Shown here: positions 1-64,000 of the stretch, one piece after another
Layout: each line of letters starts with the position of its first letter
How positions within the stretch are numbered: position 1 is the first letter of the stretch
Assembly: GCA_024742285.1 (NCBI GenBank)
Contig: JANSYR010000002.1
Location: 62,001-126,000, forward strand
Source of the DNA: a bacterium
Lineage (GTDB): Bacteria > Myxococcota_A > UBA9160 > UBA4427
Direction of reading: 5' to 3'
Length of the DNA stretch: 64,000 nucleotides
Made by a program: the position numbers and the translations under genes
Notes under the pieces: generated by a model
What the model was told of the DNA's origin: nothing
What the model saw: only the letters and a program-made list of their open reading frames with translations
Databases searched by the model: none

Positions 1-96
1 GAGTACGCACGCAGCGTACAGGCCGAGAGCTGGGTCGAGATGTTGTTCGACGATCGAGACGCCGTCCCGCATGTTCCGGAAGCTCCGCACGATTGA
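1..96 (+). CDS. 3' end of an unidentified gene (partial)
   Basis: Frame 1 is open from the window edge for 31 codons and stops with TGA at 94-96. The visible C-terminus ends in PHVPEAPHD. Too little is present to assign a family. It runs in the same direction as the small reading frame that follows. It could be chance, since a 31-codon open stretch is short. Confidence 0.3.
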   Translation, partial: EYARSVQAESWVEMLFDDRDAVPHVPEAPHD

Positions 97-133
97 TCCC
101 TAGCTGATCGGCGAGCTCTCCACGATTCGGAGC

Positions 134-322
134 ATGTCGATATACGACCCCTTCGCCCCTCTCAATCTACGGCAACTGGAAGAGGCTGAGCGCAAGGCGC
201 GCCGCGCACACCCGATCCTATGGTGCGTAGCCGAGGTGATCGTCTTCGTCCGAGATCAAGTGTCTTGGTGTAGGCACTGGAGGCAGCGCCGAGCGATCGG
301 CTACGACGGCCGGCCTCGCTGA
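134..322 (+). CDS. small hypothetical protein, 62 aa
   Basis: A 62-codon frame encodes a basic, Trp- and Arg-rich peptide with a central hydrophobic stretch (ILWCVAEVIVFV) that could be one membrane-associated helix. A GGAG lies only one base before the ATG, too close for a normal Shine-Dalgarno, so the start is doubtful. No family is recognised. It sits in the phage-like island between the partial gene at the edge and the convergent CoiA-like gene. Confidence 0.3.
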   Translation: MSIYDPFAPLNLRQLEEAERKARRAHPILWCVAEVIVFVRDQVSWCRHWRQRRAIGYDGRPR

Positions 323-355
323 TCTTCCCGGGTGCCTTGTGAGGCAGAAAGCGGC

Positions 356-1261
356 CTATCCCGCACCGTCCGCGCGCCGTTGGGACTCCTTAACCATCCG
401 AATCGCGCGTTTCAGGTTCTTTTCGCGACTCGCCCTGACGGCTTCTCGCTCCGCGGGATCTTGCAGGTCTCCGAGCGGTCGCCTTGGGGCGTCCGGGGTA
501 TCACTTGGTCCTCGCCAGTCGTAGAGTCCTTCAAGCTCAGCGATGTCTGCCTTGGCCTCTCGTTCGAAGGAGTCGATGAGCGGATCGGGGCCGATCTCGG
601 CGCTTGCGGAAGCGCTCCCATAGCGAGCAACGAACTCAGGCAGCGGGTACGGAGCGACGTGTGACCACTTCGCACCAGGGGGCCGATGAAGCCACCACAG
701 CATACGGTCCGAGCCATCGTCCGCCTTGTTGGACTCCTGGAAGCCGAAAAAGACCTCGACCTGGCTCTGGCCCCAGTCGCGTATCAACCGCTCGCCCTTG
801 GTGCGGATACGTCGCACTGAACCGTTCTCGGTAACCGGCTTGGTCTCTTCCCACCTACTAGGGAGAGCGGCCCTGTCGCCGTCGCGCCTCCAGCCGTTGA
901 CCACCCAGACGAGCGCCTCGTAGAAGGCCTCGCGTGAGCGGACTTCGGCGGGCTTGATGTAGGAGTACTGGAACTCCAGGACCTGCCCGAGAGGTGTCTT
1001 CATGTCCGCGATGTGGATCTCACCGTCGGGTGCTTCGTGTCGAATCTCCTGCCAGTCGGCCGGGAAACGGTCCTTCCAGGCACGATGCCACTCTGTCTCG
1101 GGCTCCCACCAGTGGTCGCAGTGCCGACGCCCCCTGTGCGCCCAGTGGTGCACTCTTTTCTCGCCGCATCGCGGAAGCATGGCCTGACCGCATCCGCGGC
1201 ATTCGCCGGGGAGCCCACGCTCGGCTTCGTGCCGTGCTCCGTTGACGAGGGCGAACCTCAT
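356..1261 (-). CDS. CoiA-like nuclease family protein
   Basis: The 301-residue protein opens with a zinc-ribbon-like element (C21-x2-C24, then H39 and H42 in HHWAH). This is followed by E55/E57 and H59, K63, D86 in HIAD and E96-x-Q98 in EFQYS. That order (CxxC, HxxH, E..H..K, D, ExQ, then R and Y in SREAFYEAL) matches the competence protein CoiA-like family, whose core is a PD-(D/E)XK-type nuclease fold. CoiA acts with incoming single-stranded DNA in Gram-positive competence, but many family members are phage- or island-borne and uncharacterised. The C-terminal third is charged and helical. The function here is inferred from motifs; its job in the island is unknown. Confidence 0.7.
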   Translation of the reverse strand: MRFALVNGARHEAERGLPGECRGCGQAMLPRCGEKRVHHWAHRGRRHCDHWWEPETEWHRAWKDRFPADWQEIRHEAPDGEIHIADMKTPLGQVLEFQYSYIKPAEVRSREAFYEALVWVVNGWRRDGDRAALPSRWEETKPVTENGSVRRIRTKGERLIRDWGQSQVEVFFGFQESNKADDGSDRMLWWLHRPPGAKWSHVAPYPLPEFVARYGSASASAEIGPDPLIDSFEREAKADIAELEGLYDWRGPSDTPDAPRRPLGDLQDPAEREAVRASREKNLKRAIRMVKESQRRADGAG

Positions 1262-1304
1262 GAAGCGCTCCTGTGCGGGGTAGGCGATACGGGACCATTG
1301 CTCG

Positions 1305-1922
1305 CTACCTGAGCGGGATGGGCTCCGGATGGTCGAAGTAGGTTACCTCGACATCGCCGGTGAGGTCCCCGATCAGGACCCACCGCGACTGATCGGGCTC
1401 GGTCGATCCGAATAGGTACACCTCGGCGAATGGCATGTCGGGAAGCTGCAAGGCGCCATAGTTGAGCGTGCCGACCCTATTGACGTGTACGGCGAGGATC
1501 GTTCTCTCTGTCCCTGAGTATCTGGTGGCAGCTGTTTCAAGGAGCGCCTGTAGGGTGATGCCGGGGTTTAGCTCGTCTGGCGGCAGCTCCTTAAGCTGCA
1601 CGGCTGCGAAGAGATCCCCATCATCGTGCTTCACCACGGTGACGAAATCATAGTCGTCATCCTCAACCGGCGCGTACCCGACCGTCAACCCGAGCCGCGA
1701 CGCGATGCCTAGCGTGAAGAAGGCGGCATCTCGGGCTTCGCGATGGACTGCCAGGCCGCGTGTTCTGAGGTTCGCGATGTCCCCAGGGACCTCTGAGAGA
1801 TCGAAGGCAAGCTGGACAGAGCGTAGCTTGCCGAGGACCACGGCTGGATCGTGATAGTCGTAGGCCGCCCAGCGCCTGAGTGTGATCTGTTCATTGACGT
1901 CTGTGCTCCGGCGGGCGGCCAT
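1305..1922 (-). CDS. hypothetical protein, 205 aa
   Basis: No family is recognised. The protein is soluble and mixed alpha/beta, without a signal peptide or membrane helix. A stretch around residues 88-112 (DYDFVTVV, then AAVQLKEL) has a D...QxK pattern that faintly recalls PD-(D/E)XK nucleases, which is weak evidence. It lies directly upstream of the CoiA-like gene on the same strand, with a gap of about 43 bases, so the two may be co-transcribed. The coding character is convincing (long open frame, no better overlapping frame). Confidence 0.55.
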   Translation of the reverse strand: MAARRSTDVNEQITLRRWAAYDYHDPAVVLGKLRSVQLAFDLSEVPGDIANLRTRGLAVHREARDAAFFTLGIASRLGLTVGYAPVEDDDYDFVTVVKHDDGDLFAAVQLKELPPDELNPGITLQALLETAATRYSGTERTILAVHVNRVGTLNYGALQLPDMPFAEVYLFGSTEPDQSRWVLIGDLTGDVEVTYFDHPEPIPLR

Positions 1923-2120
1923 GGTGTCCCCGTTTGTTCCGCTCTCAGTCCTTGGAGCAGGCCGCTACTCGTGAAGGCTTGCGGAGGTCTTTCCCTCCCT
2001 CGATACATGTAGCCCATGCTCGCCCGTGGGCATTTGAGCGAGCGCAGTCTACCCTCAGACAGTGACGCGGCTTGGAGGCAGTGGGCTGGGCGGGCGTCGC
2101 GCCTGCAACGAGGAGTAGCA

Positions 2121-2570
2121 ATGGGACTTCTACGAAGGATCTTTGGGGGCGCGAAAGAAGGGGCAAGACCTCCTGCCGAGATGGACGCCGAATTTGCTCA
2201 GAGAGTCGTGAACGACTTTGGTGCGGCCCTAGGCGATCGCAGTGGGGGCGCTGGAGGGGTCTCGGACACCCGCGAACTGCCTCACTCGAAGGAGACGATC
2301 AAGGCAGCCCTGATCTTCGCTCTCCGCTTCGCGAATGACCCGGTGTCTCGGGATCAGCTGAAGGCGGGATATGTCAGCCTCGCTGACTGGCAGGACGGAG
2401 TTGGCGATTCGGCTGGTGGGCTGAACCTCTCCCGGGCAGACCTCGACCGTGACCCCGTGGAACTAGCCAAGATGCTCCAGTCTCAGGCGATGCCGTCGCA
2501 AGAGTTGAGTGATCGAGTCGAAGCTGAGTCCCTCGCTCTCCAGGCCGAGCTGCGCCGGCTCGGCTACTGA
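2121..2570 (+). CDS. hypothetical protein, 149 aa
   Basis: The ATG at 2121 is chosen because AGGAG lies five bases upstream (2111-2115). An in-frame ATG at 2016 has no such site. The product starts MGLLRRIFGG, an N-terminus typical of small cytosolic proteins that touch the membrane surface, and is otherwise soluble and helical with a conserved-looking core (SKETIKAALIFALRF). No domain is recognised. It diverges from the hypothetical gene ending at 1922 and converges on the virion-protein gene, so it is a stand-alone unit within the island. Confidence 0.55.
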   Translation: MGLLRRIFGGAKEGARPPAEMDAEFAQRVVNDFGAALGDRSGGAGGVSDTRELPHSKETIKAALIFALRFANDPVSRDQLKAGYVSLADWQDGVGDSAGGLNLSRADLDRDPVELAKMLQSQAMPSQELSDRVEAESLALQAELRRLGY

Positions 2571-2658
2571 TCCGATGTCTGCACACACTCCCACGGCCTT
2601 GCTGCTTCCCTCATGGGCTCGATGAGGCAGGGCATAGGGCTTGCCTCCCGTTGTGCCA

Positions 2659-3168
2659 CTAGTCCTTGCGGTCCCTGGCCGAGACGGCATTGAGGTTGCC
2701 GAGGCCCTGCGAGATCCCACGTAGGCCCCCTTCGGTGGCGGCGATGCCAGCCCCCGGCCCCGGGTTGATGGCAGAGATGGAGCGGGCGGTGGCGGCATTC
2801 GCGCCCTGCGCCTCAAGCGCTAACTGCTCTTGGACCGCGTCTTCGTTCCGGTCGACGGCAGCGATGCCCGCGAGTTCTCGGCGCCTAATGTCTCGAGCGA
2901 GTGCCTTCACGGTTCTGCCACCGATACCGGCCTCGCCGGTGGCCACCTGGTTCACGCTCTGGGCGCGTTGAGCTGCGTCCCGGACTTCCTGCTTCTTCAG
3001 TCCGGCAGCACGAGCCTCCTGGATCTGTCGCTTGCGGATGGTGTTCTGCTGAATACGTCCGGAGCGGAGAGCAGAAGAAGCAGACCGGCTGGCCATCTTC
3101 TCCTGGGTCTTGGCAGACTCGGCGGCAAAGGTGGCGCCCAGTACGGCCATGGTCACGGGTTCACACAT
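2659..3168 (-). CDS. T7 gp14-like internal virion protein
   Basis: The 169-residue product begins MCEPVTMAVLGATFA, the signature N-terminus of internal virion (core) proteins of T7-like podoviruses. A long helical Gln/Ala/Arg-rich body follows. The central stretch ATGEAGIGGRTVKAL resembles the small-residue segment found in this family near GxxGxSV. gp14-type proteins are ejected with the genome and form part of the channel across the outer membrane. The start at 3168 has AGAGG seven bases upstream; a longer frame reaching 3372 has no support. It overlaps the end of the decayed GNAT-like frame by a few bases, which is typical phage gene packing. It is a strong indicator that the island is phage-derived. 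Confidence 0.75.
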   Translation of the reverse strand: MCEPVTMAVLGATFAAESAKTQEKMASRSASSALRSGRIQQNTIRKRQIQEARAAGLKKQEVRDAAQRAQSVNQVATGEAGIGGRTVKALARDIRRRELAGIAAVDRNEDAVQEQLALEAQGANAATARSISAINPGPGAGIAATEGGLRGISQGLGNLNAVSARDRKD

Positions 3169-3520
3169 ATAGGTACCTCTCGTATTGGATGAAGGGATGT
3201 TCCCCGACTCCGTAGTGGGGGTGGAGCGCGGTGAACGTGAAGCCGAGCCGGCTGAGTCACTGGGCGGCCGCGACGTTTCGGCGTTTGCGGTGGGCCACAC
3301 GGTCAGTGGGAAAACGGAAGACGTTCGGACGATCGGTCGAGACTCGGAAGTTGGGAGGGTCGAGGCAACCACGTTCGACCGCTTGGTACGTTCCGCGGAA
3401 AGACGGTTGCTCGGTCTCCGCGAGCGTCTGGGGGATCGCTATACGAATCTGACAGGCGAGTCTCTGGCCGACCGAGTGTTCGACGAAGACGGCCAAGGTC
3501 AGCTCGTCGAGGCGCGCTAG
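3161..3520 (-). pseudogene. decayed GNAT-like (gp13-position) phage gene
   Basis: On the minus strand one frame runs from about 3520 to a TGA at 3257-3259. It then continues open for 31 codons to a second TGA at 3161-3163, overlapping the gp14-like start. The codons after the internal TGA read LSRLGFTFTALHP and end GEHPFIQYERYLYV. This is very like the C-terminus of GNAT-like phage proteins, where a Trp precedes LxxLGF and PFxxFE ends the domain. A TGG-to-TGA change at the Trp explains the internal stop. The part before residue -10 does not look like a GNAT domain, so a frameshift is also likely. In T7-like phages gp13 lies just before gp14. Confidence 0.5.
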
Positions 3521-3549
3521 CTAGCGGGACTCGGGGCGTCGTGCATTCC

Positions 3550-3927
3550 TTAGCGCTTCGAGTCCATGCCGTTTGCGACGTACACCGCCGCGACGAACGC
3601 CCCAGCTGTGACCGCCACGGCCCAGTTGCCGCCCCACTCGGCATCAAGCACCAGCTGCGTAGGAATCAGCCACACCGCTAGGAAGATCGCAGCGGACTTC
3701 AACTGGTAGGCGGCGCCTCGTTGCGGGCCGTGCGGGCCAACGTCCTGAGGATGCTCGGTGGGGCTCGCCGAGCTGTTCGTGACGGGACGATCCGGCCGGT
3801 TCATGGGGCCTCCACAAGACGTGCATGAGTTTGCGGAGGGCTGGTTGCGTCTGCCGCACTGTTGGCAGAATCGAAGTCCGGTCTCGGGGGAGTGGTCAAC
3901 GGGCGTCATTGGGCACTCGTAGTCCAT
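3550..3927 (-). CDS. small zinc-ribbon membrane protein, 125 aa
   Basis: Starting at the ATG at 3927, the product has two CxxC pairs about 13 residues apart (FCQQCGRR then SCTSCGG), a zinc ribbon. A low-complexity linker and two hydrophobic segments follow near the C-terminus (AAIFLAVWLIPTQLV and VAVTAGAFVAAVYVA). Zinc-ribbon plus two-helix proteins of this size are common and mostly uncharacterised. The Shine-Dalgarno is weak, so the start could also lie at the Met six codons further in. It is on the same strand as its island neighbours. Confidence 0.55.
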   Translation of the reverse strand: MDYECPMTPVDHSPETGLRFCQQCGRRNQPSANSCTSCGGPMNRPDRPVTNSSASPTEHPQDVGPHGPQRGAAYQLKSAAIFLAVWLIPTQLVLDAEWGGNWAVAVTAGAFVAAVYVANGMDSKR

Positions 3928-3989
3928 CTGCAAGGATTCAGTGGAGATCGAGCCCCGCGCTAGGCGGAGCGTCGATCGGTTCGGGAGAG

Positions 3990-4205
3990 CTAGCCCGCGT
4001 ACAGTACTACCTCCCACGTCCCCCAGTGAACCCCCGAGCTGCGTCCTTCCTTCATCCAGGACAGCTCTCCTACGGGCCGATCGAGCCAGCGATTCAGCTC
4101 CAGGCGACGCTCGCCGGGGAGTCGTATGTCCAGCCGACACCCGTTGCCGCTGGTCGGGTTGACGTAGACGTAGGCCTCAATCTTCTTGCGCATCTGTTCA
4201 ACCAT
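3990..4205 (-). CDS. small hypothetical protein, 71 aa
   Basis: Two ATGs lie three bases apart (4211 and 4205). The second is preferred because AGAGGA sits at a normal distance before it. The product MVEQMRKKIEAYVYVNP... contains NPTSGNGCRLDIRL and ends WEVVLYAG, looking like a compact beta-rich domain. No family is recognised. It is the last gene before the tRNA fragment, so it is the outermost gene of the island. Confidence 0.45.
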   Translation of the reverse strand: MVEQMRKKIEAYVYVNPTSGNGCRLDIRLPGERRLELNRWLDRPVGELSWMKEGRSSGVHWGTWEVVLYAG

Positions 4206-4395
4206 GGTCATTCCTCTCTACACTGTCTCGTGCTTGCCGCTCACCATCGGGAACCACCCGGAACTGTCTCGGTGATCGACACTCTTCTGTGTGTGGGGAG
4301 ATTCGTGGGGACTTGGCTGTCCTTTGGTGTATCTGCCTGTCTTCTGAACTACGAAGAATCAGGCACTTAGCCACCCTGTAGACCCTCTGCTCTCC

Positions 4396-4440
4396 TTTAC
4401 ACCGAGGGGGTCCGGGGTTCGAGTCCCTGCGCGCCCACCA
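4396..4440 (+). pseudogene. 3' fragment of tRNA-Val(UAC), probable attachment site
   Basis: From the anticodon loop onward the sequence is a normal tRNA: loop TTTACAC (anticodon UAC), the 39-43 arm, variable GGGTC, T arm with TTCGAGT loop and paired five-base stem, acceptor strand CGCGCCC, A73 and CCA. The expected 5' half (GGGCGCG plus D arm) is absent. Upstream sequence does not fold into it, and position 31 mismatches position 39. The break therefore falls at about the anticodon stem. This is what remains on one side when an element integrates in a tRNA; the restored full tRNA should lie beyond the left edge of the window. Confidence 0.75.
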
Positions 4441-4448
4441 ATTGTGTC

Positions 4449-4506
4449 GGCGCTGCGCGCCTCTCGAAAGCCCGCTTCTTGCGGGCTTTCTTGCGCTGAG
4501 GGCTCG
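4449..4506 (+). repeat. extragenic hairpin repeat, copy 1 (after tRNA-Val fragment)
   Basis: The copy has a conserved left arm GCGCTGCGCGCCTCTCGA, an inner stem AAGCCCGC/GCGGGCTT and a right arm TTGCGCTGAGGGCTCG. The same arms occur at 31504, 63303 and 63377 around different inner stems. It probably also acts as the tRNA terminator. Confidence 0.8.
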
Positions 4507-4610
4507 GGTTCGGGACGGACTGCGTGGCTCTCGACTTGCGCTGAGGGCTCGGGTTCGGGACGGACTGCGTGGCTCTCGACTTGCGCTGGGGGCTCGGGGT
4601 CGGGAGGGCG
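4491..4610 (+). repeat. 45-bp tandem repeat, 2.6 copies
   Basis: Two perfect 45-base units (4491-4535 and 4536-4580) are followed by a diverged partial third (4581-4610). Each unit starts with the right arm of the hairpin repeat (TTGCGCTGAGGGCTCGG), so the array looks like amplification of that arm. There are no spacers, so it is not a CRISPR. The rest of the 4441-4885 gap holds the dyads listed below and no gene. Confidence 0.85.
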
Positions 4611-4716
4611 CTTTCGTTCTGCGCTGAGGTCTCCGTTGCGGGGCAGTGCCTCGAGTGGGGCCCGTCGACCTCGTCGGGGGCGGGCGTTGCCGGGTTCGCG
4701 ATCGCTTCGCGCGATC

Positions 4717-4740
4717 GGCGTGTGAAGGGCTTCACACGCC
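4717..4740. promoter_or_regulatory. inverted repeat containing GTGAA-N4-TTCAC
   Basis: A perfect 10-base stem (GGCGTGTGAA / TTCACACGCC) with a four-base spacer lies about 150 bases before the beta-helix gene. It could be an operator or an RNA hairpin. A second GTGAA-N4-TTCAC lies at 4781, and a third at 20316 before another PEP-CTERM gene. Confidence 0.45.
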
Positions 4741-4780
4741 GGGATTCATATCGGTCCTTTTCGTGAGAATCGACGCCCGT

Positions 4781-4794
4781 GTGAACCCGTTCAC
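4781..4794. promoter_or_regulatory. inverted repeat GTGAA-N4-TTCAC, second copy
   Basis: GTGAAC-CC-GTTCAC is the same half-site pair as at 4722-4735, centred 59 bases further on. Two like-spaced dyads on one side of a gene suggest an operator rather than a terminator. The regulator is unknown. Confidence 0.4.
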
Positions 4795-4885
4795 CGAGTC
4801 GCCCCGCCATCCGCCGTTCAATGTCCCTGTCGACGGAGTGGTCGACGTTCAATCGAACGCCTTCGAACGAAGGAGGGACACGAAC

Positions 4886-7351
4886 ATGGACCGAAGGAAT
4901 CGAAACGACGCGTGGACGCGACTTCGGCAGCAGGTCGGTCTGCTGCTCGCGCTTCTCGTATTGGCGCCGCTCTCCGCGGGAGCGGCCATCTTTTCCGTGA
5001 ACACGACCGACGACGACGCCGACGCCAACGCGGGCGACGGCTTCTGCTCGACGGGGACGCTGATCGTGCCGGTCGGCGGCGGACTCGCCTGGGAGTGCAC
5101 GCTTCGGGCTGCGATCGAGGAGGCCAACGCGAGCGCCGGATTCGACGAGATCCGCTTCACGGACAACCTCCCGACCGTCGCGGGGATCGTCGAGATCATC
5201 CCGGCCACGCAGCTCCCCTGGATCTACGACCCGGTCCGGATCGACGGCTACAGCCATCCCGACTACGACGGCTCGAGCCCGACTGCGCGACCGGTCATCA
5301 ACCTGCTCGGCAGCAGCGTCGCGACGGCGAGCGTCGCCGGTCTGACGCTCCTTCCGGGCGCGGACGGCTCCCAGATCCAGGGCCTCGCGATCGCCGAGTG
5401 GACGGGCGCAGGGATCCTGATCTCGCCCTTCTTCAGCCCCGCCCCGGGCAACATCCGGATCGAGGGCAACCACATCGGCGTCTGGCGCGGCGTCTTCTAC
5501 CGGGGCAATGACGGGGACGGGATCCACGTCGTCGGTTCGAACGGCAACACGATCGGAACGAACTGCACTGCGTTCGTGGGCTGCCCGGGACGCGGCAACC
5601 TGATCGCGACCAACGGTCGCCACGGCGTCTTCCTCGACGGGACGAGCTCGAGCAACACCGTCGCGGGCAACTTCATCGGCACCGACCGCTACGGCAACTC
5701 GACGTTCGTGCCCTTCGGCGGCTCGACGCCGAACGCGGAGTGGGGCGTGTTCGTCGGCCCCGATGCGGACGACAACGTGATCGGTGACTACGGCGGGATC
5801 TTCGTGCCGCCGAGCAACTCCACCGGGGTCGCCTCGGGCAACGTCATCTCGGGCAACCAGAGCGGTGGTGTCCGGATCGAGGGGGAGTTCAACCGGGTCT
5901 TCGCGAACCGGATCGGCACCAACGACGCCGGGACCGGCGCGCTCGCCAACCAGGGCCCCGGTGTGGTCGTCTTCGGCGACGACACGACGATCGGCAACGT
6001 CGGCCTCGGCAGCAACGTCATCTCCGGCAACACCTCGACGGGCGTCGTCTTCGAGACGCCGAGCGGCTTCACCCCGGTTCGCGTCCGCGTCCAGGGCAAC
6101 CGCATCGGCGTCGACGCGACCGGCAGCAGCCCGCTCGGCAACGGCGGCTCGGGGATCTCGCTGTGGGGCAACGATCACGAGATCCTCGACAACGTGATCG
6201 GCGGCAACGCGTTCGTCGGCATCAGCGACAGCAGCTACTCGAACGAGACCCTTCGCAACTACATCGGCACGAACGCCTCCGGCGCCGACCTCGGCAACAC
6301 GCTCTCGGGGATCTCGCTCTCCGGCGGCAACGTGCAGATCGGTACGGCCGGCAACGGCAACGTGATCGGCTTCAACGATCGCGGAATCACGATCGGAGGC
6401 TCGAGCTACGACATCACCGTCCAGGGCAACTGGATCGGCACCAACGCTTCCGGCGCCGATCTCGGCAACGTCAACGAGGGCATCTACGCGAGTGGCGCCG
6501 AGTACGTGATCGGCGGCTCCGGCGGGACGAGCAACGGCCTCGGCAACGTGATCGGTCACAACGGCGGCGTCGGGATCGAGGCCCGCGGCTTCGTGCCGAC
6601 GATCCAGGGCAACTGGGTCGGCACCAACGCTTCGGGCGACGACCTCGGGAACAGCTTCGAGGGCATCTACGCGGAGCCCAGCTCCGGCGGTCCCCCGAGC
6701 TCGATCGGTGCGTACGCCTCGGATGGCGACGCGACGGTCGCGGCCAAGGGCAACGTGATCGCCCACAACGCGCTCGAGGGCCTGGTGCTCGACGGCGTGC
6801 AGGACGTCGCGTTGCGCGGCAACCGGATGTGGAACAACGGCGGGATCGCGCTCGACCTCGGAGACAACTTCGAGACCGACAACGATCCCTCGGACTTCGA
6901 CGGCGGCGCCAACAACCTGCAGAACTTCCCCGAGATCGACACGGTCCACACCTACTGGAACGACGTGTCAGGAGCCCTGCACGTCCGCTACCGCGTGGAC
7001 GCGCTTCCGGCTGCGGGCGTGCAGTACCCGCTCTCGGTGGACTTCTACCTCCACGACCCGTGGCTCTCGCCCGGCGACCAGGCGCGCGCCTTCGTCGCGA
7101 GCGACACGTACGTGGCCGCGGAGGCGGGCAACTTCAAGGACGTCGTCCTGTTGCCGATGCCCGGTTCGATCGCGCCCAACGTGCACGGCTTCGAGTTCGG
7201 AGGTCTGCGGGCCACCGCGACCGATGCCGACGGCAACACGAGCGAGCTCTCGCGAGAGAACATCCCGGTTCCCGAGCCGGGCATGCCTCTGCTGCTCGCG
7301 GCCGGCGGAGCGGGCTTCGCTCTCCTCGGTCGGCGAGGGCGCCGCGCCTAG
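4886..7351 (+). CDS. secreted CSLREA/right-handed beta-helix protein with PEP-CTERM tail
   Basis: The ATG at 4886 has AGGAGG nine bases upstream; the longer frame from 4646 lacks a site. The 821-residue product has a signal peptide (hydrophobic LLLALLVLAPLSAGAA). It then has the CSLREA-type N-terminal element (FSVNTTDDD..., GDGFC, ECTLRAAIEEANA). A long series of beta-helix coils follows, each carrying GN.I.G or GTNASGADLGN. A beta-sandwich-like region of about 150 residues and the tail VPEPGMPLLLAAGGAGFALLGRRGRRA-type complete it: PEP motif, membrane helix, Arg cluster. The tail directs exosortase processing, so the protein is expected on the cell surface or in matrix. Beta-helices of this kind often bind or cut polysaccharide, but no catalytic residues are identifiable. 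A strong hairpin follows the gene. Confidence 0.85.
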   Translation: MDRRNRNDAWTRLRQQVGLLLALLVLAPLSAGAAIFSVNTTDDDADANAGDGFCSTGTLIVPVGGGLAWECTLRAAIEEANASAGFDEIRFTDNLPTVAGIVEIIPATQLPWIYDPVRIDGYSHPDYDGSSPTARPVINLLGSSVATASVAGLTLLPGADGSQIQGLAIAEWTGAGILISPFFSPAPGNIRIEGNHIGVWRGVFYRGNDGDGIHVVGSNGNTIGTNCTAFVGCPGRGNLIATNGRHGVFLDGTSSSNTVAGNFIGTDRYGNSTFVPFGGSTPNAEWGVFVGPDADDNVIGDYGGIFVPPSNSTGVASGNVISGNQSGGVRIEGEFNRVFANRIGTNDAGTGALANQGPGVVVFGDDTTIGNVGLGSNVISGNTSTGVVFETPSGFTPVRVRVQGNRIGVDATGSSPLGNGGSGISLWGNDHEILDNVIGGNAFVGISDSSYSNETLRNYIGTNASGADLGNTLSGISLSGGNVQIGTAGNGNVIGFNDRGITIGGSSYDITVQGNWIGTNASGADLGNVNEGIYASGAEYVIGGSGGTSNGLGNVIGHNGGVGIEARGFVPTIQGNWVGTNASGDDLGNSFEGIYAEPSSGGPPSSIGAYASDGDATVAAKGNVIAHNALEGLVLDGVQDVALRGNRMWNNGGIALDLGDNFETDNDPSDFDGGANNLQNFPEIDTVHTYWNDVSGALHVRYRVDALPAAGVQYPLSVDFYLHDPWLSPGDQARAFVASDTYVAAEAGNFKDVVLLPMPGSIAPNVHGFEFGGLRATATDADGNTSELSRENIPVPEPGMPLLLAAGGAGFALLGRRGRRA

Positions 7352-7395
7352 CGCATCAGGGAAGCGCTCGACGCGCATCGCGGTCGCGCCCTCCT

Positions 7396-7425
7396 GCGCC
7401 CGTCCGGCCTCCGCCGGGCGGGCGC
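7396..7425 (+). terminator. hairpin terminator after the beta-helix gene
   Basis: A 13-base-pair GC stem (GCGCCCGTCCGGC / GCCGGGCGGGCGC) with loop CTCC starts 45 bases after the stop codon. No U-run follows, so termination efficiency is uncertain. Confidence 0.5.
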
Positions 7426-7487
7426 AGCTGCGTTCGGGGCCCCGCGCGGGCTCGCGGAGCTAGACTCCCGCGAGCCCCGGAGATCCG

Positions 7488-8138
7488 ATGCCGACCTTTC
7501 CCGACCGACCCGTCCCGCCCCGCGCGTTCATCGAGGACGTGATTCCCTCGCTCTTCGCCGAGGTCGAGCTCGAGCCCGACGAGGAGGCGATCGATCTGCG
7601 CGTGGGCATCGTGCTGGAAGGCGAGGGCGGAGGCGAGTGGACTCTGCATTTCATCCAGGGCGAGCTCGGGGTGCGGGACGCGCGCGATCCCGAAGCCGAG
7701 CTCACGGTGATCCAGGCCGTCGCCGACTGGCGCGCGGCGATCTGGGAAGGCCGGCCAGCCCTCATCGCCGAGGGCGTCGAGCAGATCCGGAAGGGCGGCG
7801 CCGCCGAGCTGCGCCCGCCTTCCCCCGCCGACGGGCGCCCCCGCGTCGACCCGCTGAAGGGCATCTCGGATCTGCGCGGGCGGATCGAGATGGTGATCGA
7901 CGACGCGAACGACGCGCGCTGGGCCGTCGGGGTGCTCGTGGGCCCGGGCGCGATCCCGCCGACGCCGCAGGCCACGATCACCCTGGGCGCGGCCGAGGCC
8001 GAGTCGATCCGGACCGGCGTGCTCCACCCGCTCGAGGCGTTGATCTCGGGGCAGCTCCAGCTCGACGGGGATCTCGGACTGATCCTCCAGCTCCAGGCGG
8101 TCGCGATGACCCTCTCGATGGCGGCGAGCGGCCGGTAG
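7488..8138 (+). CDS. SCP2 sterol-binding-domain protein
   Basis: The 216-residue protein has a C-terminal segment ATITLGAAEAESIRTGVLHPLEAL...GQLQLDGDLGL that matches the end of the SCP2 fold. The half before it (GEWTLHFIQGELGV, AELTVIQAVADWRAAIWEG) looks like a second, diverged SCP2 core. SCP2 proteins carry acyl chains, sterols or other lipids in a hydrophobic tunnel. No signal peptide is seen, so it is cytosolic. GGAG lies five bases before the ATG. It stands alone between the beta-helix gene and tRNA-Asp. Lipid-handling enzymes nearby (GST, amidohydrolase) are suggestive but do not establish a pathway. Confidence 0.7.
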   Translation: MPTFPDRPVPPRAFIEDVIPSLFAEVELEPDEEAIDLRVGIVLEGEGGGEWTLHFIQGELGVRDARDPEAELTVIQAVADWRAAIWEGRPALIAEGVEQIRKGGAAELRPPSPADGRPRVDPLKGISDLRGRIEMVIDDANDARWAVGVLVGPGAIPPTPQATITLGAAEAESIRTGVLHPLEALISGQLQLDGDLGLILQLQAVAMTLSMAASGR

Positions 8139-8249
8139 AGGCCTCCGCGACCGGGCCGTTCGAGCCGCGTCGTCCGCCGGCGACGATCCCCTCGGAATCC
8201 CTAGCGGGGGCGCCCCAGTTCCGCTAAAAATGCGGCCCGATACGACGGC

Positions 8250-8326
8250 GGTCCGGTAGTTCAATTGGTTAGAGCACCGGCCTGTCACGCCGGAAGTTGC
8301 GAGTTCGAGTCTCGTCCGGACCGCCA
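8250..8326 (+). tRNA. tRNA-Asp(GUC)
   Basis: The 77-base cloverleaf is complete: acceptor GGTCCGG/CCGGACC, D arm TAGTTCAATTGG, anticodon loop CTGTCAC with GTC, T loop TTCGAGT, discriminator G and encoded CCA. A GCTAAAAA box at 8223-8230 may be the -10 element. ATTGT follows the CCA, as it does after both tRNA-Val sequences in the window. Confidence 0.97.
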
Positions 8327-8331
8327 TTGTA

Positions 8332-8440
8332 CGTCTTTGAGCAGAGGTGCCGGATTCGCTGCGCTCTGCTTCTATGGCGACGCTGTTTTGCGTCTTTGCG
8401 CAGGACCTCGGATTCGTTGCGCCCTGCTTCTATGGCGACG
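8332..8440 (+). repeat. two-copy palindromic repeat after tRNA-Asp
   Basis: Units 8332-8382 and 8391-8440 share CGTCTTTG at the start, GGATTCG in the middle and CTTCTATGGCGACG at the end. Each folds: GCAGAG/CTCTGC in the first, GCAGG/CCTGC in the second, so the stem changed on both sides. The first may end tRNA transcription. The rest of the 236-base gap up to the GST start holds nothing further that I recognise. Confidence 0.7.
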
Positions 8441-8562
8441 TCGAGCTGCCTTTGCGCTCCGTCGTGAGCCCGCGCGAGAGGGTGGCCTCGGTCGTTTCCC
8501 TCGCGCGACGCCACCTGAGGGCGTGGCCTCGCCTTGGCTCGGCGGATGAAGGAGTGATTTCG

Positions 8563-9177
8563 ATGGCTGAACGGGTCTTGTATGGGATGGCGGCTTCGCG
8601 GGCTTTTCGGTCGGTTTGGGCGATCGAGGAGGTCGGGGTCGAGTACGAGCATGTGCCGACGAATTTCGCCGGGGACTCGAAGACGCCGGAGTATCTGGCG
8701 GTGAATCCGAATGGGCGGATTCCGGCGTTGGTGGACGGGGATCTCGTTCTCTTCGAGTCGATGGCGATCAATCTCTACCTGGCGGAGCGCTACGGGGACG
8801 GGCTCTATCCCGACTCGCTCGAGGACCGGGCGCGGACCCATCAGTGGAGCGTCTGGGGGATCAGCGAGATCGAGCCGCTCCAGATGCAGATGATCGTGCA
8901 GATGTACTTCACGCCCGAAGAGAAGAAGAAGCCGAAGCTGATCGAGTCGGCGAAGAAGGGTCTCGAGCGGCCGCTCGCGGTACTCGACGCCCACCTGGCG
9001 GATCGCGACTTCCTGCTCGGCGACGCCTTCACGATCGCCGACCTGAATCTGGCGTCCGTGATCGACCTGCTCGGCGGCATGGGCAGGCACGACTATTCGG
9101 CCCACGCGAACGTGAAGCGCTGGACCGACGCGTGTTATGCGCGGCCGTCCTATTCGGCGGCCAAGAAGCGGGATTAG
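8563..9177 (+). CDS. glutathione S-transferase family protein
   Basis: The ATG at 8563 follows GGAG by eight bases; the in-frame extension to 8347 crosses the repeat and is rejected. The 204-residue product has a thioredoxin-like N-terminal half with NPNGRIPALVDGD (the cis-Pro glutathione-site segment) and LFESMAINLYLAERYG. The helical C-terminal half contains FLLGDAFTIADLNLASV, the conserved N-capping region. The early Ser in AASRAFR is a candidate catalytic residue. The substrate is unknown. It converges on the amidohydrolase gene. Confidence 0.88.
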   Translation: MAERVLYGMAASRAFRSVWAIEEVGVEYEHVPTNFAGDSKTPEYLAVNPNGRIPALVDGDLVLFESMAINLYLAERYGDGLYPDSLEDRARTHQWSVWGISEIEPLQMQMIVQMYFTPEEKKKPKLIESAKKGLERPLAVLDAHLADRDFLLGDAFTIADLNLASVIDLLGGMGRHDYSAHANVKRWTDACYARPSYSAAKKRD

Positions 9178-9211
9178 GCGCGGGACGAGCAGCCGGCGCG
9201 CGCCGGGCGAT

Positions 9212-10390
9212 CTAGAGGTCCAGGAGGCGGGCGATCTCGCCGCCGAAGAAGCGCTCTCGCCCCGTCGCGCTCACGCCCTCGAGCTGCGCCTCGCAGATCG
9301 CGACCGCGTCGTCCCGGCCTTCCGGGTGGGGCAGGTCGCTCGAGAAGACGAGCAGCTCCTCCGGAACGGTGCCCCAGACGGCCTGCAGGGGGTCCGAAGA
9401 GACGAGCGGCGTCACGCGGACCTGGCGCTGCATGTACTCGCTCGGCTTGAGCGGGAGCGAGTAGTCGCCCGGGCCCATGCCGAAGTTGGCGCCGTGGGGC
9501 CCAGTCGTGATCGCGTCGATCGTCGTGAGGAAGTGGGGGAGCCAGGTGATCCCGAGCTCCTCGACGATCAGGACGAGGCCCGGGTGTCGCTCGAAGACGC
9601 CTTCGATCAGCATCGCCGCCATCGCGACCTGCGGAACGGTCGAGCCCGCGACCAGGTGGAGCAGGGCGAAGTGGCCCGGCGAGCCGCCGTTGAAGAACCA
9701 ACCCTGATCGACCTCGGTCCGCGCCCCGCCGATGTGGAAGACGGCGGCCATGCCCAGGTCCGCCGCCGCGGCCCAGACCGGATCGAGATCCGGATGCGCG
9801 AGGCTCTTCGTCGGCGTCACCGGCTGCGCCCGGATCTGGAAGGCGCGACTCCCCGCCCGTCGCATCCGGGTCAGCTCGGCGATCGCCCAGTCGACGTCGG
9901 AGAGGTCGATCATGGCCGTGGGGATCAAGCGGTCCGTGTGGCCTTCGCAGATCCCGCTCGACCAGGTGTTGTAGGCGGAGATCGCGCGCCGGGTGAGCTT
10001 CGCGTCCCCCGCCCGCCGGGCGCCGGCGACCATGTCGTTCGCGAAGGTCGGGTTCAGGAACTGGACGTCGATCCCATGGGCGTCGTTGTGGGCGAGACGG
10101 GCCGCGGCGTCGTAGCTGAGCGGCGGCGGGGCCTCGTCCTTGCTGGCGTCCTCGTCCGCGATCCGCGCGAGGGAGGCGCGCAGCGCGCGTTCGCCGGCGG
10201 GGGCCAGGAGGCGGATCAGGTCCTGCGGAAGCTGCTCGCGCGGGACCCGGTCGATCAGGTCGCCGACGACGAAGCGGACGACCCGCTCGATCGTGTCCTC
10301 CGCCGGGAGCTGGGCGGCGAGGTCGGGGTCGACGCTCGCGAGCCAGTCCGGGGGCTCGAAGTAGTGGCTGTCGACGTCGATGACCCGCAT
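9212..10390 (-). CDS. amidohydrolase (ACMSD-like, TIM-barrel metal hydrolase/decarboxylase)
   Basis: The 392-residue protein starts RVIDVDSHYFEPPDW, the first metal-site strand of the amidohydrolase_2 family. This member has D-S-H-Y-F-E in place of HxH. Further signatures are AVFHIGG (third strand His), GITWLPHFLTTID and FSSDLPHPEG near the end (metal Asp/His). This family includes aminocarboxymuconate-semialdehyde decarboxylase and related decarboxylases or hydrolases. The actual substrate cannot be read from the sequence. GGAAGG-type purines precede the start. It is convergent with the GST and tail-to-tail separated by a short palindrome (CCGGCGCGCGCCGG). Confidence 0.85.
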   Translation of the reverse strand: MRVIDVDSHYFEPPDWLASVDPDLAAQLPAEDTIERVVRFVVGDLIDRVPREQLPQDLIRLLAPAGERALRASLARIADEDASKDEAPPPLSYDAAARLAHNDAHGIDVQFLNPTFANDMVAGARRAGDAKLTRRAISAYNTWSSGICEGHTDRLIPTAMIDLSDVDWAIAELTRMRRAGSRAFQIRAQPVTPTKSLAHPDLDPVWAAAADLGMAAVFHIGGARTEVDQGWFFNGGSPGHFALLHLVAGSTVPQVAMAAMLIEGVFERHPGLVLIVEELGITWLPHFLTTIDAITTGPHGANFGMGPGDYSLPLKPSEYMQRQVRVTPLVSSDPLQAVWGTVPEELLVFSSDLPHPEGRDDAVAICEAQLEGVSATGRERFFGGEIARLLDL

Positions 10391-10433
10391 GCCCTTCCTC
10401 CTCTGATCTGGGGAAAGGCTAGCTCGGATCTGG

Positions 10434-12206
10434 TCAGGGCCACGTGGCCGAGATCCTGAAGTGGATCCCGTCGTCCTGGAGCGAGCGGAGATCGTCCCTC
10501 GGGCCGTCCTGGAGCAGACGCGCGCCCCAGTGAAGCTCGCCGATCAGGGTCTCTCCGAGCCGTGCGCGGAGGCCCAGACCGACCGAGGCCAGCGACTCCG
10601 CGCGAAGGTTGTCCGACGAGAGGTGGCGGCTGAAGGCCCGGCCACCGTCGAAGAAGGGGACGAGCTGGACGATCGGTCGGCCGTCGATCGCATCGCGCCA
10701 GATCGGGATCCGCGCTTCGAGGCCGCCGACGACGCCTTCGTCCCGCACGATGCGGTTCTGGCTGTAGCCGCGGACGCTCGGCGGGCCGCCGATCGCGAAC
10801 TGGGCCAGGCCGAAGACGCGTTGGCTCGTCAGCTGCGCGCTCGCACCGGCGATCAGCTCGATGTCGTAGTCGGTCACGCGTCGCGCCGCCTGGATCTGGG
10901 CGTTCCAGGCCCAGAAGCGTGCGTCCGGGAGGTCGCCGTCGCTCCGCGTGGCACCGAAGGCATCGAGCCCCACGGTCGCGACCGCACGAAGCGCCACGAC
11001 CTGTCGCGGTCGGCGATGAACCGCGTCCGCGACCAGACGGAGCGTAGCCAGGCGCGTCCGCCCCTTCGGTGCGCCCGGAAGCGCGAAGGGCTGGTCGAAG
11101 CCGAGTGGCGCGAACGTGATCTCCGACTCGGCGAGCTCGCCGACCAGTCCGACGCCGAACTCCCAATCGCCCATCACGCCGTCCGGGCGGAAGGGCTGGT
11201 AGAGCCCGAGCTCCGCGGCCCAGTACTCGCTCTCGACGTCGAGCGGGTCGTTGCCCACCCCGTCCGAGACGTCGAAGCGGCGGTAGCGACCGATGGCGTG
11301 GGCGAGGGTGTCGCTCGCGTTGAGCGGGCGCTGGTAGACGACTTCGATCCCACCGCCCGCCTCGCTCACGTCGCCGCCGACGAGCAGGCTGTCCCCGGCG
11401 CGGGTCAGGCTCCGGTTCATCACGGCCGCGCCGAACCGGATCTCCCCCAGGCTCGGCGCCAGATGATTGTGGACCGTGGCCGCCGCCGAGAGCACGGACT
11501 TCTCTTCCACGGCGACGTCGAGGATCGTTTCACCGCGAACTTCACCCGGCCGGATGGTGGCGTGGATCCCCGCGAGCCGGGGGTCCCGCTGGAGCTGTCG
11601 GAGCCGCCCTTCGAGGGTCGGCACGTGGAGGGGACCTTCGAGGCCCCGGCGGATCCGGGAGGCGTAGTAGTCCGCGTCGACGCGTTCGGCCCCCGAGACC
11701 TCGACGTCGGCGAGTCGCCCCTCGACGAGCTGGACGATCAGCTCGGCGGGGCTGCCGAGCGATTGGGGCGGGAAGACGGCACCCGAGGTGAGGTAGCCCG
11801 CGCGCACGTAGACGGCGGTCAGCGCGTCCCGCAGTCCCTCGAGATCGTTGGCTGTGAGCGGGCGATCCAGCCAGGGGGCGGCGACCTCGTCGAACGCCTC
11901 GTCGGAGAGCGCCGTGTTGCCCTCGAAGCGCAGGTTGCGCACGACGACGATCGCGTCCGGTCGGTCCCCGTCGCCCTGGAGCGGCGCTCGGGGCGTCGGT
12001 GCGCTCGGGATCGGCGGAAGGACTTGTTCTCCCTCGAAGTCGGGCGCTTCGCGGGGCGCGATCGGGCGGGCGCGCGGCGGCTCCCGGAGGAGCTCCCGTG
12101 CGACGGCCCCAGGGTCCTCCGCGGCGGAGACCGCGTCCGCCGCCGATAGGGCGAGCCCGGTCGCGACGAGTCCCGCGAGCGTGGCCACGAACCGGACGGG
12201 CTTCAT
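10434..12206 (-). CDS. two-partner secretion outer-membrane transporter (TpsB, ShlB/FhaC family)
   Basis: The start codon at 12206 overlaps the stop of the upstream tpsA gene by four bases (ATGA), so translation is coupled and the longer frame is rejected. The 590-residue product has a signal peptide (FVATLAGLVATGLALSAADA) and a Pro-rich linker. Two POTRA domains follow (about residues 85-160, VVVRNLRFEGNTALSDEAF, and 165-240, ADVEVSGAERVDADYY). A 16-strand barrel completes it, with the family motif VRGY at 478-481. TpsB proteins export their cognate TpsA across the outer membrane. The pair is complete and looks functional. Confidence 0.93.
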   Translation of the reverse strand: MKPVRFVATLAGLVATGLALSAADAVSAAEDPGAVARELLREPPRARPIAPREAPDFEGEQVLPPIPSAPTPRAPLQGDGDRPDAIVVVRNLRFEGNTALSDEAFDEVAAPWLDRPLTANDLEGLRDALTAVYVRAGYLTSGAVFPPQSLGSPAELIVQLVEGRLADVEVSGAERVDADYYASRIRRGLEGPLHVPTLEGRLRQLQRDPRLAGIHATIRPGEVRGETILDVAVEEKSVLSAAATVHNHLAPSLGEIRFGAAVMNRSLTRAGDSLLVGGDVSEAGGGIEVVYQRPLNASDTLAHAIGRYRRFDVSDGVGNDPLDVESEYWAAELGLYQPFRPDGVMGDWEFGVGLVGELAESEITFAPLGFDQPFALPGAPKGRTRLATLRLVADAVHRRPRQVVALRAVATVGLDAFGATRSDGDLPDARFWAWNAQIQAARRVTDYDIELIAGASAQLTSQRVFGLAQFAIGGPPSVRGYSQNRIVRDEGVVGGLEARIPIWRDAIDGRPIVQLVPFFDGGRAFSRHLSSDNLRAESLASVGLGLRARLGETLIGELHWGARLLQDGPRDDLRSLQDDGIHFRISATWP

Positions 12207-14791
12207 CCCGGGCACGTGACCCGAACGACCACGGGCCCCGCGTCGGCGGAGGCGACGACCCGTTCGTCCGGTTCGACCTCGTTCGCCGGCTCGGGTGGCG
12301 TCTCCGCCGACGCGGACGCCGGCCCCGGCGTGGGCACGGGCGTGGCGACCGCCAGCGGACCCGCCGGCGCCGGCGCGAGGCCCGAGTGGCGCTGGAGCAC
12401 GAGGCTCGCGACCGCGCCGCCCTCTCGGGCTGCACACGCTTCACGAAGGAAGGCCGTGGCATCGCGGATCTCGGCGGGCACATTGGGACGTTCGACACGG
12501 ATCACCGCCTCGGGCGAGGTGAAGTCCTGGTTCCCGTCCTGGCCGAAGACCGAGTCGGCGTTGATGTCGCTCGACTCGTCGAGCACCAGGCTGCTCGCCT
12601 CGACCCGGATGTTGCCGCCGTCCCCGCCGACCGCCCGCGCGAGGATCTGGCTGTTGATCAGGACGACGCTGGTCGCGGCCAGGGCGAGATCGCCGCCGCC
12701 GCCAGCCCCCTCGGAGACACTCGTACTGATCTCGCTGTCGCTGAGGAAAAGCACGTTCCCTGGAACGACGCCCGGCGGCGTGTCGACCGAGAGCCCCCCG
12801 TCCGGGTCGACCGTGACCGGCCCGCCGTTCACGTAGATGTCGCCGCCCTCGCCGAGATCCGCCTCCGCGGTGATCTCGCTCGCGGCGAGCTCGACGTTGG
12901 CGGCGCGCAGGTCGATCGTGCCGGCGTCGCCGACGCCGCGGGCCGTCGTCGCGATCCGCACGCCGTTCTGGAGGAGGAGGGACGGGGTCGTGATCCGGAT
13001 CTCGCCCGCGTTCCCCGTGGCTTCAGGCTCGGAGATGGTCGTGATGCCGGGCGTGATCGCAGGGTTGGTCTGGTTCGCGATCACGACGTCCTCGGTCGCC
13101 GTGATCGAGATCGCGCCACCGTCGCCGCGTCCGCGGGTGCTCGAGTCGATCCGGCTGCCGTCGACCACGCGCAGGCGCGCGACCTCGATCGTGATCGCGC
13201 CGCCCTGGCCGCCGCCCTCGCGGACCTCCGAGAAGAGCTCGGCCCCGTTCTCGAGCCGGAACTCCTCGGCGCGGATCGTGACCGGGCCGCCGTTGCCCGA
13301 CTGCTCGTCGCCGCTCAGGTCGCGCGCATTGGAGACGATCGAGACGACTTCTTCGTCGGGCTGTCCCGTGGCGTCGACCCGAACGAGCCCGCCGCGGGCG
13401 TCGATGTCGATCGCGCCGGCATCGCCGCCGAAGCGGCTCTCGGTCTGGAGGACCGCGACGCCTTCGAGGGAGACGTTCGCGGCACGGATCACGATGTCGC
13501 CGGCGCGCCCGGTTCCCGGGTAGGTCACACGGGTGATGTTGCCGCTCAGGTCGCTCTCGTACTCGAACCGGTAGTTGCCCTCTGGAAAGTCGAAGCTCTC
13601 CGAGAACGTGAGGAATCCGTCGCCCGGGAAGTTCTCTTCGAATCCACTCAAGCTCGTGATCGTGCTCGGCGTGTCGATCGTCCGGCCGATCATCGTCAGG
13701 TCGCCCGTCAGGTCGATGCCGATCGTGCCGGCGTCGCGGTCGGTCACGGTGAAAGCGCGTAGCTCTCCAGCGTCGAGGGTCAGGTTGCGGCCGAGGACGC
13801 GAATGTCGCCGGATCCATTCGCGATCTGGCAACCAAGACCAAGGCAGAACGCGGCGTCGGGTGGGATTCCTCCGCTGCTCACGACGGCGCGATCGCCGAT
13901 GAATACGTCTCCGCGTGCCGTACCCGGTTGGAAGGAGACGTCGCCGGGCTCGCCGAGTGCCGCGCCTGGCTGGACATCGACGCCGCCGGGGCCGCCGACG
14001 CTTACCAGCGTGATCTGTCCGCCTGCGCTGTAGAGCAGCGTCAGCTCGCCTGCGACGCCTGTGCCGCGGATCTCGAGGTCGCCGCCGATGAGCGCGAGGT
14101 CGTAGCCCAGACCCGCGGCCGTGTTGCCGAAGCGCGTCTCGAGCTGGGTGTTCTCGACGCGGATCGGTGCAGGCGAGTCCGAGAGGAATCCGAACGCGGT
14201 GACCGGCGTCGACGAGAGGACGCTGCTCAAGGGCGTCGTCGCCGAGTAGACCCCGGCCCCGCCGCCGAGGGTCATGTGATCGGCGGTGGACAGGGTCACG
14301 TCCCCGCGGACGTCGATGGCGCCACCTTCGCCGACGACGACGCCCGACGGATTGATCATCAGGAACTCGGCGCCCTCGACGTTGGTGCGCAGCACGCCTT
14401 CGATCGAGGTGACCTCGCCGCCGGTCACCCGTGAGATGAATCGATCCACGGTGGCGGGACCGTCGAAGGTCGCGGTCTCCCCGCTCTCGAGACCGAAGCG
14501 CTCGAAGCTGTGGAACTGGTTGTTGCCGACGGAGACGCCGTGGGTCTCGTCGATCAGGTAGTCGGGACCCGGGAGATCGCCTGCGGTCACACCGGGCAGG
14601 GTGTCGTCGAGGGCGATGCTCGACTGCGCCCGGGCCTCTCCGGCGAGGGCAACGCAGAGCAGACAGGACAGCACCGCCGGGGCGACGAGGGCCTGGGCGG
14701 GCGGACGCGTCCTGTCCCGGCTCGGCCGGCCGCGGGACGAGGAACCGCGCCTTCGGCGACGGGACGACGGGGGCTTCGGGAAGTCGGGCAT
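12203..14791 (-). CDS. two-partner secretion exoprotein (TpsA, haemagglutination-domain)
   Basis: GGAG lies five bases before the ATG at 14791. The 862-residue product has a long Arg-rich signal peptide ending near GEARAQ. It then has the TPS secretion domain: NNQFHSFERFGLESGE, VDRFISRVTGG, IEGVLRTN, FLMINPSGVVVGEGG. The rest is beta-helical, with repeated strands such as GAIDIDARGG and GDAGTIDLRAANV. Tps exoproteins of this shorter type are adhesins or released surface proteins. The C-terminus has a Pro/Ala-rich patch and ends VVRVTCPG. It is co-transcribed with tpsB and divergent from the FGE-like gene. No toxin or haemolysin domain is evident. Confidence 0.9.
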   Translation of the reverse strand: MPDFPKPPSSRRRRRGSSSRGRPSRDRTRPPAQALVAPAVLSCLLCVALAGEARAQSSIALDDTLPGVTAGDLPGPDYLIDETHGVSVGNNQFHSFERFGLESGETATFDGPATVDRFISRVTGGEVTSIEGVLRTNVEGAEFLMINPSGVVVGEGGAIDVRGDVTLSTADHMTLGGGAGVYSATTPLSSVLSSTPVTAFGFLSDSPAPIRVENTQLETRFGNTAAGLGYDLALIGGDLEIRGTGVAGELTLLYSAGGQITLVSVGGPGGVDVQPGAALGEPGDVSFQPGTARGDVFIGDRAVVSSGGIPPDAAFCLGLGCQIANGSGDIRVLGRNLTLDAGELRAFTVTDRDAGTIGIDLTGDLTMIGRTIDTPSTITSLSGFEENFPGDGFLTFSESFDFPEGNYRFEYESDLSGNITRVTYPGTGRAGDIVIRAANVSLEGVAVLQTESRFGGDAGAIDIDARGGLVRVDATGQPDEEVVSIVSNARDLSGDEQSGNGGPVTIRAEEFRLENGAELFSEVREGGGQGGAITIEVARLRVVDGSRIDSSTRGRGDGGAISITATEDVVIANQTNPAITPGITTISEPEATGNAGEIRITTPSLLLQNGVRIATTARGVGDAGTIDLRAANVELAASEITAEADLGEGGDIYVNGGPVTVDPDGGLSVDTPPGVVPGNVLFLSDSEISTSVSEGAGGGGDLALAATSVVLINSQILARAVGGDGGNIRVEASSLVLDESSDINADSVFGQDGNQDFTSPEAVIRVERPNVPAEIRDATAFLREACAAREGGAVASLVLQRHSGLAPAPAGPLAVATPVPTPGPASASAETPPEPANEVEPDERVVASADAGPVVVRVTCPG

Positions 14792-15030
14792 GCTCACTCC
14801 GTCCGGGACGATACCACCGGCAACACCCCCGCCGGGCATGCGCAGATTGGGGCCCGGGGCCCAGGAACCGCCCGATTCGGTGACCGATTCGACTAGACTG
14901 AGGCGGAGTGTCCGCCAGCCCACCCGCTGCGCCTGTGAAGTGCGCGACAGAAGGATGGATTCGGGACGCGCATGCTCTGGAAGACGCGGTCGGGAGGGGC
15001 CTCGCCAACCCAATCACCCACGAGGGGCAC

Positions 15031-17919
15031 ATGACCGGATGCCAGCGACATCGAGTCGGGAAGGGCCGCGCAGCCGGGCTGCTGCTCGCGGTGGCTTTCC
15101 TGTTCGCGGCCTCCGCCGTCCACGGGAAGCCGGCGATCGATGCGCAATGGTCCTCGACGACCGGCATCGGCCGGCCGGGGGGGCACGTCATCGAGGCCGG
15201 CCCCGGCGACACCCTCGTCGCGAAGATCTTCCTCCGCGCCGACGAGCTCGGCATCAGCCGCTATTCGATCTCGGTCCGGTTCGACGAGGGGGGCGGCGAC
15301 GAGCTCGATCTGGTGGGCGTCTCGACGAGCCTGCCCCCGGGCTTCGACGCGGAGCTGCTTCCCAGCCCGGCCAGCCAGACCGACAGCACGCCCACCATGG
15401 CCGGCGAGATCCTGAGGATCGGCGCCGAGACCTTCGACGACTACGGCCCGGCGGTCACGAGCTTCGAGATCGCCGAGCTCACGTTCACCGTGAATACCCC
15501 CGTCACCGACGGATACGACCTGCGGATCGATCTGATCGATCCCGCCGACCGCATCGTGTCGAACGTGCTCGCACCCCGCGGCCCCGACGTTCGCGGCGGG
15601 CGGCTCGCGGTTCACGCGTCGTTGCCCCAGGGCCACGAGGTCGATCTCGACTTCATGGAGCTCGTCCACTTCACGAGCTTCGGGCCGGATCCTGCGACGG
15701 GCCTCGGTGAGGTGCCCTACGCCTACTACATCGGTCGCTTCGAGACGACGAACGACGAGTGGGTCGAACTCCTCAACGCGGTCGACCCCACCGGCGCGAA
15801 CCCGCTCGGCCTCTACGACCCCGAGCAGACCTCGTCCTCGAACGGCGGGATCGACTACTTCCCGGGCAACCCGGCCGGCGAGAAGTACGCGTCCAAGCCG
15901 AATCGCGGACGCTTTCCCGTCAACTTCGTCGACTGGTTCGACGCGCTCCGGTACGTCAACTGGCTCGAGAACGGCAAGATGGACGGGGGGGACACCGAGG
16001 TCGGTTCGTACAACCTCCTCACGTCGCCGGTCACGGATCTCGGCGGCGCGTTCGGGCTGCCGACCGAGAACGAGTGGTACAAGGCCGCCTACGGACGTCC
16101 GATCGACGGCTTCTGGTGGCTCTACCCGATCCAGTCCAACTCGCCCCCCGGCGTCGCCACCTGCAACTTCTCGACGCGGACGGTGAACAACCCGTCGAGC
16201 ACGACGGTCAACTATTCCTCGGCCTGCGGCTATCCCGTCGAGGTCGGCACGGCGCGCGCGGGTCAGACCACGAACGGCACCCAGGACCAGGCGGGCAACG
16301 TCTCCGAGTGGATCTACGCGCTCTCGGGCGACGGACTCTTCGCGAAGCACCGGGGAAGCCACTTCGACGAGTACACGGCGCCGCTCGAGAGCACCTTCGG
16401 CGGGACCTTCTCGCCGACCGGCACGAGCACCGACTTCATCGGCTTCCGGATCGTGCACCGGCGCGACAGTCCGGACTCGGACGCGGACGGAATCCAGGAT
16501 CGGTTCGGTGCGAGCACCTTCGACATCTGCTTCGGCGGCCAGAACTTCGGCTGTCGGGACAACTGCAACGACGTCCGGAACCCCGACCAGACGGACACCG
16601 ACGGCGACGGCGTCGGTGACGCCTGCGACACCTGCCCCTACGACTGGAATCCCCTCGAGACCTTCGACCTCTTCGGCGACGACGAGTTCTTCATCCCCGG
16701 GCAGCACGATACGGACGGGGACGGACTGGGCGACATCTGCGACGACGACGTGGACGGGGACGGAATTCCCAACGAGAGCGATCCCGACGCGGACGGGGAT
16801 GGGGTGATGGACTCCGGTGCGCCCTGGATCTGCGGGCAGGAGCCGTCCGGCCAACCGTGCAACGACAACTGCCCGGGGATCCCGAATTCCGCGCAGTTCG
16901 ACTGCGACGTGGACGGATTCGGCGATCAGTGCGACTACCGGCTGGACGTCGGGGCGGGGCCCGATCTCGACGGCGACGGCGTCGGCGACCGGAACGACGT
17001 CTGCCCGGGCTTCCTCGATCCCGACCAGAGCGACTTCGATCGCGACGGGTTCGGGGACGTGTGCGATCTCTGCCCGACGGTCAACGAGGAGATCCAGATC
17101 GACGCGGATCTCGACGGCGTCGGCGACGCCTGCGACGTCTGCCCCTTCGACTACGACCCAGGCCAGGCGGATGCGGATCTCGACGGGGTCGGCGACGCCT
17201 GCGATCTCGGCCTCGACACGGACGGCGATGGCGTGCCCGACGCCGACGACGGGTGTCCGCTGGTCTTCGAGACGTCGTCGGCGGACACCGACGGGGACGG
17301 GATCGGGGACGCCTGTGACCCGACGGTCGAGGTCTCGCAGACGGACTTCATGGACGCGACCGGCTACAACGGCTGCAACTTCGACTCCGACAACGACGAG
17401 TTCTTCGAGACCGCAGCGGGAGGCTCGACGTTCCAGTGGCTCTACAACGGGAGTGATGCAACTGGCGAGTGCTTCCTGACGGGCGACCTGGACGAGAACG
17501 GCTTCGTACCGTGGGGCTACGTTCCGACGGGTCCCTCCGGTGCGGACTGCTGCGTATACAGCTACGCGCAGGACGAGAGCGACCCGAATCCCTCGGTCGT
17601 GATGGTGACCGTCGAGTTCGGCGGCGCGATGGTCGACACGACGAACTCGGACGCGGACTTCGTCTACGACACCTGCGACAACTGCCCCGCGATCACGAAC
17701 GCCGACCAGGCCGATCTCGACGGAGACGAGGTCGGCGACGTCTGCGACAACTGTCCGAACGATCCGAACCCGAGCCAGGCGGACACCGACGGCGACGGGA
17801 TCGGCGACGCCTGCGACGCGATCCTCGGTCCGGAGCCCGACGGGCTCACGATGTTCTGGATCGGGTTGCTCGCGGCGGCGGCTCTCGCTCGCGTCCGTGT
17901 TCGCGCCGCGATCGGCTAA
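15031..17919 (+). CDS. surface protein: FGE-like domain, thrombospondin type 3 repeats, PEP-type tail
   Basis: The ATG at 15031 follows GAGGGG. The 962-residue product has a signal peptide, then a cohesin-like beta domain (about residues 40-200). A formylglycine-generating-enzyme-like domain follows (about 215-490; PVNFVDWFDALRYVNW, LPTENEWYKAAYG, DQAGNVSEWIYAL, IGFRIVH). At least ten Ca-binding DTDGDGxGDxCD repeats come next, then a C-terminal tail with GPEPDG, a hydrophobic helix and Arg residues. The FGE region lacks the paired catalytic cysteines expected after the RGGSW-type motif, so it is probably a binding fold, not an enzyme. The tail resembles an exosortase signal. It lies between tpsA (divergent) and the CHAT gene (convergent). 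Confidence 0.85.
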   Translation: MTGCQRHRVGKGRAAGLLLAVAFLFAASAVHGKPAIDAQWSSTTGIGRPGGHVIEAGPGDTLVAKIFLRADELGISRYSISVRFDEGGGDELDLVGVSTSLPPGFDAELLPSPASQTDSTPTMAGEILRIGAETFDDYGPAVTSFEIAELTFTVNTPVTDGYDLRIDLIDPADRIVSNVLAPRGPDVRGGRLAVHASLPQGHEVDLDFMELVHFTSFGPDPATGLGEVPYAYYIGRFETTNDEWVELLNAVDPTGANPLGLYDPEQTSSSNGGIDYFPGNPAGEKYASKPNRGRFPVNFVDWFDALRYVNWLENGKMDGGDTEVGSYNLLTSPVTDLGGAFGLPTENEWYKAAYGRPIDGFWWLYPIQSNSPPGVATCNFSTRTVNNPSSTTVNYSSACGYPVEVGTARAGQTTNGTQDQAGNVSEWIYALSGDGLFAKHRGSHFDEYTAPLESTFGGTFSPTGTSTDFIGFRIVHRRDSPDSDADGIQDRFGASTFDICFGGQNFGCRDNCNDVRNPDQTDTDGDGVGDACDTCPYDWNPLETFDLFGDDEFFIPGQHDTDGDGLGDICDDDVDGDGIPNESDPDADGDGVMDSGAPWICGQEPSGQPCNDNCPGIPNSAQFDCDVDGFGDQCDYRLDVGAGPDLDGDGVGDRNDVCPGFLDPDQSDFDRDGFGDVCDLCPTVNEEIQIDADLDGVGDACDVCPFDYDPGQADADLDGVGDACDLGLDTDGDGVPDADDGCPLVFETSSADTDGDGIGDACDPTVEVSQTDFMDATGYNGCNFDSDNDEFFETAAGGSTFQWLYNGSDATGECFLTGDLDENGFVPWGYVPTGPSGADCCVYSYAQDESDPNPSVVMVTVEFGGAMVDTTNSDADFVYDTCDNCPAITNADQADLDGDEVGDVCDNCPNDPNPSQADTDGDGIGDACDAILGPEPDGLTMFWIGLLAAAALARVRVRAAIG

Positions 17920-17950
17920 CGAAGCCCACGCTGGCGACCGGAACTGGTCC

Positions 17951-18006
17951 GCCTAGAGCCCGCTCCCGATCAGGAGACTGCCTAGAGCCAGCTCCCGATC
18001 AGGAGA
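17951..18006. repeat. 29-bp tandem duplication at the 3' end of the CHAT gene
   Basis: Two 27-base units with one mismatch start at 17951 and 17980. The second carries the last codons and stop of the CHAT gene (LLIGSWL on the minus strand). The first repeats the same codons as LLIGSGL just outside the gene. Confidence 0.8.
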
Positions 18007-20276
18007 AAGGGCGCCCAGTAGGCCGGGTGGCGGTGGCGATCGCTCGCCAGGAGCGCCCGCTGGGCCTCGGCGAGCGACACGGCGCGGGAGCGCGGCGACA
18101 CGGGATCGAAGACACCGCGGTAGAAGCGCTCCGCGATCTCGCTCGCGGCGGAGTCGTTCACGACCCAGAGCGTGCCGATCGCGCTGCGCGCGCCGGACTG
18201 GACGGCCAGCCCGGCGAGTCCCATGGCCGCCTCGTCGTCCCCCGCCGCCGTCTCGCAGGCGCTCAGCATCAGGAGCTCGAGGGGCTCCTCGCGGTCGCGG
18301 AAGAGGGCCAGGTAGTCGCTGAGCGCCGACATCGAGATCCGGCCGTCGTGGGTCAGGACGAAGGCGTCGTCCTTGCTGTCGAAGCGCGCGTGGGTCGCCA
18401 CGTGGAGCACGCTGATCGGACGCGTCGACAGGCCGCGCTCGACCCGGGGCGGCGTGAAGGTCTCGTTCAGCAGCACGTCGGTCTCGAGGATCTGCGAGAC
18501 CGCCTCGATCTCCGCTTCGACGAAGGGGAGGGAGGCGAAGCCGTCGATCGGGACCGAGAGGCCGCCGGCGAGGGCGAGGCGATTCGGGGAGGCGAGGGGG
18601 CGGGGGACCGTGAGGTCGATCCCGGGCGTCGTCGCGAGGGCGAAGCGCTCGACCAGGTGGCGCTCGCCGTCGTGGAGCGCCGCCATGGGCAGCGCGCGAA
18701 GCGCCTTGTCCGGCACGAAGACCAGGGTCCGGGTCCCCCACGCCTCGAGCTCGTCCTCGATCGGTCGGATCAGCCAGTCGTAGAGCGAGCGGGCGGGGCG
18801 GAGGTAGCGGCGGTGGCTGCGGATCTCGATCAGCTGCCGGAACTCCGCGGCGGTGGCGCGCAGACGCTCCCGGGGAACCGGGACGGCTCGACGGAAGCGG
18901 CCCTTCGGACTCGTGACGACGAGCTCCAGCCGATCGTCCAGCGCGATCGGGTAGATCAGCGCCGCCCCGGGATCGACCTGTCCGGCCTCGACACGTCGCT
19001 GGAGCGCCGCGTCCACGCATTCGTCGTCGAAGTAGTCGCGAAGCTCCTGGGCCTTCTGGCGCTCGAGGGAGCGCTGGGCGAGGGCCAGGTCGTCGTCGCG
19101 CTGGGCGCCCGACGGCGCAGGGCGGGCCGCGCGCTGGAGCAGGAGATCGACGTAGGCGAGGTGGACGGCCTGGAGCCGCGCGGCGGAGAGGCTCGGGTCG
19201 AGGCCGTAGCTGCGCGCGCGCAGGGGGCGCAGCAGCTCCGCCTCGTCGAGGGCCTGCGCGTACGCCGCGAGGGCCGCCTCCGGGTCGCCGCTCTCCCGGT
19301 GGAGCTCTGCGGAGGCGAGCCATGCCCGGTAGCGCGCGACCGGATCGTCGGCGCGCGTCGCGGCGGCGACGGCCCGGTCGAGCAGGGTGAGCGCTGCCGG
19401 GTTCTGGCCGTCCGCGCGGTAGAGCCGTGCGAGGGTGAGGAGCGCCATGCCCTGGGCGCGCTCGTCGTCGGTCGACTCGGCGAGGGTCAGCGCTTCGCGC
19501 GCCGCCGCGTGGGCGTTTCGTCGCGCCGGCGCGTCGATCGCGCCCGCGTCCCGCGGCGCCAGGGTCTCGGCGAGATGCAGGAGGAGTGCGCTTCGAGGCG
19601 CTTCGGCGTCGACGCGGTCGATCGCCTTCGAGGCGGCTTCGATCGCGGCCCCTGCGTCCGGTGCGCCCGAGGCGACGCTCGCCCGCGCGAGGTTCGCGCG
19701 GGCGCGCGCGCGGAGGACCGCGTCGTCTTCGGTCGCGTCGCCCGTCGTTGCGTCCAGTCGCGCCAGCGCGGCGAGGTACGCGGCACGCGCGGCGGTCCAG
19801 GCCTCCGCGCGGGCGCCGCCCTCGCGCAGGGCGGCCTCGAGCGCATGACTGTTGCCCAGGTGGACGTCGATCGCCGCAAGCAGGGCGTCCGCTTGCGCCT
19901 GCTCCGCCTCGGTGCGCGCCGCCTCGAGCAGGCGCCGCGCCGCCGCCGGGGACTCGAGCGTCATCGCGAGGTGACCCCGCGCCGCGAGAACGGCGGCGCG
20001 CAGGCCGGTGTCGTTCGATTCTTCGGCCATTCGCCGCGCCGCTTCGAGGGGCGCCTGGGCCGAGACGAGGTCGCCCCTCGCCTGGGCACGTTCCGACGCG
20101 GCGATGGCCTCGGCGACCCGCGCCGACGTCGCCGCGGGATCCGCGGAGGCGTTGAGCGCGACGAGAGCCACTAGGGTCGCCACGGTCGCGATGACGGGCG
20201 CGTCCGCGAGCCGGCGGCCGGCGCTCACGCGGCGCGAGACAGAGGCATCGGATCGGCAACGAAGACCCCGGGGCAT
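17982..20276 (-). CDS. exported TPR-CHAT domain caspase-like protease
   Basis: The 764-residue product has a signal-like hydrophobic segment (about 28-46). A long region of TPR-like helical repeats rich in Ala follows (about 50-400), then a C-terminal CHAT domain. The caspase-type dyad is present: H629 in HVATHARF and C674 in LSACETA. The closing segment HPAYWAPFLLIGSW is the usual end of CHAT domains. CHAT proteins are clan CD cysteine peptidases; in eukaryotes separase belongs here, and bacterial TPR-CHAT enzymes include the Craspase effector. In cyanobacteria CHAT genes often neighbour TPS haemagglutinin genes, as here. The substrate is unknown; export places it in the periplasm or at the surface. 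Confidence 0.9.
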   Translation of the reverse strand: MPRGLRCRSDASVSRRVSAGRRLADAPVIATVATLVALVALNASADPAATSARVAEAIAASERAQARGDLVSAQAPLEAARRMAEESNDTGLRAAVLAARGHLAMTLESPAAARRLLEAARTEAEQAQADALLAAIDVHLGNSHALEAALREGGARAEAWTAARAAYLAALARLDATTGDATEDDAVLRARARANLARASVASGAPDAGAAIEAASKAIDRVDAEAPRSALLLHLAETLAPRDAGAIDAPARRNAHAAAREALTLAESTDDERAQGMALLTLARLYRADGQNPAALTLLDRAVAAATRADDPVARYRAWLASAELHRESGDPEAALAAYAQALDEAELLRPLRARSYGLDPSLSAARLQAVHLAYVDLLLQRAARPAPSGAQRDDDLALAQRSLERQKAQELRDYFDDECVDAALQRRVEAGQVDPGAALIYPIALDDRLELVVTSPKGRFRRAVPVPRERLRATAAEFRQLIEIRSHRRYLRPARSLYDWLIRPIEDELEAWGTRTLVFVPDKALRALPMAALHDGERHLVERFALATTPGIDLTVPRPLASPNRLALAGGLSVPIDGFASLPFVEAEIEAVSQILETDVLLNETFTPPRVERGLSTRPISVLHVATHARFDSKDDAFVLTHDGRISMSALSDYLALFRDREEPLELLMLSACETAAGDDEAAMGLAGLAVQSGARSAIGTLWVVNDSAASEIAERFYRGVFDPVSPRSRAVSLAEAQRALLASDRHRHPAYWAPFLLIGSWL

Positions 20277-20315
20277 GCGCGAATACTAGGGAAGTCCGCG
20301 TCCACGCCGCGCTCT

Positions 20316-20329
20316 GTGAATCGATTCAC
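20316..20329. promoter_or_regulatory. palindrome GTGAA-TCGA-TTCAC between divergent genes
   Basis: A perfect 14-base palindrome lies 40 bases before the CHAT start and about 160 bases before the six-module protein. It has the same half-sites and spacing as the two dyads before the beta-helix gene. It may be a shared operator for surface-protein genes. Confidence 0.45.
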
Positions 20330-20489
20330 GGACGCAGGCGCCGAGCAGGTCCACGCTCAGGGGGAGAAGACCATCGTCGGGACGGCCCTGTGGGTCTACC
20401 CTAGGTGACGGGGTCCTGGGGGCCCGATTCAACCGACGCGAGCGGACCGGGGCATGCGCCAGCGCAGCGACGACAGGATGGAGCGAACG

Positions 20490-22625
20490 ATGGATCCGCC
20501 GGTCTGGCTCGGCCGGCTTCGGCGTGCCGCGTTCGCGATCGTGCTTCTGGTCTTCGGTCCGGGGACCGCCGCCGCGCACCTCCAGGGCTACGGCTTCGCC
20601 CACGCGAACCAGCCGTCGACGCCGGCCTATTCGGCGCCGCTCGTCGACTCCTACAACGACGGCGGTGGAAGCATCGACATCACGCGAAGCGGACCCGGGG
20701 CCTACGCGGTGTCGTTCGAGGACCTGTCCGACGTGGGAAGCGGCGGCGGTCACGTCCAGGTCTCCTCGACGGATCCGGGCAGTCGCTACTGCACGATCTC
20801 GAGCTGGGGATCCACCGTCGCGAACGTCCGCTGCTACGACTTCCTCGGCAACCTCGCCGACGGGCGCTTCAACGTCCTCGTGCTGCGACCGGGGCCGGAG
20901 CCGAGCGACTACGCCTTCGCCTGGGCGAGCAACCCGACGTCGGCGTCTTACACGCCGAGCGCGACCTATCGCTACAACCCCGCCGGTACGGGATCCGCCA
21001 CGGTCACGCGACACCAGGTCGGTCACTACTCGATCCGCTTCGACGACTTCGACGCGGTCGGCGCCGGGCCGCGGGTCGATCTCGTGACCGCCTACGGGGG
21101 GAACGCCCGGTGCCAGGTGCACGGGGCGATCTCCGACGGGTTCAACGTGCGGTGTCACTCGCCGCTCGGATTCGCGATCGACTCGCGCTTCGCCGCGCTC
21201 TCGATGCGCACGGAGCTCGAAGACGACGGGTGGGGCTTCGCGCGCGTCTCGGATCCCTACTCGTTCGGCTACACGCTCCCGTTCGACGACGGACACAACG
21301 CCGGCCTGCCCGACGACCCGACGGTCGACCATTCGGCGGTGGGCGTCTGGCACCTCGAGTGGCCGGGCCTCGACGCGATCGGGATCAACCTGGGAAGCGT
21401 GCAGGTCTCGGCGGATGCCTTCTTCGACCGCCAGTGCGGCGTCGATCCCGAGGACGGCGATTCGGTCACGATCCGCTGCTTCGACGGGATCGGGATGCCG
21501 GCGGAGACCGAGTTTCAGGTGCTCTTCCTGAAGCCGCCGCTCAAGGCCTGGCTCCGGGACTTCTCTTTCGCCTTCGCAAACGACAACATCTCCGGTCCGT
21601 TCCCGTACAGCGCGTCCGACGACGTGAGTCGGAACGCCGTGCGCGGCAGCCCGATCAACATCGACCGGATCTCGACCGGCGTCTACCACGTCGAGTTCGT
21701 CGGGACGGACGAGTTCTCGACCGCGGGCCACGTCCAGGTCTCCGCGTTCGGCTTCAATGCGAATCACTGCAACGTCGAGACTTCCTACGACGAGTGGGCG
21801 GAGATCCGCTGCTTCAACCGGCTGGGCAGCCTGACCAACACGCATTTCAACGTCTTCCAGGCGAAGCCTTCCGCGGCCGAGGACTCCATCGCCTACGCCC
21901 GCGCCGACCTCAACTACCTGTCTGCGTACACCGCGAACCCGACCCACGCCTACAACCCGGGCGGCGGCGCGGTCACCGTCACCCGGACCGCGACCGGCGT
22001 CTTCGACGTCCAGTTCCCGGGATTCGGCGCGATCGGGGACGACGGCGGCAACGCGCAGGTCTCGGCCTTCGGGCTCACCAACGGCAAGTGCCAGGTCGCG
22101 TCTTGGGGAAGCGAGCGCGTGACCGTCCGTTGCTTTACCACGACCGGCAATCCCGCGAATCTCAACTTCAACGTGATGCTGTCCCACGCGGACGCCAACG
22201 ACGAAGCCCTGGCGTACGTCTGGGCCTCGTCCTCGACCGCCTCTTCGTACACTCCGTCCACCTTCTATGCCTATCAGACGGGGACCGGCGCGATCACCGC
22301 CACGCGCGGCGGGACCGGGAGCTATACGGTGAACTTTGAGGGCTTCGGAGACGAGGGGCTCGGCAGCGGCATCCCGCTCGTCTCGACCCACGGCTCCGCC
22401 GCAGGGATCTGCAACCCGGTCTTCTGGACGGGCTCGACCGTCACCGTCCAGTGCTACGACCTCGGCGGGAACGCAGCCGATCGGCGCTTCAGCCTCCTCT
22501 ACCCGAAGGACTTCACGAACACCGTGCTCGAGGAGACCTACGTCGCCGCTCCGGAGCCCGGCTTCGGCGTCGGCCTCGTTGTGGGGGCGTTCGCGTTGTC
22601 GGCGTCGCGCCGCCGTCGTCGATAG
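20490..22625 (+). CDS. secreted six-module repeat protein with PEP-CTERM tail
   Basis: Three in-frame ATGs compete (20454, 20478, 20490); 20490 has GGAG six bases upstream and is preferred. After a signal peptide (AAFAIVLLVFGPGTAAA) the 711-residue protein has six modules of about 105 residues. Each follows the plan YAFA...YTPS..YNP..GGxxTVTRxGxGxYxVxFxGF..xGGxVQVSA...C.V...W...VxVRCF...G...DxxFxVL. Every module carries one pair of cysteines about 15-20 residues apart, probably a disulfide. The tail is PEPGFGVGLVVGAF plus an Arg run, an exosortase signal. The module resembles beta-rich repeats seen in secreted actinobacterial and myxobacterial proteins; no function is known. It is divergent from the CHAT gene. 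Confidence 0.85.
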   Translation: MDPPVWLGRLRRAAFAIVLLVFGPGTAAAHLQGYGFAHANQPSTPAYSAPLVDSYNDGGGSIDITRSGPGAYAVSFEDLSDVGSGGGHVQVSSTDPGSRYCTISSWGSTVANVRCYDFLGNLADGRFNVLVLRPGPEPSDYAFAWASNPTSASYTPSATYRYNPAGTGSATVTRHQVGHYSIRFDDFDAVGAGPRVDLVTAYGGNARCQVHGAISDGFNVRCHSPLGFAIDSRFAALSMRTELEDDGWGFARVSDPYSFGYTLPFDDGHNAGLPDDPTVDHSAVGVWHLEWPGLDAIGINLGSVQVSADAFFDRQCGVDPEDGDSVTIRCFDGIGMPAETEFQVLFLKPPLKAWLRDFSFAFANDNISGPFPYSASDDVSRNAVRGSPINIDRISTGVYHVEFVGTDEFSTAGHVQVSAFGFNANHCNVETSYDEWAEIRCFNRLGSLTNTHFNVFQAKPSAAEDSIAYARADLNYLSAYTANPTHAYNPGGGAVTVTRTATGVFDVQFPGFGAIGDDGGNAQVSAFGLTNGKCQVASWGSERVTVRCFTTTGNPANLNFNVMLSHADANDEALAYVWASSSTASSYTPSTFYAYQTGTGAITATRGGTGSYTVNFEGFGDEGLGSGIPLVSTHGSAAGICNPVFWTGSTVTVQCYDLGGNAADRRFSLLYPKDFTNTVLEETYVAAPEPGFGVGLVVGAFALSASRRRRR

Positions 22626-22646
22626 GGGCGAGACCGCGCCCCGCGC

Positions 22647-23489
22647 CTACCGCTCGGGCGGCGCGGCCCGGAATCGCCCGGGCACGTCGACGAACTCCCC
22701 GGCGTATTTGCCGCCGTCGATGAGCAGCTCCGTCCCGTTGATGAAGCGCGCTTCCGGCGACGCCAGAAAGACCGCTGCGGGGGCGACGTCGTCCGGCAGT
22801 CCACGGCGTCCCATCGGACCGAAGGCGGCGTCGAAGGTCGGGGCGTCGCTTGCGCTCGCGATGCTCGGCGGCGAGGCGACGCCGAACGCGTCCGCGTGCA
22901 TCTCGGCGCTGCCTGCGCGGGGGCAGAGTACGTTCGCCCGGACTCCGTACATCCCGTTCTCGAGCGCGGTCACCTTCGTCAACCCGACGAGGCCGAACTT
23001 GGAAGCGGTATAGGCCCCCGTCGTCGTCGTGCCGGAGAGGGAGTCGGTCGACCCGACGTTCACGATCGCGGCGTCACCGGTCTCTGACGCGGCGGCGCGC
23101 AGGCGGGACAGCGCCGCGCGGGTGCCCAGGAAGGGACCGACGGTGTTCACGCGGAGCACGCGTTCGAAGTCGGCCTGACTCGTCGCCTCCAGGGGCTGGA
23201 GGACGAGGATCGCGGCGTTGTTCACCAGGACATCGAAGCGGCCTTCCTGCGCGTCGATCTCCTCGAGGGTCGCGTTCCACTCGGCCTCGCTCGTCACGTC
23301 GAGGCGCCGGTAGCGCGCCGCCTCGCCGAGCTCGGCCGCGACCTTCTCGCCGAGCTCGTCGAGGACGTCGCTCAGGATCACCCGCGCCCCGGCCGCCACG
23401 AAATGGCGGGCGATGGCTTCGCCGGTGCCCCGGGCGGCGCCGGTGACGAGGGCGACCTTGCCTTCGAGACGGAAGGGATGCTCGTTCAT
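22647..23489 (-). CDS. short-chain dehydrogenase/reductase
   Basis: AGGAG lies five bases before the ATG at 23489. The 280-residue product is a classical SDR: TGAARGTG at 16-23, NNAA at 90-93, catalytic S147 or S150 with Y160 and K164 in YTASK, and the C-terminal FINGTELLIDGG. The Asp in ILSDV after the second strand points to NAD rather than NADP. The substrate is not predictable. It follows the acyl-CoA ligase on the same strand by 46 bases, so the two are probably one transcript acting on an acyl or alcohol substrate. Confidence 0.9.
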   Translation of the reverse strand: MNEHPFRLEGKVALVTGAARGTGEAIARHFVAAGARVILSDVLDELGEKVAAELGEAARYRRLDVTSEAEWNATLEEIDAQEGRFDVLVNNAAILVLQPLEATSQADFERVLRVNTVGPFLGTRAALSRLRAAASETGDAAIVNVGSTDSLSGTTTTGAYTASKFGLVGLTKVTALENGMYGVRANVLCPRAGSAEMHADAFGVASPPSIASASDAPTFDAAFGPMGRRGLPDDVAPAAVFLASPEARFINGTELLIDGGKYAGEFVDVPGRFRAAPPER

Positions 23490-23535
23490 GTGGACTCCTT
23501 CGGGCGCGCTCGGTCGGGGACTCGCTCGCTCGCCG

Positions 23536-25038
<1,503 letters not shown>

Positions 25039-25169
25039 CGGTACGAGGCTCCCGGTCGGCGGCGCGAGGCCGTGGGCGAACGGGGAGGGTATCCGAGTCC
25101 GGGGGCGAAGCGCGCGGGGCCGAAGCCGATCGCGTGGCGCCGATGGTTCGCGGCGCGGCCGGCAAGCTG

Positions 25170-25545
25170 AAGGGCCCGGGGCGAGCCCCGGGCCCTTGCA
25201 CCTGGTAGGAGGTCGCTCTCCGGCGAGCGAGTGATTCGCGACCCACCCGGGCCACGAATGCCGGAGAACGTCCTCTTGAAGACTGAGTGCCCGGCCGTCC
25301 GGAAAGGGGGACCGTCCGGGACGCGATCGGCAGCGGATCGGCAGCCTGCCGGCGCACGGGACGCGCCAGAGCCGATCGGGAGGCCGGAGGAAGAAAAATC
25401 TCCGCTCCGGGCCGAAAGTCCGGAACCGCCCGACGGGCGCGGGGTCTCTCCCCATGACCATCGAGTCATCGCCGCTGGTCACCTCTCCTTTGCTTTGGTT
25501 GTGAATCGGACTGGGCCCGTCTGCAAACGCAGGCGGGCCTTTTCT
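25170..25545 (+). ncRNA. candidate structured non-coding RNA
   Basis: No gene is visible in the 623 bases from 25039 to 25661. The stretch holds a strong hairpin at 25170-25197 (AGGGCCCGGGG/CCCCGGGCCCT), one at 25211-25228 (TCGCTC/GAGCGA), others near 25430 (CGCCCGACGGGCG) and 25455 (ATGAC/GTCAT), and a terminator with T-run at its end. It does not match tmRNA, RNase P RNA, SRP RNA or the c-di-GMP riboswitch consensus that I can recall. It may instead be a long leader of the following gene that is terminated early. Confidence 0.35.
25513..25544 (+). terminator. Rho-independent terminator
   Basis: GGGCCCGTCTGC pairs with GCAGGCGGGCC across loop AAAC and is followed by TTTTCT. It lies 117 bases before the receiver-GGDEF gene and after no coding gene on this strand. 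Confidence 0.75.
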
Positions 25546-25661
25546 CTGTCCGGGGTGCGTGGGCGAGGCCGCCCGGGGGCGCGGAATCCTCACGATTGCC
25601 CGTGCCATGGCCGATAACCCTCGGGGCCGGAGATCCTCCGGCGCATGCTCCCGGAGGCGCC

Positions 25662-26582
25662 TTGGCGACCCTGCTCCTGATCGACCCGTCCGAACTCCAC
25701 CGCGCCCAGCTCCGGGCGGCGGTCGAGCCGGCCGGGCTCTTCGACGAGATTCTGGAGGCGGCGGACGGGATCGCGGGGACGCGGGTCTTCCTCGACAAGC
25801 GCGTGGATGTGGTCGTGTGCCGGGGGGAGCTCGGCGGGGTCGATGCGGCCGGTCTCCTGCCGGCGTTCCTGGACGCGCCCGGCCGCGCGGCGGCCCCGAT
25901 CGTCTTCCTGTCCGCGAAGGACGACCCGGAGTCGCGGGCGCGGCTGCTCGATGCCGGGGCGACCGACGTGCTGACGATGCCGGTCCACTTCGCAGAGCTG
26001 GTGGCGAGGCTGCGGATCCATCTCCGCAGGAAGCGGATGCAGGACGATCTGCGCGTGAAGGACGAGACGCTCGCGCGCCTGTCGACCGTCGACCCGCTGA
26101 CGGGGCTCCGGACGCGGCGCTACGCCGACGACGTGCTCGCCACCGAGTTCCTCCGCGCGCGGCGTCACGACAATCCCCTCGCGATCCTGCTGGGCGACCT
26201 CGATCACCTCGTTCGGGTGAACGACGAAGTGGGCCATCTCGCGGGCGACGCGGCCCTTCGCGGGGTCGCCTCGGTCCTGCTCCACGACCTCCGGTGCACC
26301 GACGTCGCCGCGAGATATGGCGGGGGCGAGATCCTCGTCGTGCTCGCCCAGAACGATCTCTCCGGCGCGCGGATCCTCGCCGAGCGATGGCGAGAGTCGG
26401 TCGAGGAGTCCCGCTTCGCGGATCCCGCGGGCCAGGTCGTCGGCGTGACCCTCTCGATCGGCATCGCCGCGCTCGACGGCGAGACGGTGTCGCCCGAGGC
26501 CCTGGTGGGCGCCGCGGATGCCGCGCTCCACCGGGCGAAGGCGCAGGGCCGCAATCGCGTGGAGCTCGCCGGCCCCGCCTGA
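25662..26582 (+). CDS. degenerate receiver-GGDEF protein
   Basis: GGAGG four bases before a TTG sets the start at 25662; no nearby ATG has a site. The 306-residue product has an N-terminal receiver-like domain, about residues 1-120 (LLLIDPSELHRAQL, VVVCRGELGG, IVFLSAKDDPES). The phospho-acceptor Asp is replaced by R54 and the usual Lys by M106. A GGDEF domain follows (about 140-300; DPLTGLRTRRYADD, DLDHLVRVND, GHLAGDAAL). Its signature reads GGGEI at 220-224 instead of GGDEF, which removes a metal ligand. The inhibitory-site RxxD is intact (RCTD, 211-214). It may therefore bind c-di-GMP rather than make it. Confidence 0.85.
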   Translation: MATLLLIDPSELHRAQLRAAVEPAGLFDEILEAADGIAGTRVFLDKRVDVVVCRGELGGVDAAGLLPAFLDAPGRAAAPIVFLSAKDDPESRARLLDAGATDVLTMPVHFAELVARLRIHLRRKRMQDDLRVKDETLARLSTVDPLTGLRTRRYADDVLATEFLRARRHDNPLAILLGDLDHLVRVNDEVGHLAGDAALRGVASVLLHDLRCTDVAARYGGGEILVVLAQNDLSGARILAERWRESVEESRFADPAGQVVGVTLSIGIAALDGETVSPEALVGAADAALHRAKAQGRNRVELAGPA

Positions 26583-26604
26583 CGGCGGCCGCGAACGGAC
26601 GCGC

Positions 26605-27948
26605 CTAACGTTCCGCGTCGCGCCGGGCGCGCCAGGCCCGCAGGCGCTCGCCGATCTCGTTCTCGGCGCCGCGGTCCTTCGGCTCGTAGTAGCGACGGCC
26701 TGCCAGTCCCTCCGGCAGATTCTCCGCTGCGACGAAGCCGTCCTCCGCATCGTGGGCGTAGACGTAGTCCTCGCCGTAGCCGAGCTCCTTCATCAGGCCC
26801 GTCGGCGCGTTGCGCAGATGCATCGGGACCGGCAACGGCCCCTGACCCTCGAGGTCCGCGATCGCCGCGCCGAGCGCGAGATAGGCCGCGTTGCTCTTCG
26901 GTGCGCAGGCCAGGTACGTCGTCGCCTGCGCGAGGGGGATCCGGGCCTCGGGCATCCCGATCTTCTCGACCGCCTGGTGGGCCGAGACCGCCAGTCCGAG
27001 GGCGGACGGGTCCGCGTTGCCGACGTCCTCGGAAGCGAAGATCACCAGGCGCCGCGCCACGTAGCGCGGGTCCTCCCCGGCCTCGAGCATCCGCGCGAGG
27101 TAGTGGATCGCCGCGTCGGGATCGCTCGCGCGCAGGCTCTTGATCATCGCCGAGACGACGTTGAAGTGTTCTTCGCCGTCGCGGTCGTGGCGGAGCGCGA
27201 TCCGCCCGACCGCTTCGCTCACGGTCTCGTCCGAGAGCGGCTCGGCGCGGCGGCCGCTCGAGAGATGGATCGTCGCGCTCGCGTCGAGCATGCCGAGGAG
27301 CCTGCGGGCGTCACCCTGCGAAGCGAGGATCAGCGATTTCCGCGCGTCCTCCGACAGCGTGATCCCCGAGCGACCGAGGCCGAGCGCTTCGTCCTCGAGC
27401 GCCCGGTCGAGCACGCGCCCCAGCGCCTCGGCTCCGAGCGCCTCGAGCGGGATCACCCGACAACGCGACAGGAGCGGGGCGATCACGCTGAACGAGGGGT
27501 TCTCGGTGGTCGCGCCGATCAGCGTGACCGCGCCGGCCTCCACGTGGGGCAGCAGCGCGTCCTGCTGGGCCTTGTTCAGGCGATGGATCTCGTCGATGAA
27601 GAGGAGCGTGCGCAGGCGGGTCCTGCGTGCGGCCTCGATGGCCTTGCGGATCTCCGGCACGCCGGACGTCACGGCGGAGAGCGGAACGAGCTTCGCGTCC
27701 GCACGCTCGCCGAGGATCCAGGCGAGGGTCGTCTTCCCGCTGCCCGGCGGACCCCAGAGGATGATCGAGGAGAGTGCGCCGCTCTCGAGCAGGGTGTGCA
27801 GCGGGCGCCCCGGCGCGAGCAGGGTCTCGTGGCCCACCAGGTCCTCGAGCCGCCGCGGCCGCATCCGCTCGGCCAGCGGGGCGTGGGGCTCGAGGCGGCG
27901 CTCGGTCTTCGTCTCGAAGAGATCGAGCGTGTCGTCGGGGGGCGGCAT
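26605..27948 (-). CDS. rarA: replication-associated recombination protein A (AAA+ ATPase)
   Basis: The 447-residue product has Walker A GPPGSGKT at 66-73, Walker B LLFIDEIHRLN, sensor TLIGATTENPSFSV and an arginine finger region (LLSRCRV). The RarA/MgsA C-terminal tetramerisation domain completes it (MIKSLRASDPDAAIHYLARMLEAGEDP, ASEDVGNADP, PAPPRDAP-like end). RarA acts at stalled replication forks. The length agrees with the family. It is convergent with the receiver-GGDEF gene. Confidence 0.95.
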   Translation of the reverse strand: MPPPDDTLDLFETKTERRLEPHAPLAERMRPRRLEDLVGHETLLAPGRPLHTLLESGALSSIILWGPPGSGKTTLAWILGERADAKLVPLSAVTSGVPEIRKAIEAARRTRLRTLLFIDEIHRLNKAQQDALLPHVEAGAVTLIGATTENPSFSVIAPLLSRCRVIPLEALGAEALGRVLDRALEDEALGLGRSGITLSEDARKSLILASQGDARRLLGMLDASATIHLSSGRRAEPLSDETVSEAVGRIALRHDRDGEEHFNVVSAMIKSLRASDPDAAIHYLARMLEAGEDPRYVARRLVIFASEDVGNADPSALGLAVSAHQAVEKIGMPEARIPLAQATTYLACAPKSNAAYLALGAAIADLEGQGPLPVPMHLRNAPTGLMKELGYGEDYVYAHDAEDGFVAAENLPEGLAGRRYYEPKDRGAENEIGERLRAWRARRDAER

Positions 27949-28155
27949 GGCGCGAGCGTAGCCGAGGCGATCGGTGTGTCGGGATTAGCTCCAGGTCGTG
28001 ACGGATCCGGTCGCAGCCTCGCGGACCCCGATTCCCGCGCGAAGGGCGCCGGTGGTGTTGAGGGCGTCGCTTCGAAACGGGATCATGACGAGGTTCCGGC
28101 TCGCGTGGGCAGGGCGGCGGATCGGCGCCGAGTGGGTTGGTGGGGTGAGGCATCC

Positions 28156-29895
28156 ATGATCGAAGTGCTGCGGATCGACAACCTGGCGCTCGTCGAATCG
28201 GTCGAGCTCGAGTTCGGCGCGGGACTCAACGTCCTGACCGGCGAGACCGGCGCGGGCAAGTCGATCATCCTGAGTGCACTCGCGCTCCTGACCGGCGGCC
28301 GGGCCTCGGCGGAGACGCTCCGCAGCGGGGCGGACGAGGGGGCCGTCGAGGCGCTCTTCCGCATGGACGGACACGAGGACGTGGCCGAGGCGCTCGAAGC
28401 GCGCGGACTCGCCGATACCACCGATGTCACCGATGCCACCGATGCGACCGAGGAGGTCGCGGGCGAGGCGCCCGAGCTGATCGTGCGGCGCACGCTCCAC
28501 GCCGGGGGACGCAGCCGCGCGCGGATCGGCGGCCAGCTCGTCCCGGTCTCGACGCTCGTCGATCTCTTCGGAGGCCAGCTCGAGATCTCGAGCCAGCACG
28601 GCTCCCAGGCGCTTCGGCATGCGGAGGTCCACGCCGTCGCCCTCGATGCCTATGCGGAGAAGACCGCTCTGCGCGAGACCGTCGCCCGCGAGGTCGCCCG
28701 GGTCGGCGAGCTCGACCGCGAAGTCGCTGCGCTCCGGGCCGCCGAGGAGGAGCGCGCGCGGAGGCTCGACTTCCTCCAGTACCAGCGCCAGGAGCTCGAA
28801 GGCGAGGAGCTCGATACAGAGAGCGTCGCGCAGCTCGAGTCGGAGCACCGACGCCTGACCTACGCCGAGCGACTCGCCGACGAGATGGCCACGGCGAGCC
28901 GCGCCCTCGACGGTGGTGACGGCGAGGGGGACTCGGCCGAGACCGCGATCGCGACGGCGAGTCGTGCGCTCGCGTCCGCGCTTCGGATGGATCCCTCCCT
29001 CGAAGGCCTGGCGGATCAGCTCGAGAACGTTGCGTCGGAGCTGCGCGACGTCGCGGTCCGGGTGGCGGACTATCTCGGGGAGCTCGAGATCGATCCGGCG
29101 CGGCTGGCCGACGTCGAGTCCCGGATCGCGCGCCTCGAAGCGCTGCGTCGCAAGTACGGTCGCTCGGTCGAGGACATGCTCGCCCACCGCGACGAGATCG
29201 AGCGCGAGCTCGCGGCGCTCGAGGGCGCCGACGATCGGATCCGCGAGATCGACAAGCGCCGCAGCCAGGCGATCACCGCCGCGAACGAAGCAGCCGAGAA
29301 GCTCTCGAAGGCCCGCAAGCGGGCGGCGAAGAAGCTCGCGAAGTCCGTCGAGGGGGAACTCGGAGATCTCGCGATGGCCGGGGCGCGCTTCGTCGTCGAC
29401 CTCGAGACCGTGGATCTCTCGGGTGCGCCCGAGGGACTCGAGACCGGCGCGGGCGGACGCGAGCGCCCGCAGTTCCTCTTCTCGGCCAATCCCGGCGAGG
29501 CGCCGCGGCCGATCCAGAAGGTCGCCAGCGGCGGCGAGCTCTCCCGGCTCTTTCTCGCGATCAAGAATGCGCTGCGTCGGGCGGACCGGAACATGGTGAT
29601 CGTCTTCGACGAGGTCGACGCCGGGATCGGCGGCGCGACCGCCGAGCGGGTAGGGCGGGTCCTGGCCGAGCTGGCCACCGAGCACCAGGTGCTCTGCATC
29701 ACGCACCTGCCCCAGATCGCGGCCTTCGCCGACCGGCATTTCGTGGTGCGGAAGGAGGCCAGTGGCGGCCGCACGCGGACCCGGGTCGCCGAGGTCCGGG
29801 ACGAGGCCCGGATCGACGAGCTCGCTCGGATGGCCGGCGGTGAGACTGTGACCGACGTCACACGTGAGCACGCCCGAGCGCTTCTCCAGCGCTGA
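28156..29895 (+). CDS. recN: DNA repair protein RecN
   Basis: The ATG at 28156 follows GGTGAGG. The 579-residue SMC-like protein has Walker A GETGAGKS at 29-36, coiled-coil arms (about 165-360), the signature QKVASGGELSRLFLAIK and Walker B VIVFDEVDAGIGG. The D-loop region ITHLPQIAAFAD comes near the end. RecN tethers broken DNA during double-strand-break repair. A short acidic insert (about 88-101) is encoded by a 9-base tandem repeat of the type ACCGATGCC. The gene is divergent from rarA, and the 207 bases between them hold no recognised element. Confidence 0.96.
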   Translation: MIEVLRIDNLALVESVELEFGAGLNVLTGETGAGKSIILSALALLTGGRASAETLRSGADEGAVEALFRMDGHEDVAEALEARGLADTTDVTDATDATEEVAGEAPELIVRRTLHAGGRSRARIGGQLVPVSTLVDLFGGQLEISSQHGSQALRHAEVHAVALDAYAEKTALRETVAREVARVGELDREVAALRAAEEERARRLDFLQYQRQELEGEELDTESVAQLESEHRRLTYAERLADEMATASRALDGGDGEGDSAETAIATASRALASALRMDPSLEGLADQLENVASELRDVAVRVADYLGELEIDPARLADVESRIARLEALRRKYGRSVEDMLAHRDEIERELAALEGADDRIREIDKRRSQAITAANEAAEKLSKARKRAAKKLAKSVEGELGDLAMAGARFVVDLETVDLSGAPEGLETGAGGRERPQFLFSANPGEAPRPIQKVASGGELSRLFLAIKNALRRADRNMVIVFDEVDAGIGGATAERVGRVLAELATEHQVLCITHLPQIAAFADRHFVVRKEASGGRTRTRVAEVRDEARIDELARMAGGETVTDVTREHARALLQR

Positions 29896-30112
29896 GTGGG
29901 CGCCGCTCGGCGGGGCCTCGGGGCCATTCTGGGGTATTTTTCCTTCATCGAAGGATTCTTCTGGGGCCTTCTCCTCGCGGCCCCGGGGTGAACGCCCCGG
30001 GAGGCGCCTCTCGGGTCCCTCGCTCGTTCAAGAACGCGCGCGCCTGCACCGATGAAGTGTCTGGAATCCCTGGATCCCGGACGCGGGGACCGGGCCTTCG
30101 AGGCGATGCGCG

Positions 30113-30454
30113 ATGGCGACGGATCAGATTGAAACGGGCGACAGCCGACGACGCCCCCCGAGCGGGGCGACGGCGATGGTGCTCTCGGGCTTCTACGAGG
30201 GGCTCGAGGTCGCGATCGACCGGGATCGTCTGGTGATCGGCCGGGGTCGGAAGGCCGACCTGGCCCTCGCCGAGGCGACGATCTCCCGCGCCCACGCCGC
30301 GATCGGCTTCGACGGTCGGCTGTTCTACGTCGAGGACCTCGGCAGCACGAACGGAACCCTCGTGAACGGGGCCCGCGTGACGAAGCAGGCCCTCAAGTCC
30401 GATGACGAGATCCAGATGGGAAAGCTGCGTATTGGAGTGACGCTGCCCGCCTAG
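30113..30454 (+). CDS. FHA-domain protein, 113 aa
   Basis: The product is essentially one forkhead-associated domain: VIGRGRKADLALAEATISRAHAAI, then FYVEDLGSTNGTLVNG. All phosphothreonine-binding residues (Gly-Arg, Ser-Arg-x-His, Asn-Gly) are present. It should bind phospho-Thr peptides and act as an adaptor. GAGG lies nine bases before the ATG. It is followed 23 bases later by the LytM peptidase gene, suggesting one transcript that links phospho-signalling to cell-wall work. No kinase is in the window. Confidence 0.9.
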   Translation: MATDQIETGDSRRRPPSGATAMVLSGFYEGLEVAIDRDRLVIGRGRKADLALAEATISRAHAAIGFDGRLFYVEDLGSTNGTLVNGARVTKQALKSDDEIQMGKLRIGVTLPA

Positions 30455-30477
30455 GGCAGCAGGGAGCAACGACCGTC

Positions 30478-31458
30478 GTGGAGACCTACACGCTCATCTT
30501 CGTTCGGGACCAGCGCGCACGCCCGGTCCAGATCGCCATCCCGAAGGTCCGGGTCAGGCAGGCCGCGATCGGCCTCGCCGTCGCCGTGCTGATCGGGTGC
30601 GCCCTGACCTGGGACTACTGGCGACTGCGGGCGGACAACGCGGAGCTGGCGGACCTGCGCGTCGAGGCCCTCGAGCAGCGCGAGCAGATCGCGGTCTTCC
30701 GGACCCGACTCGAGACCGTCGACACCGAGATCGCGAAGGTGACCGAGCTCGAACGCAAGGTCCGCATCATCGCGAACCTCCCCGGCACCGCCGGCGTGGG
30801 AGGCGAGGGCGTGGCCGAGTTGGCACCGCAGGGCGTTCCGGTCGGACCGCCCGCCGGCGTGCCCGTCGACCAGACGAAGCCGCCGCAGGGCCTCCAGGGC
30901 CAGGGCGGCGGGCAGCCGCTGCCCGAGATCGGCGAGGACGTTTCGGGAATCCGGGTTCTCGAAAACCTCGGCTCCCAGGCGCTCGAGCTCTCCGCCGCCT
31001 CGGGCGACCGCGTCGACTCGCTCGAGTCGCTCCTCGAGCAGCTCGAGGACAAGCGCCAGCGTCTCGTCTCGATGCCCTCGATCTGGCCGGCGAAGGGATG
31101 GCTCACGTCGCGCTTCGGTCCGCGCGTGTCGCCCTTCACGGGGCGCAAGCAGCTCCATGCGGGGATCGACATCGCCGCTGCCAGCGGCACCTCGATCTAC
31201 GCCCCGGCCCGGGGTCGGGTCAGCTTCGTGGGTCGCAAGGGGCCCCTCGGCAAGACCGTCGTCCTCGATCACGGATTCGGCGTGAAGACCGTGTACGGGC
31301 ACACGAAGGAGATCCACGTGTCGACCGGTGAAACGGTCGAGCGCGGCCAGGAGATCGCCGCCATCGGCAGCACGGGTCGCAGCACCGGGCCGCACCTCCA
31401 CTACGTGGTCGAGGTGAACGGCAAGGCGCGGGATCCCTTGGACTATATTTTCGATTGA
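30478..31458 (+). CDS. membrane-anchored M23 (LytM) peptidase
   Basis: The GTG start at 30478 is preceded by AGGGAG. The 326-residue product has a short cytosolic N-terminus and one membrane helix (AAIGLAVAVLIGCAL). A coiled coil (about 45-100), a Pro/Gly linker, a second coil and the peptidase domain (about 210-326) follow. The zinc ligands are present in QLHAGIDIAA (HxxxD) and HLHYVV (HxH). Such proteins either cut peptidoglycan cross-links or, without catalysis, activate amidases; here the ligands are intact. The domain starts at GWLTSRFGPRVSPFTG. It ends in a strong hairpin that overlaps its stop codon. Confidence 0.92.
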   Translation: METYTLIFVRDQRARPVQIAIPKVRVRQAAIGLAVAVLIGCALTWDYWRLRADNAELADLRVEALEQREQIAVFRTRLETVDTEIAKVTELERKVRIIANLPGTAGVGGEGVAELAPQGVPVGPPAGVPVDQTKPPQGLQGQGGGQPLPEIGEDVSGIRVLENLGSQALELSAASGDRVDSLESLLEQLEDKRQRLVSMPSIWPAKGWLTSRFGPRVSPFTGRKQLHAGIDIAAASGTSIYAPARGRVSFVGRKGPLGKTVVLDHGFGVKTVYGHTKEIHVSTGETVERGQEIAAIGSTGRSTGPHLHYVVEVNGKARDPLDYIFD

Positions 31459-31482
31459 GGGCTGCGCCCTCAGTCGAAAAAT
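31446..31482 (+). terminator. terminator hairpin overlapping the LytM stop codon
   Basis: ATTTTCGATTGAGGGC pairs with GCCCTCAGTCGAAAAAT across loop TGC. The TGA stop is inside the left arm. The A-rich and T-rich flanks make it suitable for both strands. Confidence 0.75.
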
Positions 31483-31503
31483 AATCGGGTCCTTTTCCTT
31501 GGC

Positions 31504-31560
31504 GGCGCTTCGCGCCTCTCGACCGCGCCTTCGGCGGCGCGGTCTTGCGCTGAGGGCTCG
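31504..31560 (+). repeat. extragenic hairpin repeat, copy 2
   Basis: Left arm GGCGCTTCGCGCCTCTCGA and right arm CTTGCGCTGAGGGCTCG surround an inner stem ACCGCGCC/GGCGCGGT that differs from the other copies. A further right-arm fragment lies at about 31573-31587. The rest of the gap to secA (31588-31818) holds no gene I can support. Confidence 0.8.
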
Positions 31561-31818
31561 GGGGCTTCCTCGGTGGTCTTGCGCTGAGAGCGCTCCAGTG
31601 CCGACGGAGAGAGCACGGGAAGCGCCCTTGCGGCGTCTCCGGGGCATTCTCGTTGCCGGTGGGAGGGGGCTCTCCTACCCTCCGGCGTTCATCTCAGCAC
31701 CCCCCAGAGCCCCGGTCTCCGCCCCAGACCGTGATTCCGGCAGCGCTCTACCCAGGAACGGGCGGGGCGCCGGACACACGGCGATGCGACGGCCGTGGCG
31801 GGAAGCCGGAACGGGTCG

Positions 31819-34602
<2,784 letters not shown>

Positions 34603-34651
34603 GCGTCCCGCCCGACCGCGCTCCCGCTCGGAGCGCCCGGAGCTCACCACC

Positions 34652-35845
34652 ATGAAGGTTCGACGCGAGGCGTTGCCGGTCCCCGGATTTCGCGCCGCTG
34701 GCCTGCACGCCGGGATCAAGGACCGCGAGCCGGATCTCGCCCTGATCGTCTCGGACGAGACGGCTTCGGCGGCCGCCGTCTTCACGCAGTCGACGGTGGT
34801 CGGCGCGCCGGTCGAGATCTCGCGCGAGCGCGTGAAGAGCGGGCGGGCGCGGGGCGTCGTCGTGAACAGCGGATGCTCGAACGTGGCGATGGGTGCGCGG
34901 GGGATCCGGGATGCGAAGGCGATGGCGCGGATCGCGGCGAAGGCCGTCGGGTGCGACGAGGCCGAGATGCTGGTCGCGTCGACCGGGGTGATCGGCGAGC
35001 CCCTTCCGATGGACGCGATTCGCGCCGGCGTTCCGCGGGCGGCGGACGCGCTCGCGGTCGACGGCTGGATGGATGCGGCCGAGGCGATCCGGACGACGGA
35101 TACCCATGCGAAGGTCGCCTCGACGAAGCTCCGGCTGGGCGGGAAGACGATCACGCTACAGGGGATCGCCAAGGGCTCGGGGATGATCGAGCCGAACATG
35201 GCGACGATGCTCTCGTATCTGGCGACCGACGCGAAGATCGCGCCGAAGACGCTCCAGGGGATGCTCCGGCGCGTGGCCGACCGGACCTACAACTGCCTGT
35301 CGATCGATGCGGAGGGCTCGACCAGCGACACCGTCGTGCTGCTCGCGAACGGGGCGGCGGGGGGCGCTTCGCTCCGGGGCGACGACGCGACGAAGTTCGA
35401 AGCGGCGCTCCTCGCGGTCTGCGAAGACCTCGTTCGTCAGCTCGCGAAGGACGGGGAAGGCGCGACGAAGCTCCTGCTCGTCGAGGTCGAGGGGGCTTCG
35501 AGCGCGGACCAGGCGAAGCGGGCCGCGCGTCGAATCGGGAACTCGATGCTCGTGAAGACCGCGGTCTTCGGCGGCGACCCGAACTGGGGCCGCATCATGC
35601 AGGCCCTCGGACATGGTCAGATCGATTGGCATCCCGAGAAGACCCGCGTGAAGGTGGGCGGCGTGACGGTCTTCGCGAAAGGGCGTTCCGCGGGTCCGGC
35701 GGCGCGCAAGCGCGCCGAGAAGGCCCACGAGAAGGACGAGCTCACGATCGAGGTCGACCTGGGGCTCGGCCGGCACGCCGCGCGGCTCTTCACGTGCGAT
35801 CTCACGTACGACTACGTGAAGATCAACGCCGAGTACACGACCTAG
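34652..35845 (+). CDS. argJ: bifunctional ornithine acetyltransferase/N-acetylglutamate synthase
   Basis: The ATG at 34652 has GGAG nine bases upstream. The 397-residue precursor has the self-cleavage site in EPNMATMLSYL, between A184 and T185; T185 becomes the nucleophile of the beta subunit. The oxyanion-hole threonines lie in VASTGVIGEPLP. ArgJ recycles the acetyl group in arginine synthesis. Whether it also uses acetyl-CoA (bifunctional) cannot be told by eye. The order secA-argJ, 49 bases apart, is also known in Geobacter-type genomes. Confidence 0.96.
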   Translation: MKVRREALPVPGFRAAGLHAGIKDREPDLALIVSDETASAAAVFTQSTVVGAPVEISRERVKSGRARGVVVNSGCSNVAMGARGIRDAKAMARIAAKAVGCDEAEMLVASTGVIGEPLPMDAIRAGVPRAADALAVDGWMDAAEAIRTTDTHAKVASTKLRLGGKTITLQGIAKGSGMIEPNMATMLSYLATDAKIAPKTLQGMLRRVADRTYNCLSIDAEGSTSDTVVLLANGAAGGASLRGDDATKFEAALLAVCEDLVRQLAKDGEGATKLLLVEVEGASSADQAKRAARRIGNSMLVKTAVFGGDPNWGRIMQALGHGQIDWHPEKTRVKVGGVTVFAKGRSAGPAARKRAEKAHEKDELTIEVDLGLGRHAARLFTCDLTYDYVKINAEYTT

Positions 35846-36207
35846 CTCCGGCCGGGCGGCGTTCCGCAGCGTGGCGTCCGAGCGGCACGCGGGGCGAGAG
35901 TCGGACTCGGCCAGGACCGCGCCCGCTCGGGAACCGGCCGCGTGGGAACACGCCGGCGGGCACCGTCGATGTCGGCGAGTGATCGCGCACACGCTGAGGC
36001 ACAGTCAGGTCGGGCTTCATCGCGACGAGACGCGCCTCGAGGCGAGCGGTCGTTTCCGATGCGCGCGGTGGTTATCCGGCCTAACGGGAAGCGCGCTCGG
36101 AGGACGTGGAAACCGCTCGCTCCCGAGGTCGGTCTCGTGATAGTGTCGAACGACCTCGACCGAATGGGGACTGCCTGCCACCTTTCCGCAGCCCCGCCGG
36201 AGCCGCA
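35846..36207. other. 362-base gap without a supported gene
   Basis: Short frames exist here, but none has a Shine-Dalgarno or a recognisable product. The sequence contains a possible -10 box (GATAGT near 36141) before the secreted-protein gene and a small dyad (GTCGAAC/GACCTCGAC). No repeat, tRNA or clear terminator was seen. Confidence 0.5.
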
Positions 36208-36828
36208 ATGAGACTCGGACTCGGGTTCTCCCTCATACTGCTCGCGACGTTCGTCCTCGCGGTTTCCGCCGCGGCGTCGGAGTCGTCGAGTGCGAGCTTT
36301 CGGCACCACGCCGGGACCGTTGCGGTCGTCGCCGCCTCGGGCGGAGCGGCTCCCCTGATCGGGGGGACGCCACCGAGTCTGTCCGACGCCTCGTTCACGG
36401 TGGGTGGATCCGTGGTCGCGCGTCCGACGGGAAGCGAGGTCTCTCTCACGACGCTGCTGCCGGGCTTCTGGGCGCGACTCGTGGGCGCGCTGCCGAACCT
36501 GGACCTCGATGGAGACGGCATCTCCTCGTTTCTCGACGACGACGACGACGGAGACGGTCTGGCCGACGTCGTCGAGACGAACACGGGCTTCTTCGTCGAC
36601 GCCTCGAATACGGGCACGTCGTCGACTTCCGCCGACAGCGATGGCGACGGGTTCGGCGACGGGGCCGAGGTCCTCGCTGCGTCCGACCCGAACGATCCCC
36701 TGTCGACGCCGGCGACGCCGCTCGTCCCGGGACTCGGGACACCCGGGCAGCTCGTCCTGCTCGTCACCCTTCTGCTGGCCGGTCTCGGATTCGCGGGGTC
36801 CTCGCGGTCGAGGTCTCGAGCTGCTTGA
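36208..36828 (+). CDS. small secreted protein with Ca-binding repeat and C-terminal anchor
   Basis: GGAG lies five bases before the ATG. The 206-residue product has a signal peptide (LILLATFVLAVSAAA), a Gly/Ser-rich domain and an acidic Ca-binding stretch. That stretch is DLDGDGISSFLDDDDDGDGLADVVE, with a second half-repeat DSDGDGFGDGAEV. The tail has VPGLGTPG, a hydrophobic helix and an Arg/Ser end. It looks like an IPTL- or PEP-CTERM-type sorting signal of divergent sequence. It is followed 62 bases later by a larger secreted protein, and the two are probably one operon. Confidence 0.75.
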   Translation: MRLGLGFSLILLATFVLAVSAAASESSSASFRHHAGTVAVVAASGGAAPLIGGTPPSLSDASFTVGGSVVARPTGSEVSLTTLLPGFWARLVGALPNLDLDGDGISSFLDDDDDGDGLADVVETNTGFFVDASNTGTSSTSADSDGDGFGDGAEVLAASDPNDPLSTPATPLVPGLGTPGQLVLLVTLLLAGLGFAGSSRSRSRAA

Positions 36829-36890
36829 CGAACGCCCGGTCCTCGCGCCTCGCGCTTGACTCGAATCGACCTCTCTCGGAGGAAAGACAC

Positions 36891-38537
36891 ATGATGGTTG
36901 CTACGCACGACAGGATGGCTTCCCGCTTCGTGAGGAGTTCGAAGCGCGGGCGTCGGCGCCTCCGGTTCGTTTCTTCGCTCGTCGCCGTCCTGCTGTCGGC
37001 CTCGGTCGCGTCGGCGCAGGTTCCGGACCGCGTGGCGTTCCAGGGGCTCCTGCTCGACGACCTGGGCACACCGCTGAACCGAACCGTCGACCTCGATTTC
37101 TCCCTGTACGATTCGCTCGCGGCTGGATCGCTCCTGTGGAACGAGAGCCAGCTCGGTGTGCTCGTGGTCGATGGTGTGTACGCGGTCGAGCTCGGAGCCA
37201 CGAGCCCGCTGGACGCAAGCGTGTTCGCGGCCGGGCCCGCGTTCCTCGAGATCGTGGTCGATGGGGAGGTGCTCGTCCCGCGCCAGCAGCTCCTCGCCGT
37301 TCCTTTCGCGTATCGCGCGGCGCAGGCCGGCAACGTCGGCTCGGTCGAAGCCCTCGTCCTGGAGCAGATCGTGTCGAGCTTCGCGTTCGACGGACAGGAT
37401 CCGCCGAACCTCGATCCGTCCGAGGGGACGGCGGACGTCGACGGCGACGGCACGCCCAACTTCATCGATCCGGACAACGACGGTGACGGGCGGCTCGATG
37501 CGGACGAGCTCGCGACCGGAAACTCGATCAATCTCGTGACTCCGCAGATCACGTCGATCTCGCCGACGTCGGTCCCGTCCTTTACTCCGACGACCGTTCA
37601 GGTGTCAGGCGCGTTCCTCGGAACCGTTGCCAGTGTCAGCTACGGCGCCGAATCGCCGACCGCGACCGCCATCTCGAGCACGAGTTTCGAGATCGAGGTC
37701 TCGTCCGATACGGCTGCCTCCGATCTGTCGCTCCACGTCGTCGCCGCGAACGGAGAAGCGTCGGTTCCCTTCTCGGTCCCGGTCTTTTCTGTGCCGCCCT
37801 CGATCACGGACGTGGATCCCGTCTTCGTTCTGTCGGGTGTGCCGACCGTCGTGACCATCACCGGGACAGGCTTCGTTCCCGGCACCACGGTCGAGCTCGG
37901 GGCCAGCAGCTTCGTGCCTTCATCGATCTCGTCGTCCGAGGTCGTCGTCGAGATCACGTCGTCGGCGATCGGTCCTGACGACCTGCGGGTGCTCCATCCG
38001 GGGGGCGTGTCCGGTTCGATTGCGTTCGCCGTCGCGCCCCCCGCATTCCGCTTCGTCTTCGCGACGACGTCGACGACGCGCGCCGACTTCGGAGGGATCG
38101 CGGCGGGGGATGCGATCTGCCAGAGCGAGGCGGTGAGCGCCGGTCTGTCGGGCACCTTTCGCGCCTGGCTGAGCGAGTCTCAGGCGTTGGCCTCGCCGGA
38201 CTCGCCTTCGGTCACGTTCACGCAGAGCACGATTCCCTACGTGACGACGCACGGCCGGCAGGTGGCGGACGATTGGGCCGACCTGACCGACGGAACCCTG
38301 GACAACCCCATCGATCGAGACCCGGTCGGTGCCCCGGTCATCGGCGGCGTGTGGACCGGGACCGAGACCGATGGGTCGTCTCCGCCGGTCGCGACGAATA
38401 CCTGCGGCGAGTGGACGCCGGGCGGTACGACCGGCGTCTTCGGGCGTACGTCGAGCTCCGGTCAGGAGTGGACGAAGGCGCTCAGTCCCCCGGCGGGCTG
38501 CGCCACTTCGCTGCGGCTCTACTGTTTCGAACAATAG
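36891..38537 (+). CDS. secreted TIG-domain protein with DUF1554-type C-terminal domain
   Basis: GGAGG lies eight bases before the first of two adjacent ATGs. The 548-residue product has a signal peptide (SLVAVLLSASVASAQ) and an N-terminal domain like those of trimeric or collar-type surface proteins (VAFQGLLLDDLGTPLN, LLAVPFAYRA). A DVDGDGTPNFIDPDNDGDG Ca-binding stretch and two IPT/TIG beta-sandwich domains follow (about 205-400; PQITSISPTSVPSF, PSITDVDPVFVLSG). The C-terminal domain runs FVFATTSTTRADFGG to SLRLYCFEQ, with conserved Cys residues as in DUF1554/endostatin-like folds. It has no anchor and is probably released or held by its partner. Confidence 0.75.
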   Translation: MMVATHDRMASRFVRSSKRGRRRLRFVSSLVAVLLSASVASAQVPDRVAFQGLLLDDLGTPLNRTVDLDFSLYDSLAAGSLLWNESQLGVLVVDGVYAVELGATSPLDASVFAAGPAFLEIVVDGEVLVPRQQLLAVPFAYRAAQAGNVGSVEALVLEQIVSSFAFDGQDPPNLDPSEGTADVDGDGTPNFIDPDNDGDGRLDADELATGNSINLVTPQITSISPTSVPSFTPTTVQVSGAFLGTVASVSYGAESPTATAISSTSFEIEVSSDTAASDLSLHVVAANGEASVPFSVPVFSVPPSITDVDPVFVLSGVPTVVTITGTGFVPGTTVELGASSFVPSSISSSEVVVEITSSAIGPDDLRVLHPGGVSGSIAFAVAPPAFRFVFATTSTTRADFGGIAAGDAICQSEAVSAGLSGTFRAWLSESQALASPDSPSVTFTQSTIPYVTTHGRQVADDWADLTDGTLDNPIDRDPVGAPVIGGVWTGTETDGSSPPVATNTCGEWTPGGTTGVFGRTSSSGQEWTKALSPPAGCATSLRLYCFEQ

Positions 38538-38544
38538 ATCGCTC

Positions 38545-38577
38545 GTCCGGCTCTTCCCGCTCGGGGCAGGGCCGGAC
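38545..38577. terminator. hairpin between convergent genes
   Basis: GTCCGGC pairs with GCCGGAC across a 19-base loop, eight bases after the TIG-protein stop and before the 3' end of the lipoprotein gene. It lacks a U-run, so this is a weak call. Confidence 0.35.
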
Positions 38578-38596
38578 TACAGACGGTCATCCTGCC

Positions 38597-39295
38597 CTAG
38601 CGTGCGAGATCGACGATCTCCCGCTCCCAGGCCTGCGTCGAGGCGCATTCGATCGGCACGCCCCGGAGCAGCTGTCGATCCGGGAGGCGGGTCGTGAGGC
38701 GGAACGAGGCGTCGTGCGTCCCCCAGCTCGCCGTGTCCTGGGGCCTCCCCAGGAAGTCGGTCGCGTGGACTGCGCCGCTCTGCTGCATGCGGAGCTCGAA
38801 TCGCGCGTTGGCCTCGACGCGCGTCCGGTCGCCCTCCGGCTCGAGAAGGATCGACAGTCGACCGACCCGCCCGCTCACGAGGTGGTCGATCTCGGCGAGG
38901 CCGAGGGTCGAGCGCCGCCGGAACTTCGACGACTTCTTCGGCTCGAAGCGCCAGGGGGCGCCGTTCACGGAGATCTCGAGGGTTCCGCAGTCGATCAGGC
39001 GCTCGAGCCGGCCGGCGTTCGTGTCGTCGAGGCCGTCGCGGGCGAGGTCGATCGTGATCAGCCCCGAGTCCTTCGACACCTGCTGGACGTCGAAGACGCT
39101 CTGCGCGAGTCCCCGGACGATTCGCGCCCAGGCGTCGTCGAAGTCCCGATCGACCACCGCGACGTGGTTCGTGGCCCCGGAGGAAGGGGGCGTGTAGACG
39201 GGGACGGCCTCGATCGAGGCGCAGCCGAACGAGAGCGCGGCGAGCATCATCACGGCGTGGGGAATGAGTCCCGCCAAGAGGGAGGGGCGTCGCAT
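38597..39295 (-). CDS. lipoprotein of unknown function (BamC-like size)
   Basis: The 232-residue product has a lipobox LSFGC after a hydrophobic stretch, so it is lipidated at that Cys and anchored in a membrane. The mature part contains DRDFDDAWARIVRGLAQ, then SGLITIDLAR and later RTRVEANARFEL. This pattern resembles the helix-grip repeats of BamC/NlpB-like lipoproteins, but the likeness is weak. It is monocistronic, transcribed away from rpsB. Confidence 0.7.
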   Translation of the reverse strand: MRRPSLLAGLIPHAVMMLAALSFGCASIEAVPVYTPPSSGATNHVAVVDRDFDDAWARIVRGLAQSVFDVQQVSKDSGLITIDLARDGLDDTNAGRLERLIDCGTLEISVNGAPWRFEPKKSSKFRRRSTLGLAEIDHLVSGRVGRLSILLEPEGDRTRVEANARFELRMQQSGAVHATDFLGRPQDTASWGTHDASFRLTTRLPDRQLLRGVPIECASTQAWEREIVDLAR

Positions 39296-39695
39296 CGGGA
39301 TTCTCCTTCGGTCTCGTGCTGGCTACGGCTGTGTCGCAGACTCGCTTCGCTGGGACAAGAGCGTTCTCCCGCAGCGTCGGGCCGCCGCTCTCTCGTAGGG
39401 GGCGCGAATGGCCGATCCTGTTCCGACGGGGCCTTCGCGGCGCGGATCGCGCGAGGGGTGATCCCGCCGCGGGTGTCTGCTAAACACCCGCCATCTCACA
39501 CGTTCCGAGTCACCCCGGCGGTGCCTCGAGCGAGGCGAGACGTCTTTCTTCCGGCGGGCCGAGTGGTCCACGCGTGGAAGGCGGCCCGGGACAATCCAGT
39601 CCGGACGGGGCGCAGCGAAGGCGGATCGGGCTCGATTCGAGGTCGGGGAGTAGGACGGCTCGGGGCGGAGGACCAACCGCCAAAGGAGAATTCCG
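39296..39695 (+). promoter_or_regulatory. rpsB leader region
   Basis: The 400 bases hold no gene. A hairpin GCGGGTGT/ACACCCGC (39469-39491) contains TAAACA in its loop and right arm; the same box is the -10 of the rplM promoter. No good -35 is visible before it, so the promoter assignment is tentative. If transcription starts there, the rpsB leader is about 200 bases, long enough for autogenous control by S2. Confidence 0.4.
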
Positions 39696-40832
39696 ATGTC
39701 CGAGACGCCGGTCGCGCCCGAAGAGGCCACCGAGACGACCCCCGCTGCGCCCGCAGCCCCCGAGACCCCTGCCGCCGCGACCGATGCGGCCGCCGCCCCT
39801 TCCCCCGCCGCCGACACTTCGGCCGAGAGCGAGCTGGGCCAGGCGCTCAAGGAGCAGGAGATCTCGATCCGTGCCCTGATCGAGGCCGGTGTGCACTACG
39901 GCCACCAGCCCGGTCGCTGGAACCCCCTGATGCGCTCCTACATCTTCGGTGAGCGCAACGGCACCCATATCATCGATCTCGACCAGACCCTGCCGCTCCT
40001 CAAGGAAGGCCTCGACTTTCTCCGCGAAACCACGGCCGCCGGTGGCTCGGTGTTGTTCGTAGGGACCAAGCGCCAGGCCCAGGGTTCGATCATGGCCGAG
40101 GCGAGGCGCGCCGGTCAGCACTACGTGAACAACCGCTGGCTCGGCGGCATGCTCACGAACTGGAAGACGGTCAAGAAGTCGATCGATCGATACAACCAGT
40201 ATCTCGACATCCTCGGCAACGAGGAGAAGCGTGCGGAGCTCTCCAAGAAGGAGCAGTCGAGCATGCAGCGCGCCGTCGACAAGTACGCGAAGTCGCTCGA
40301 GGGCATCCGCTCGATGGAACGCCAGCCCGACGCGATCTTCATCATCGACGTCGGCAAGGAGTCGATCGCCGTGCAGGAGGCCAAGCGCCTGCACATCCCG
40401 ATCGTCGGCATCGTCGACACGAACAACAGTCCCCGGGACATCGACCTCGTCGTGCCCGGCAACGACGACGCGCTCCGCGCGATCGATCTCTACTGCGTGG
40501 CCGCGGCGAACGCCTGCCGCGAGGGCTACGACCAGCACCAGCAGGAGCTCGTCGCCCAGCGCAGCAGCCAGCCGGCCAAGCAGGCGGCGGGTGAGGCGGG
40601 ACCGGCCAGCGGCCGCCGCGTCGTCGAGATCAAGCAGCAGCCGCGCCGTGGCCGAGGCGGCCGCGACGGCGAGCGCTCGGGCGGTGGCAAGAGCTACTCC
40701 GCGGGCGGCGACAAGGAAGACGCCTCTGCGACCAAGGCTCCCGCGGCGACCAAGGCTCCTGCGGCGGCAGCCAAGGCCGAGACTCCGGCTCCGGCGGCCG
40801 CACCCGCCGAAGGTGGCGAAGAGAGCAAGTAG
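39696..40832 (+). CDS. rpsB: 30S ribosomal protein S2, extended at both ends
   Basis: AGGAG precedes the ATG. The conserved S2 core runs from about residue 55 to 280 (ALIEAGVHYGHQPGRWNP, FVGTKRQAQ, YVNNRWLGGMLTN, VVPGNDDALRAIDLYC). The N-terminus carries about 50 extra residues almost purely of Ala, Pro, Glu and Thr. The C-terminus adds about 95 residues, basic and Gly/Arg-rich, then Ala/Pro/Lys-rich. E. coli S2 has 241 residues, this one 378. S2 joins the small subunit late and holds S1. It is the first gene of the rpsB-tsf-pyrH-frr-uppS-dxr-rseP-tsaB cluster. Confidence 0.97.
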   Translation: MSETPVAPEEATETTPAAPAAPETPAAATDAAAAPSPAADTSAESELGQALKEQEISIRALIEAGVHYGHQPGRWNPLMRSYIFGERNGTHIIDLDQTLPLLKEGLDFLRETTAAGGSVLFVGTKRQAQGSIMAEARRAGQHYVNNRWLGGMLTNWKTVKKSIDRYNQYLDILGNEEKRAELSKKEQSSMQRAVDKYAKSLEGIRSMERQPDAIFIIDVGKESIAVQEAKRLHIPIVGIVDTNNSPRDIDLVVPGNDDALRAIDLYCVAAANACREGYDQHQQELVAQRSSQPAKQAAGEAGPASGRRVVEIKQQPRRGRGGRDGERSGGGKSYSAGGDKEDASATKAPAATKAPAAAAKAETPAPAAAPAEGGEESK

Positions 40833-40843
40833 GTTCCGGACGG

Positions 40844-40868
40844 GCCTGCCCCTTCGAGCGGGGCAGGC
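40844..40868 (+). terminator. hairpin between rpsB and tsf
   Basis: GCCTGCCCC pairs with GGGGCAGGC across loop TTCGAGC. It may be an attenuator that sets the S2:EF-Ts ratio, as no U-run follows. Confidence 0.5.
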
Positions 40869-40987
40869 ACCGCTCCGTGTTCCTCGGCAACCCATTTGAT
40901 ACGGGAGCCCAGGCTCCCCCGATCGGATCCCTCGTGACCCGGCCGTGTGCGGTCGGGCGCGTCGCGTGATCCGGGAGATCCAAGACA

Positions 40988-41854
40988 GTGGCGATTTCAG
41001 CAAGTGACGTGAAGGCGCTCCGCGACGCGACCGGCGCGGGCATGATGGACTGCAAGAAGGCCCTCTCCGAGGCCGAGGGCGACGTCGAGAAGGCGATGGA
41101 GATCCTCCGCGCTTCGGGGCTCGCGAAGGCCGGCAAGCGCGCGGGCCGCGAGACCAGTGAAGGTGCGGTCGTCTTCTCCGCCCAGGGCGGCAAGGGCGCG
41201 CTCATCGAGCTCGGTTGCGAGACCGACTTCGTCGCCAAGACCGACGACTTCCAGGCGCTGGCCCAGAACGTCGCCGACGCGATCGCGGCGGCGGGCGTGA
41301 TCGACGACGCCGAGGCCGCCCTCGCCGTGGCGATGGACGGCGGCACGGTCGACGAGGTCATCAAGACCACCGTCGGCAAGGTCGGCGAGAACATCCAGCT
41401 GAAGCGGGTCGCCACCTGCGACATCGAAGGCCAGACCGGCGGCTACATCCACGGCGGTGGCAAGCTCGCCGTGCTCGTCGCGCTCCAGACGGCCCAGTCC
41501 GGTGACGCGGTGGACGCGATCGCCAAGGAAGTGGCGATGCACGTCGCGGCGCACGATCCGACGCCGATCGCGATCGACCGGGACGACATGCCCGCCGACG
41601 TGGTCGAGAAGGAGCGCGCCTTCCTGATCCAGCAGGCCAAGGAGTCCGGCAAGCCCGACAACGTGATCGAGAAGATGGTCGACGGCCGGATCAACAAGTT
41701 CTTCCAGGAGAACACGCTCCTCGCGCAGGGATTCGTGAAGGACCCCGACAAGAGCGTGCGTGATATCCTCGAGGAGGCCAGCGAAGCTGCCGGCGGCGAC
41801 ATCGTGGTCGCCTCCTTCGTCCGCTTCGCGCTGGGAGATAGCGCCGAGTCGTGA
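40988..41854 (+). CDS. tsf: translation elongation factor Ts
   Basis: A GTG start at 40988 follows GGGAG. The 288-residue product begins with the UBA-like domain ([32 protein letters not shown]) and has the EF-Tu contact motif [15 protein letters not shown]. The core subdomains and the C-terminal module ([13 protein letters not shown]...[11 protein letters not shown]) follow. It catalyses GDP release from EF-Tu. Its stop overlaps the pyrH start by four bases (GTGA). Confidence 0.98.
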
Positions 41855-42579
41855 CACGGACGTACCGGAGGATGCTGCTCAAGCTCTCCGGCGAGGGACT
41901 CGCCGGAAGTCAGGGCTTTGGCATCCATCCGGACGTGCTGGCGCGCGTGGCCGGTCAGGTCCGTGAGGTCCACGACGCGGGCACCGAGGTGAGCATCGTC
42001 CTCGGCGGCGGCAACATCATCCGCGGGATGAGCGCCGCGGCCGAGGGGATGGACCGCGCCCAGGCCGACTACATGGGCATGCTCGCGAGCGTGATCAATG
42101 GCATGGCCCTGCAGGACGCCCTCGAGCGCGAGGGCGTGCCCGTCCGCCTCCAGAGTGCACTCGAGATCGCCCGGGTGTCCGAGCCCTACATCCGCCGCAA
42201 GGCCATCCGCCACCTGGAGAAGGGGCGGGTCGTCCTCTTCGCGGCCGGAACCGGGAATCCGTACTTCACGACGGATACGGCGGCAGCGCTCCGGGCGGCC
42301 GAGATCCGGGCCGAGATCGTCCTCAAGGCGACGAACGTCGACGGCGTCTACAGTGCCGACCCGACCAAGGATGCCGGGGCCTCACGCTACGATCGCCTGG
42401 GGATCGCGGAGGCGATCCAGAAGGGGCTCCGGTTCATGGACCAGACGGCCCTCGCCTTGTGTCGGGAGAACGATCTGCCGATCATGGTCTTCGACATGGA
42501 CGTGCCGGGGAACATCGTGAAGGCGGTCCGGGGCGAGCGGGTCGGAACACTCGTCGAGCCGGACGCGCCGATCGCCTAG
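41851..42579 (+). CDS. pyrH: UMP kinase
   Basis: A GTG start at 41851 overlaps the tsf stop (GTGA), so it is translated by coupling. The 242-residue product has [11 protein letters not shown] (phosphate loop), LGGGNIIRG, the allosteric and UMP-binding stretch [34 protein letters not shown] and [14 protein letters not shown]. It makes UDP from UMP for nucleotide and cell-wall synthesis. The size is normal for the family. Confidence 0.98.
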
Positions 42580-42703
42580 ACGAGGCAGGGCGAGGCGAGG
42601 CAGGGCGGGCCGTAGCGCCCGGGCACGAGAAGAATCCCGGCGGTGTCGGAAGACCGGGCCGCCGATCGGGAACGAACAGGCAACGCGCAGGAGGGCCTCG
42701 GAA

Positions 42704-43273
42704 ATGGCGGAAGAAGAAGACGTCCAGGCGGTGATCGACGAGGGTCGGGACGCAATGGACAAGGCGCTCGAGCGGTTCCGCAAGGAGCTCACGAAGGTCC
42801 GGACGGGCCGGGCGAGCACGAGTCTGCTCGACGGCATCACGGTCGACTACTTCGATACGCCGACGGCCCTCAATCAGCTGGCCACGCTCTCGGTCCCCGA
42901 TCCGCGCATGATCGTGATCTCGCCCTTCGACAAGACCGCGATCGCGCAGATCGAGAAGGCGATCCTCTCGTCGGATCTCGGTCTCACGCCAAGCAATGAC
43001 GGCAAGGTCATCCGGATCGGGATCCCGCCGCTGACCGAGGAGCGCCGCAAGCAGCTCGTGAAGCAGGTCAAGAAGGTCGCCGAGGATTACCGCATCCGCG
43101 TGCGCGACGCCCGCCGCGACACGCTCTCGCTGCTCAAGGATCTCGAGGACGACGGCCTGTCGAAGGACGATCGCCACCGCGCCGAGAAAAAGGTCCAGGA
43201 TGTGACCGACGAGTACGTCGGCAAGATCGACGAACTCACCGCCCAGAAGGAGAAGGACGTCCTCGAGGTCTGA
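42704..43273 (+). CDS. frr: ribosome recycling factor
   Basis: AGGAGG lies about nine bases before the ATG. The 189-residue product has LTKVRTGRAS, VDYFDTPTALNQLA and the C-terminal helix pattern KVAEDYRIRVRDARRDTL. With EF-G it splits post-termination ribosomes. The 124-base gap after pyrH contains a small direct repeat (GAGGCAGGGCGAG). Confidence 0.98.
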   Translation: MAEEEDVQAVIDEGRDAMDKALERFRKELTKVRTGRASTSLLDGITVDYFDTPTALNQLATLSVPDPRMIVISPFDKTAIAQIEKAILSSDLGLTPSNDGKVIRIGIPPLTEERRKQLVKQVKKVAEDYRIRVRDARRDTLSLLKDLEDDGLSKDDRHRAEKKVQDVTDEYVGKIDELTAQKEKDVLEV

Positions 43274-43293
43274 CGACCGGGCGTCTTCGTTCT

Positions 43294-44124
43294 ATGTCCC
43301 CTCCCTCTTCGAGTCCCGCGGACGAAGCCGGTCTCCACGCCGAGATCGACCTCGATCACGTCCCGCGCCACGTCGCCATCATCATGGACGGCAACGGCCG
43401 ATGGGCCGTGGACCGCGGCCTCGAGCGGAACGCGGGCCACCGCGAGGGGATCGAGTCCGTCCGCGAGATCATCCGTGCCTGTCGCGACTACGGCGTCGAG
43501 GCACTGACGCTCTACGCCTTCTCGATCGAGAACTGGAACCGGCCCAAGGGCGAGGTCTCCGAGCTGATGCGGCTCCTCGAGGAGTACCTCGAGACGGAGC
43601 TCGCCGAGGTCATGGAGCACGGTGCCCAGGTCCGGTCGATCGGGCGCCTCGATCGGCTTCCTCCGTCGACCCGACGCGCGGTCGAACACGCCGTCGCCGA
43701 GACGGCGGACAACGAGGGAATGAAGCTCGTCTTCGCGCTGTCCTACGGCGGGCGGACCGAGATCGTCGACGCCGCCCGACGCCTGGCCCGCGACGCCGAG
43801 CTCGGGAAGATCGACGCCGAGGGGCTCGACGAGAAGGGCTTCGCTTCATACCTCTACGCCCCCGACGTGCCGGACCCGGATCTGCTGATCCGGACCGGCG
43901 CCGAGCAGCGCGTCTCGAACTTCCTGCTCTGGCAGATCGCCTACGCCGAGCTCCATCTCTCCGAGCGCATGTGGCCGGACTTCCGCCGCGCCGAGTTCGA
44001 GTCCGCGATCCTCGACTTCCAGCGCCGCGAGCGCCGCTTCGGCCTGACGAGCGAGCAGGTCGCCGGCGGTGAGGCGAAGGGTTCGTCCGGAGAGGGTGGG
44101 GCGGACGAGGACGCCGCGTCTTGA
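43294..44124 (+). CDS. uppS: undecaprenyl diphosphate synthase
   Basis: The 276-residue cis-prenyltransferase has HVAIIMDGNGRWA (catalytic Asp in MDGNGRW), GHREGIESVREI, TLYAFSIENWNRP and the C-terminal PDVPDPDLLIRTGAEQRVSNFLLWQ. It builds the lipid carrier for peptidoglycan and O-antigen. An acidic tail follows the domain. It starts 20 bases after frr, and its stop overlaps the dxr start (TTGA). Confidence 0.97.
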   Translation: MSPPSSSPADEAGLHAEIDLDHVPRHVAIIMDGNGRWAVDRGLERNAGHREGIESVREIIRACRDYGVEALTLYAFSIENWNRPKGEVSELMRLLEEYLETELAEVMEHGAQVRSIGRLDRLPPSTRRAVEHAVAETADNEGMKLVFALSYGGRTEIVDAARRLARDAELGKIDAEGLDEKGFASYLYAPDVPDPDLLIRTGAEQRVSNFLLWQIAYAELHLSERMWPDFRRAEFESAILDFQRRERRFGLTSEQVAGGEAKGSSGEGGADEDAAS

Positions 44125-45320
44125 GCGACGACTCGCGCAAGCGCCTGGCGATCCTCGGCAGCACCGGGAGCATCGGCGAGCAGACCCTCGACGTGGTCGC
44201 CCGCCACCCGGACCGCTTCGACGTCGTCGGGATCGCGGCCGGCCGCCGGGTCGAGCGGGTGATCGAGCAGGCGCGGCAGTTCGGCCCGCGCGTGGTCTCG
44301 ATCGCCGACGAGAGCGCCGTGCCGGCGCTTCGCGAGGCCCTCGGTCCGGACGTCGAGGTCGTCTCCGGCGCCGCCGGGCTCGATCGCGTGGCGACCGAGC
44401 CGTCGGACCTCGTCGTGGCGGGACTCGTCGGGGCCGTCGGACTCCAGCCCGTGCTCGCCGCGATCCGCGCCGGCGTGGCGATCGGACTCGCGAACAAGGA
44501 AGTCATGGTGATGGCCGGGGCGATGGTCCGGCGCGAAGCCGCGGCCCGCGATGTTGCGATCATCCCGATCGACTCCGAACACAGCGCGATCTTCCAGTGC
44601 CTCGTCGGGAGTCGACCCGACGAGATCGAGCGCCTGATCCTGACCTGCTCGGGGGGACCCTTCCGGACCTGGGCGCCCGAAAGGATCGAGGCGGCGACCG
44701 TCGAGGAAGCGCTCGCCCATCCGAACTGGTCGATGGGCGACAAGATCTCGATCGACTCCGCGACGCTCATGAACAAGGGGCTCGAGGTGATCGAGGCGCG
44801 CTGGCTCTTCGACGTGCCGGCGGACCGGGTCGACGTCGTCGTCCATCCCCAATCGATCGTCCACTCGCTCGTCGAATACTGCGACCGCTCGGTGCTGGCC
44901 CAGCTCGGCCTGCCGGACATGCGCGTCCCGATCGCCGTCGCGCTGGCGCATCCGGACCGGGTCGAGCTCGACGTGCCCCGCCTCGACCTGGTCGAGCTCG
45001 CGCGGCTCGACTTCGAAGCGCCGGACCGTGAGCGCTTCCCGTGCCTCGATCTCGCGTATCGAGCGGTCGCCGGGAGCGAGGCGGCCCCGGCGGTGCTCAA
45101 CGCCGCGAACGAGGTCGCCGTCGAGGCGTTCCTGGGGCGGCGGATCGCGTTCCCGGACATCGCGCGCCTGAACGGCGACGTGCTCGAGGCCCACCTGGCC
45201 GACCACGCGGGACAGCGCGTCGACGCGCTCGAGGAAGTGGTCACCGCGGACGCCTGGGCGCGGGGCGCCGCCAGCGAGTGGCTCGCGAAGAGCGAGTCCG
45301 CGCCCGGGGCGGGCGACTGA
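44121..45320 (+). CDS. dxr: 1-deoxy-D-xylulose 5-phosphate reductoisomerase
   Basis: A TTG start at 44121 overlaps the uppS stop (TTGA). The 399-residue product has the NADPH site GSTGSIGEQTLDV, NKEVMVMAG, PIDSEHSAIFQCL (metal and substrate), TCSGGPFR and STLMNKGLEVIEA. It is the committed step of the MEP isoprenoid route and feeds UppS next to it. It ends one base into the rseP start (TGATG). Confidence 0.97.
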   Translation: MSDDSRKRLAILGSTGSIGEQTLDVVARHPDRFDVVGIAAGRRVERVIEQARQFGPRVVSIADESAVPALREALGPDVEVVSGAAGLDRVATEPSDLVVAGLVGAVGLQPVLAAIRAGVAIGLANKEVMVMAGAMVRREAAARDVAIIPIDSEHSAIFQCLVGSRPDEIERLILTCSGGPFRTWAPERIEAATVEEALAHPNWSMGDKISIDSATLMNKGLEVIEARWLFDVPADRVDVVVHPQSIVHSLVEYCDRSVLAQLGLPDMRVPIAVALAHPDRVELDVPRLDLVELARLDFEAPDRERFPCLDLAYRAVAGSEAAPAVLNAANEVAVEAFLGRRIAFPDIARLNGDVLEAHLADHAGQRVDALEEVVTADAWARGAASEWLAKSESAPGAGD

Positions 45321-47062
45321 TGGCGTTCATCGACTCGCTGGTCGCCGTGATCCCGATGCTCGGCGTGCTGATCGTGGTGCACGAGCTCGGACACTTCCTC
45401 GTCGCCAAGGCCGTCGGCGTGCGCGTGCTCAAGTTCTCGGTCGGTTTCGGGGCGCCGATCGGGATCGGCAAGCTTCGGCTTCGCTGGGAGCGGAACGGGA
45501 CCGAGTACGTGATCGGGTGGATTCCGCTCGGTGGCTTCGTGCGCATGCTCGGCGAGCCCTATCCCGGCGACGACACGATGGGCCCGCCGATTCCCGAGGA
45601 CGCGCGGGACGACGAGTTCCTCGAGCGCAAGCCCGTCTGGCAGCGGCTCTGCGTGGTCTTCGCCGGGCCGGGCATGAACCTCCTGCTTCCGGTCGTCTGT
45701 CTGGTCGGGATCCTCTGGAACGGCATCGATCGCCCGGACGCGGTCGTGGGCATGGTCGACGCGGGATCGCCCGCGGCGATCGCCGGCGTGGCGCCGGGGG
45801 ACCGGATCCTGTCCGTCGACGGACAGACGGTCCGACACTACGGCGAGGCGGTGACGCCGATCCGGGAACGCAAGCCCGGAGAGACGGTCTCGCTCGAGCT
45901 CGAACGGGAAGGCGAGCGCTTCTCCCTCGACGTGGACGTCGCTTCCCAGGAGGTGCGCGACGGCTTCGGCGGAAACGAGGAGATCGGTTGGATCGGGCTC
46001 GCCCACGAACGCCGGGACGCGCGGATCGCGCTGCCGGATCCGGCGAGCGTCGCCGGGCAGGCGGGGCTGCGATCGGGCGACCGGGTGCTCGCCGTCGACG
46101 GCGCTCCGATCGAGGGCTGGGAGGCGCTCGCGGCGGCCCACGCGCGCGCTGCGACGGGCGGGACGACCTGGAAGATCGAGCGCCCGCGGCCCCTCGACGA
46201 GGCGGCCCTCGCGAAGCTCGCGCAGGGCGAGCGCGTCGAGACCGAGACCGACGAGCTCACGCTCGAGGTTCCGCGGACGGCGGACCTGGCAGAGCTGGGC
46301 GTCGTGCCGGCCACGATCCTCGTCGGCAGCGTCGCGGAGGGGAAGCCCGCCGCCCGCGCCGGTCTCCAGCGGGGCGACCTGATCCTGGCGGCCGACGGCG
46401 AGCCCGTGGGCAGCTTCCGGAGCTTCGTTGCGCTGATCCAGACGAGCCGGGGCCGCGAGCTCGAGCTGACCTACTCGCGGGAGGGCGAGCTGCGCACGAC
46501 CCGGCTGCGCGCCGAGGAGGAGCTCGTCGAGGGCCGCTACGACATCGAGGCGATGGCCCAGAAGATCTACCGGATCGGCCTCGCGCCGCAGCCGTCGCTC
46601 CTCGCCGGCCCGGTCTTCGAACAGCAGATCCGCAACCCGCTCGAGTCGGTCCCCGAAGCGTTCGCCATGACCTGGGACATGACGGTCCGGTATCTCGAAG
46701 GCCTGTCCCGGGTCTTCGACGGCGGCGTCGGCGCGGACCAGATCTCGGGCCCGATCGGGATCGCCCGGATCGCGCGCCACTCCCTCGATCGCGGCTTCGA
46801 GGAGTATCTGTTCTGGATCATGCTGATCAGCATCAACCTGGGGATCCTGAACCTGCTGCCGATTCCGATCCTCGACGGAGGCCAGGCGCTGATCTACTCG
46901 ATCGAGGGGATCATGCGCTCGCCGCTCTCGATGCGGGCGCGGGAGATGGCGAACTCCTTCGGCTTCGCCGTGCTCGTGCTGCTGATGGGCCGCGCCTTCT
47001 GGAACGACCTGACGCCTTTCTGGTCGAGATTCGTCGACTGGCTGTCGGGCAGCGCCCCCTGA
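45320..47062 (+). CDS. rseP: site-2 intramembrane metalloprotease RseP, three PDZ domains
   Basis: The ATG shares a base with the dxr stop. The 580-residue product has HELGH at 21-25 in the first membrane helix and the third-helix LDG motif in NLLPIPILDGG, so the active site is complete. Between them lie three PDZ-like domains: VVGMVDAGSPAAIAGVAPGDRIL, VAGQAGLRSGDRVLAVDG and VAEGKPAARAGLQRGDLILAADG. E. coli RseP has two and about 450 residues. RseP cleaves anti-sigma factors and clears signal-peptide remnants. The extra PDZ may sense a different substrate. Confidence 0.94.
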   Translation: MAFIDSLVAVIPMLGVLIVVHELGHFLVAKAVGVRVLKFSVGFGAPIGIGKLRLRWERNGTEYVIGWIPLGGFVRMLGEPYPGDDTMGPPIPEDARDDEFLERKPVWQRLCVVFAGPGMNLLLPVVCLVGILWNGIDRPDAVVGMVDAGSPAAIAGVAPGDRILSVDGQTVRHYGEAVTPIRERKPGETVSLELEREGERFSLDVDVASQEVRDGFGGNEEIGWIGLAHERRDARIALPDPASVAGQAGLRSGDRVLAVDGAPIEGWEALAAAHARAATGGTTWKIERPRPLDEAALAKLAQGERVETETDELTLEVPRTADLAELGVVPATILVGSVAEGKPAARAGLQRGDLILAADGEPVGSFRSFVALIQTSRGRELELTYSREGELRTTRLRAEEELVEGRYDIEAMAQKIYRIGLAPQPSLLAGPVFEQQIRNPLESVPEAFAMTWDMTVRYLEGLSRVFDGGVGADQISGPIGIARIARHSLDRGFEEYLFWIMLISINLGILNLLPIPILDGGQALIYSIEGIMRSPLSMRAREMANSFGFAVLVLLMGRAFWNDLTPFWSRFVDWLSGSAP

Positions 47063-47072
47063 TCCGCGGCCG

Positions 47073-47819
47073 ATGCCCCGCCGACTCCTCGCCCTCGAAT
47101 CCGCGACCGATTGGCTGTCGATCGCCCTCGCCGAAGACGACGACGTCGTGTGCGTCCAGGAGGCCGCGCGCACCCGTCGGCATTCCGCCGAGCTGCTCCC
47201 GCTCGTGCGCGCGGCGCTCGCCGACGTGGGCTGGTCGGTCTCGCAGCTCGATGCGCTCGCGGTCTCGGCCGGTCCCGGGAGCTTCACCAGCCTGCGGATC
47301 GGGCTGGCGAGCGCGAAGGGCCTGGCCTTCGGGCGCGACTGGCTCGGCGTCGGCGTCTCGACGCTGGAGGCGATGGCGCTCGGCGTCCTCGACGAGGCGG
47401 AGGAGGGGACGCAGGTCGTGCCGCTCCTCGACGCGCGGCGGGGCGAGTGGTACGCCGGGGGCTGGCGAAGGCAGGACGGCGGGCGAGTCGCTGGCCTCTT
47501 GGAGGGGCTCTACGACCCGGCGACGATGGCCTCGGATCTGGACGGGCCGGTGACCTTCTGCTGCCCGGACCGGCTCGGCTGGCACGTGGACTTCGAGGCC
47601 GCCGGGATCGAGATCGCCGCTCGGATCGAGGGCGAGGCGGCGCGTCCCCGGGCGGATCGCGTGGCCCGGCTCGGTCTCGAGGCCCTGGCGCGCGGCGAGG
47701 GCCAGCCGGTCGAGGCGCTCTCGGCGCGCTATCTGCGTCGTGCGGAGGCCGAGGCCCAGCGTCTCGGCGGGCCCGTGGAGCGCGGCGAGGTGGCCCGGGT
47801 GGCGCCGTCCAGGGAGTGA
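47073..47819 (+). CDS. tsaB: tRNA t6A modification protein TsaB
   Basis: The 248-residue product is an ASKHA-fold protein with LALESATDWLSIAL, the His of RRHSAELLPLV and VSAGPGSFTSLRIGLASAKGLA. These are the TsaB signatures; it lacks the metal-binding HxxxH of TsaD. With TsaC, TsaD and TsaE it makes N6-threonylcarbamoyl-adenosine at position 37. It closes the rpsB cluster 10 bases after rseP. The 297 bases before ilvC show no further feature. Confidence 0.93.
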   Translation: MPRRLLALESATDWLSIALAEDDDVVCVQEAARTRRHSAELLPLVRAALADVGWSVSQLDALAVSAGPGSFTSLRIGLASAKGLAFGRDWLGVGVSTLEAMALGVLDEAEEGTQVVPLLDARRGEWYAGGWRRQDGGRVAGLLEGLYDPATMASDLDGPVTFCCPDRLGWHVDFEAAGIEIAARIEGEAARPRADRVARLGLEALARGEGQPVEALSARYLRRAEAEAQRLGGPVERGEVARVAPSRE

Positions 47820-48053
47820 GCCCCGGGGCGCTGCCGGTCTCTGGCGCCGGCCCAAAACGTCGCGTAATCTCGCGCGGTTAGCGCTTCCCGCCCGTCGGGG
47901 GTGGAGTGCGCCCGGGCACGCTCTGCGGTCCTCTGGACCCCTGACGTCGCCCCTTCGACCGGGCTCCGCCGTCCCGCAATCAATCGCCGGATCAGGCGCC
48001 CGCAGAGGCACCCGAAGGGCCCGCTTCCCGCTCTCGAAACCGTTTCTCCCTAG

Positions 48054-49139
<1,086 letters not shown>

Positions 49140-49277
49140 GAAGGCGGCCTCGCTCGCTCGATCCACGCAGGACGGCCTTCGGCCGTGCGTGACTCTTTTC
49201 TTTCGCGGCCTTCGGCCGCAAGGACAGGACGAGACGGCTACTCTGATCGGAAGGACGACGGGTCGGAGGTTCGAGCG

Positions 49278-50159
49278 GTGACGGACGAGCCCGAGAAGAA
49301 GCGGAGACGGCGGCGGAGACGGCGCAGACGGGACGATCCGGATCGGGCGGGGTTCGCGGCGCTGCTGCCGCAGCTGCTGACGACCGGGAATCTCGCGGCG
49401 GGCTTCTACGCCATCGTGATGGCGAGCAGCGGGCGGGTCCTGATCGCGTCCTACGCGATCTTCGTGGCGGCGCTGTTCGATATCCTCGACGGCCGTGCGG
49501 CGCGCATGACCGGCAACGTCAGCCGTTTCGGGGCCGAGTACGACTCGATCGCGGACACGGTCTCGTTCGGTGTGGCCCCGGCGATCCTCGCGTTCTACGC
49601 CGGCGACTTCGCGAGTCTCGGCTGGGCCGGCTGGGTCATGGCCTTCACCTACACGGCCTGTGCCTCGCTCCGCCTCGCGCGCTTCAACGTGCAGTCGGGT
49701 CGTTTCGAGGGGCGCTTCGACGGGGTGCCGACGCCGGCGGGCGCCGGCATGATCGTCTCGACCGTCTGGTTCAAGAACTTCCTGGTCGGCCCGACCGTGA
49801 GCCTCGGGCTGCCGTCGATCATCCCGGCGATCGGCGTCGCGTTCCTCGGTCTGCTGATGGTGAGCCCGATCCCGTACCACAGCGGGAAGAACCTGCGCTT
49901 CGGCCAGAGCTACTCCACGACGGTGATCTCGCTGATCGTGCTCCTGCTTCTGATCCTGGAGCCGGGCCTCAACTTCTTCCTCGTGGGCGTCGTCTACGTG
50001 ATCTCCGGACCGGCGGGCTACCTGTGGCGCTGGCGGACCGGCCGCGAGCTGATCCCCGTGGAAGACGACACCGCGGAGGCCCCGGCCGACGAGGCCGCCC
50101 CCTCGCCGAACGTCACCCCCATCTCGGACCATGTGTCCGGCAGCGACGCCGGACGTTAG
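49278..50159 (+). CDS. pssA: CDP-diacylglycerol-serine O-phosphatidyltransferase
   Basis: GGAGG eight bases before a GTG sets the start at 49278. The 293-residue membrane protein begins with a run of ten arginines, then has eight or so helices. The CDP-alcohol phosphotransferase signature starts at residue 68: D-x2-D-G-x2-A-R-x8-G-x3-D-x3-D, seen as DILDGRAAR, then FGAEYDSIAD. It makes phosphatidylserine, the precursor of phosphatidylethanolamine. The acidic C-terminal tail is variable. The order ilvC-pssA-leuA is known from deltaproteobacteria. Two GGCCTTCGGCC hairpins lie upstream (49170-49222). Confidence 0.92.
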   Translation: MTDEPEKKRRRRRRRRRRDDPDRAGFAALLPQLLTTGNLAAGFYAIVMASSGRVLIASYAIFVAALFDILDGRAARMTGNVSRFGAEYDSIADTVSFGVAPAILAFYAGDFASLGWAGWVMAFTYTACASLRLARFNVQSGRFEGRFDGVPTPAGAGMIVSTVWFKNFLVGPTVSLGLPSIIPAIGVAFLGLLMVSPIPYHSGKNLRFGQSYSTTVISLIVLLLLILEPGLNFFLVGVVYVISGPAGYLWRWRTGRELIPVEDDTAEAPADEAAPSPNVTPISDHVSGSDAGR

Positions 50160-50204
50160 GGTCCCGCTTTTCCACCCCCTCGGCCCCCTCGGAGTAGACC
50201 GACG

Positions 50205-51752
50205 ATGAGCGAACCGCAGATTCGCATCTTCGACACGACCCTGCGCGACGGCGAGCAGTCCCCGGGCTGCAGCATGAACCTGCAGGAGAAGGTCGCCCTG
50301 GCGCGCCAGCTCGAGCGGCTCGGTGTCGACGTCATCGAGGCGGGGTTCCCGATCGCGAGTGACGGCGACTTCGAGGCGGTCCAGGCGATCGCCAAGGAGA
50401 TCGAAGGCGCGACGATCTGCGGTCTTGCGCGAACCGGCGAGATGGACGTCGAACGCGCCGCCCGCGCGGTCGAGTCCGCGCGCCAGGCGCGGATCCACAC
50501 CTTCATCGCGACCAGCGACATCCACCTCGAGCACAAGCTCCGCATGACCCGGGAGCAGGTCCTGACCGAGGTCGAGCGCGCCGTCCGCCAGGCGCGGGAC
50601 GCAGTCGACGACGTCGAGTTCTCCGCCGAGGACGCAACGCGCTCGAACTGGGACTTCCTGGTCGAGGTCTTCTCCGCGGCGGTCGAGGCCGGCGCCTCGA
50701 CGCTCAACGTGCCGGACACGGTCGGCTACACGACGCCCAAGGAGTACGGCGATCTGATCGCGTTCCTGCGGGAGCGCGTGACCCGGGGCGGCGAGGTCAC
50801 CTTCTCGGTCCACTGCCACAACGATCTCGGTCTCGCCGTCGCCAACAGCCTCGCCGCGATCCGCTCCGGCGCGCGCCAGGTCGAGTGCACCGTCAACGGG
50901 ATCGGTGAACGCGCCGGGAACACCAGCCTCGAAGAGGTGGTGATGGCGCTCAAGACCCGGAGCGAGGAGTTCGACGGACTCGATACCGGCGTGAACACGC
51001 AGGAGATCTATCCGTCCAGTCGGCTCCTCTCGTCGATCACCGGCGTCCAGGTCCAGCCGAACAAGGCGATCGTCGGCGACAACGCCTTCGCCCACGAGGC
51101 GGGCATCCATCAGGACGGCGTGCTCAAGGCCGCGATCACCTACGAGATCATGACGCCGGAGTCGATCGGACGCGCCAGCAACGAGCTCGTCCTCGGCAAG
51201 CACTCCGGCCGCCACGCCTTCCGCGATCGACTCGAAGAGCTCGGCTTCGCCGTCGAGGGAGAGGACTTCGAGCGCGCCTTCAAGCGCTTCAAGGCGCTCG
51301 CCGACGCCAAGAAGGTCATCTACAACGAGGACCTCGAGGCCATCGTCGCCGACAGCGTCCAGACCGCCGGCGACCGCTACGTATTCGCCACGCTCGTTCT
51401 CACCTGCGGGAGCGACGCACCGCCGAACGCCCGGGTCGTGCTCGACATCGACAGCGCACGCCAGGAGACCGAAGCCTCCGGCGTCGGTCCGGTCGACGCG
51501 ATCTTCAAGGCGATCTCGGATCTGACGGGGACGGGGAGCGAGCTGATCCGCTACCAGGTCCACGCGGTCACCGCCGGGCTCGATGCCCAGGGCGAGGTGT
51601 CCGTCACGATCGAAGAGGACGGGCGTCGGGTGATCGGCAACGGGGTCCACGAAGACGTGATGGTCGCGAGTGCGAAAGCCTACGTGCACGCGCTCAACAA
51701 GCTCGAGTGGCACAAGGCGCGCCACACGCCGGACGAGCCCAAGGGCATCTGA
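50205..51752 (+). CDS. leuA: 2-isopropylmalate synthase
   Basis: The 515-residue product has the catalytic barrel start [18 protein letters not shown], metal ligands in [16 protein letters not shown], and [18 protein letters not shown]. The linker [14 protein letters not shown] and a C-terminal leucine-sensing regulatory domain from about residue 390 follow. It condenses acetyl-CoA with 2-oxoisovalerate, the first leucine-specific step. The intact regulatory domain implies feedback inhibition. leuB lies 3.9 kb downstream. Confidence 0.98.
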
Positions 51753-51784
51753 GGCCGGTTCGTCGCGTCGGCCACGTGCGTGAC

Positions 51785-51802
51785 GCGCGACCCGGGTCGC
51801 GC
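51785..51802. promoter_or_regulatory. perfect 18-base palindrome
   Basis: GCGCGACCC is followed directly by its complement GGGTCGCGC, 32 bases after the leuA stop and 93 bases before the TonB-receptor start. No loop separates the arms, so an operator is more likely than a terminator. Confidence 0.4.
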
Positions 51803-51845
51803 ACGGGAGCGCAGCGCGCGGTGGCCGCGCGTGCGCCTACGCGCG

Positions 51846-51872
51846 CGAAGTCCGATCCATAGTCGGACTTCG
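51846..51872. promoter_or_regulatory. inverted repeat before the TonB receptor
   Basis: CGAAGTCCGA and TCGGACTTCG flank a 7-base spacer, ending 23 bases before the receptor start. The position fits a repressor site over the promoter or start region; it could also be a hairpin in the leader. Confidence 0.45.
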
Positions 51873-51895
51873 AGTGGCTTGTTAGCGTGCGCGCC

Positions 51896-54004
51896 ATGTC
51901 GACCCACGCGCCCCGACCGACCTGCTTCGATCGCCCCGCCTCTCGATGGCTGCCTGCTCTGACGGCGTTCCTGCTTGCCGCGGCGGGCGTGATCGGGCCC
52001 GCCTCCGCGCACGAAGGCGAGGACGGCGTCGAGTCGATGGTCGTCTTCGGACGAGCGGACGAGCAGCTCGGCACCGCGAGGGCAGCCTCGGAGGGCCGCA
52101 TCGCCGGGGCCGATCTCGAGCTGCGGCCCCTCGCACGGACGGGTGAGCTCCTCGAGGTCATCCCCGGCCTGATCGCGACGCAGCACTCGGGGCCGGGCAA
52201 GGGCAATCAGCTCTTCCTCCGCGGCTTCAACCTGGACCACGGCACGGACTTCGCGGCGCACTTCGACGGTGTCCCCGTGAACTTCCGAAGTCATGGCCAC
52301 GGCCAGGGCTATCTCGACCTGAACTTCGTGATCCCGGAGCTGATCGAGACGATCGATTTCCGGAAGGGGCCGTATCGGGCCGACGTCGGGGACTTCGCCT
52401 CGGCGGGCGCGTCCTTCCTGCGCTCGCGGGACCAGCTCCCCGAGTCGATCGCGTCGCTCACGATCGGCGAGGATCGCTGGGTCCGCGGGCTGGTCGCGGC
52501 GAACCTCGAAGTGCCCACGGGCGAGGCCCTCGTGGCCCTCGAAGGCCGAACCTACGACGATCCGTACCGGCTCGACGCGGACCTGCTGCACATCAACGCG
52601 TTCGCCAAGTGGACGGTTCCCCTCGGCGACGGCACGCTCCGCGCTTCGCTGCTGGGCTACCACGCCGAGTGGTTCTCGACGGACCAGATTCCGCGACGTG
52701 CGGTGGAGTCCGGCGACGTCTCGCGGCTCGGCTTCATCGATCCGGACCTCGGTGGCGAGACGACGCGCGTGAGCGCCAACCTCGAATGGGCCAGCGAGGG
52801 CGAGGATCCGCTGCGGCTCTCGACCTACCTGATCTACTACCGGCTCAAGCTCTTCTCGAACTTCACGTACTTCCTGGAACCGGACGGGCTGGGCGACCAG
52901 CTGGCGCAGCGCGACCAACGCATCGCCTGGGGCGCGCGGGCGGAGCGCGACCTCTCGGCCGACTTCCTCGGCACGACCGTCGATTTCGGGTTCGGCGCCG
53001 AGACGCGGCTGGACCACATTCCCGAGGTCGGTCTCTATCGGAGCCAGGCGCGTCAGCGCTTCCAGACCGTTCGCGAGGACGAGGTCACCGAAGTGTCCGG
53101 CTCCGCCTGGGCCGAGGCGGTCTGGACGCCCGTCGAATGGATGACCTGGACCGCGGGCGTCCGCGGCGACCTCTTCGGCTTCGACGTGGACACGAAGGCC
53201 GGGCAGGGCGCCTTCACGAACGGAGGCGGCGAGGTCGACGGGCTGGTCAGCCCCAAGCTCTCGCTCACGCTGCGGCCCGCGGAGCCCTTCGAGATCTACC
53301 TGAACGCGGGGGGCGGCTTCCACTCGAACGACGCCCGCGGCACGACGATCCGGATCGACCCGGCCACGCCGACCCCCGAGATCGTCTCCCCGGTGGATCC
53401 CCTCGCGCGTCAGTGGGGCGCCGAGGCCGGTGCGCGCTGGCAGCCCGATCGCCGCTTCCACGTGACCGGGGCCTTCTGGTGGCTGCACTCCGAGTCCGAG
53501 CTCGTCTTCGTCGGCGACGGCGGCTTCACCGAGCCCCAGGGCGGCAGCCGTCGCTACGGCGTCGAGCTGACCGCGTTCCTGCGTCCGCTCCACTGGCTGG
53601 CCTTCGACGGCAGCTACGCCTGGTCGAACGCCGACTTCAGGAACACGCGAAGCGGTATGGACCGGATTCCGGGGGCGATCGAGACGGTCGTGTCCGCCGG
53701 CGTCACGCTCACCAACGGGCCCTGGTCGGGCAGCCTGCGCGTCCGTCATTTCGGGGCGTATCCGCTGAACGAAGGGAACACCCAGCGAGCGGGCGGCACG
53801 ACGCTCGTGAACCTCGGTGGCCACTACGACTGGATGCAGCTGCGCTTCAGCCTCTCCGTCCTGAACCTCTTCGATTCGAAGGACAGCGACATCGAGTACT
53901 TCTTCGAGTCCCAGCTCCAGACCGAGGCGGCGCCCGAGGAGGACGTCCACTTCCACCCGGTGCCGCCCCGCCAGGTGCGCGCGACGGTGACCGCGCGCTT
54001 CTGA
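51896..54004 (+). CDS. TonB-dependent outer-membrane receptor
   Basis: The ATG at 51896 begins a 702-residue protein with a signal peptide (ALTAFLLAAAGVIGPASA) and a TonB-box-like segment (ESMVVFGR). The plug domain follows (LLEVIPGLIATQHSGPGKGNQLFLRGF, FRSHGHGQGYLDLNFVIPE), then a 22-strand barrel ending RATVTARF with the terminal Phe. The ligand is unknown. The HGHGQGY loop and the His-containing C-terminus (DVHFHPVP) could bind metal, which is a guess. Two dyads precede it. It is convergent with a BlaI/M56 pair. Confidence 0.92.
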   Translation: MSTHAPRPTCFDRPASRWLPALTAFLLAAAGVIGPASAHEGEDGVESMVVFGRADEQLGTARAASEGRIAGADLELRPLARTGELLEVIPGLIATQHSGPGKGNQLFLRGFNLDHGTDFAAHFDGVPVNFRSHGHGQGYLDLNFVIPELIETIDFRKGPYRADVGDFASAGASFLRSRDQLPESIASLTIGEDRWVRGLVAANLEVPTGEALVALEGRTYDDPYRLDADLLHINAFAKWTVPLGDGTLRASLLGYHAEWFSTDQIPRRAVESGDVSRLGFIDPDLGGETTRVSANLEWASEGEDPLRLSTYLIYYRLKLFSNFTYFLEPDGLGDQLAQRDQRIAWGARAERDLSADFLGTTVDFGFGAETRLDHIPEVGLYRSQARQRFQTVREDEVTEVSGSAWAEAVWTPVEWMTWTAGVRGDLFGFDVDTKAGQGAFTNGGGEVDGLVSPKLSLTLRPAEPFEIYLNAGGGFHSNDARGTTIRIDPATPTPEIVSPVDPLARQWGAEAGARWQPDRRFHVTGAFWWLHSESELVFVGDGGFTEPQGGSRRYGVELTAFLRPLHWLAFDGSYAWSNADFRNTRSGMDRIPGAIETVVSAGVTLTNGPWSGSLRVRHFGAYPLNEGNTQRAGGTTLVNLGGHYDWMQLRFSLSVLNLFDSKDSDIEYFFESQLQTEAAPEEDVHFHPVPPRQVRATVTARF

Positions 54005-54022
54005 GACGGACGCGCGTCGGGC

Positions 54023-55003
54023 TCAGCCGCCGAGGGCGTGGGACAGGGCGTGTTCGGCGACGTGATGGAGCAGGGAGCCGAGCCCTCCGGCGAGCGCGAA
54101 GAGTCCCAGGCCGACGGCCCAGGGGGCGGAGGCCGTGGGCGCCGGGCCCGGCGCTTCCGGAGCCAGGAGCGTGTCGATCCGCGCGGCGACGCCGCCGTCG
54201 GCGATCCCGACCGTCGAGAACGAAGGCGCGGGCGTCGCGGACATCAGACGTTCCACGCGGAGGATCGCGCGGGCGACGGCCAGCGGATCGGTCCGTCGCG
54301 CTGCTTCCGCGTCACAGATCTGTTCGCTCGCGAGGACGAGCGCGTCGAGCACTTCGTTTCGGGTCGAGGCCGGGAGCGCCGTGGCGCCGAGCTGCGCCAG
54401 CCAGCGCCAGAAGGGCTCCGCGCGGCGGACGTGCGCTCGCTCGTGGGCGAGCAGCGCATCCCATTCGTCCGGCGCGAGGGCCCCGGCGAGCGTGCGCGAG
54501 ACGAGGGTCCGCGGGCGCCAGCGGCCGTGGGTCAACGCCAGGGGGGCGGCGGTGTCGACGAGACAGAGGGAGGAGGCGTCGCCCGCGCCTGCGACGGACT
54601 CGAGGGCGCGCAGCGCGCGGTTCGCGGGCGCGTCCTTCCGCTGGCGATCGAGCGTCGCCAGGCCGACCCAGACGATCGTGAGGAGGACCGGGACGGCGAC
54701 CCAGAGGCTCGCGATCTCGAAGCCGTGGACCAGACAGAGATGGACGTGGTCGGCGTGATGGAGGCAATGGTCGAGGCCCGCCCAGGCGAGGCCGAGCACG
54801 CCCGGCAGGAGCACGAGCAGGACGACGGTCGCGGCGAGCGGGAGCGGCGCGAGGGCGAAGGACAGCGCCGCGCGGTAGCGGCGGGTGGGAGGCTGGTCGG
54901 CGAGGTGGCGTGCGAGTCGAGGCCAGGCGAAGCGGGCGAACGATCCGATCGCGCCGAGCACGACGAGCCAGGCGAGGGCTGCGAGGGCGAGGGTCGTCGT
55001 CAT
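54023..55003 (-). CDS. M56-family (BlaR1-type) membrane metallopeptidase
   Basis: Its start overlaps the BlaI-like stop by four bases (ATGA). The 326-residue protein has membrane helices near 1-25, 45-75 and 95-115 and the zinc site LLAHERAHV (HERAH at 187-191). A last helix lies near residue 300. It lacks the penicillin-binding sensor domain of BlaR1, so it does not sense beta-lactams in the known way. The likely role is to cleave the partner repressor on an envelope or metal signal. Confidence 0.88.
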   Translation of the reverse strand: MTTTLALAALAWLVVLGAIGSFARFAWPRLARHLADQPPTRRYRAALSFALAPLPLAATVVLLVLLPGVLGLAWAGLDHCLHHADHVHLCLVHGFEIASLWVAVPVLLTIVWVGLATLDRQRKDAPANRALRALESVAGAGDASSLCLVDTAAPLALTHGRWRPRTLVSRTLAGALAPDEWDALLAHERAHVRRAEPFWRWLAQLGATALPASTRNEVLDALVLASEQICDAEAARRTDPLAVARAILRVERLMSATPAPSFSTVGIADGGVAARIDTLLAPEAPGPAPTASAPWAVGLGLFALAGGLGSLLHHVAEHALSHALGG

Positions 55004-55434
55004 TCCTCCTCCCCTCCGCTTGATCCGCCCCCTCGCTCGTCGATGCGCTCGTGGACGAGACGCCGAAGCGTCTCCAGCGCCTCGGGGTCGGTTCGCTCCG
55101 CGAAGTCGACGAAGCCGGCCAGGAGGTCCTGGCTCGGTCGGGACCGAAGCGCGTCGGCGAGGGCGCCGACGGCGCCGGCGAACCAGGCGCGGCGCTCGAC
55201 GCGCGCGGCGTAGCGGTAGGCGCGGCCGTGTTTGGTGCGTTCGACCAGCCCCTTCTTCACGAGTCGCTCGAGGGTCGACTGAACGGTGTTCCGGACGGGG
55301 CGCCCCTGCGGCGCCACCTGCGCATGGACCGACTCGACGTCGAGCGCATCGGGCGTTCGCCAGAGCGAATTCATCACCGCGGCCTCGAGCGGTCCGAGCT
55401 CTGCCGCGCGCCGCCCCTCGCCTTCGATCGTCAT
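55000..55434 (-). CDS. BlaI/MecI/CopY-family repressor
   Basis: The 144-residue product has the winged-helix region LGPLEAAVMNSLWRTPDALDVESVH, TVQSTLERLVKKGLVERTKHGRAYRYAA and a C-terminal dimer helix ending in an acidic Glu/Gly tail. The ATG at 55434 is chosen because the family starts just before LGPLE. A longer frame to 55557 is possible. It forms an operon with the M56 peptidase. The target genes are unknown; the TonB receptor next door is a candidate. Confidence 0.9.
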   Translation of the reverse strand: MTIEGEGRRAAELGPLEAAVMNSLWRTPDALDVESVHAQVAPQGRPVRNTVQSTLERLVKKGLVERTKHGRAYRYAARVERRAWFAGAVGALADALRSRPSQDLLAGFVDFAERTDPEALETLRRLVHERIDERGGGSSGGEEE

Positions 55435-55625
55435 GGTCGTGTCGTCCTCGTTCCGCGTTCGCGGGATCGGTCGACGGACCGGTTTCGGGACCGTCCGTCC
55501 TCGCCACCGGATCGTAGAGCATCGCCTCCGGCTCGACCCGACGGTCCGTCCCCGCATCCGCTAGGATCCGCGCCCGCGCGGGCGAACCGAGCCCGCAGCG
55601 ACACTCCCGCAGAGCGAGGTTCATC

Positions 55626-56705
55626 GTGGCAGAGAAGATCATTTTGCTCCCCGGCGACGGCATCGGCCCCGAGGTGACCGAGCAGGCGCGCCTCGTCCTC
55701 GAGAAGGCGGGCGCCTCCGCGGGCCTCTCCTTCGAGTTCGAGGAGGAGCTGATCGGCGGCTGCTCGATCGACGCCCACGGCACGCCGCTGCGCGACGAGG
55801 TGATCGAGAAGTGCCGAGGGAGCCGTTCGGTCCTGCTCGGCGCGGTCGGTGGCCCCAAGTGGGACGACATGCCCGTCGACATCCGTCCCGAGAAGGGGCT
55901 GCTCGGGATCCGCAAGGCGCTCGGACTCTTCGCGAACCTCCGCCCGGCGCAGGTGATGCCCGCTCTCGTCAACGCGTCGGCGCTCCGCCCCGACATCGTC
56001 GAGGGCGTCGACATGCTCGTGGTCCGGGAGCTGACCGGCGGGATCTACTTCGGCGAGCCGCGCGGTCGGTCGGGAGAGAAGGGCAACCGATCCGCCATCA
56101 ACGCGATGGTCTACGACGAGCACGAGGTCGAGCGCATCACGCGCGTCGCCTTCGAGCAGGCGCGGCTCCGTCGCAACCACGTGACCCACGTGCACAAGGC
56201 GAACGTCCTCGACGTGTCGCAGCTGTGGGTGGAGGTCGTGGACGAGGTCGCCCAGGACTACCCGGACGTCGAGCTGGCGCATCAGCTCGTCGACTCCTGC
56301 GCGATGCTCCTCGTCCAGGAGCCGAAGCGCTTCGACGTGATCGTGACCGGCAACCTCTTCGGCGACATCCTGTCCGACGAGGCCGCGATGATCACCGGCT
56401 CCCTCGGCATGCTTCCTTCTGCGTCGCTCGCCGAGGGCGGGTTCGGCCTCTTCGAGCCGGTCCACGGCTCGGCCCCGGACATCGCCGGCAAGGATCTCGC
56501 GAACCCGCTCGCCGCGATCCAGAGCGCGGCGATGCTCCTCGAGACGGCGTTCGGCGCGAAGGACGCGGCCGGGGCGATCCGCCAGGCGGTCGCCGACGTG
56601 CTCGACGCCGGCCATCGCAGCGGCGATCTGCTGCTCCCGGGCGAGTCGCGCGAAACGGTGGGCTGCAAGCGGATGGGCGAGCTCGTGCTGGAGGCCCTCG
56701 CGTAG
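55626..56705 (+). CDS. leuB: 3-isopropylmalate dehydrogenase
   Basis: A GTG start begins the 359-residue product, which has LLPGDGIGPEV, the substrate-site FANLRPAQVMPAL, RELTGGIYFGEPRG and the metal-site Asp residues in NLFGDILSDEAAMITGSLGMLPSAS. The NAD site EPVHGSAPDIAGKD follows. It oxidises and decarboxylates 3-isopropylmalate in leucine synthesis. It is followed 33 bases later by the Usg-like gene, then truA. leuC and leuD are not in the window. Confidence 0.98.
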   Translation: MAEKIILLPGDGIGPEVTEQARLVLEKAGASAGLSFEFEEELIGGCSIDAHGTPLRDEVIEKCRGSRSVLLGAVGGPKWDDMPVDIRPEKGLLGIRKALGLFANLRPAQVMPALVNASALRPDIVEGVDMLVVRELTGGIYFGEPRGRSGEKGNRSAINAMVYDEHEVERITRVAFEQARLRRNHVTHVHKANVLDVSQLWVEVVDEVAQDYPDVELAHQLVDSCAMLLVQEPKRFDVIVTGNLFGDILSDEAAMITGSLGMLPSASLAEGGFGLFEPVHGSAPDIAGKDLANPLAAIQSAAMLLETAFGAKDAAGAIRQAVADVLDAGHRSGDLLLPGESRETVGCKRMGELVLEALA

Positions 56706-56738
56706 GGCCCCCGTACGGAACGAGGAGAGAGCACATCG

Positions 56739-57755
56739 ATGGGCGACGGCACGCCGCGACGGATCGTGATCTTCGGGGTCACGGGGCAGATCGGGCAGGA
56801 GCTCGTCGATCGCCTCGACGAGAGCGAATGGAACGTGGCGGAGCTCGTGGGCGTCGCCTCGCCGGACTCCGCGGGGACGACGTTCTCGTTCGGCGGGTTG
56901 GACCTCGACGTGGTGGGCGAGTGGCCGCCGCTCAAGGGGGCCGATCTGGTCTTCCTGGCGACCCGCGCCGTCGAGGCGCTCGAGGTCGTGCGTGAGTGTC
57001 TGAAGGCCGAGGTCGCGTGCATCGACCTGACCGGCGCCGTGAGCGGCCAGGACGCGGTCCCGCTCGTCTTCTCCGCGACGGAGGGTGCCGTCGAGGCCCC
57101 GCTGCTCTCGTGTCCGAGTCCGACCGCGCTCGCCTGGGACGCCGTCCTGCGTGCGGTCGCGGGAGAGGGCGCCATCGTGCGGGCGACCGGAACGGTGCTC
57201 GCGAGCGCAGCGGCGCACGGCCGCGCGGGTGTGGTCGCGCTATCCGAAGAGTCGATCGCGCTCTTCAATCAGTCCGAGCGTCCGGCGCCCGGGCCGGCCG
57301 GACAGGGCGTCGCGTTCGACGTGCTGCCGAGCGGAAACCTCGAGCGCGCCCGCGTCGAGCTCCGGCGTTCGCTCGGCGGGGAGGCGGAGATCGCGATGGG
57401 GGGCGCCGAGGTGCCGACCTTCGTGGGGGAGGCCACGTCGCTCCTGGTCGAGCTCGATGCGCCGGTGGATCTGGCCGCGATCACCGAGCGCCTCGCGGGC
57501 CACGCTCTGCTCGAGGTCGTCGCGGACGGTCCTGGCAGCCGCGGGCTCGTCGCCATCGACGAGGTGGAGGTCGCGCCCGTCGGACCGACGATGCGGGACG
57601 CGGCCGGCGAGTCCGGCGTCCTCGTCGGGCGGATCGAGGCGGAGCCGGCACGGGAAGGCGGGCGCGCCGTCCGCCTGTGGTTCACGATGGACCCGCTTCG
57701 GGTGGCGGCAGACCACGCCCTCGCGATCGCGGAAGCGCGGCTCGGCGCCGCGTGA
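56739..57755 (+). CDS. USG-1/Asd-like protein lacking catalytic residues
   Basis: The 338-residue protein has the ASA-dehydrogenase fold (GVTGQIGQELVDRL nucleotide site; domain 2 up to residue 325). Where the family has N-P-N-C it reads C-P-S-P (125-128), putting Pro128 at the catalytic Cys. Where the family has V-P-V-x-x-G-H it reads VPTFVGEA, with E231 at the catalytic His. It should therefore not reduce aspartyl phosphate. E. coli usg, also inactive in this sense, lies directly before truA, as here. A GTGA overlap couples it to truA. The true asd must be elsewhere. Confidence 0.8.
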   Translation: MGDGTPRRIVIFGVTGQIGQELVDRLDESEWNVAELVGVASPDSAGTTFSFGGLDLDVVGEWPPLKGADLVFLATRAVEALEVVRECLKAEVACIDLTGAVSGQDAVPLVFSATEGAVEAPLLSCPSPTALAWDAVLRAVAGEGAIVRATGTVLASAAAHGRAGVVALSEESIALFNQSERPAPGPAGQGVAFDVLPSGNLERARVELRRSLGGEAEIAMGGAEVPTFVGEATSLLVELDAPVDLAAITERLAGHALLEVVADGPGSRGLVAIDEVEVAPVGPTMRDAAGESGVLVGRIEAEPAREGGRAVRLWFTMDPLRVAADHALAIAEARLGAA

Positions 57756-58594
57756 GCGCCGCCGCCGGCGGGACGCGCACGTTCCGTCTCGTCCTCGAGT
57801 ACGAGGGCGCGGGCTTCGAGGGCTGGCAGGTCCAGGCCGGGGCGCGGCCCGCGCGGACGGTCCAGGGCGTGCTCGCCGAGGCCCTCGAGTCCGTGACGGG
57901 ACGGACGCCTCGGGTGCGGGGCGCCGGCCGGACCGACGCCGGCGTCCACGCGGAGGGCCAGGTCGCGAGCGTCCACGTCGAGACCGGACTCGTCCCCGAG
58001 CGGCTCCAGGCGGCACTCAACGCACGCCTGCCCGACGACGTCGCCGTCCGGGGCCTCGTCGAGGCCACGCCAGGCTGGGACGCACTCAGGGCCGCGCGGG
58101 GCAAGCACTACCGATATCGGATCTGGAACGGCGTCCAGCGCTCACCGCTGCGGGCCGGCACCTGCTGGTGGGTTCGCGAGCCGCTCGATCTCGAGGCGAT
58201 CGAGCGGGCCGCCCAGGGCTTCGAGGGGCGCCACGATTTCGCGGCCTTCCAGGCGGCGGGCTCCTCGGTCAAGACGACCGCCCGGACCGTCACGCGCTGT
58301 GCCGTCTTCGGGGAAACCCGCGGCGACGTCCGGCTCGACGTCGAGGGCGAGGGCTTCCTGCGCCACATGGTCCGGAATCTGGCCGGGACCCTCGTCGAGA
58401 TCGGGCGGGGCCGCTGGCCGGTCGAACGGGCGGCGGAGATCCTGACCAGCCGGGATCGCGGCCAGGCCGGCCCGACGGCGCCCGCCCACGGGCTCTGCCT
58501 GATCCGGGTGGACGACGATGGGGGATTGTCCCCGGCGGGGGCGGCCCCGGCCGCGCAGGTCGATCCAGTTGACTGCGACGGTCCCGTCGGGTAA
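57752..58594 (+). CDS. truA: tRNA pseudouridine synthase A
   Basis: A GTG start overlaps the usg-like stop (GTGA). The 280-residue product has LEYEGAGFEGWQVQ, the catalytic Asp62 in GRTDAGVHAEGQ, the active-site Tyr in KHYRYRIWNG and the C-terminal GEGFLRHMVRNLAGTL. It makes pseudouridine at 38-40 in the anticodon stem. The last 20 residues are low-complexity. The promoter of rplM lies inside its 3' end. Confidence 0.97.
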   Translation: MSAAAGGTRTFRLVLEYEGAGFEGWQVQAGARPARTVQGVLAEALESVTGRTPRVRGAGRTDAGVHAEGQVASVHVETGLVPERLQAALNARLPDDVAVRGLVEATPGWDALRAARGKHYRYRIWNGVQRSPLRAGTCWWVREPLDLEAIERAAQGFEGRHDFAAFQAAGSSVKTTARTVTRCAVFGETRGDVRLDVEGEGFLRHMVRNLAGTLVEIGRGRWPVERAAEILTSRDRGQAGPTAPAHGLCLIRVDDDGGLSPAGAAPAAQVDPVDCDGPVG

Positions 58595-58597
58595 ACA
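58569..58597 (+). promoter_or_regulatory. sigma-70 promoter of rplM-rpsI
   Basis: TTGACT (58569-58574), a 17-base spacer and TAAACA (58592-58597) make a near-consensus promoter. It begins within the last codons of truA. A leader of about 215 bases follows before rplM, with no gene in it. Confidence 0.7.
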
Positions 58598-58817
58598 CTC
58601 GCTTTCCTGGACGCCCCTCCCGGGCGCGACAGGTATGTCTCGCGCGTGATTCGGCGACCGCCGACCGCGCTGGACATCCCGGAACAGTCCGAGTCCCTCG
58701 ACTTCGCCCGGTCGCGCGCAGGCGCCCGGTCCTGGCGAGAAGGACGGCTTGATTTCAACCGGTCGGATCGCGAGCGCGCGCCGACCGGTGAGTGAACGAA
58801 GAAGGAAACGAAGCCCG

Positions 58818-59270
58818 ATGGCCAATCGAGCCTTTGCCGCGACGAAGAGCGTGAGCAGCGACGAGGTGGATCGCGAGTGGTACGTGGTCGATGCGGAGGA
58901 CCTGGTCCTCGGCCGCCTCGCCACCCGGATCGCCACCGTCCTGCGCGGGAAGCACAAGCCCAGCTTCACGCCCCATTCCGATACCGGGGACCACGTGATC
59001 GTGGTGAACGCCGACAAGGTCCAGCTGACCGGGCGCAAGCGCGAGCAGAAGACCTACTACCGCCACTCCGGTTACATGGGCGGCATCAAGTCGATCACCG
59101 CGGACAAGCTCCTCGCCTCGGCCCACTCCGATCGCGTCGTGCGCAACGCCGTGCGGGGCATGCTCCCCAAGAACAGCCTCGGCCGGAAGATGCTCTCCAA
59201 GCTGCGCGTCTACGCCGGTCCCGATCATCCCCACGCCTCTCAGAAGCCCGAGGAACTCCCGAATGTCTAG
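58818..59270 (+). CDS. rplM: 50S ribosomal protein L13
   Basis: The ATG at 58818 is preceded by AAGGAAACG. The 150-residue product has [48 protein letters not shown] and [13 protein letters not shown]. It is an early assembly protein of the large subunit. The size is normal, with a few extra residues at the N-terminus. It overlaps rpsI by eight bases. Confidence 0.98.
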
Positions 59271-59673
59271 CTCTGCACCGGCCGCAGGCGCCGTCATCCA
59301 GGCCACCGGCAAGCGCAAGAGCGCGATCGCCCGCGTTCGTCTCAAGCTCGGCTCCGGCCAGATCACCGTCAACGGCAAGTCCATGGACGAGTACTTCCCC
59401 CGCGAAGCGCTCCAGATCCTGGTCCGCGGCCCCTTCGAGAAGACCGAGTCCGTCGGCCGCTACGACATCGACGCGAACCTCTGCGGCGGTGGCGTCGCCG
59501 GCCAGGCCGGCGCCCTGCGCCACGGCATCGCCCGCGCCATCGAGAAGCTCGACGAGACCCAGCGCGGCACCCTCAAGCGCGCCGGCTACCTGACGCGCGA
59601 CCCGCGAAAGAAGGAGCGCAAGAAGTACGGACAGAAGGGCGCTCGCGCGCGCTTCCAGTTCAGCAAGCGCTGA
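59263..59673 (+). CDS. rpsI: 30S ribosomal protein S9
   Basis: The 136-residue product has [47 protein letters not shown] and the C-terminal [10 protein letters not shown]. The Arg at its end contacts the P-site tRNA. It overlaps rplM, so translation is coupled. A tandem repeat and a terminator follow. Confidence 0.98.
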
Positions 59674-59777
59674 TCCTCCGCCTGCGGGCGCTCGGCGAAT
59701 CCTCCGCCTGCGGGCGCTCGGCGAGTCCTCCGCCTGCGAGCGCTCGGCTCATCCTCCGCCTGCGGGCGCTCGGCGGG
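59674..59777 (+). repeat. 26-bp tandem repeat, four copies
   Basis: Four adjacent 26-base units start at 59674, 59700, 59726 and 59752, sharing TCCTCCGCCTGCGGGCGCTC. Changes fall mainly in the last few bases, with one G-to-A in unit three. It starts directly at the rpsI stop codon and lies before the terminator. There are no spacers. Confidence 0.9.
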
Positions 59778-59823
59778 GTCGGATGTTTTCCGCCGCGTCG
59801 GCGCTCACGACGGTCGACGATTC

Positions 59824-59858
59824 GAAGCGGCCGGTTCCCGATGGGGGCCGGCCGCTTC
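59824..59858. terminator. bidirectional terminator between rpsI and a PEP-CTERM gene
   Basis: GAAGCGGCCGG pairs perfectly with CCGGCCGCTTC across a 13-base loop. Convergent genes lie on both sides. Confidence 0.7.
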
Positions 59859-59912
59859 TGCGTTCGGGGCCGCGGACTCGGGCGTCGCGAGGGGCGGAAC
59901 GCGCTCGCGGTG

Positions 59913-60554
59913 TCAGGCGCGGTTGCGGCTCGCGAGCAGGGCGAGGCCGCCGACCAGGAGCAGGCCCGTGCCCGGCTCGGGAATGGGCTGGCCGGTCACC
60001 GTGAGCTCGAACTGCTTCACGAACAGGCTGCTGTCTTCGAAGATCTGTCTGTAGTCCGTTCCCGCGACGAGGAACCCGCCGAGGAAGACGCTCAGATCGA
60101 GGCGGCCCTCGAGCGCGAATCCGTACGGCGGTTCCCCGCGTGGGTCGTCCAGGACGGTGGTCTGCCAGGTCGGGTGATCGGTGAACGCGAGGTCCGCGAA
60201 GACGAGCCGGATCGGCTCGGAGTCGCCGCGGCCGAGCTGGATCAACAGGCTGGGCGGGAGCCGCTCGTGCGCGCCCTTCGGGTCCGAGGCGTAGCCGACG
60301 CGCGCATGGCGCCCATCGCCGAGTACCGAGACGGAGATCGAATCGATGCGGCTCCATCGGGTGCCGAGGTCGACGGTCATCCGCCGGGATTCCGGTGACT
60401 CGGGCAGCGGTTCTCCGCGGAGGCCACGCTCGTAATGGCCGTGGAGGTCGGAGAGGACGTACGTCTGCGTGAGGGCCAGCGCTGCACTCGGTGCGAGGAA
60501 GAGGAGCGCAGCGGCCAGGCGCAGGGCGGGACGGGTCGAGTCGTGAAATTTCAC
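59913..60554 (-). CDS. small secreted PEP-CTERM protein
   Basis: A GTG at 60554 with GGAGG five bases upstream is the start; the open frame to 61613 runs antisense to the Nudix gene and is rejected. The 213-residue product has a signal peptide (LAAALLFLAPSAALA) and a beta-rich domain with SLLIQLGRGDSEPIRLVFADL. The tail is PIPEPGTGLLLVGGLALLASRNRA, a clear exosortase signal. No function is known. Confidence 0.85.
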   Translation of the reverse strand: MKFHDSTRPALRLAAALLFLAPSAALALTQTYVLSDLHGHYERGLRGEPLPESPESRRMTVDLGTRWSRIDSISVSVLGDGRHARVGYASDPKGAHERLPPSLLIQLGRGDSEPIRLVFADLAFTDHPTWQTTVLDDPRGEPPYGFALEGRLDLSVFLGGFLVAGTDYRQIFEDSSLFVKQFELTVTGQPIPEPGTGLLLVGGLALLASRNRA

Positions 60555-60668
60555 CGGCACCTCCGGGGTTGGGTGGTGCCCGCGCGCCTGATGTGGCCGC
60601 GAAAGACACAGTCCCGGCCTGCGCGCGCGCGATCCCGGAGGTGGAGACGGCTCCGGGCGTGGCCGCGA

Positions 60669-60698
60669 TTGACGGCGTGGCGAGGCGCCCGCTATAAA
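60669..60698 (+). promoter_or_regulatory. sigma-70 promoter of the Nudix gene
   Basis: TTGACG (60669-60674), an 18-base spacer and TATAAA (60693-60698) are near consensus. The start of transcription would be near 60705, giving a leader of about 180 bases. Confidence 0.7.
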
Positions 60699-60704
60699 CA
60701 GCCG

Positions 60705-60887
60705 GACCCCCCCGGTCGAAGCAGGTGTGAGTGCGAACGAACTCCGCAGCGACCGTTTCGCTGCGCTCCGTCGTGCCGAATCGAAAAACGGCACACCCAT
60801 GGTTCCCTTGACCTTCGGGGTCGAAGGAAACCAGGAAGAAAACGTCGTGAGAAGCCCTTCCACGACGTCGACGGCGGAGCTCCCCCG
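60705..60887 (+). other. structured leader RNA before the Nudix gene
   Basis: Three hairpins follow one another: GTGCCG/CGGCAC near 60775-60795, a long one at 60801-60832 (GGTTCCCTTGACC then TTCG then GGGTCGAAGGAAACC, with one bulge and two mismatches), and ACGTCGTG/CACGACGT near 60842-60870. The last ends close to the proposed start codon. It matches no riboswitch class I can name. It fills the 333 bases from 60555 to 60887 together with the promoter. Confidence 0.4.
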
Positions 60888-63126
<2,239 letters not shown>

Positions 63127-63216
63127 GCGCCGCAGGGGAGCCCGGCCGCGGCCTTCCGAACGGACCTCCCAAGGGCGGCAAGCCCCGGCGGAATCCGCTA
63201 AAACCTGTGGCCTCGT

Positions 63217-63293
63217 GGGGCGTTAGCTCAGCTGGCTAGAGCGCCGTGTTCACACCGCGGAGGTCGGTGGTTCGAGTCCACTACGCCCCACCA
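63217..63293 (+). tRNA. tRNA-Val(CAC)
   Basis: The 77-base cloverleaf is complete: acceptor GGGGCGT/ACGCCCC, D arm GCTC/GAGC, anticodon stem CCGTG/CGCGG with loop TTCACAC (CAC), T arm GGTGG/CCACT, A73 and CCA. A GCTAAAAC box 14 bases upstream resembles the one before tRNA-Asp. A hairpin-repeat copy follows, as it does after the tRNA-Val(UAC) fragment. Confidence 0.97.
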
Positions 63294-63302
63294 GCATTGT
63301 TC

Positions 63303-63364
63303 GGCGCTGCGCGCCTCTCGAAAGCCACCCTTATCTGGGGTGGCTTTCTTGCGCTGAGGGCTCG
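63303..63364 (+). repeat. extragenic hairpin repeat, copy 3
   Basis: Left arm GGCGCTGCGCGCCTCTCGA and right arm CTTGCGCTGAGGGCTCG surround an inner stem AAAGCCACCC/GGGTGGCTTT with loop TTATCTG. It lies 10 bases after tRNA-Val(CAC) and probably ends its transcript. Confidence 0.85.
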
Positions 63365-63376
63365 ATTTCCTGGCGC

Positions 63377-63437
63377 GGTGCTGCGCGCCTCTCGAAGGCC
63401 TCCCCTTTTCGGGGAGGCCTTCTCGCGCTGAGGGCTT
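63377..63437 (+). repeat. extragenic hairpin repeat, copy 4
   Basis: Left arm GGTGCTGCGCGCCTCTCGA and right arm CTCGCGCTGAGGGCTT surround an inner stem AAGGCCTCCCC/GGGGAGGCCTT with loop TTTTC. It follows copy 3 by 12 bases and may serve the convergent PEP-CTERM gene. Confidence 0.85.
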
Positions 63438-63468
63438 TGGTATTGCCCGTTTCGTCGAGGCGCGGGGG

Positions 63469-64000
63469 TCAGACGGTTCGGCGGCGGGCGAGGTGGGTGA
63501 GGGCGCCCAGCGCCGTGAGCAGGGGGAGGAGGCCGCTGGGCTCCGGGACGAGGGTGGGTTCGCAGGCGTCGCCCTGGAGGTCGACGTCGGCGTCTTCCTG
63601 GGCCAGGGAGCAGAAGCCGCCGGCGCCACAGTCCGTGGGCAGCGTGCACGCGGTGCCGCGCAGGTCCGGTTCGCCCGCGGTGCAGGTCCCGCCGCCGGGG
63701 CCGTTCGGGGCAGCGGGGCAATTGTCGACCCCGTTCAGCACGAGGTCGAGGTCGCGGTCGATCCCGATGCGTTGGCCGGATCCGGGGGGAACGGCGGTGT
63801 AGGTCAGCGTGAGCGCATCGCCGTCCGGGTCGGCCTTGGCGCGAAGCGCCGCCTCGGTGATCGGCGCCCCGCCGTCGTCCGGCGTATAGGTCCCGCCGGC
63901 GGTGCTGACCCAGCCCTTCTCGACGCCGGCTTCGACGGTCTTCACGACGACGTCGCACTGGGTGACGGCCCCGCCCAGGACGGCCGACTCGAAGGCCGTA
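63469..64000 (-). CDS. 3' end of a secreted PEP-CTERM protein (partial)
   Basis: The frame is open to the right edge, so the start is missing; a GTG at 63945 is inside the frame and is not the true start. The visible 176 or so residues include TAFESAVLGGAVTQCDVVV, GIDRDLDLVLNGVDNCP (a Ca-binding thrombospondin-3-like unit) and a Cys-rich stretch (GTCTAGEPDLRG, CTLPTDCGAGGFC). The tail is VPEPSGLLPLLTALGALTHLARRRTV, an exosortase signal. It belongs to the same surface-protein class as the gene at 15031. The function is unknown. Confidence 0.8.
   Translation of the reverse strand, partial: TAFESAVLGGAVTQCDVVVKTVEAGVEKGWVSTAGGTYTPDDGGAPITEAALRAKADPDGDALTLTYTAVPPGSGQRIGIDRDLDLVLNGVDNCPAAPNGPGGGTCTAGEPDLRGTACTLPTDCGAGGFCSLAQEDADVDLQGDACEPTLVPEPSGLLPLLTALGALTHLARRRTV

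Follow-up and report, generated by a model that had tools for sequence, protein, structure and literature searches.

A displaced tRNA-Val(UAC) 3' fragment and a putative 14-kb mobile island in a bacterium of the Myxococcota_A

Islands in tRNA genes and the displaced tRNA-Val fragment

The closest described systems are the islands collected by Islander, for which, according to the part of the account used here (PMC4383910), an intact tRNA gene together with a displaced 3' fragment is the signature, and among which the anticodon class comprises 2083 of 3919 islands. The sizes given there peak at 13.6 kb for tRNA islands and at 39.9 kb for prophages, the former peak being discussed with regard to satellite phages. 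A second described group, the PICIs, is characterized in the consulted part of PMC6092414 by a length of around 15 kb, by a primase or replication gene and sometimes terS, by phage-dependent induction, by interference and by packaging into the particles of a phage, and by a definition that leaves no room for phage structural or lytic genes.

The stretch studied here, referred to as the window, comprises 64,000 nucleotides (positions 62001-126000 of the contig JANSYR010000002.1, in the following C2) of a genome of 6.55 Mb in 56 contigs; features to its left are given in coordinates of the record L010, from which window positions are obtained by subtracting 12,000 (Table 1). What is read at window 4392-4440 is tRNA-Val(UAC) without its 5' part, beginning with the anticodon loop and ending with CCA. 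Its partner in the genome is situated at C2:52354-52402 (49 bp at 98%, E 2.9e-17) and belongs to an intact tRNA-Val(UAC) called by ARAGORN at C2:52326-52402, in the orientation of the fragment, which thus follows 14,038 bp downstream on the same contig. Aligned from the 3' end, the two copies share 45 identical bases (4396-4440), differ at position 31, agree again at the next three positions, and then lose all similarity. At 4392-4440, as is expected for a fragment, no tRNA is called either by ARAGORN, whose three tRNAs of the window lie in other places, or by Rfam, which for the first 12 kb reports tRNA-Asp only. Concerning protein-coding frames, the plus-strand frame nearby begins after the fragment, with its domains farther on, and a long minus-strand frame (4397-6949, outside the domain scan) overlaps it.

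The half tRNA is almost certainly the right end of a mobile island of 14,038 bp (C2:52403-66440, beginning where the intact tRNA stops and ending at window 4440) integrated in the tRNA-Val(UAC) gene. A first-pass annotation made from the raw sequence had seen a truncated tRNA at 4380-4450 with a break near position 31 and a 5' half exchanged for unrelated sequence with phage-type genes, and had expected to the left, within about 5-60 kb, an intact copy adjoining an integrase. The range holds the fragment proper (4392, or 4396 for the exact part, to 4440), the first mismatch at 4395 is tRNA position 31, the intact copy was found 14.0 kb to the left, and a complete tyrosine integrase begins 183 bp downstream of it; within the window, the phage-type part amounts to one recognised virion-type gene (gp14). 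Observation and prediction were thus right in every point that could be checked. What began as a guess from raw sequence now has a map, in which the ends of the island are exact, the empty site serves as a control and sites of the integrase are predicted, and this in a lineage that has been little studied.

As in the islands described in the consulted part of PMC4383910, the intact gene and its cognate fragment lie on one replicon in the same orientation, the 3' fragment lies downstream and reaches the gene end, a tyrosine integrase lies inside, the length is within 2-200 kb and near 13.6 kb, and the break belongs to the anticodon-loop class; the architecture is no different, whereas host and cargo are new. 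The fragment is the end of an ordinary, textbook tRNA island, of which only the mixture of phage parts is mildly unusual.

Table 1. Coordinates of the features at the tRNA-Val(UAC) locus
Feature	Position	Strand	Remarks
Tyrosine integrase	L010 2585-3661	+	Phage_integrase domain 85 bits; phrog_1 225 bits
HTH_17/excisionase-like gene	L010 3639 to ~3998	-	family matches; putative excisionase role
122-aa protein, borderline T7-type DNA packaging (small terminase) match	L010 4188-4556	-	PF11123, 27.0 bits, cut-off 27.5
280-aa protein	L010 4553-5395	-	
RepB-type primase, 1076 aa	L010 5470-8700	-	weak family matches and homologues
Second tyrosine recombinase	L010 9151-10179	+	
Right-hand 4.4 kb of island	window 1-4391		remainder left of window
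CoiA-N-like protein, island cargo	window 356-1261	-	weak, under cut-off
205-aa protein, island cargo	window 1305-1922	-	without family match
184-aa open frame	window 2016-2570	+	without family match
T7 gp14-type internal virion protein, 169 aa from ATG	window 2659-3168 (L010 14659-15168)	-	PF24072 55.1 bits, cut-off 27; phrog_805 38 bits
Zinc-ribbon-motif frame	window 3550-4140	-	under cut-off; true start probably internal
GTGGGG pair 12 bp apart, predicted integrase arm-type sites	window 4293-4310	+	matches two pairs at other island end
TTCTGAA, possible accessory site	window 4342-4348	+	other copies C2:52409, 52424, 52516
Displaced tRNA-Val(UAC) 3' fragment, distal attachment core (attR)	window 4392-4440	+	45 bp exact from 4396; one mismatch at 4395 (tRNA position 31)
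Original downstream sequence of host tRNA-Val gene	window 4441-4508	+	terminator-like hairpin ~4467-4491; aligns directly behind intact tRNA in G023 and G028
Conserved host flank: SCP2-domain gene and tRNA-Asp(GUC)	window 7478-8335	+	after tRNA-Val in empty site

Gene content and class of the island

A complete T7-like prophage is marked by portal, capsid and large terminase, and an integrative conjugative element by a relaxase and type IV secretion genes. Searches of the island frames with Pfam (13 frames) and PHROGs (12 frames), from which frames below 120 aa were mostly left out, recognised neither portal, capsid nor large terminase, and revealed no relaxase or type IV secretion genes; the only PF12236 portal of the genome is situated at C2:144642, outside the island. 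In the island integrase, the residues R, K, HxxR and Y, which we take to be the catalytic ones, are legible, and neither of the two recombinases attains the XerC or XerD cut-offs of NCBIfam. PADLOC assigned none of ten proteins to a family.

The gp14-type gene, whose open frame extends on to window 3372, occurs in a single copy and in this genome alone among the 377 genomes of the phylum, which likewise holds for the 280-aa protein. Its nearest phage proteins, at 28-30% identity, are those of two Rhizobium phages, and solved structures yielded nothing useful for it. Relatives of the RepB-type primase are found in the genomes G063, G089 and G053, where they sit in different elements; in viral_contigs, relatives of neither primase nor gp14 were found. 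For the terminase-like protein, phage records gave no match and solved structures nothing useful, and its structure model was too poor for searching (mean pLDDT 57.7).

Compared with the PICIs as characterized in the consulted part of PMC6092414, the island shares the length of around 15 kb, the integrase, a DNA-binding regulator, the primase and a possible terS; it differs in carrying the virion gene gp14 and in having no AlpA or Stl match. Because the group is defined there without structural genes, gp14 keeps the island from being filed as a PICI, although it may still work like one. With T7-like podoviral prophages, the island has the gp14-type internal virion protein and the borderline T7-type small terminase in common, whereas portal, capsid, scaffold and large terminase are unrecognised here and the island has a third of the usual size.

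There is about an even chance that the island is phage-satellite-like, in which case it would replicate by its own primase and borrow the particles of a helper; the borderline small-terminase match with its poor model, the structural gene gp14 and the lack of a similarly composed island in the other genomes weigh against this reading. Possible, if rather short of probable, is that it represents what is left of a T7-like (podoviral) prophage after the loss of most virion genes, with no satellite life cycle of its own; the two T7-type genes point in this direction, as do several frames without matches, a coding cover by the listed frames of only 84%, and again the lack of a second such island among the 377 genomes. 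The integrase, the 1076-aa primase and the second recombinase are, however, all full-length open frames, the terminase-like gene adjoins primase and regulator, outside any virion block, and 14 kb is near the tRNA-island peak and not the prophage peak of the distribution in the consulted part of PMC4383910. What probability remains falls to other kinds of island.

A more specific form of the satellite reading, which we put forward as doubtful, would make the island a satellite for T7-like helpers, with its own primase, a T7-type small terminase that would direct packaging, and its own gp14 ejection protein that would aid DNA delivery. If this were true, a satellite with its own part of an ejection apparatus would be a new sort. 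Our literature search found no account of satellites with an internal virion protein. The position of gp14 beside a satellite-like gene set makes podovirus-dependent satellites testable here.

Island ends, integration and the empty site in relatives

The island has a GC content of 62.6%, whereas the flanks have 66-70%. In the 18-kb stretch searched for motifs, pairs of GTGGGG with a spacing of 12 bp occur at the island ends only, all in one orientation (L010 2493, 2556 and 16293, i.e., C2:52493, C2:52556 and window 4293); against these three pairs, 200 dinucleotide shuffles of the stretch gave none. Five copies of the single motif GTGGGGA are likewise all situated at the island ends; their count alone is not unusual (shuffled mean 3.0), but their placement is. 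Another motif, TTCTGAA, is present in four copies in the stretch, all of them at the two island ends. The GTGGGG pairs look like the arm-type sites of a lambda-like integrase, by which they would be bound. The first-pass annotation had named an intact tRNA without relation to the left flank as speaking against an island, which is contradicted by the occurrence of these predicted arm sites at both ends.

Concerning integration, the tyrosine integrase of the island would have recombined an attP carrying a copy of the tRNA-Val(UAC) 3' part with the host tRNA gene. We infer that the exact point of crossover probably lay in the 7-nt anticodon loop TTTACAC, which, between the repeats of the anticodon stem, would form a natural overlap region. 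At the left end, this would have produced an intact tRNA gene out of the host 5' half and the island 3' half, with the integrase adjoining; at the right end, by the logic of integration, the fragment displayed in the window would be the original chromosomal 3' half, displaced by 14 kb. In viral_contigs, the tRNA core was not found.

The 3' end of lon is present in all 30 genomes of the family that were searched, and tRNA-Val(UAC) in 29 of 29 loci of relatives. Sequence of the right flank past the tRNA is matched in 10 of these 29 loci and island DNA in none, the loci reaching up to around 1.5 kb past the match and less at contig ends. The empty site itself is observed in two genomes of the same genus, G023 and G028, in which lon is followed by a tRNA-Val identical over 77 nt, and from there an unbroken match continues into the right flank of the window; in G023, the SCP2 gene and tRNA-Asp come next.

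It is very improbable that an assembly error attached a stray tRNA end to a flank not its own, at 4391 as the first-pass annotation had considered: the genome is a 56-contig assembly and an exact repeat of 45 bp can mislead short-read assemblers, but G023 and G028 have both flanks side by side in unchanged order and orientation, and within the 18 kb the GTGGGG pairs are confined to the two proposed ends. Still more improbable is that the fragment stems from a second tRNA-Val gene that decayed without connection to any island, since, although tRNA pseudogenes exist, it has 45 exact bases and breaks off sharply at position 31, the intact copy is followed by an integrase, and relatives possess one tRNA-Val(UAC) there with this flank directly after it.

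To the right of the island end, two further features were noted. A direct repeat with a unit of 45 bp occupies window 4490-4597 (54 bp exact overlap at C2:66490 and 66535). A beta-helix protein with a PEP-CTERM-like end (window 4646-7351) is encoded in the interval that separates the SCP2 gene from the island; the alignment with the flank of G023 skips it (from window 4508 to 7478), and the gene therefore looks like a separate gain.

Related integrases and other mobile elements

At E <= 1e-30, the integrase has matches in 3 of 377 genomes of the phylum, this genome included. In G089, which belongs to the same order and another family, an integrase of 49% identity is situated directly behind lon and tRNA-Val(UAC), and the DNA similarity stops exactly at the tRNA end. 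The island there (DOUU01000154.1; the record L082, G089:C237, is the same contig and was not counted as an extra case) shares with the present one the site behind lon, the integrase clade and an HTH gene after the integrase. Its other visible genes, up to the end of the contig at 7.8 kb, have nothing in common with those of the present island and, unlike the latter, it has no GTGGGG pairs. For the integrase of G009 (34%), no tRNA was found in its locus, and the remoter relatives, which come from named genomes and from viral contigs, are situated near various other tRNAs or none, so that only the 49% relative argues for tRNA-Val as the target.

To the right of the window end, at a distance of 3.2 kb and more, a tandem array at tRNA-Arg(CCG) extends over C2:129220-188862, with the intact gene at 129220 and 3' fragments at 171133 (47 bp), 188539 (45 bp) and 188836 (27 bp). 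Its first unit (41.9 kb) combines an integrase with podoviral genes of the portal, capsid and internal virion types; its second (17.4 kb) has its own integrase, an excisionase-like gene, an endolysin-like gene and a primase. A second tRNA-Arg(CCG) called by ARAGORN at C2:171103-171179 has an unrelated 5' half and is a displaced 3' fragment, so that counting it would overstate the tRNAs of the genome by one. The resident podoviral prophage (C2:129,297-171,179) was considered as helper of the island; this is not supported, its internal virion protein being of another family (phrog_418) and no island protein except the integrases matching it better than E 0.1.

In G063, an element adjoining tRNA-Ala(GGC), of which no repeat was found within 20 kb, carries an integrase, an excisionase-like gene and a broken RepB-type primase related to that of the island (L047, i.e., G063:C55, 2414-9656), as well as a phrog_3742 protein; the podoviral prophage, too, has a member of this family, next to its capsid gene. 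In G020, of the same family as the present genome, a clear T7-type packaging protein (15119-15325, 60.5 bits) and a portal (38842-40224) are situated on one contig, C125, and likely belong to a podoviral prophage.
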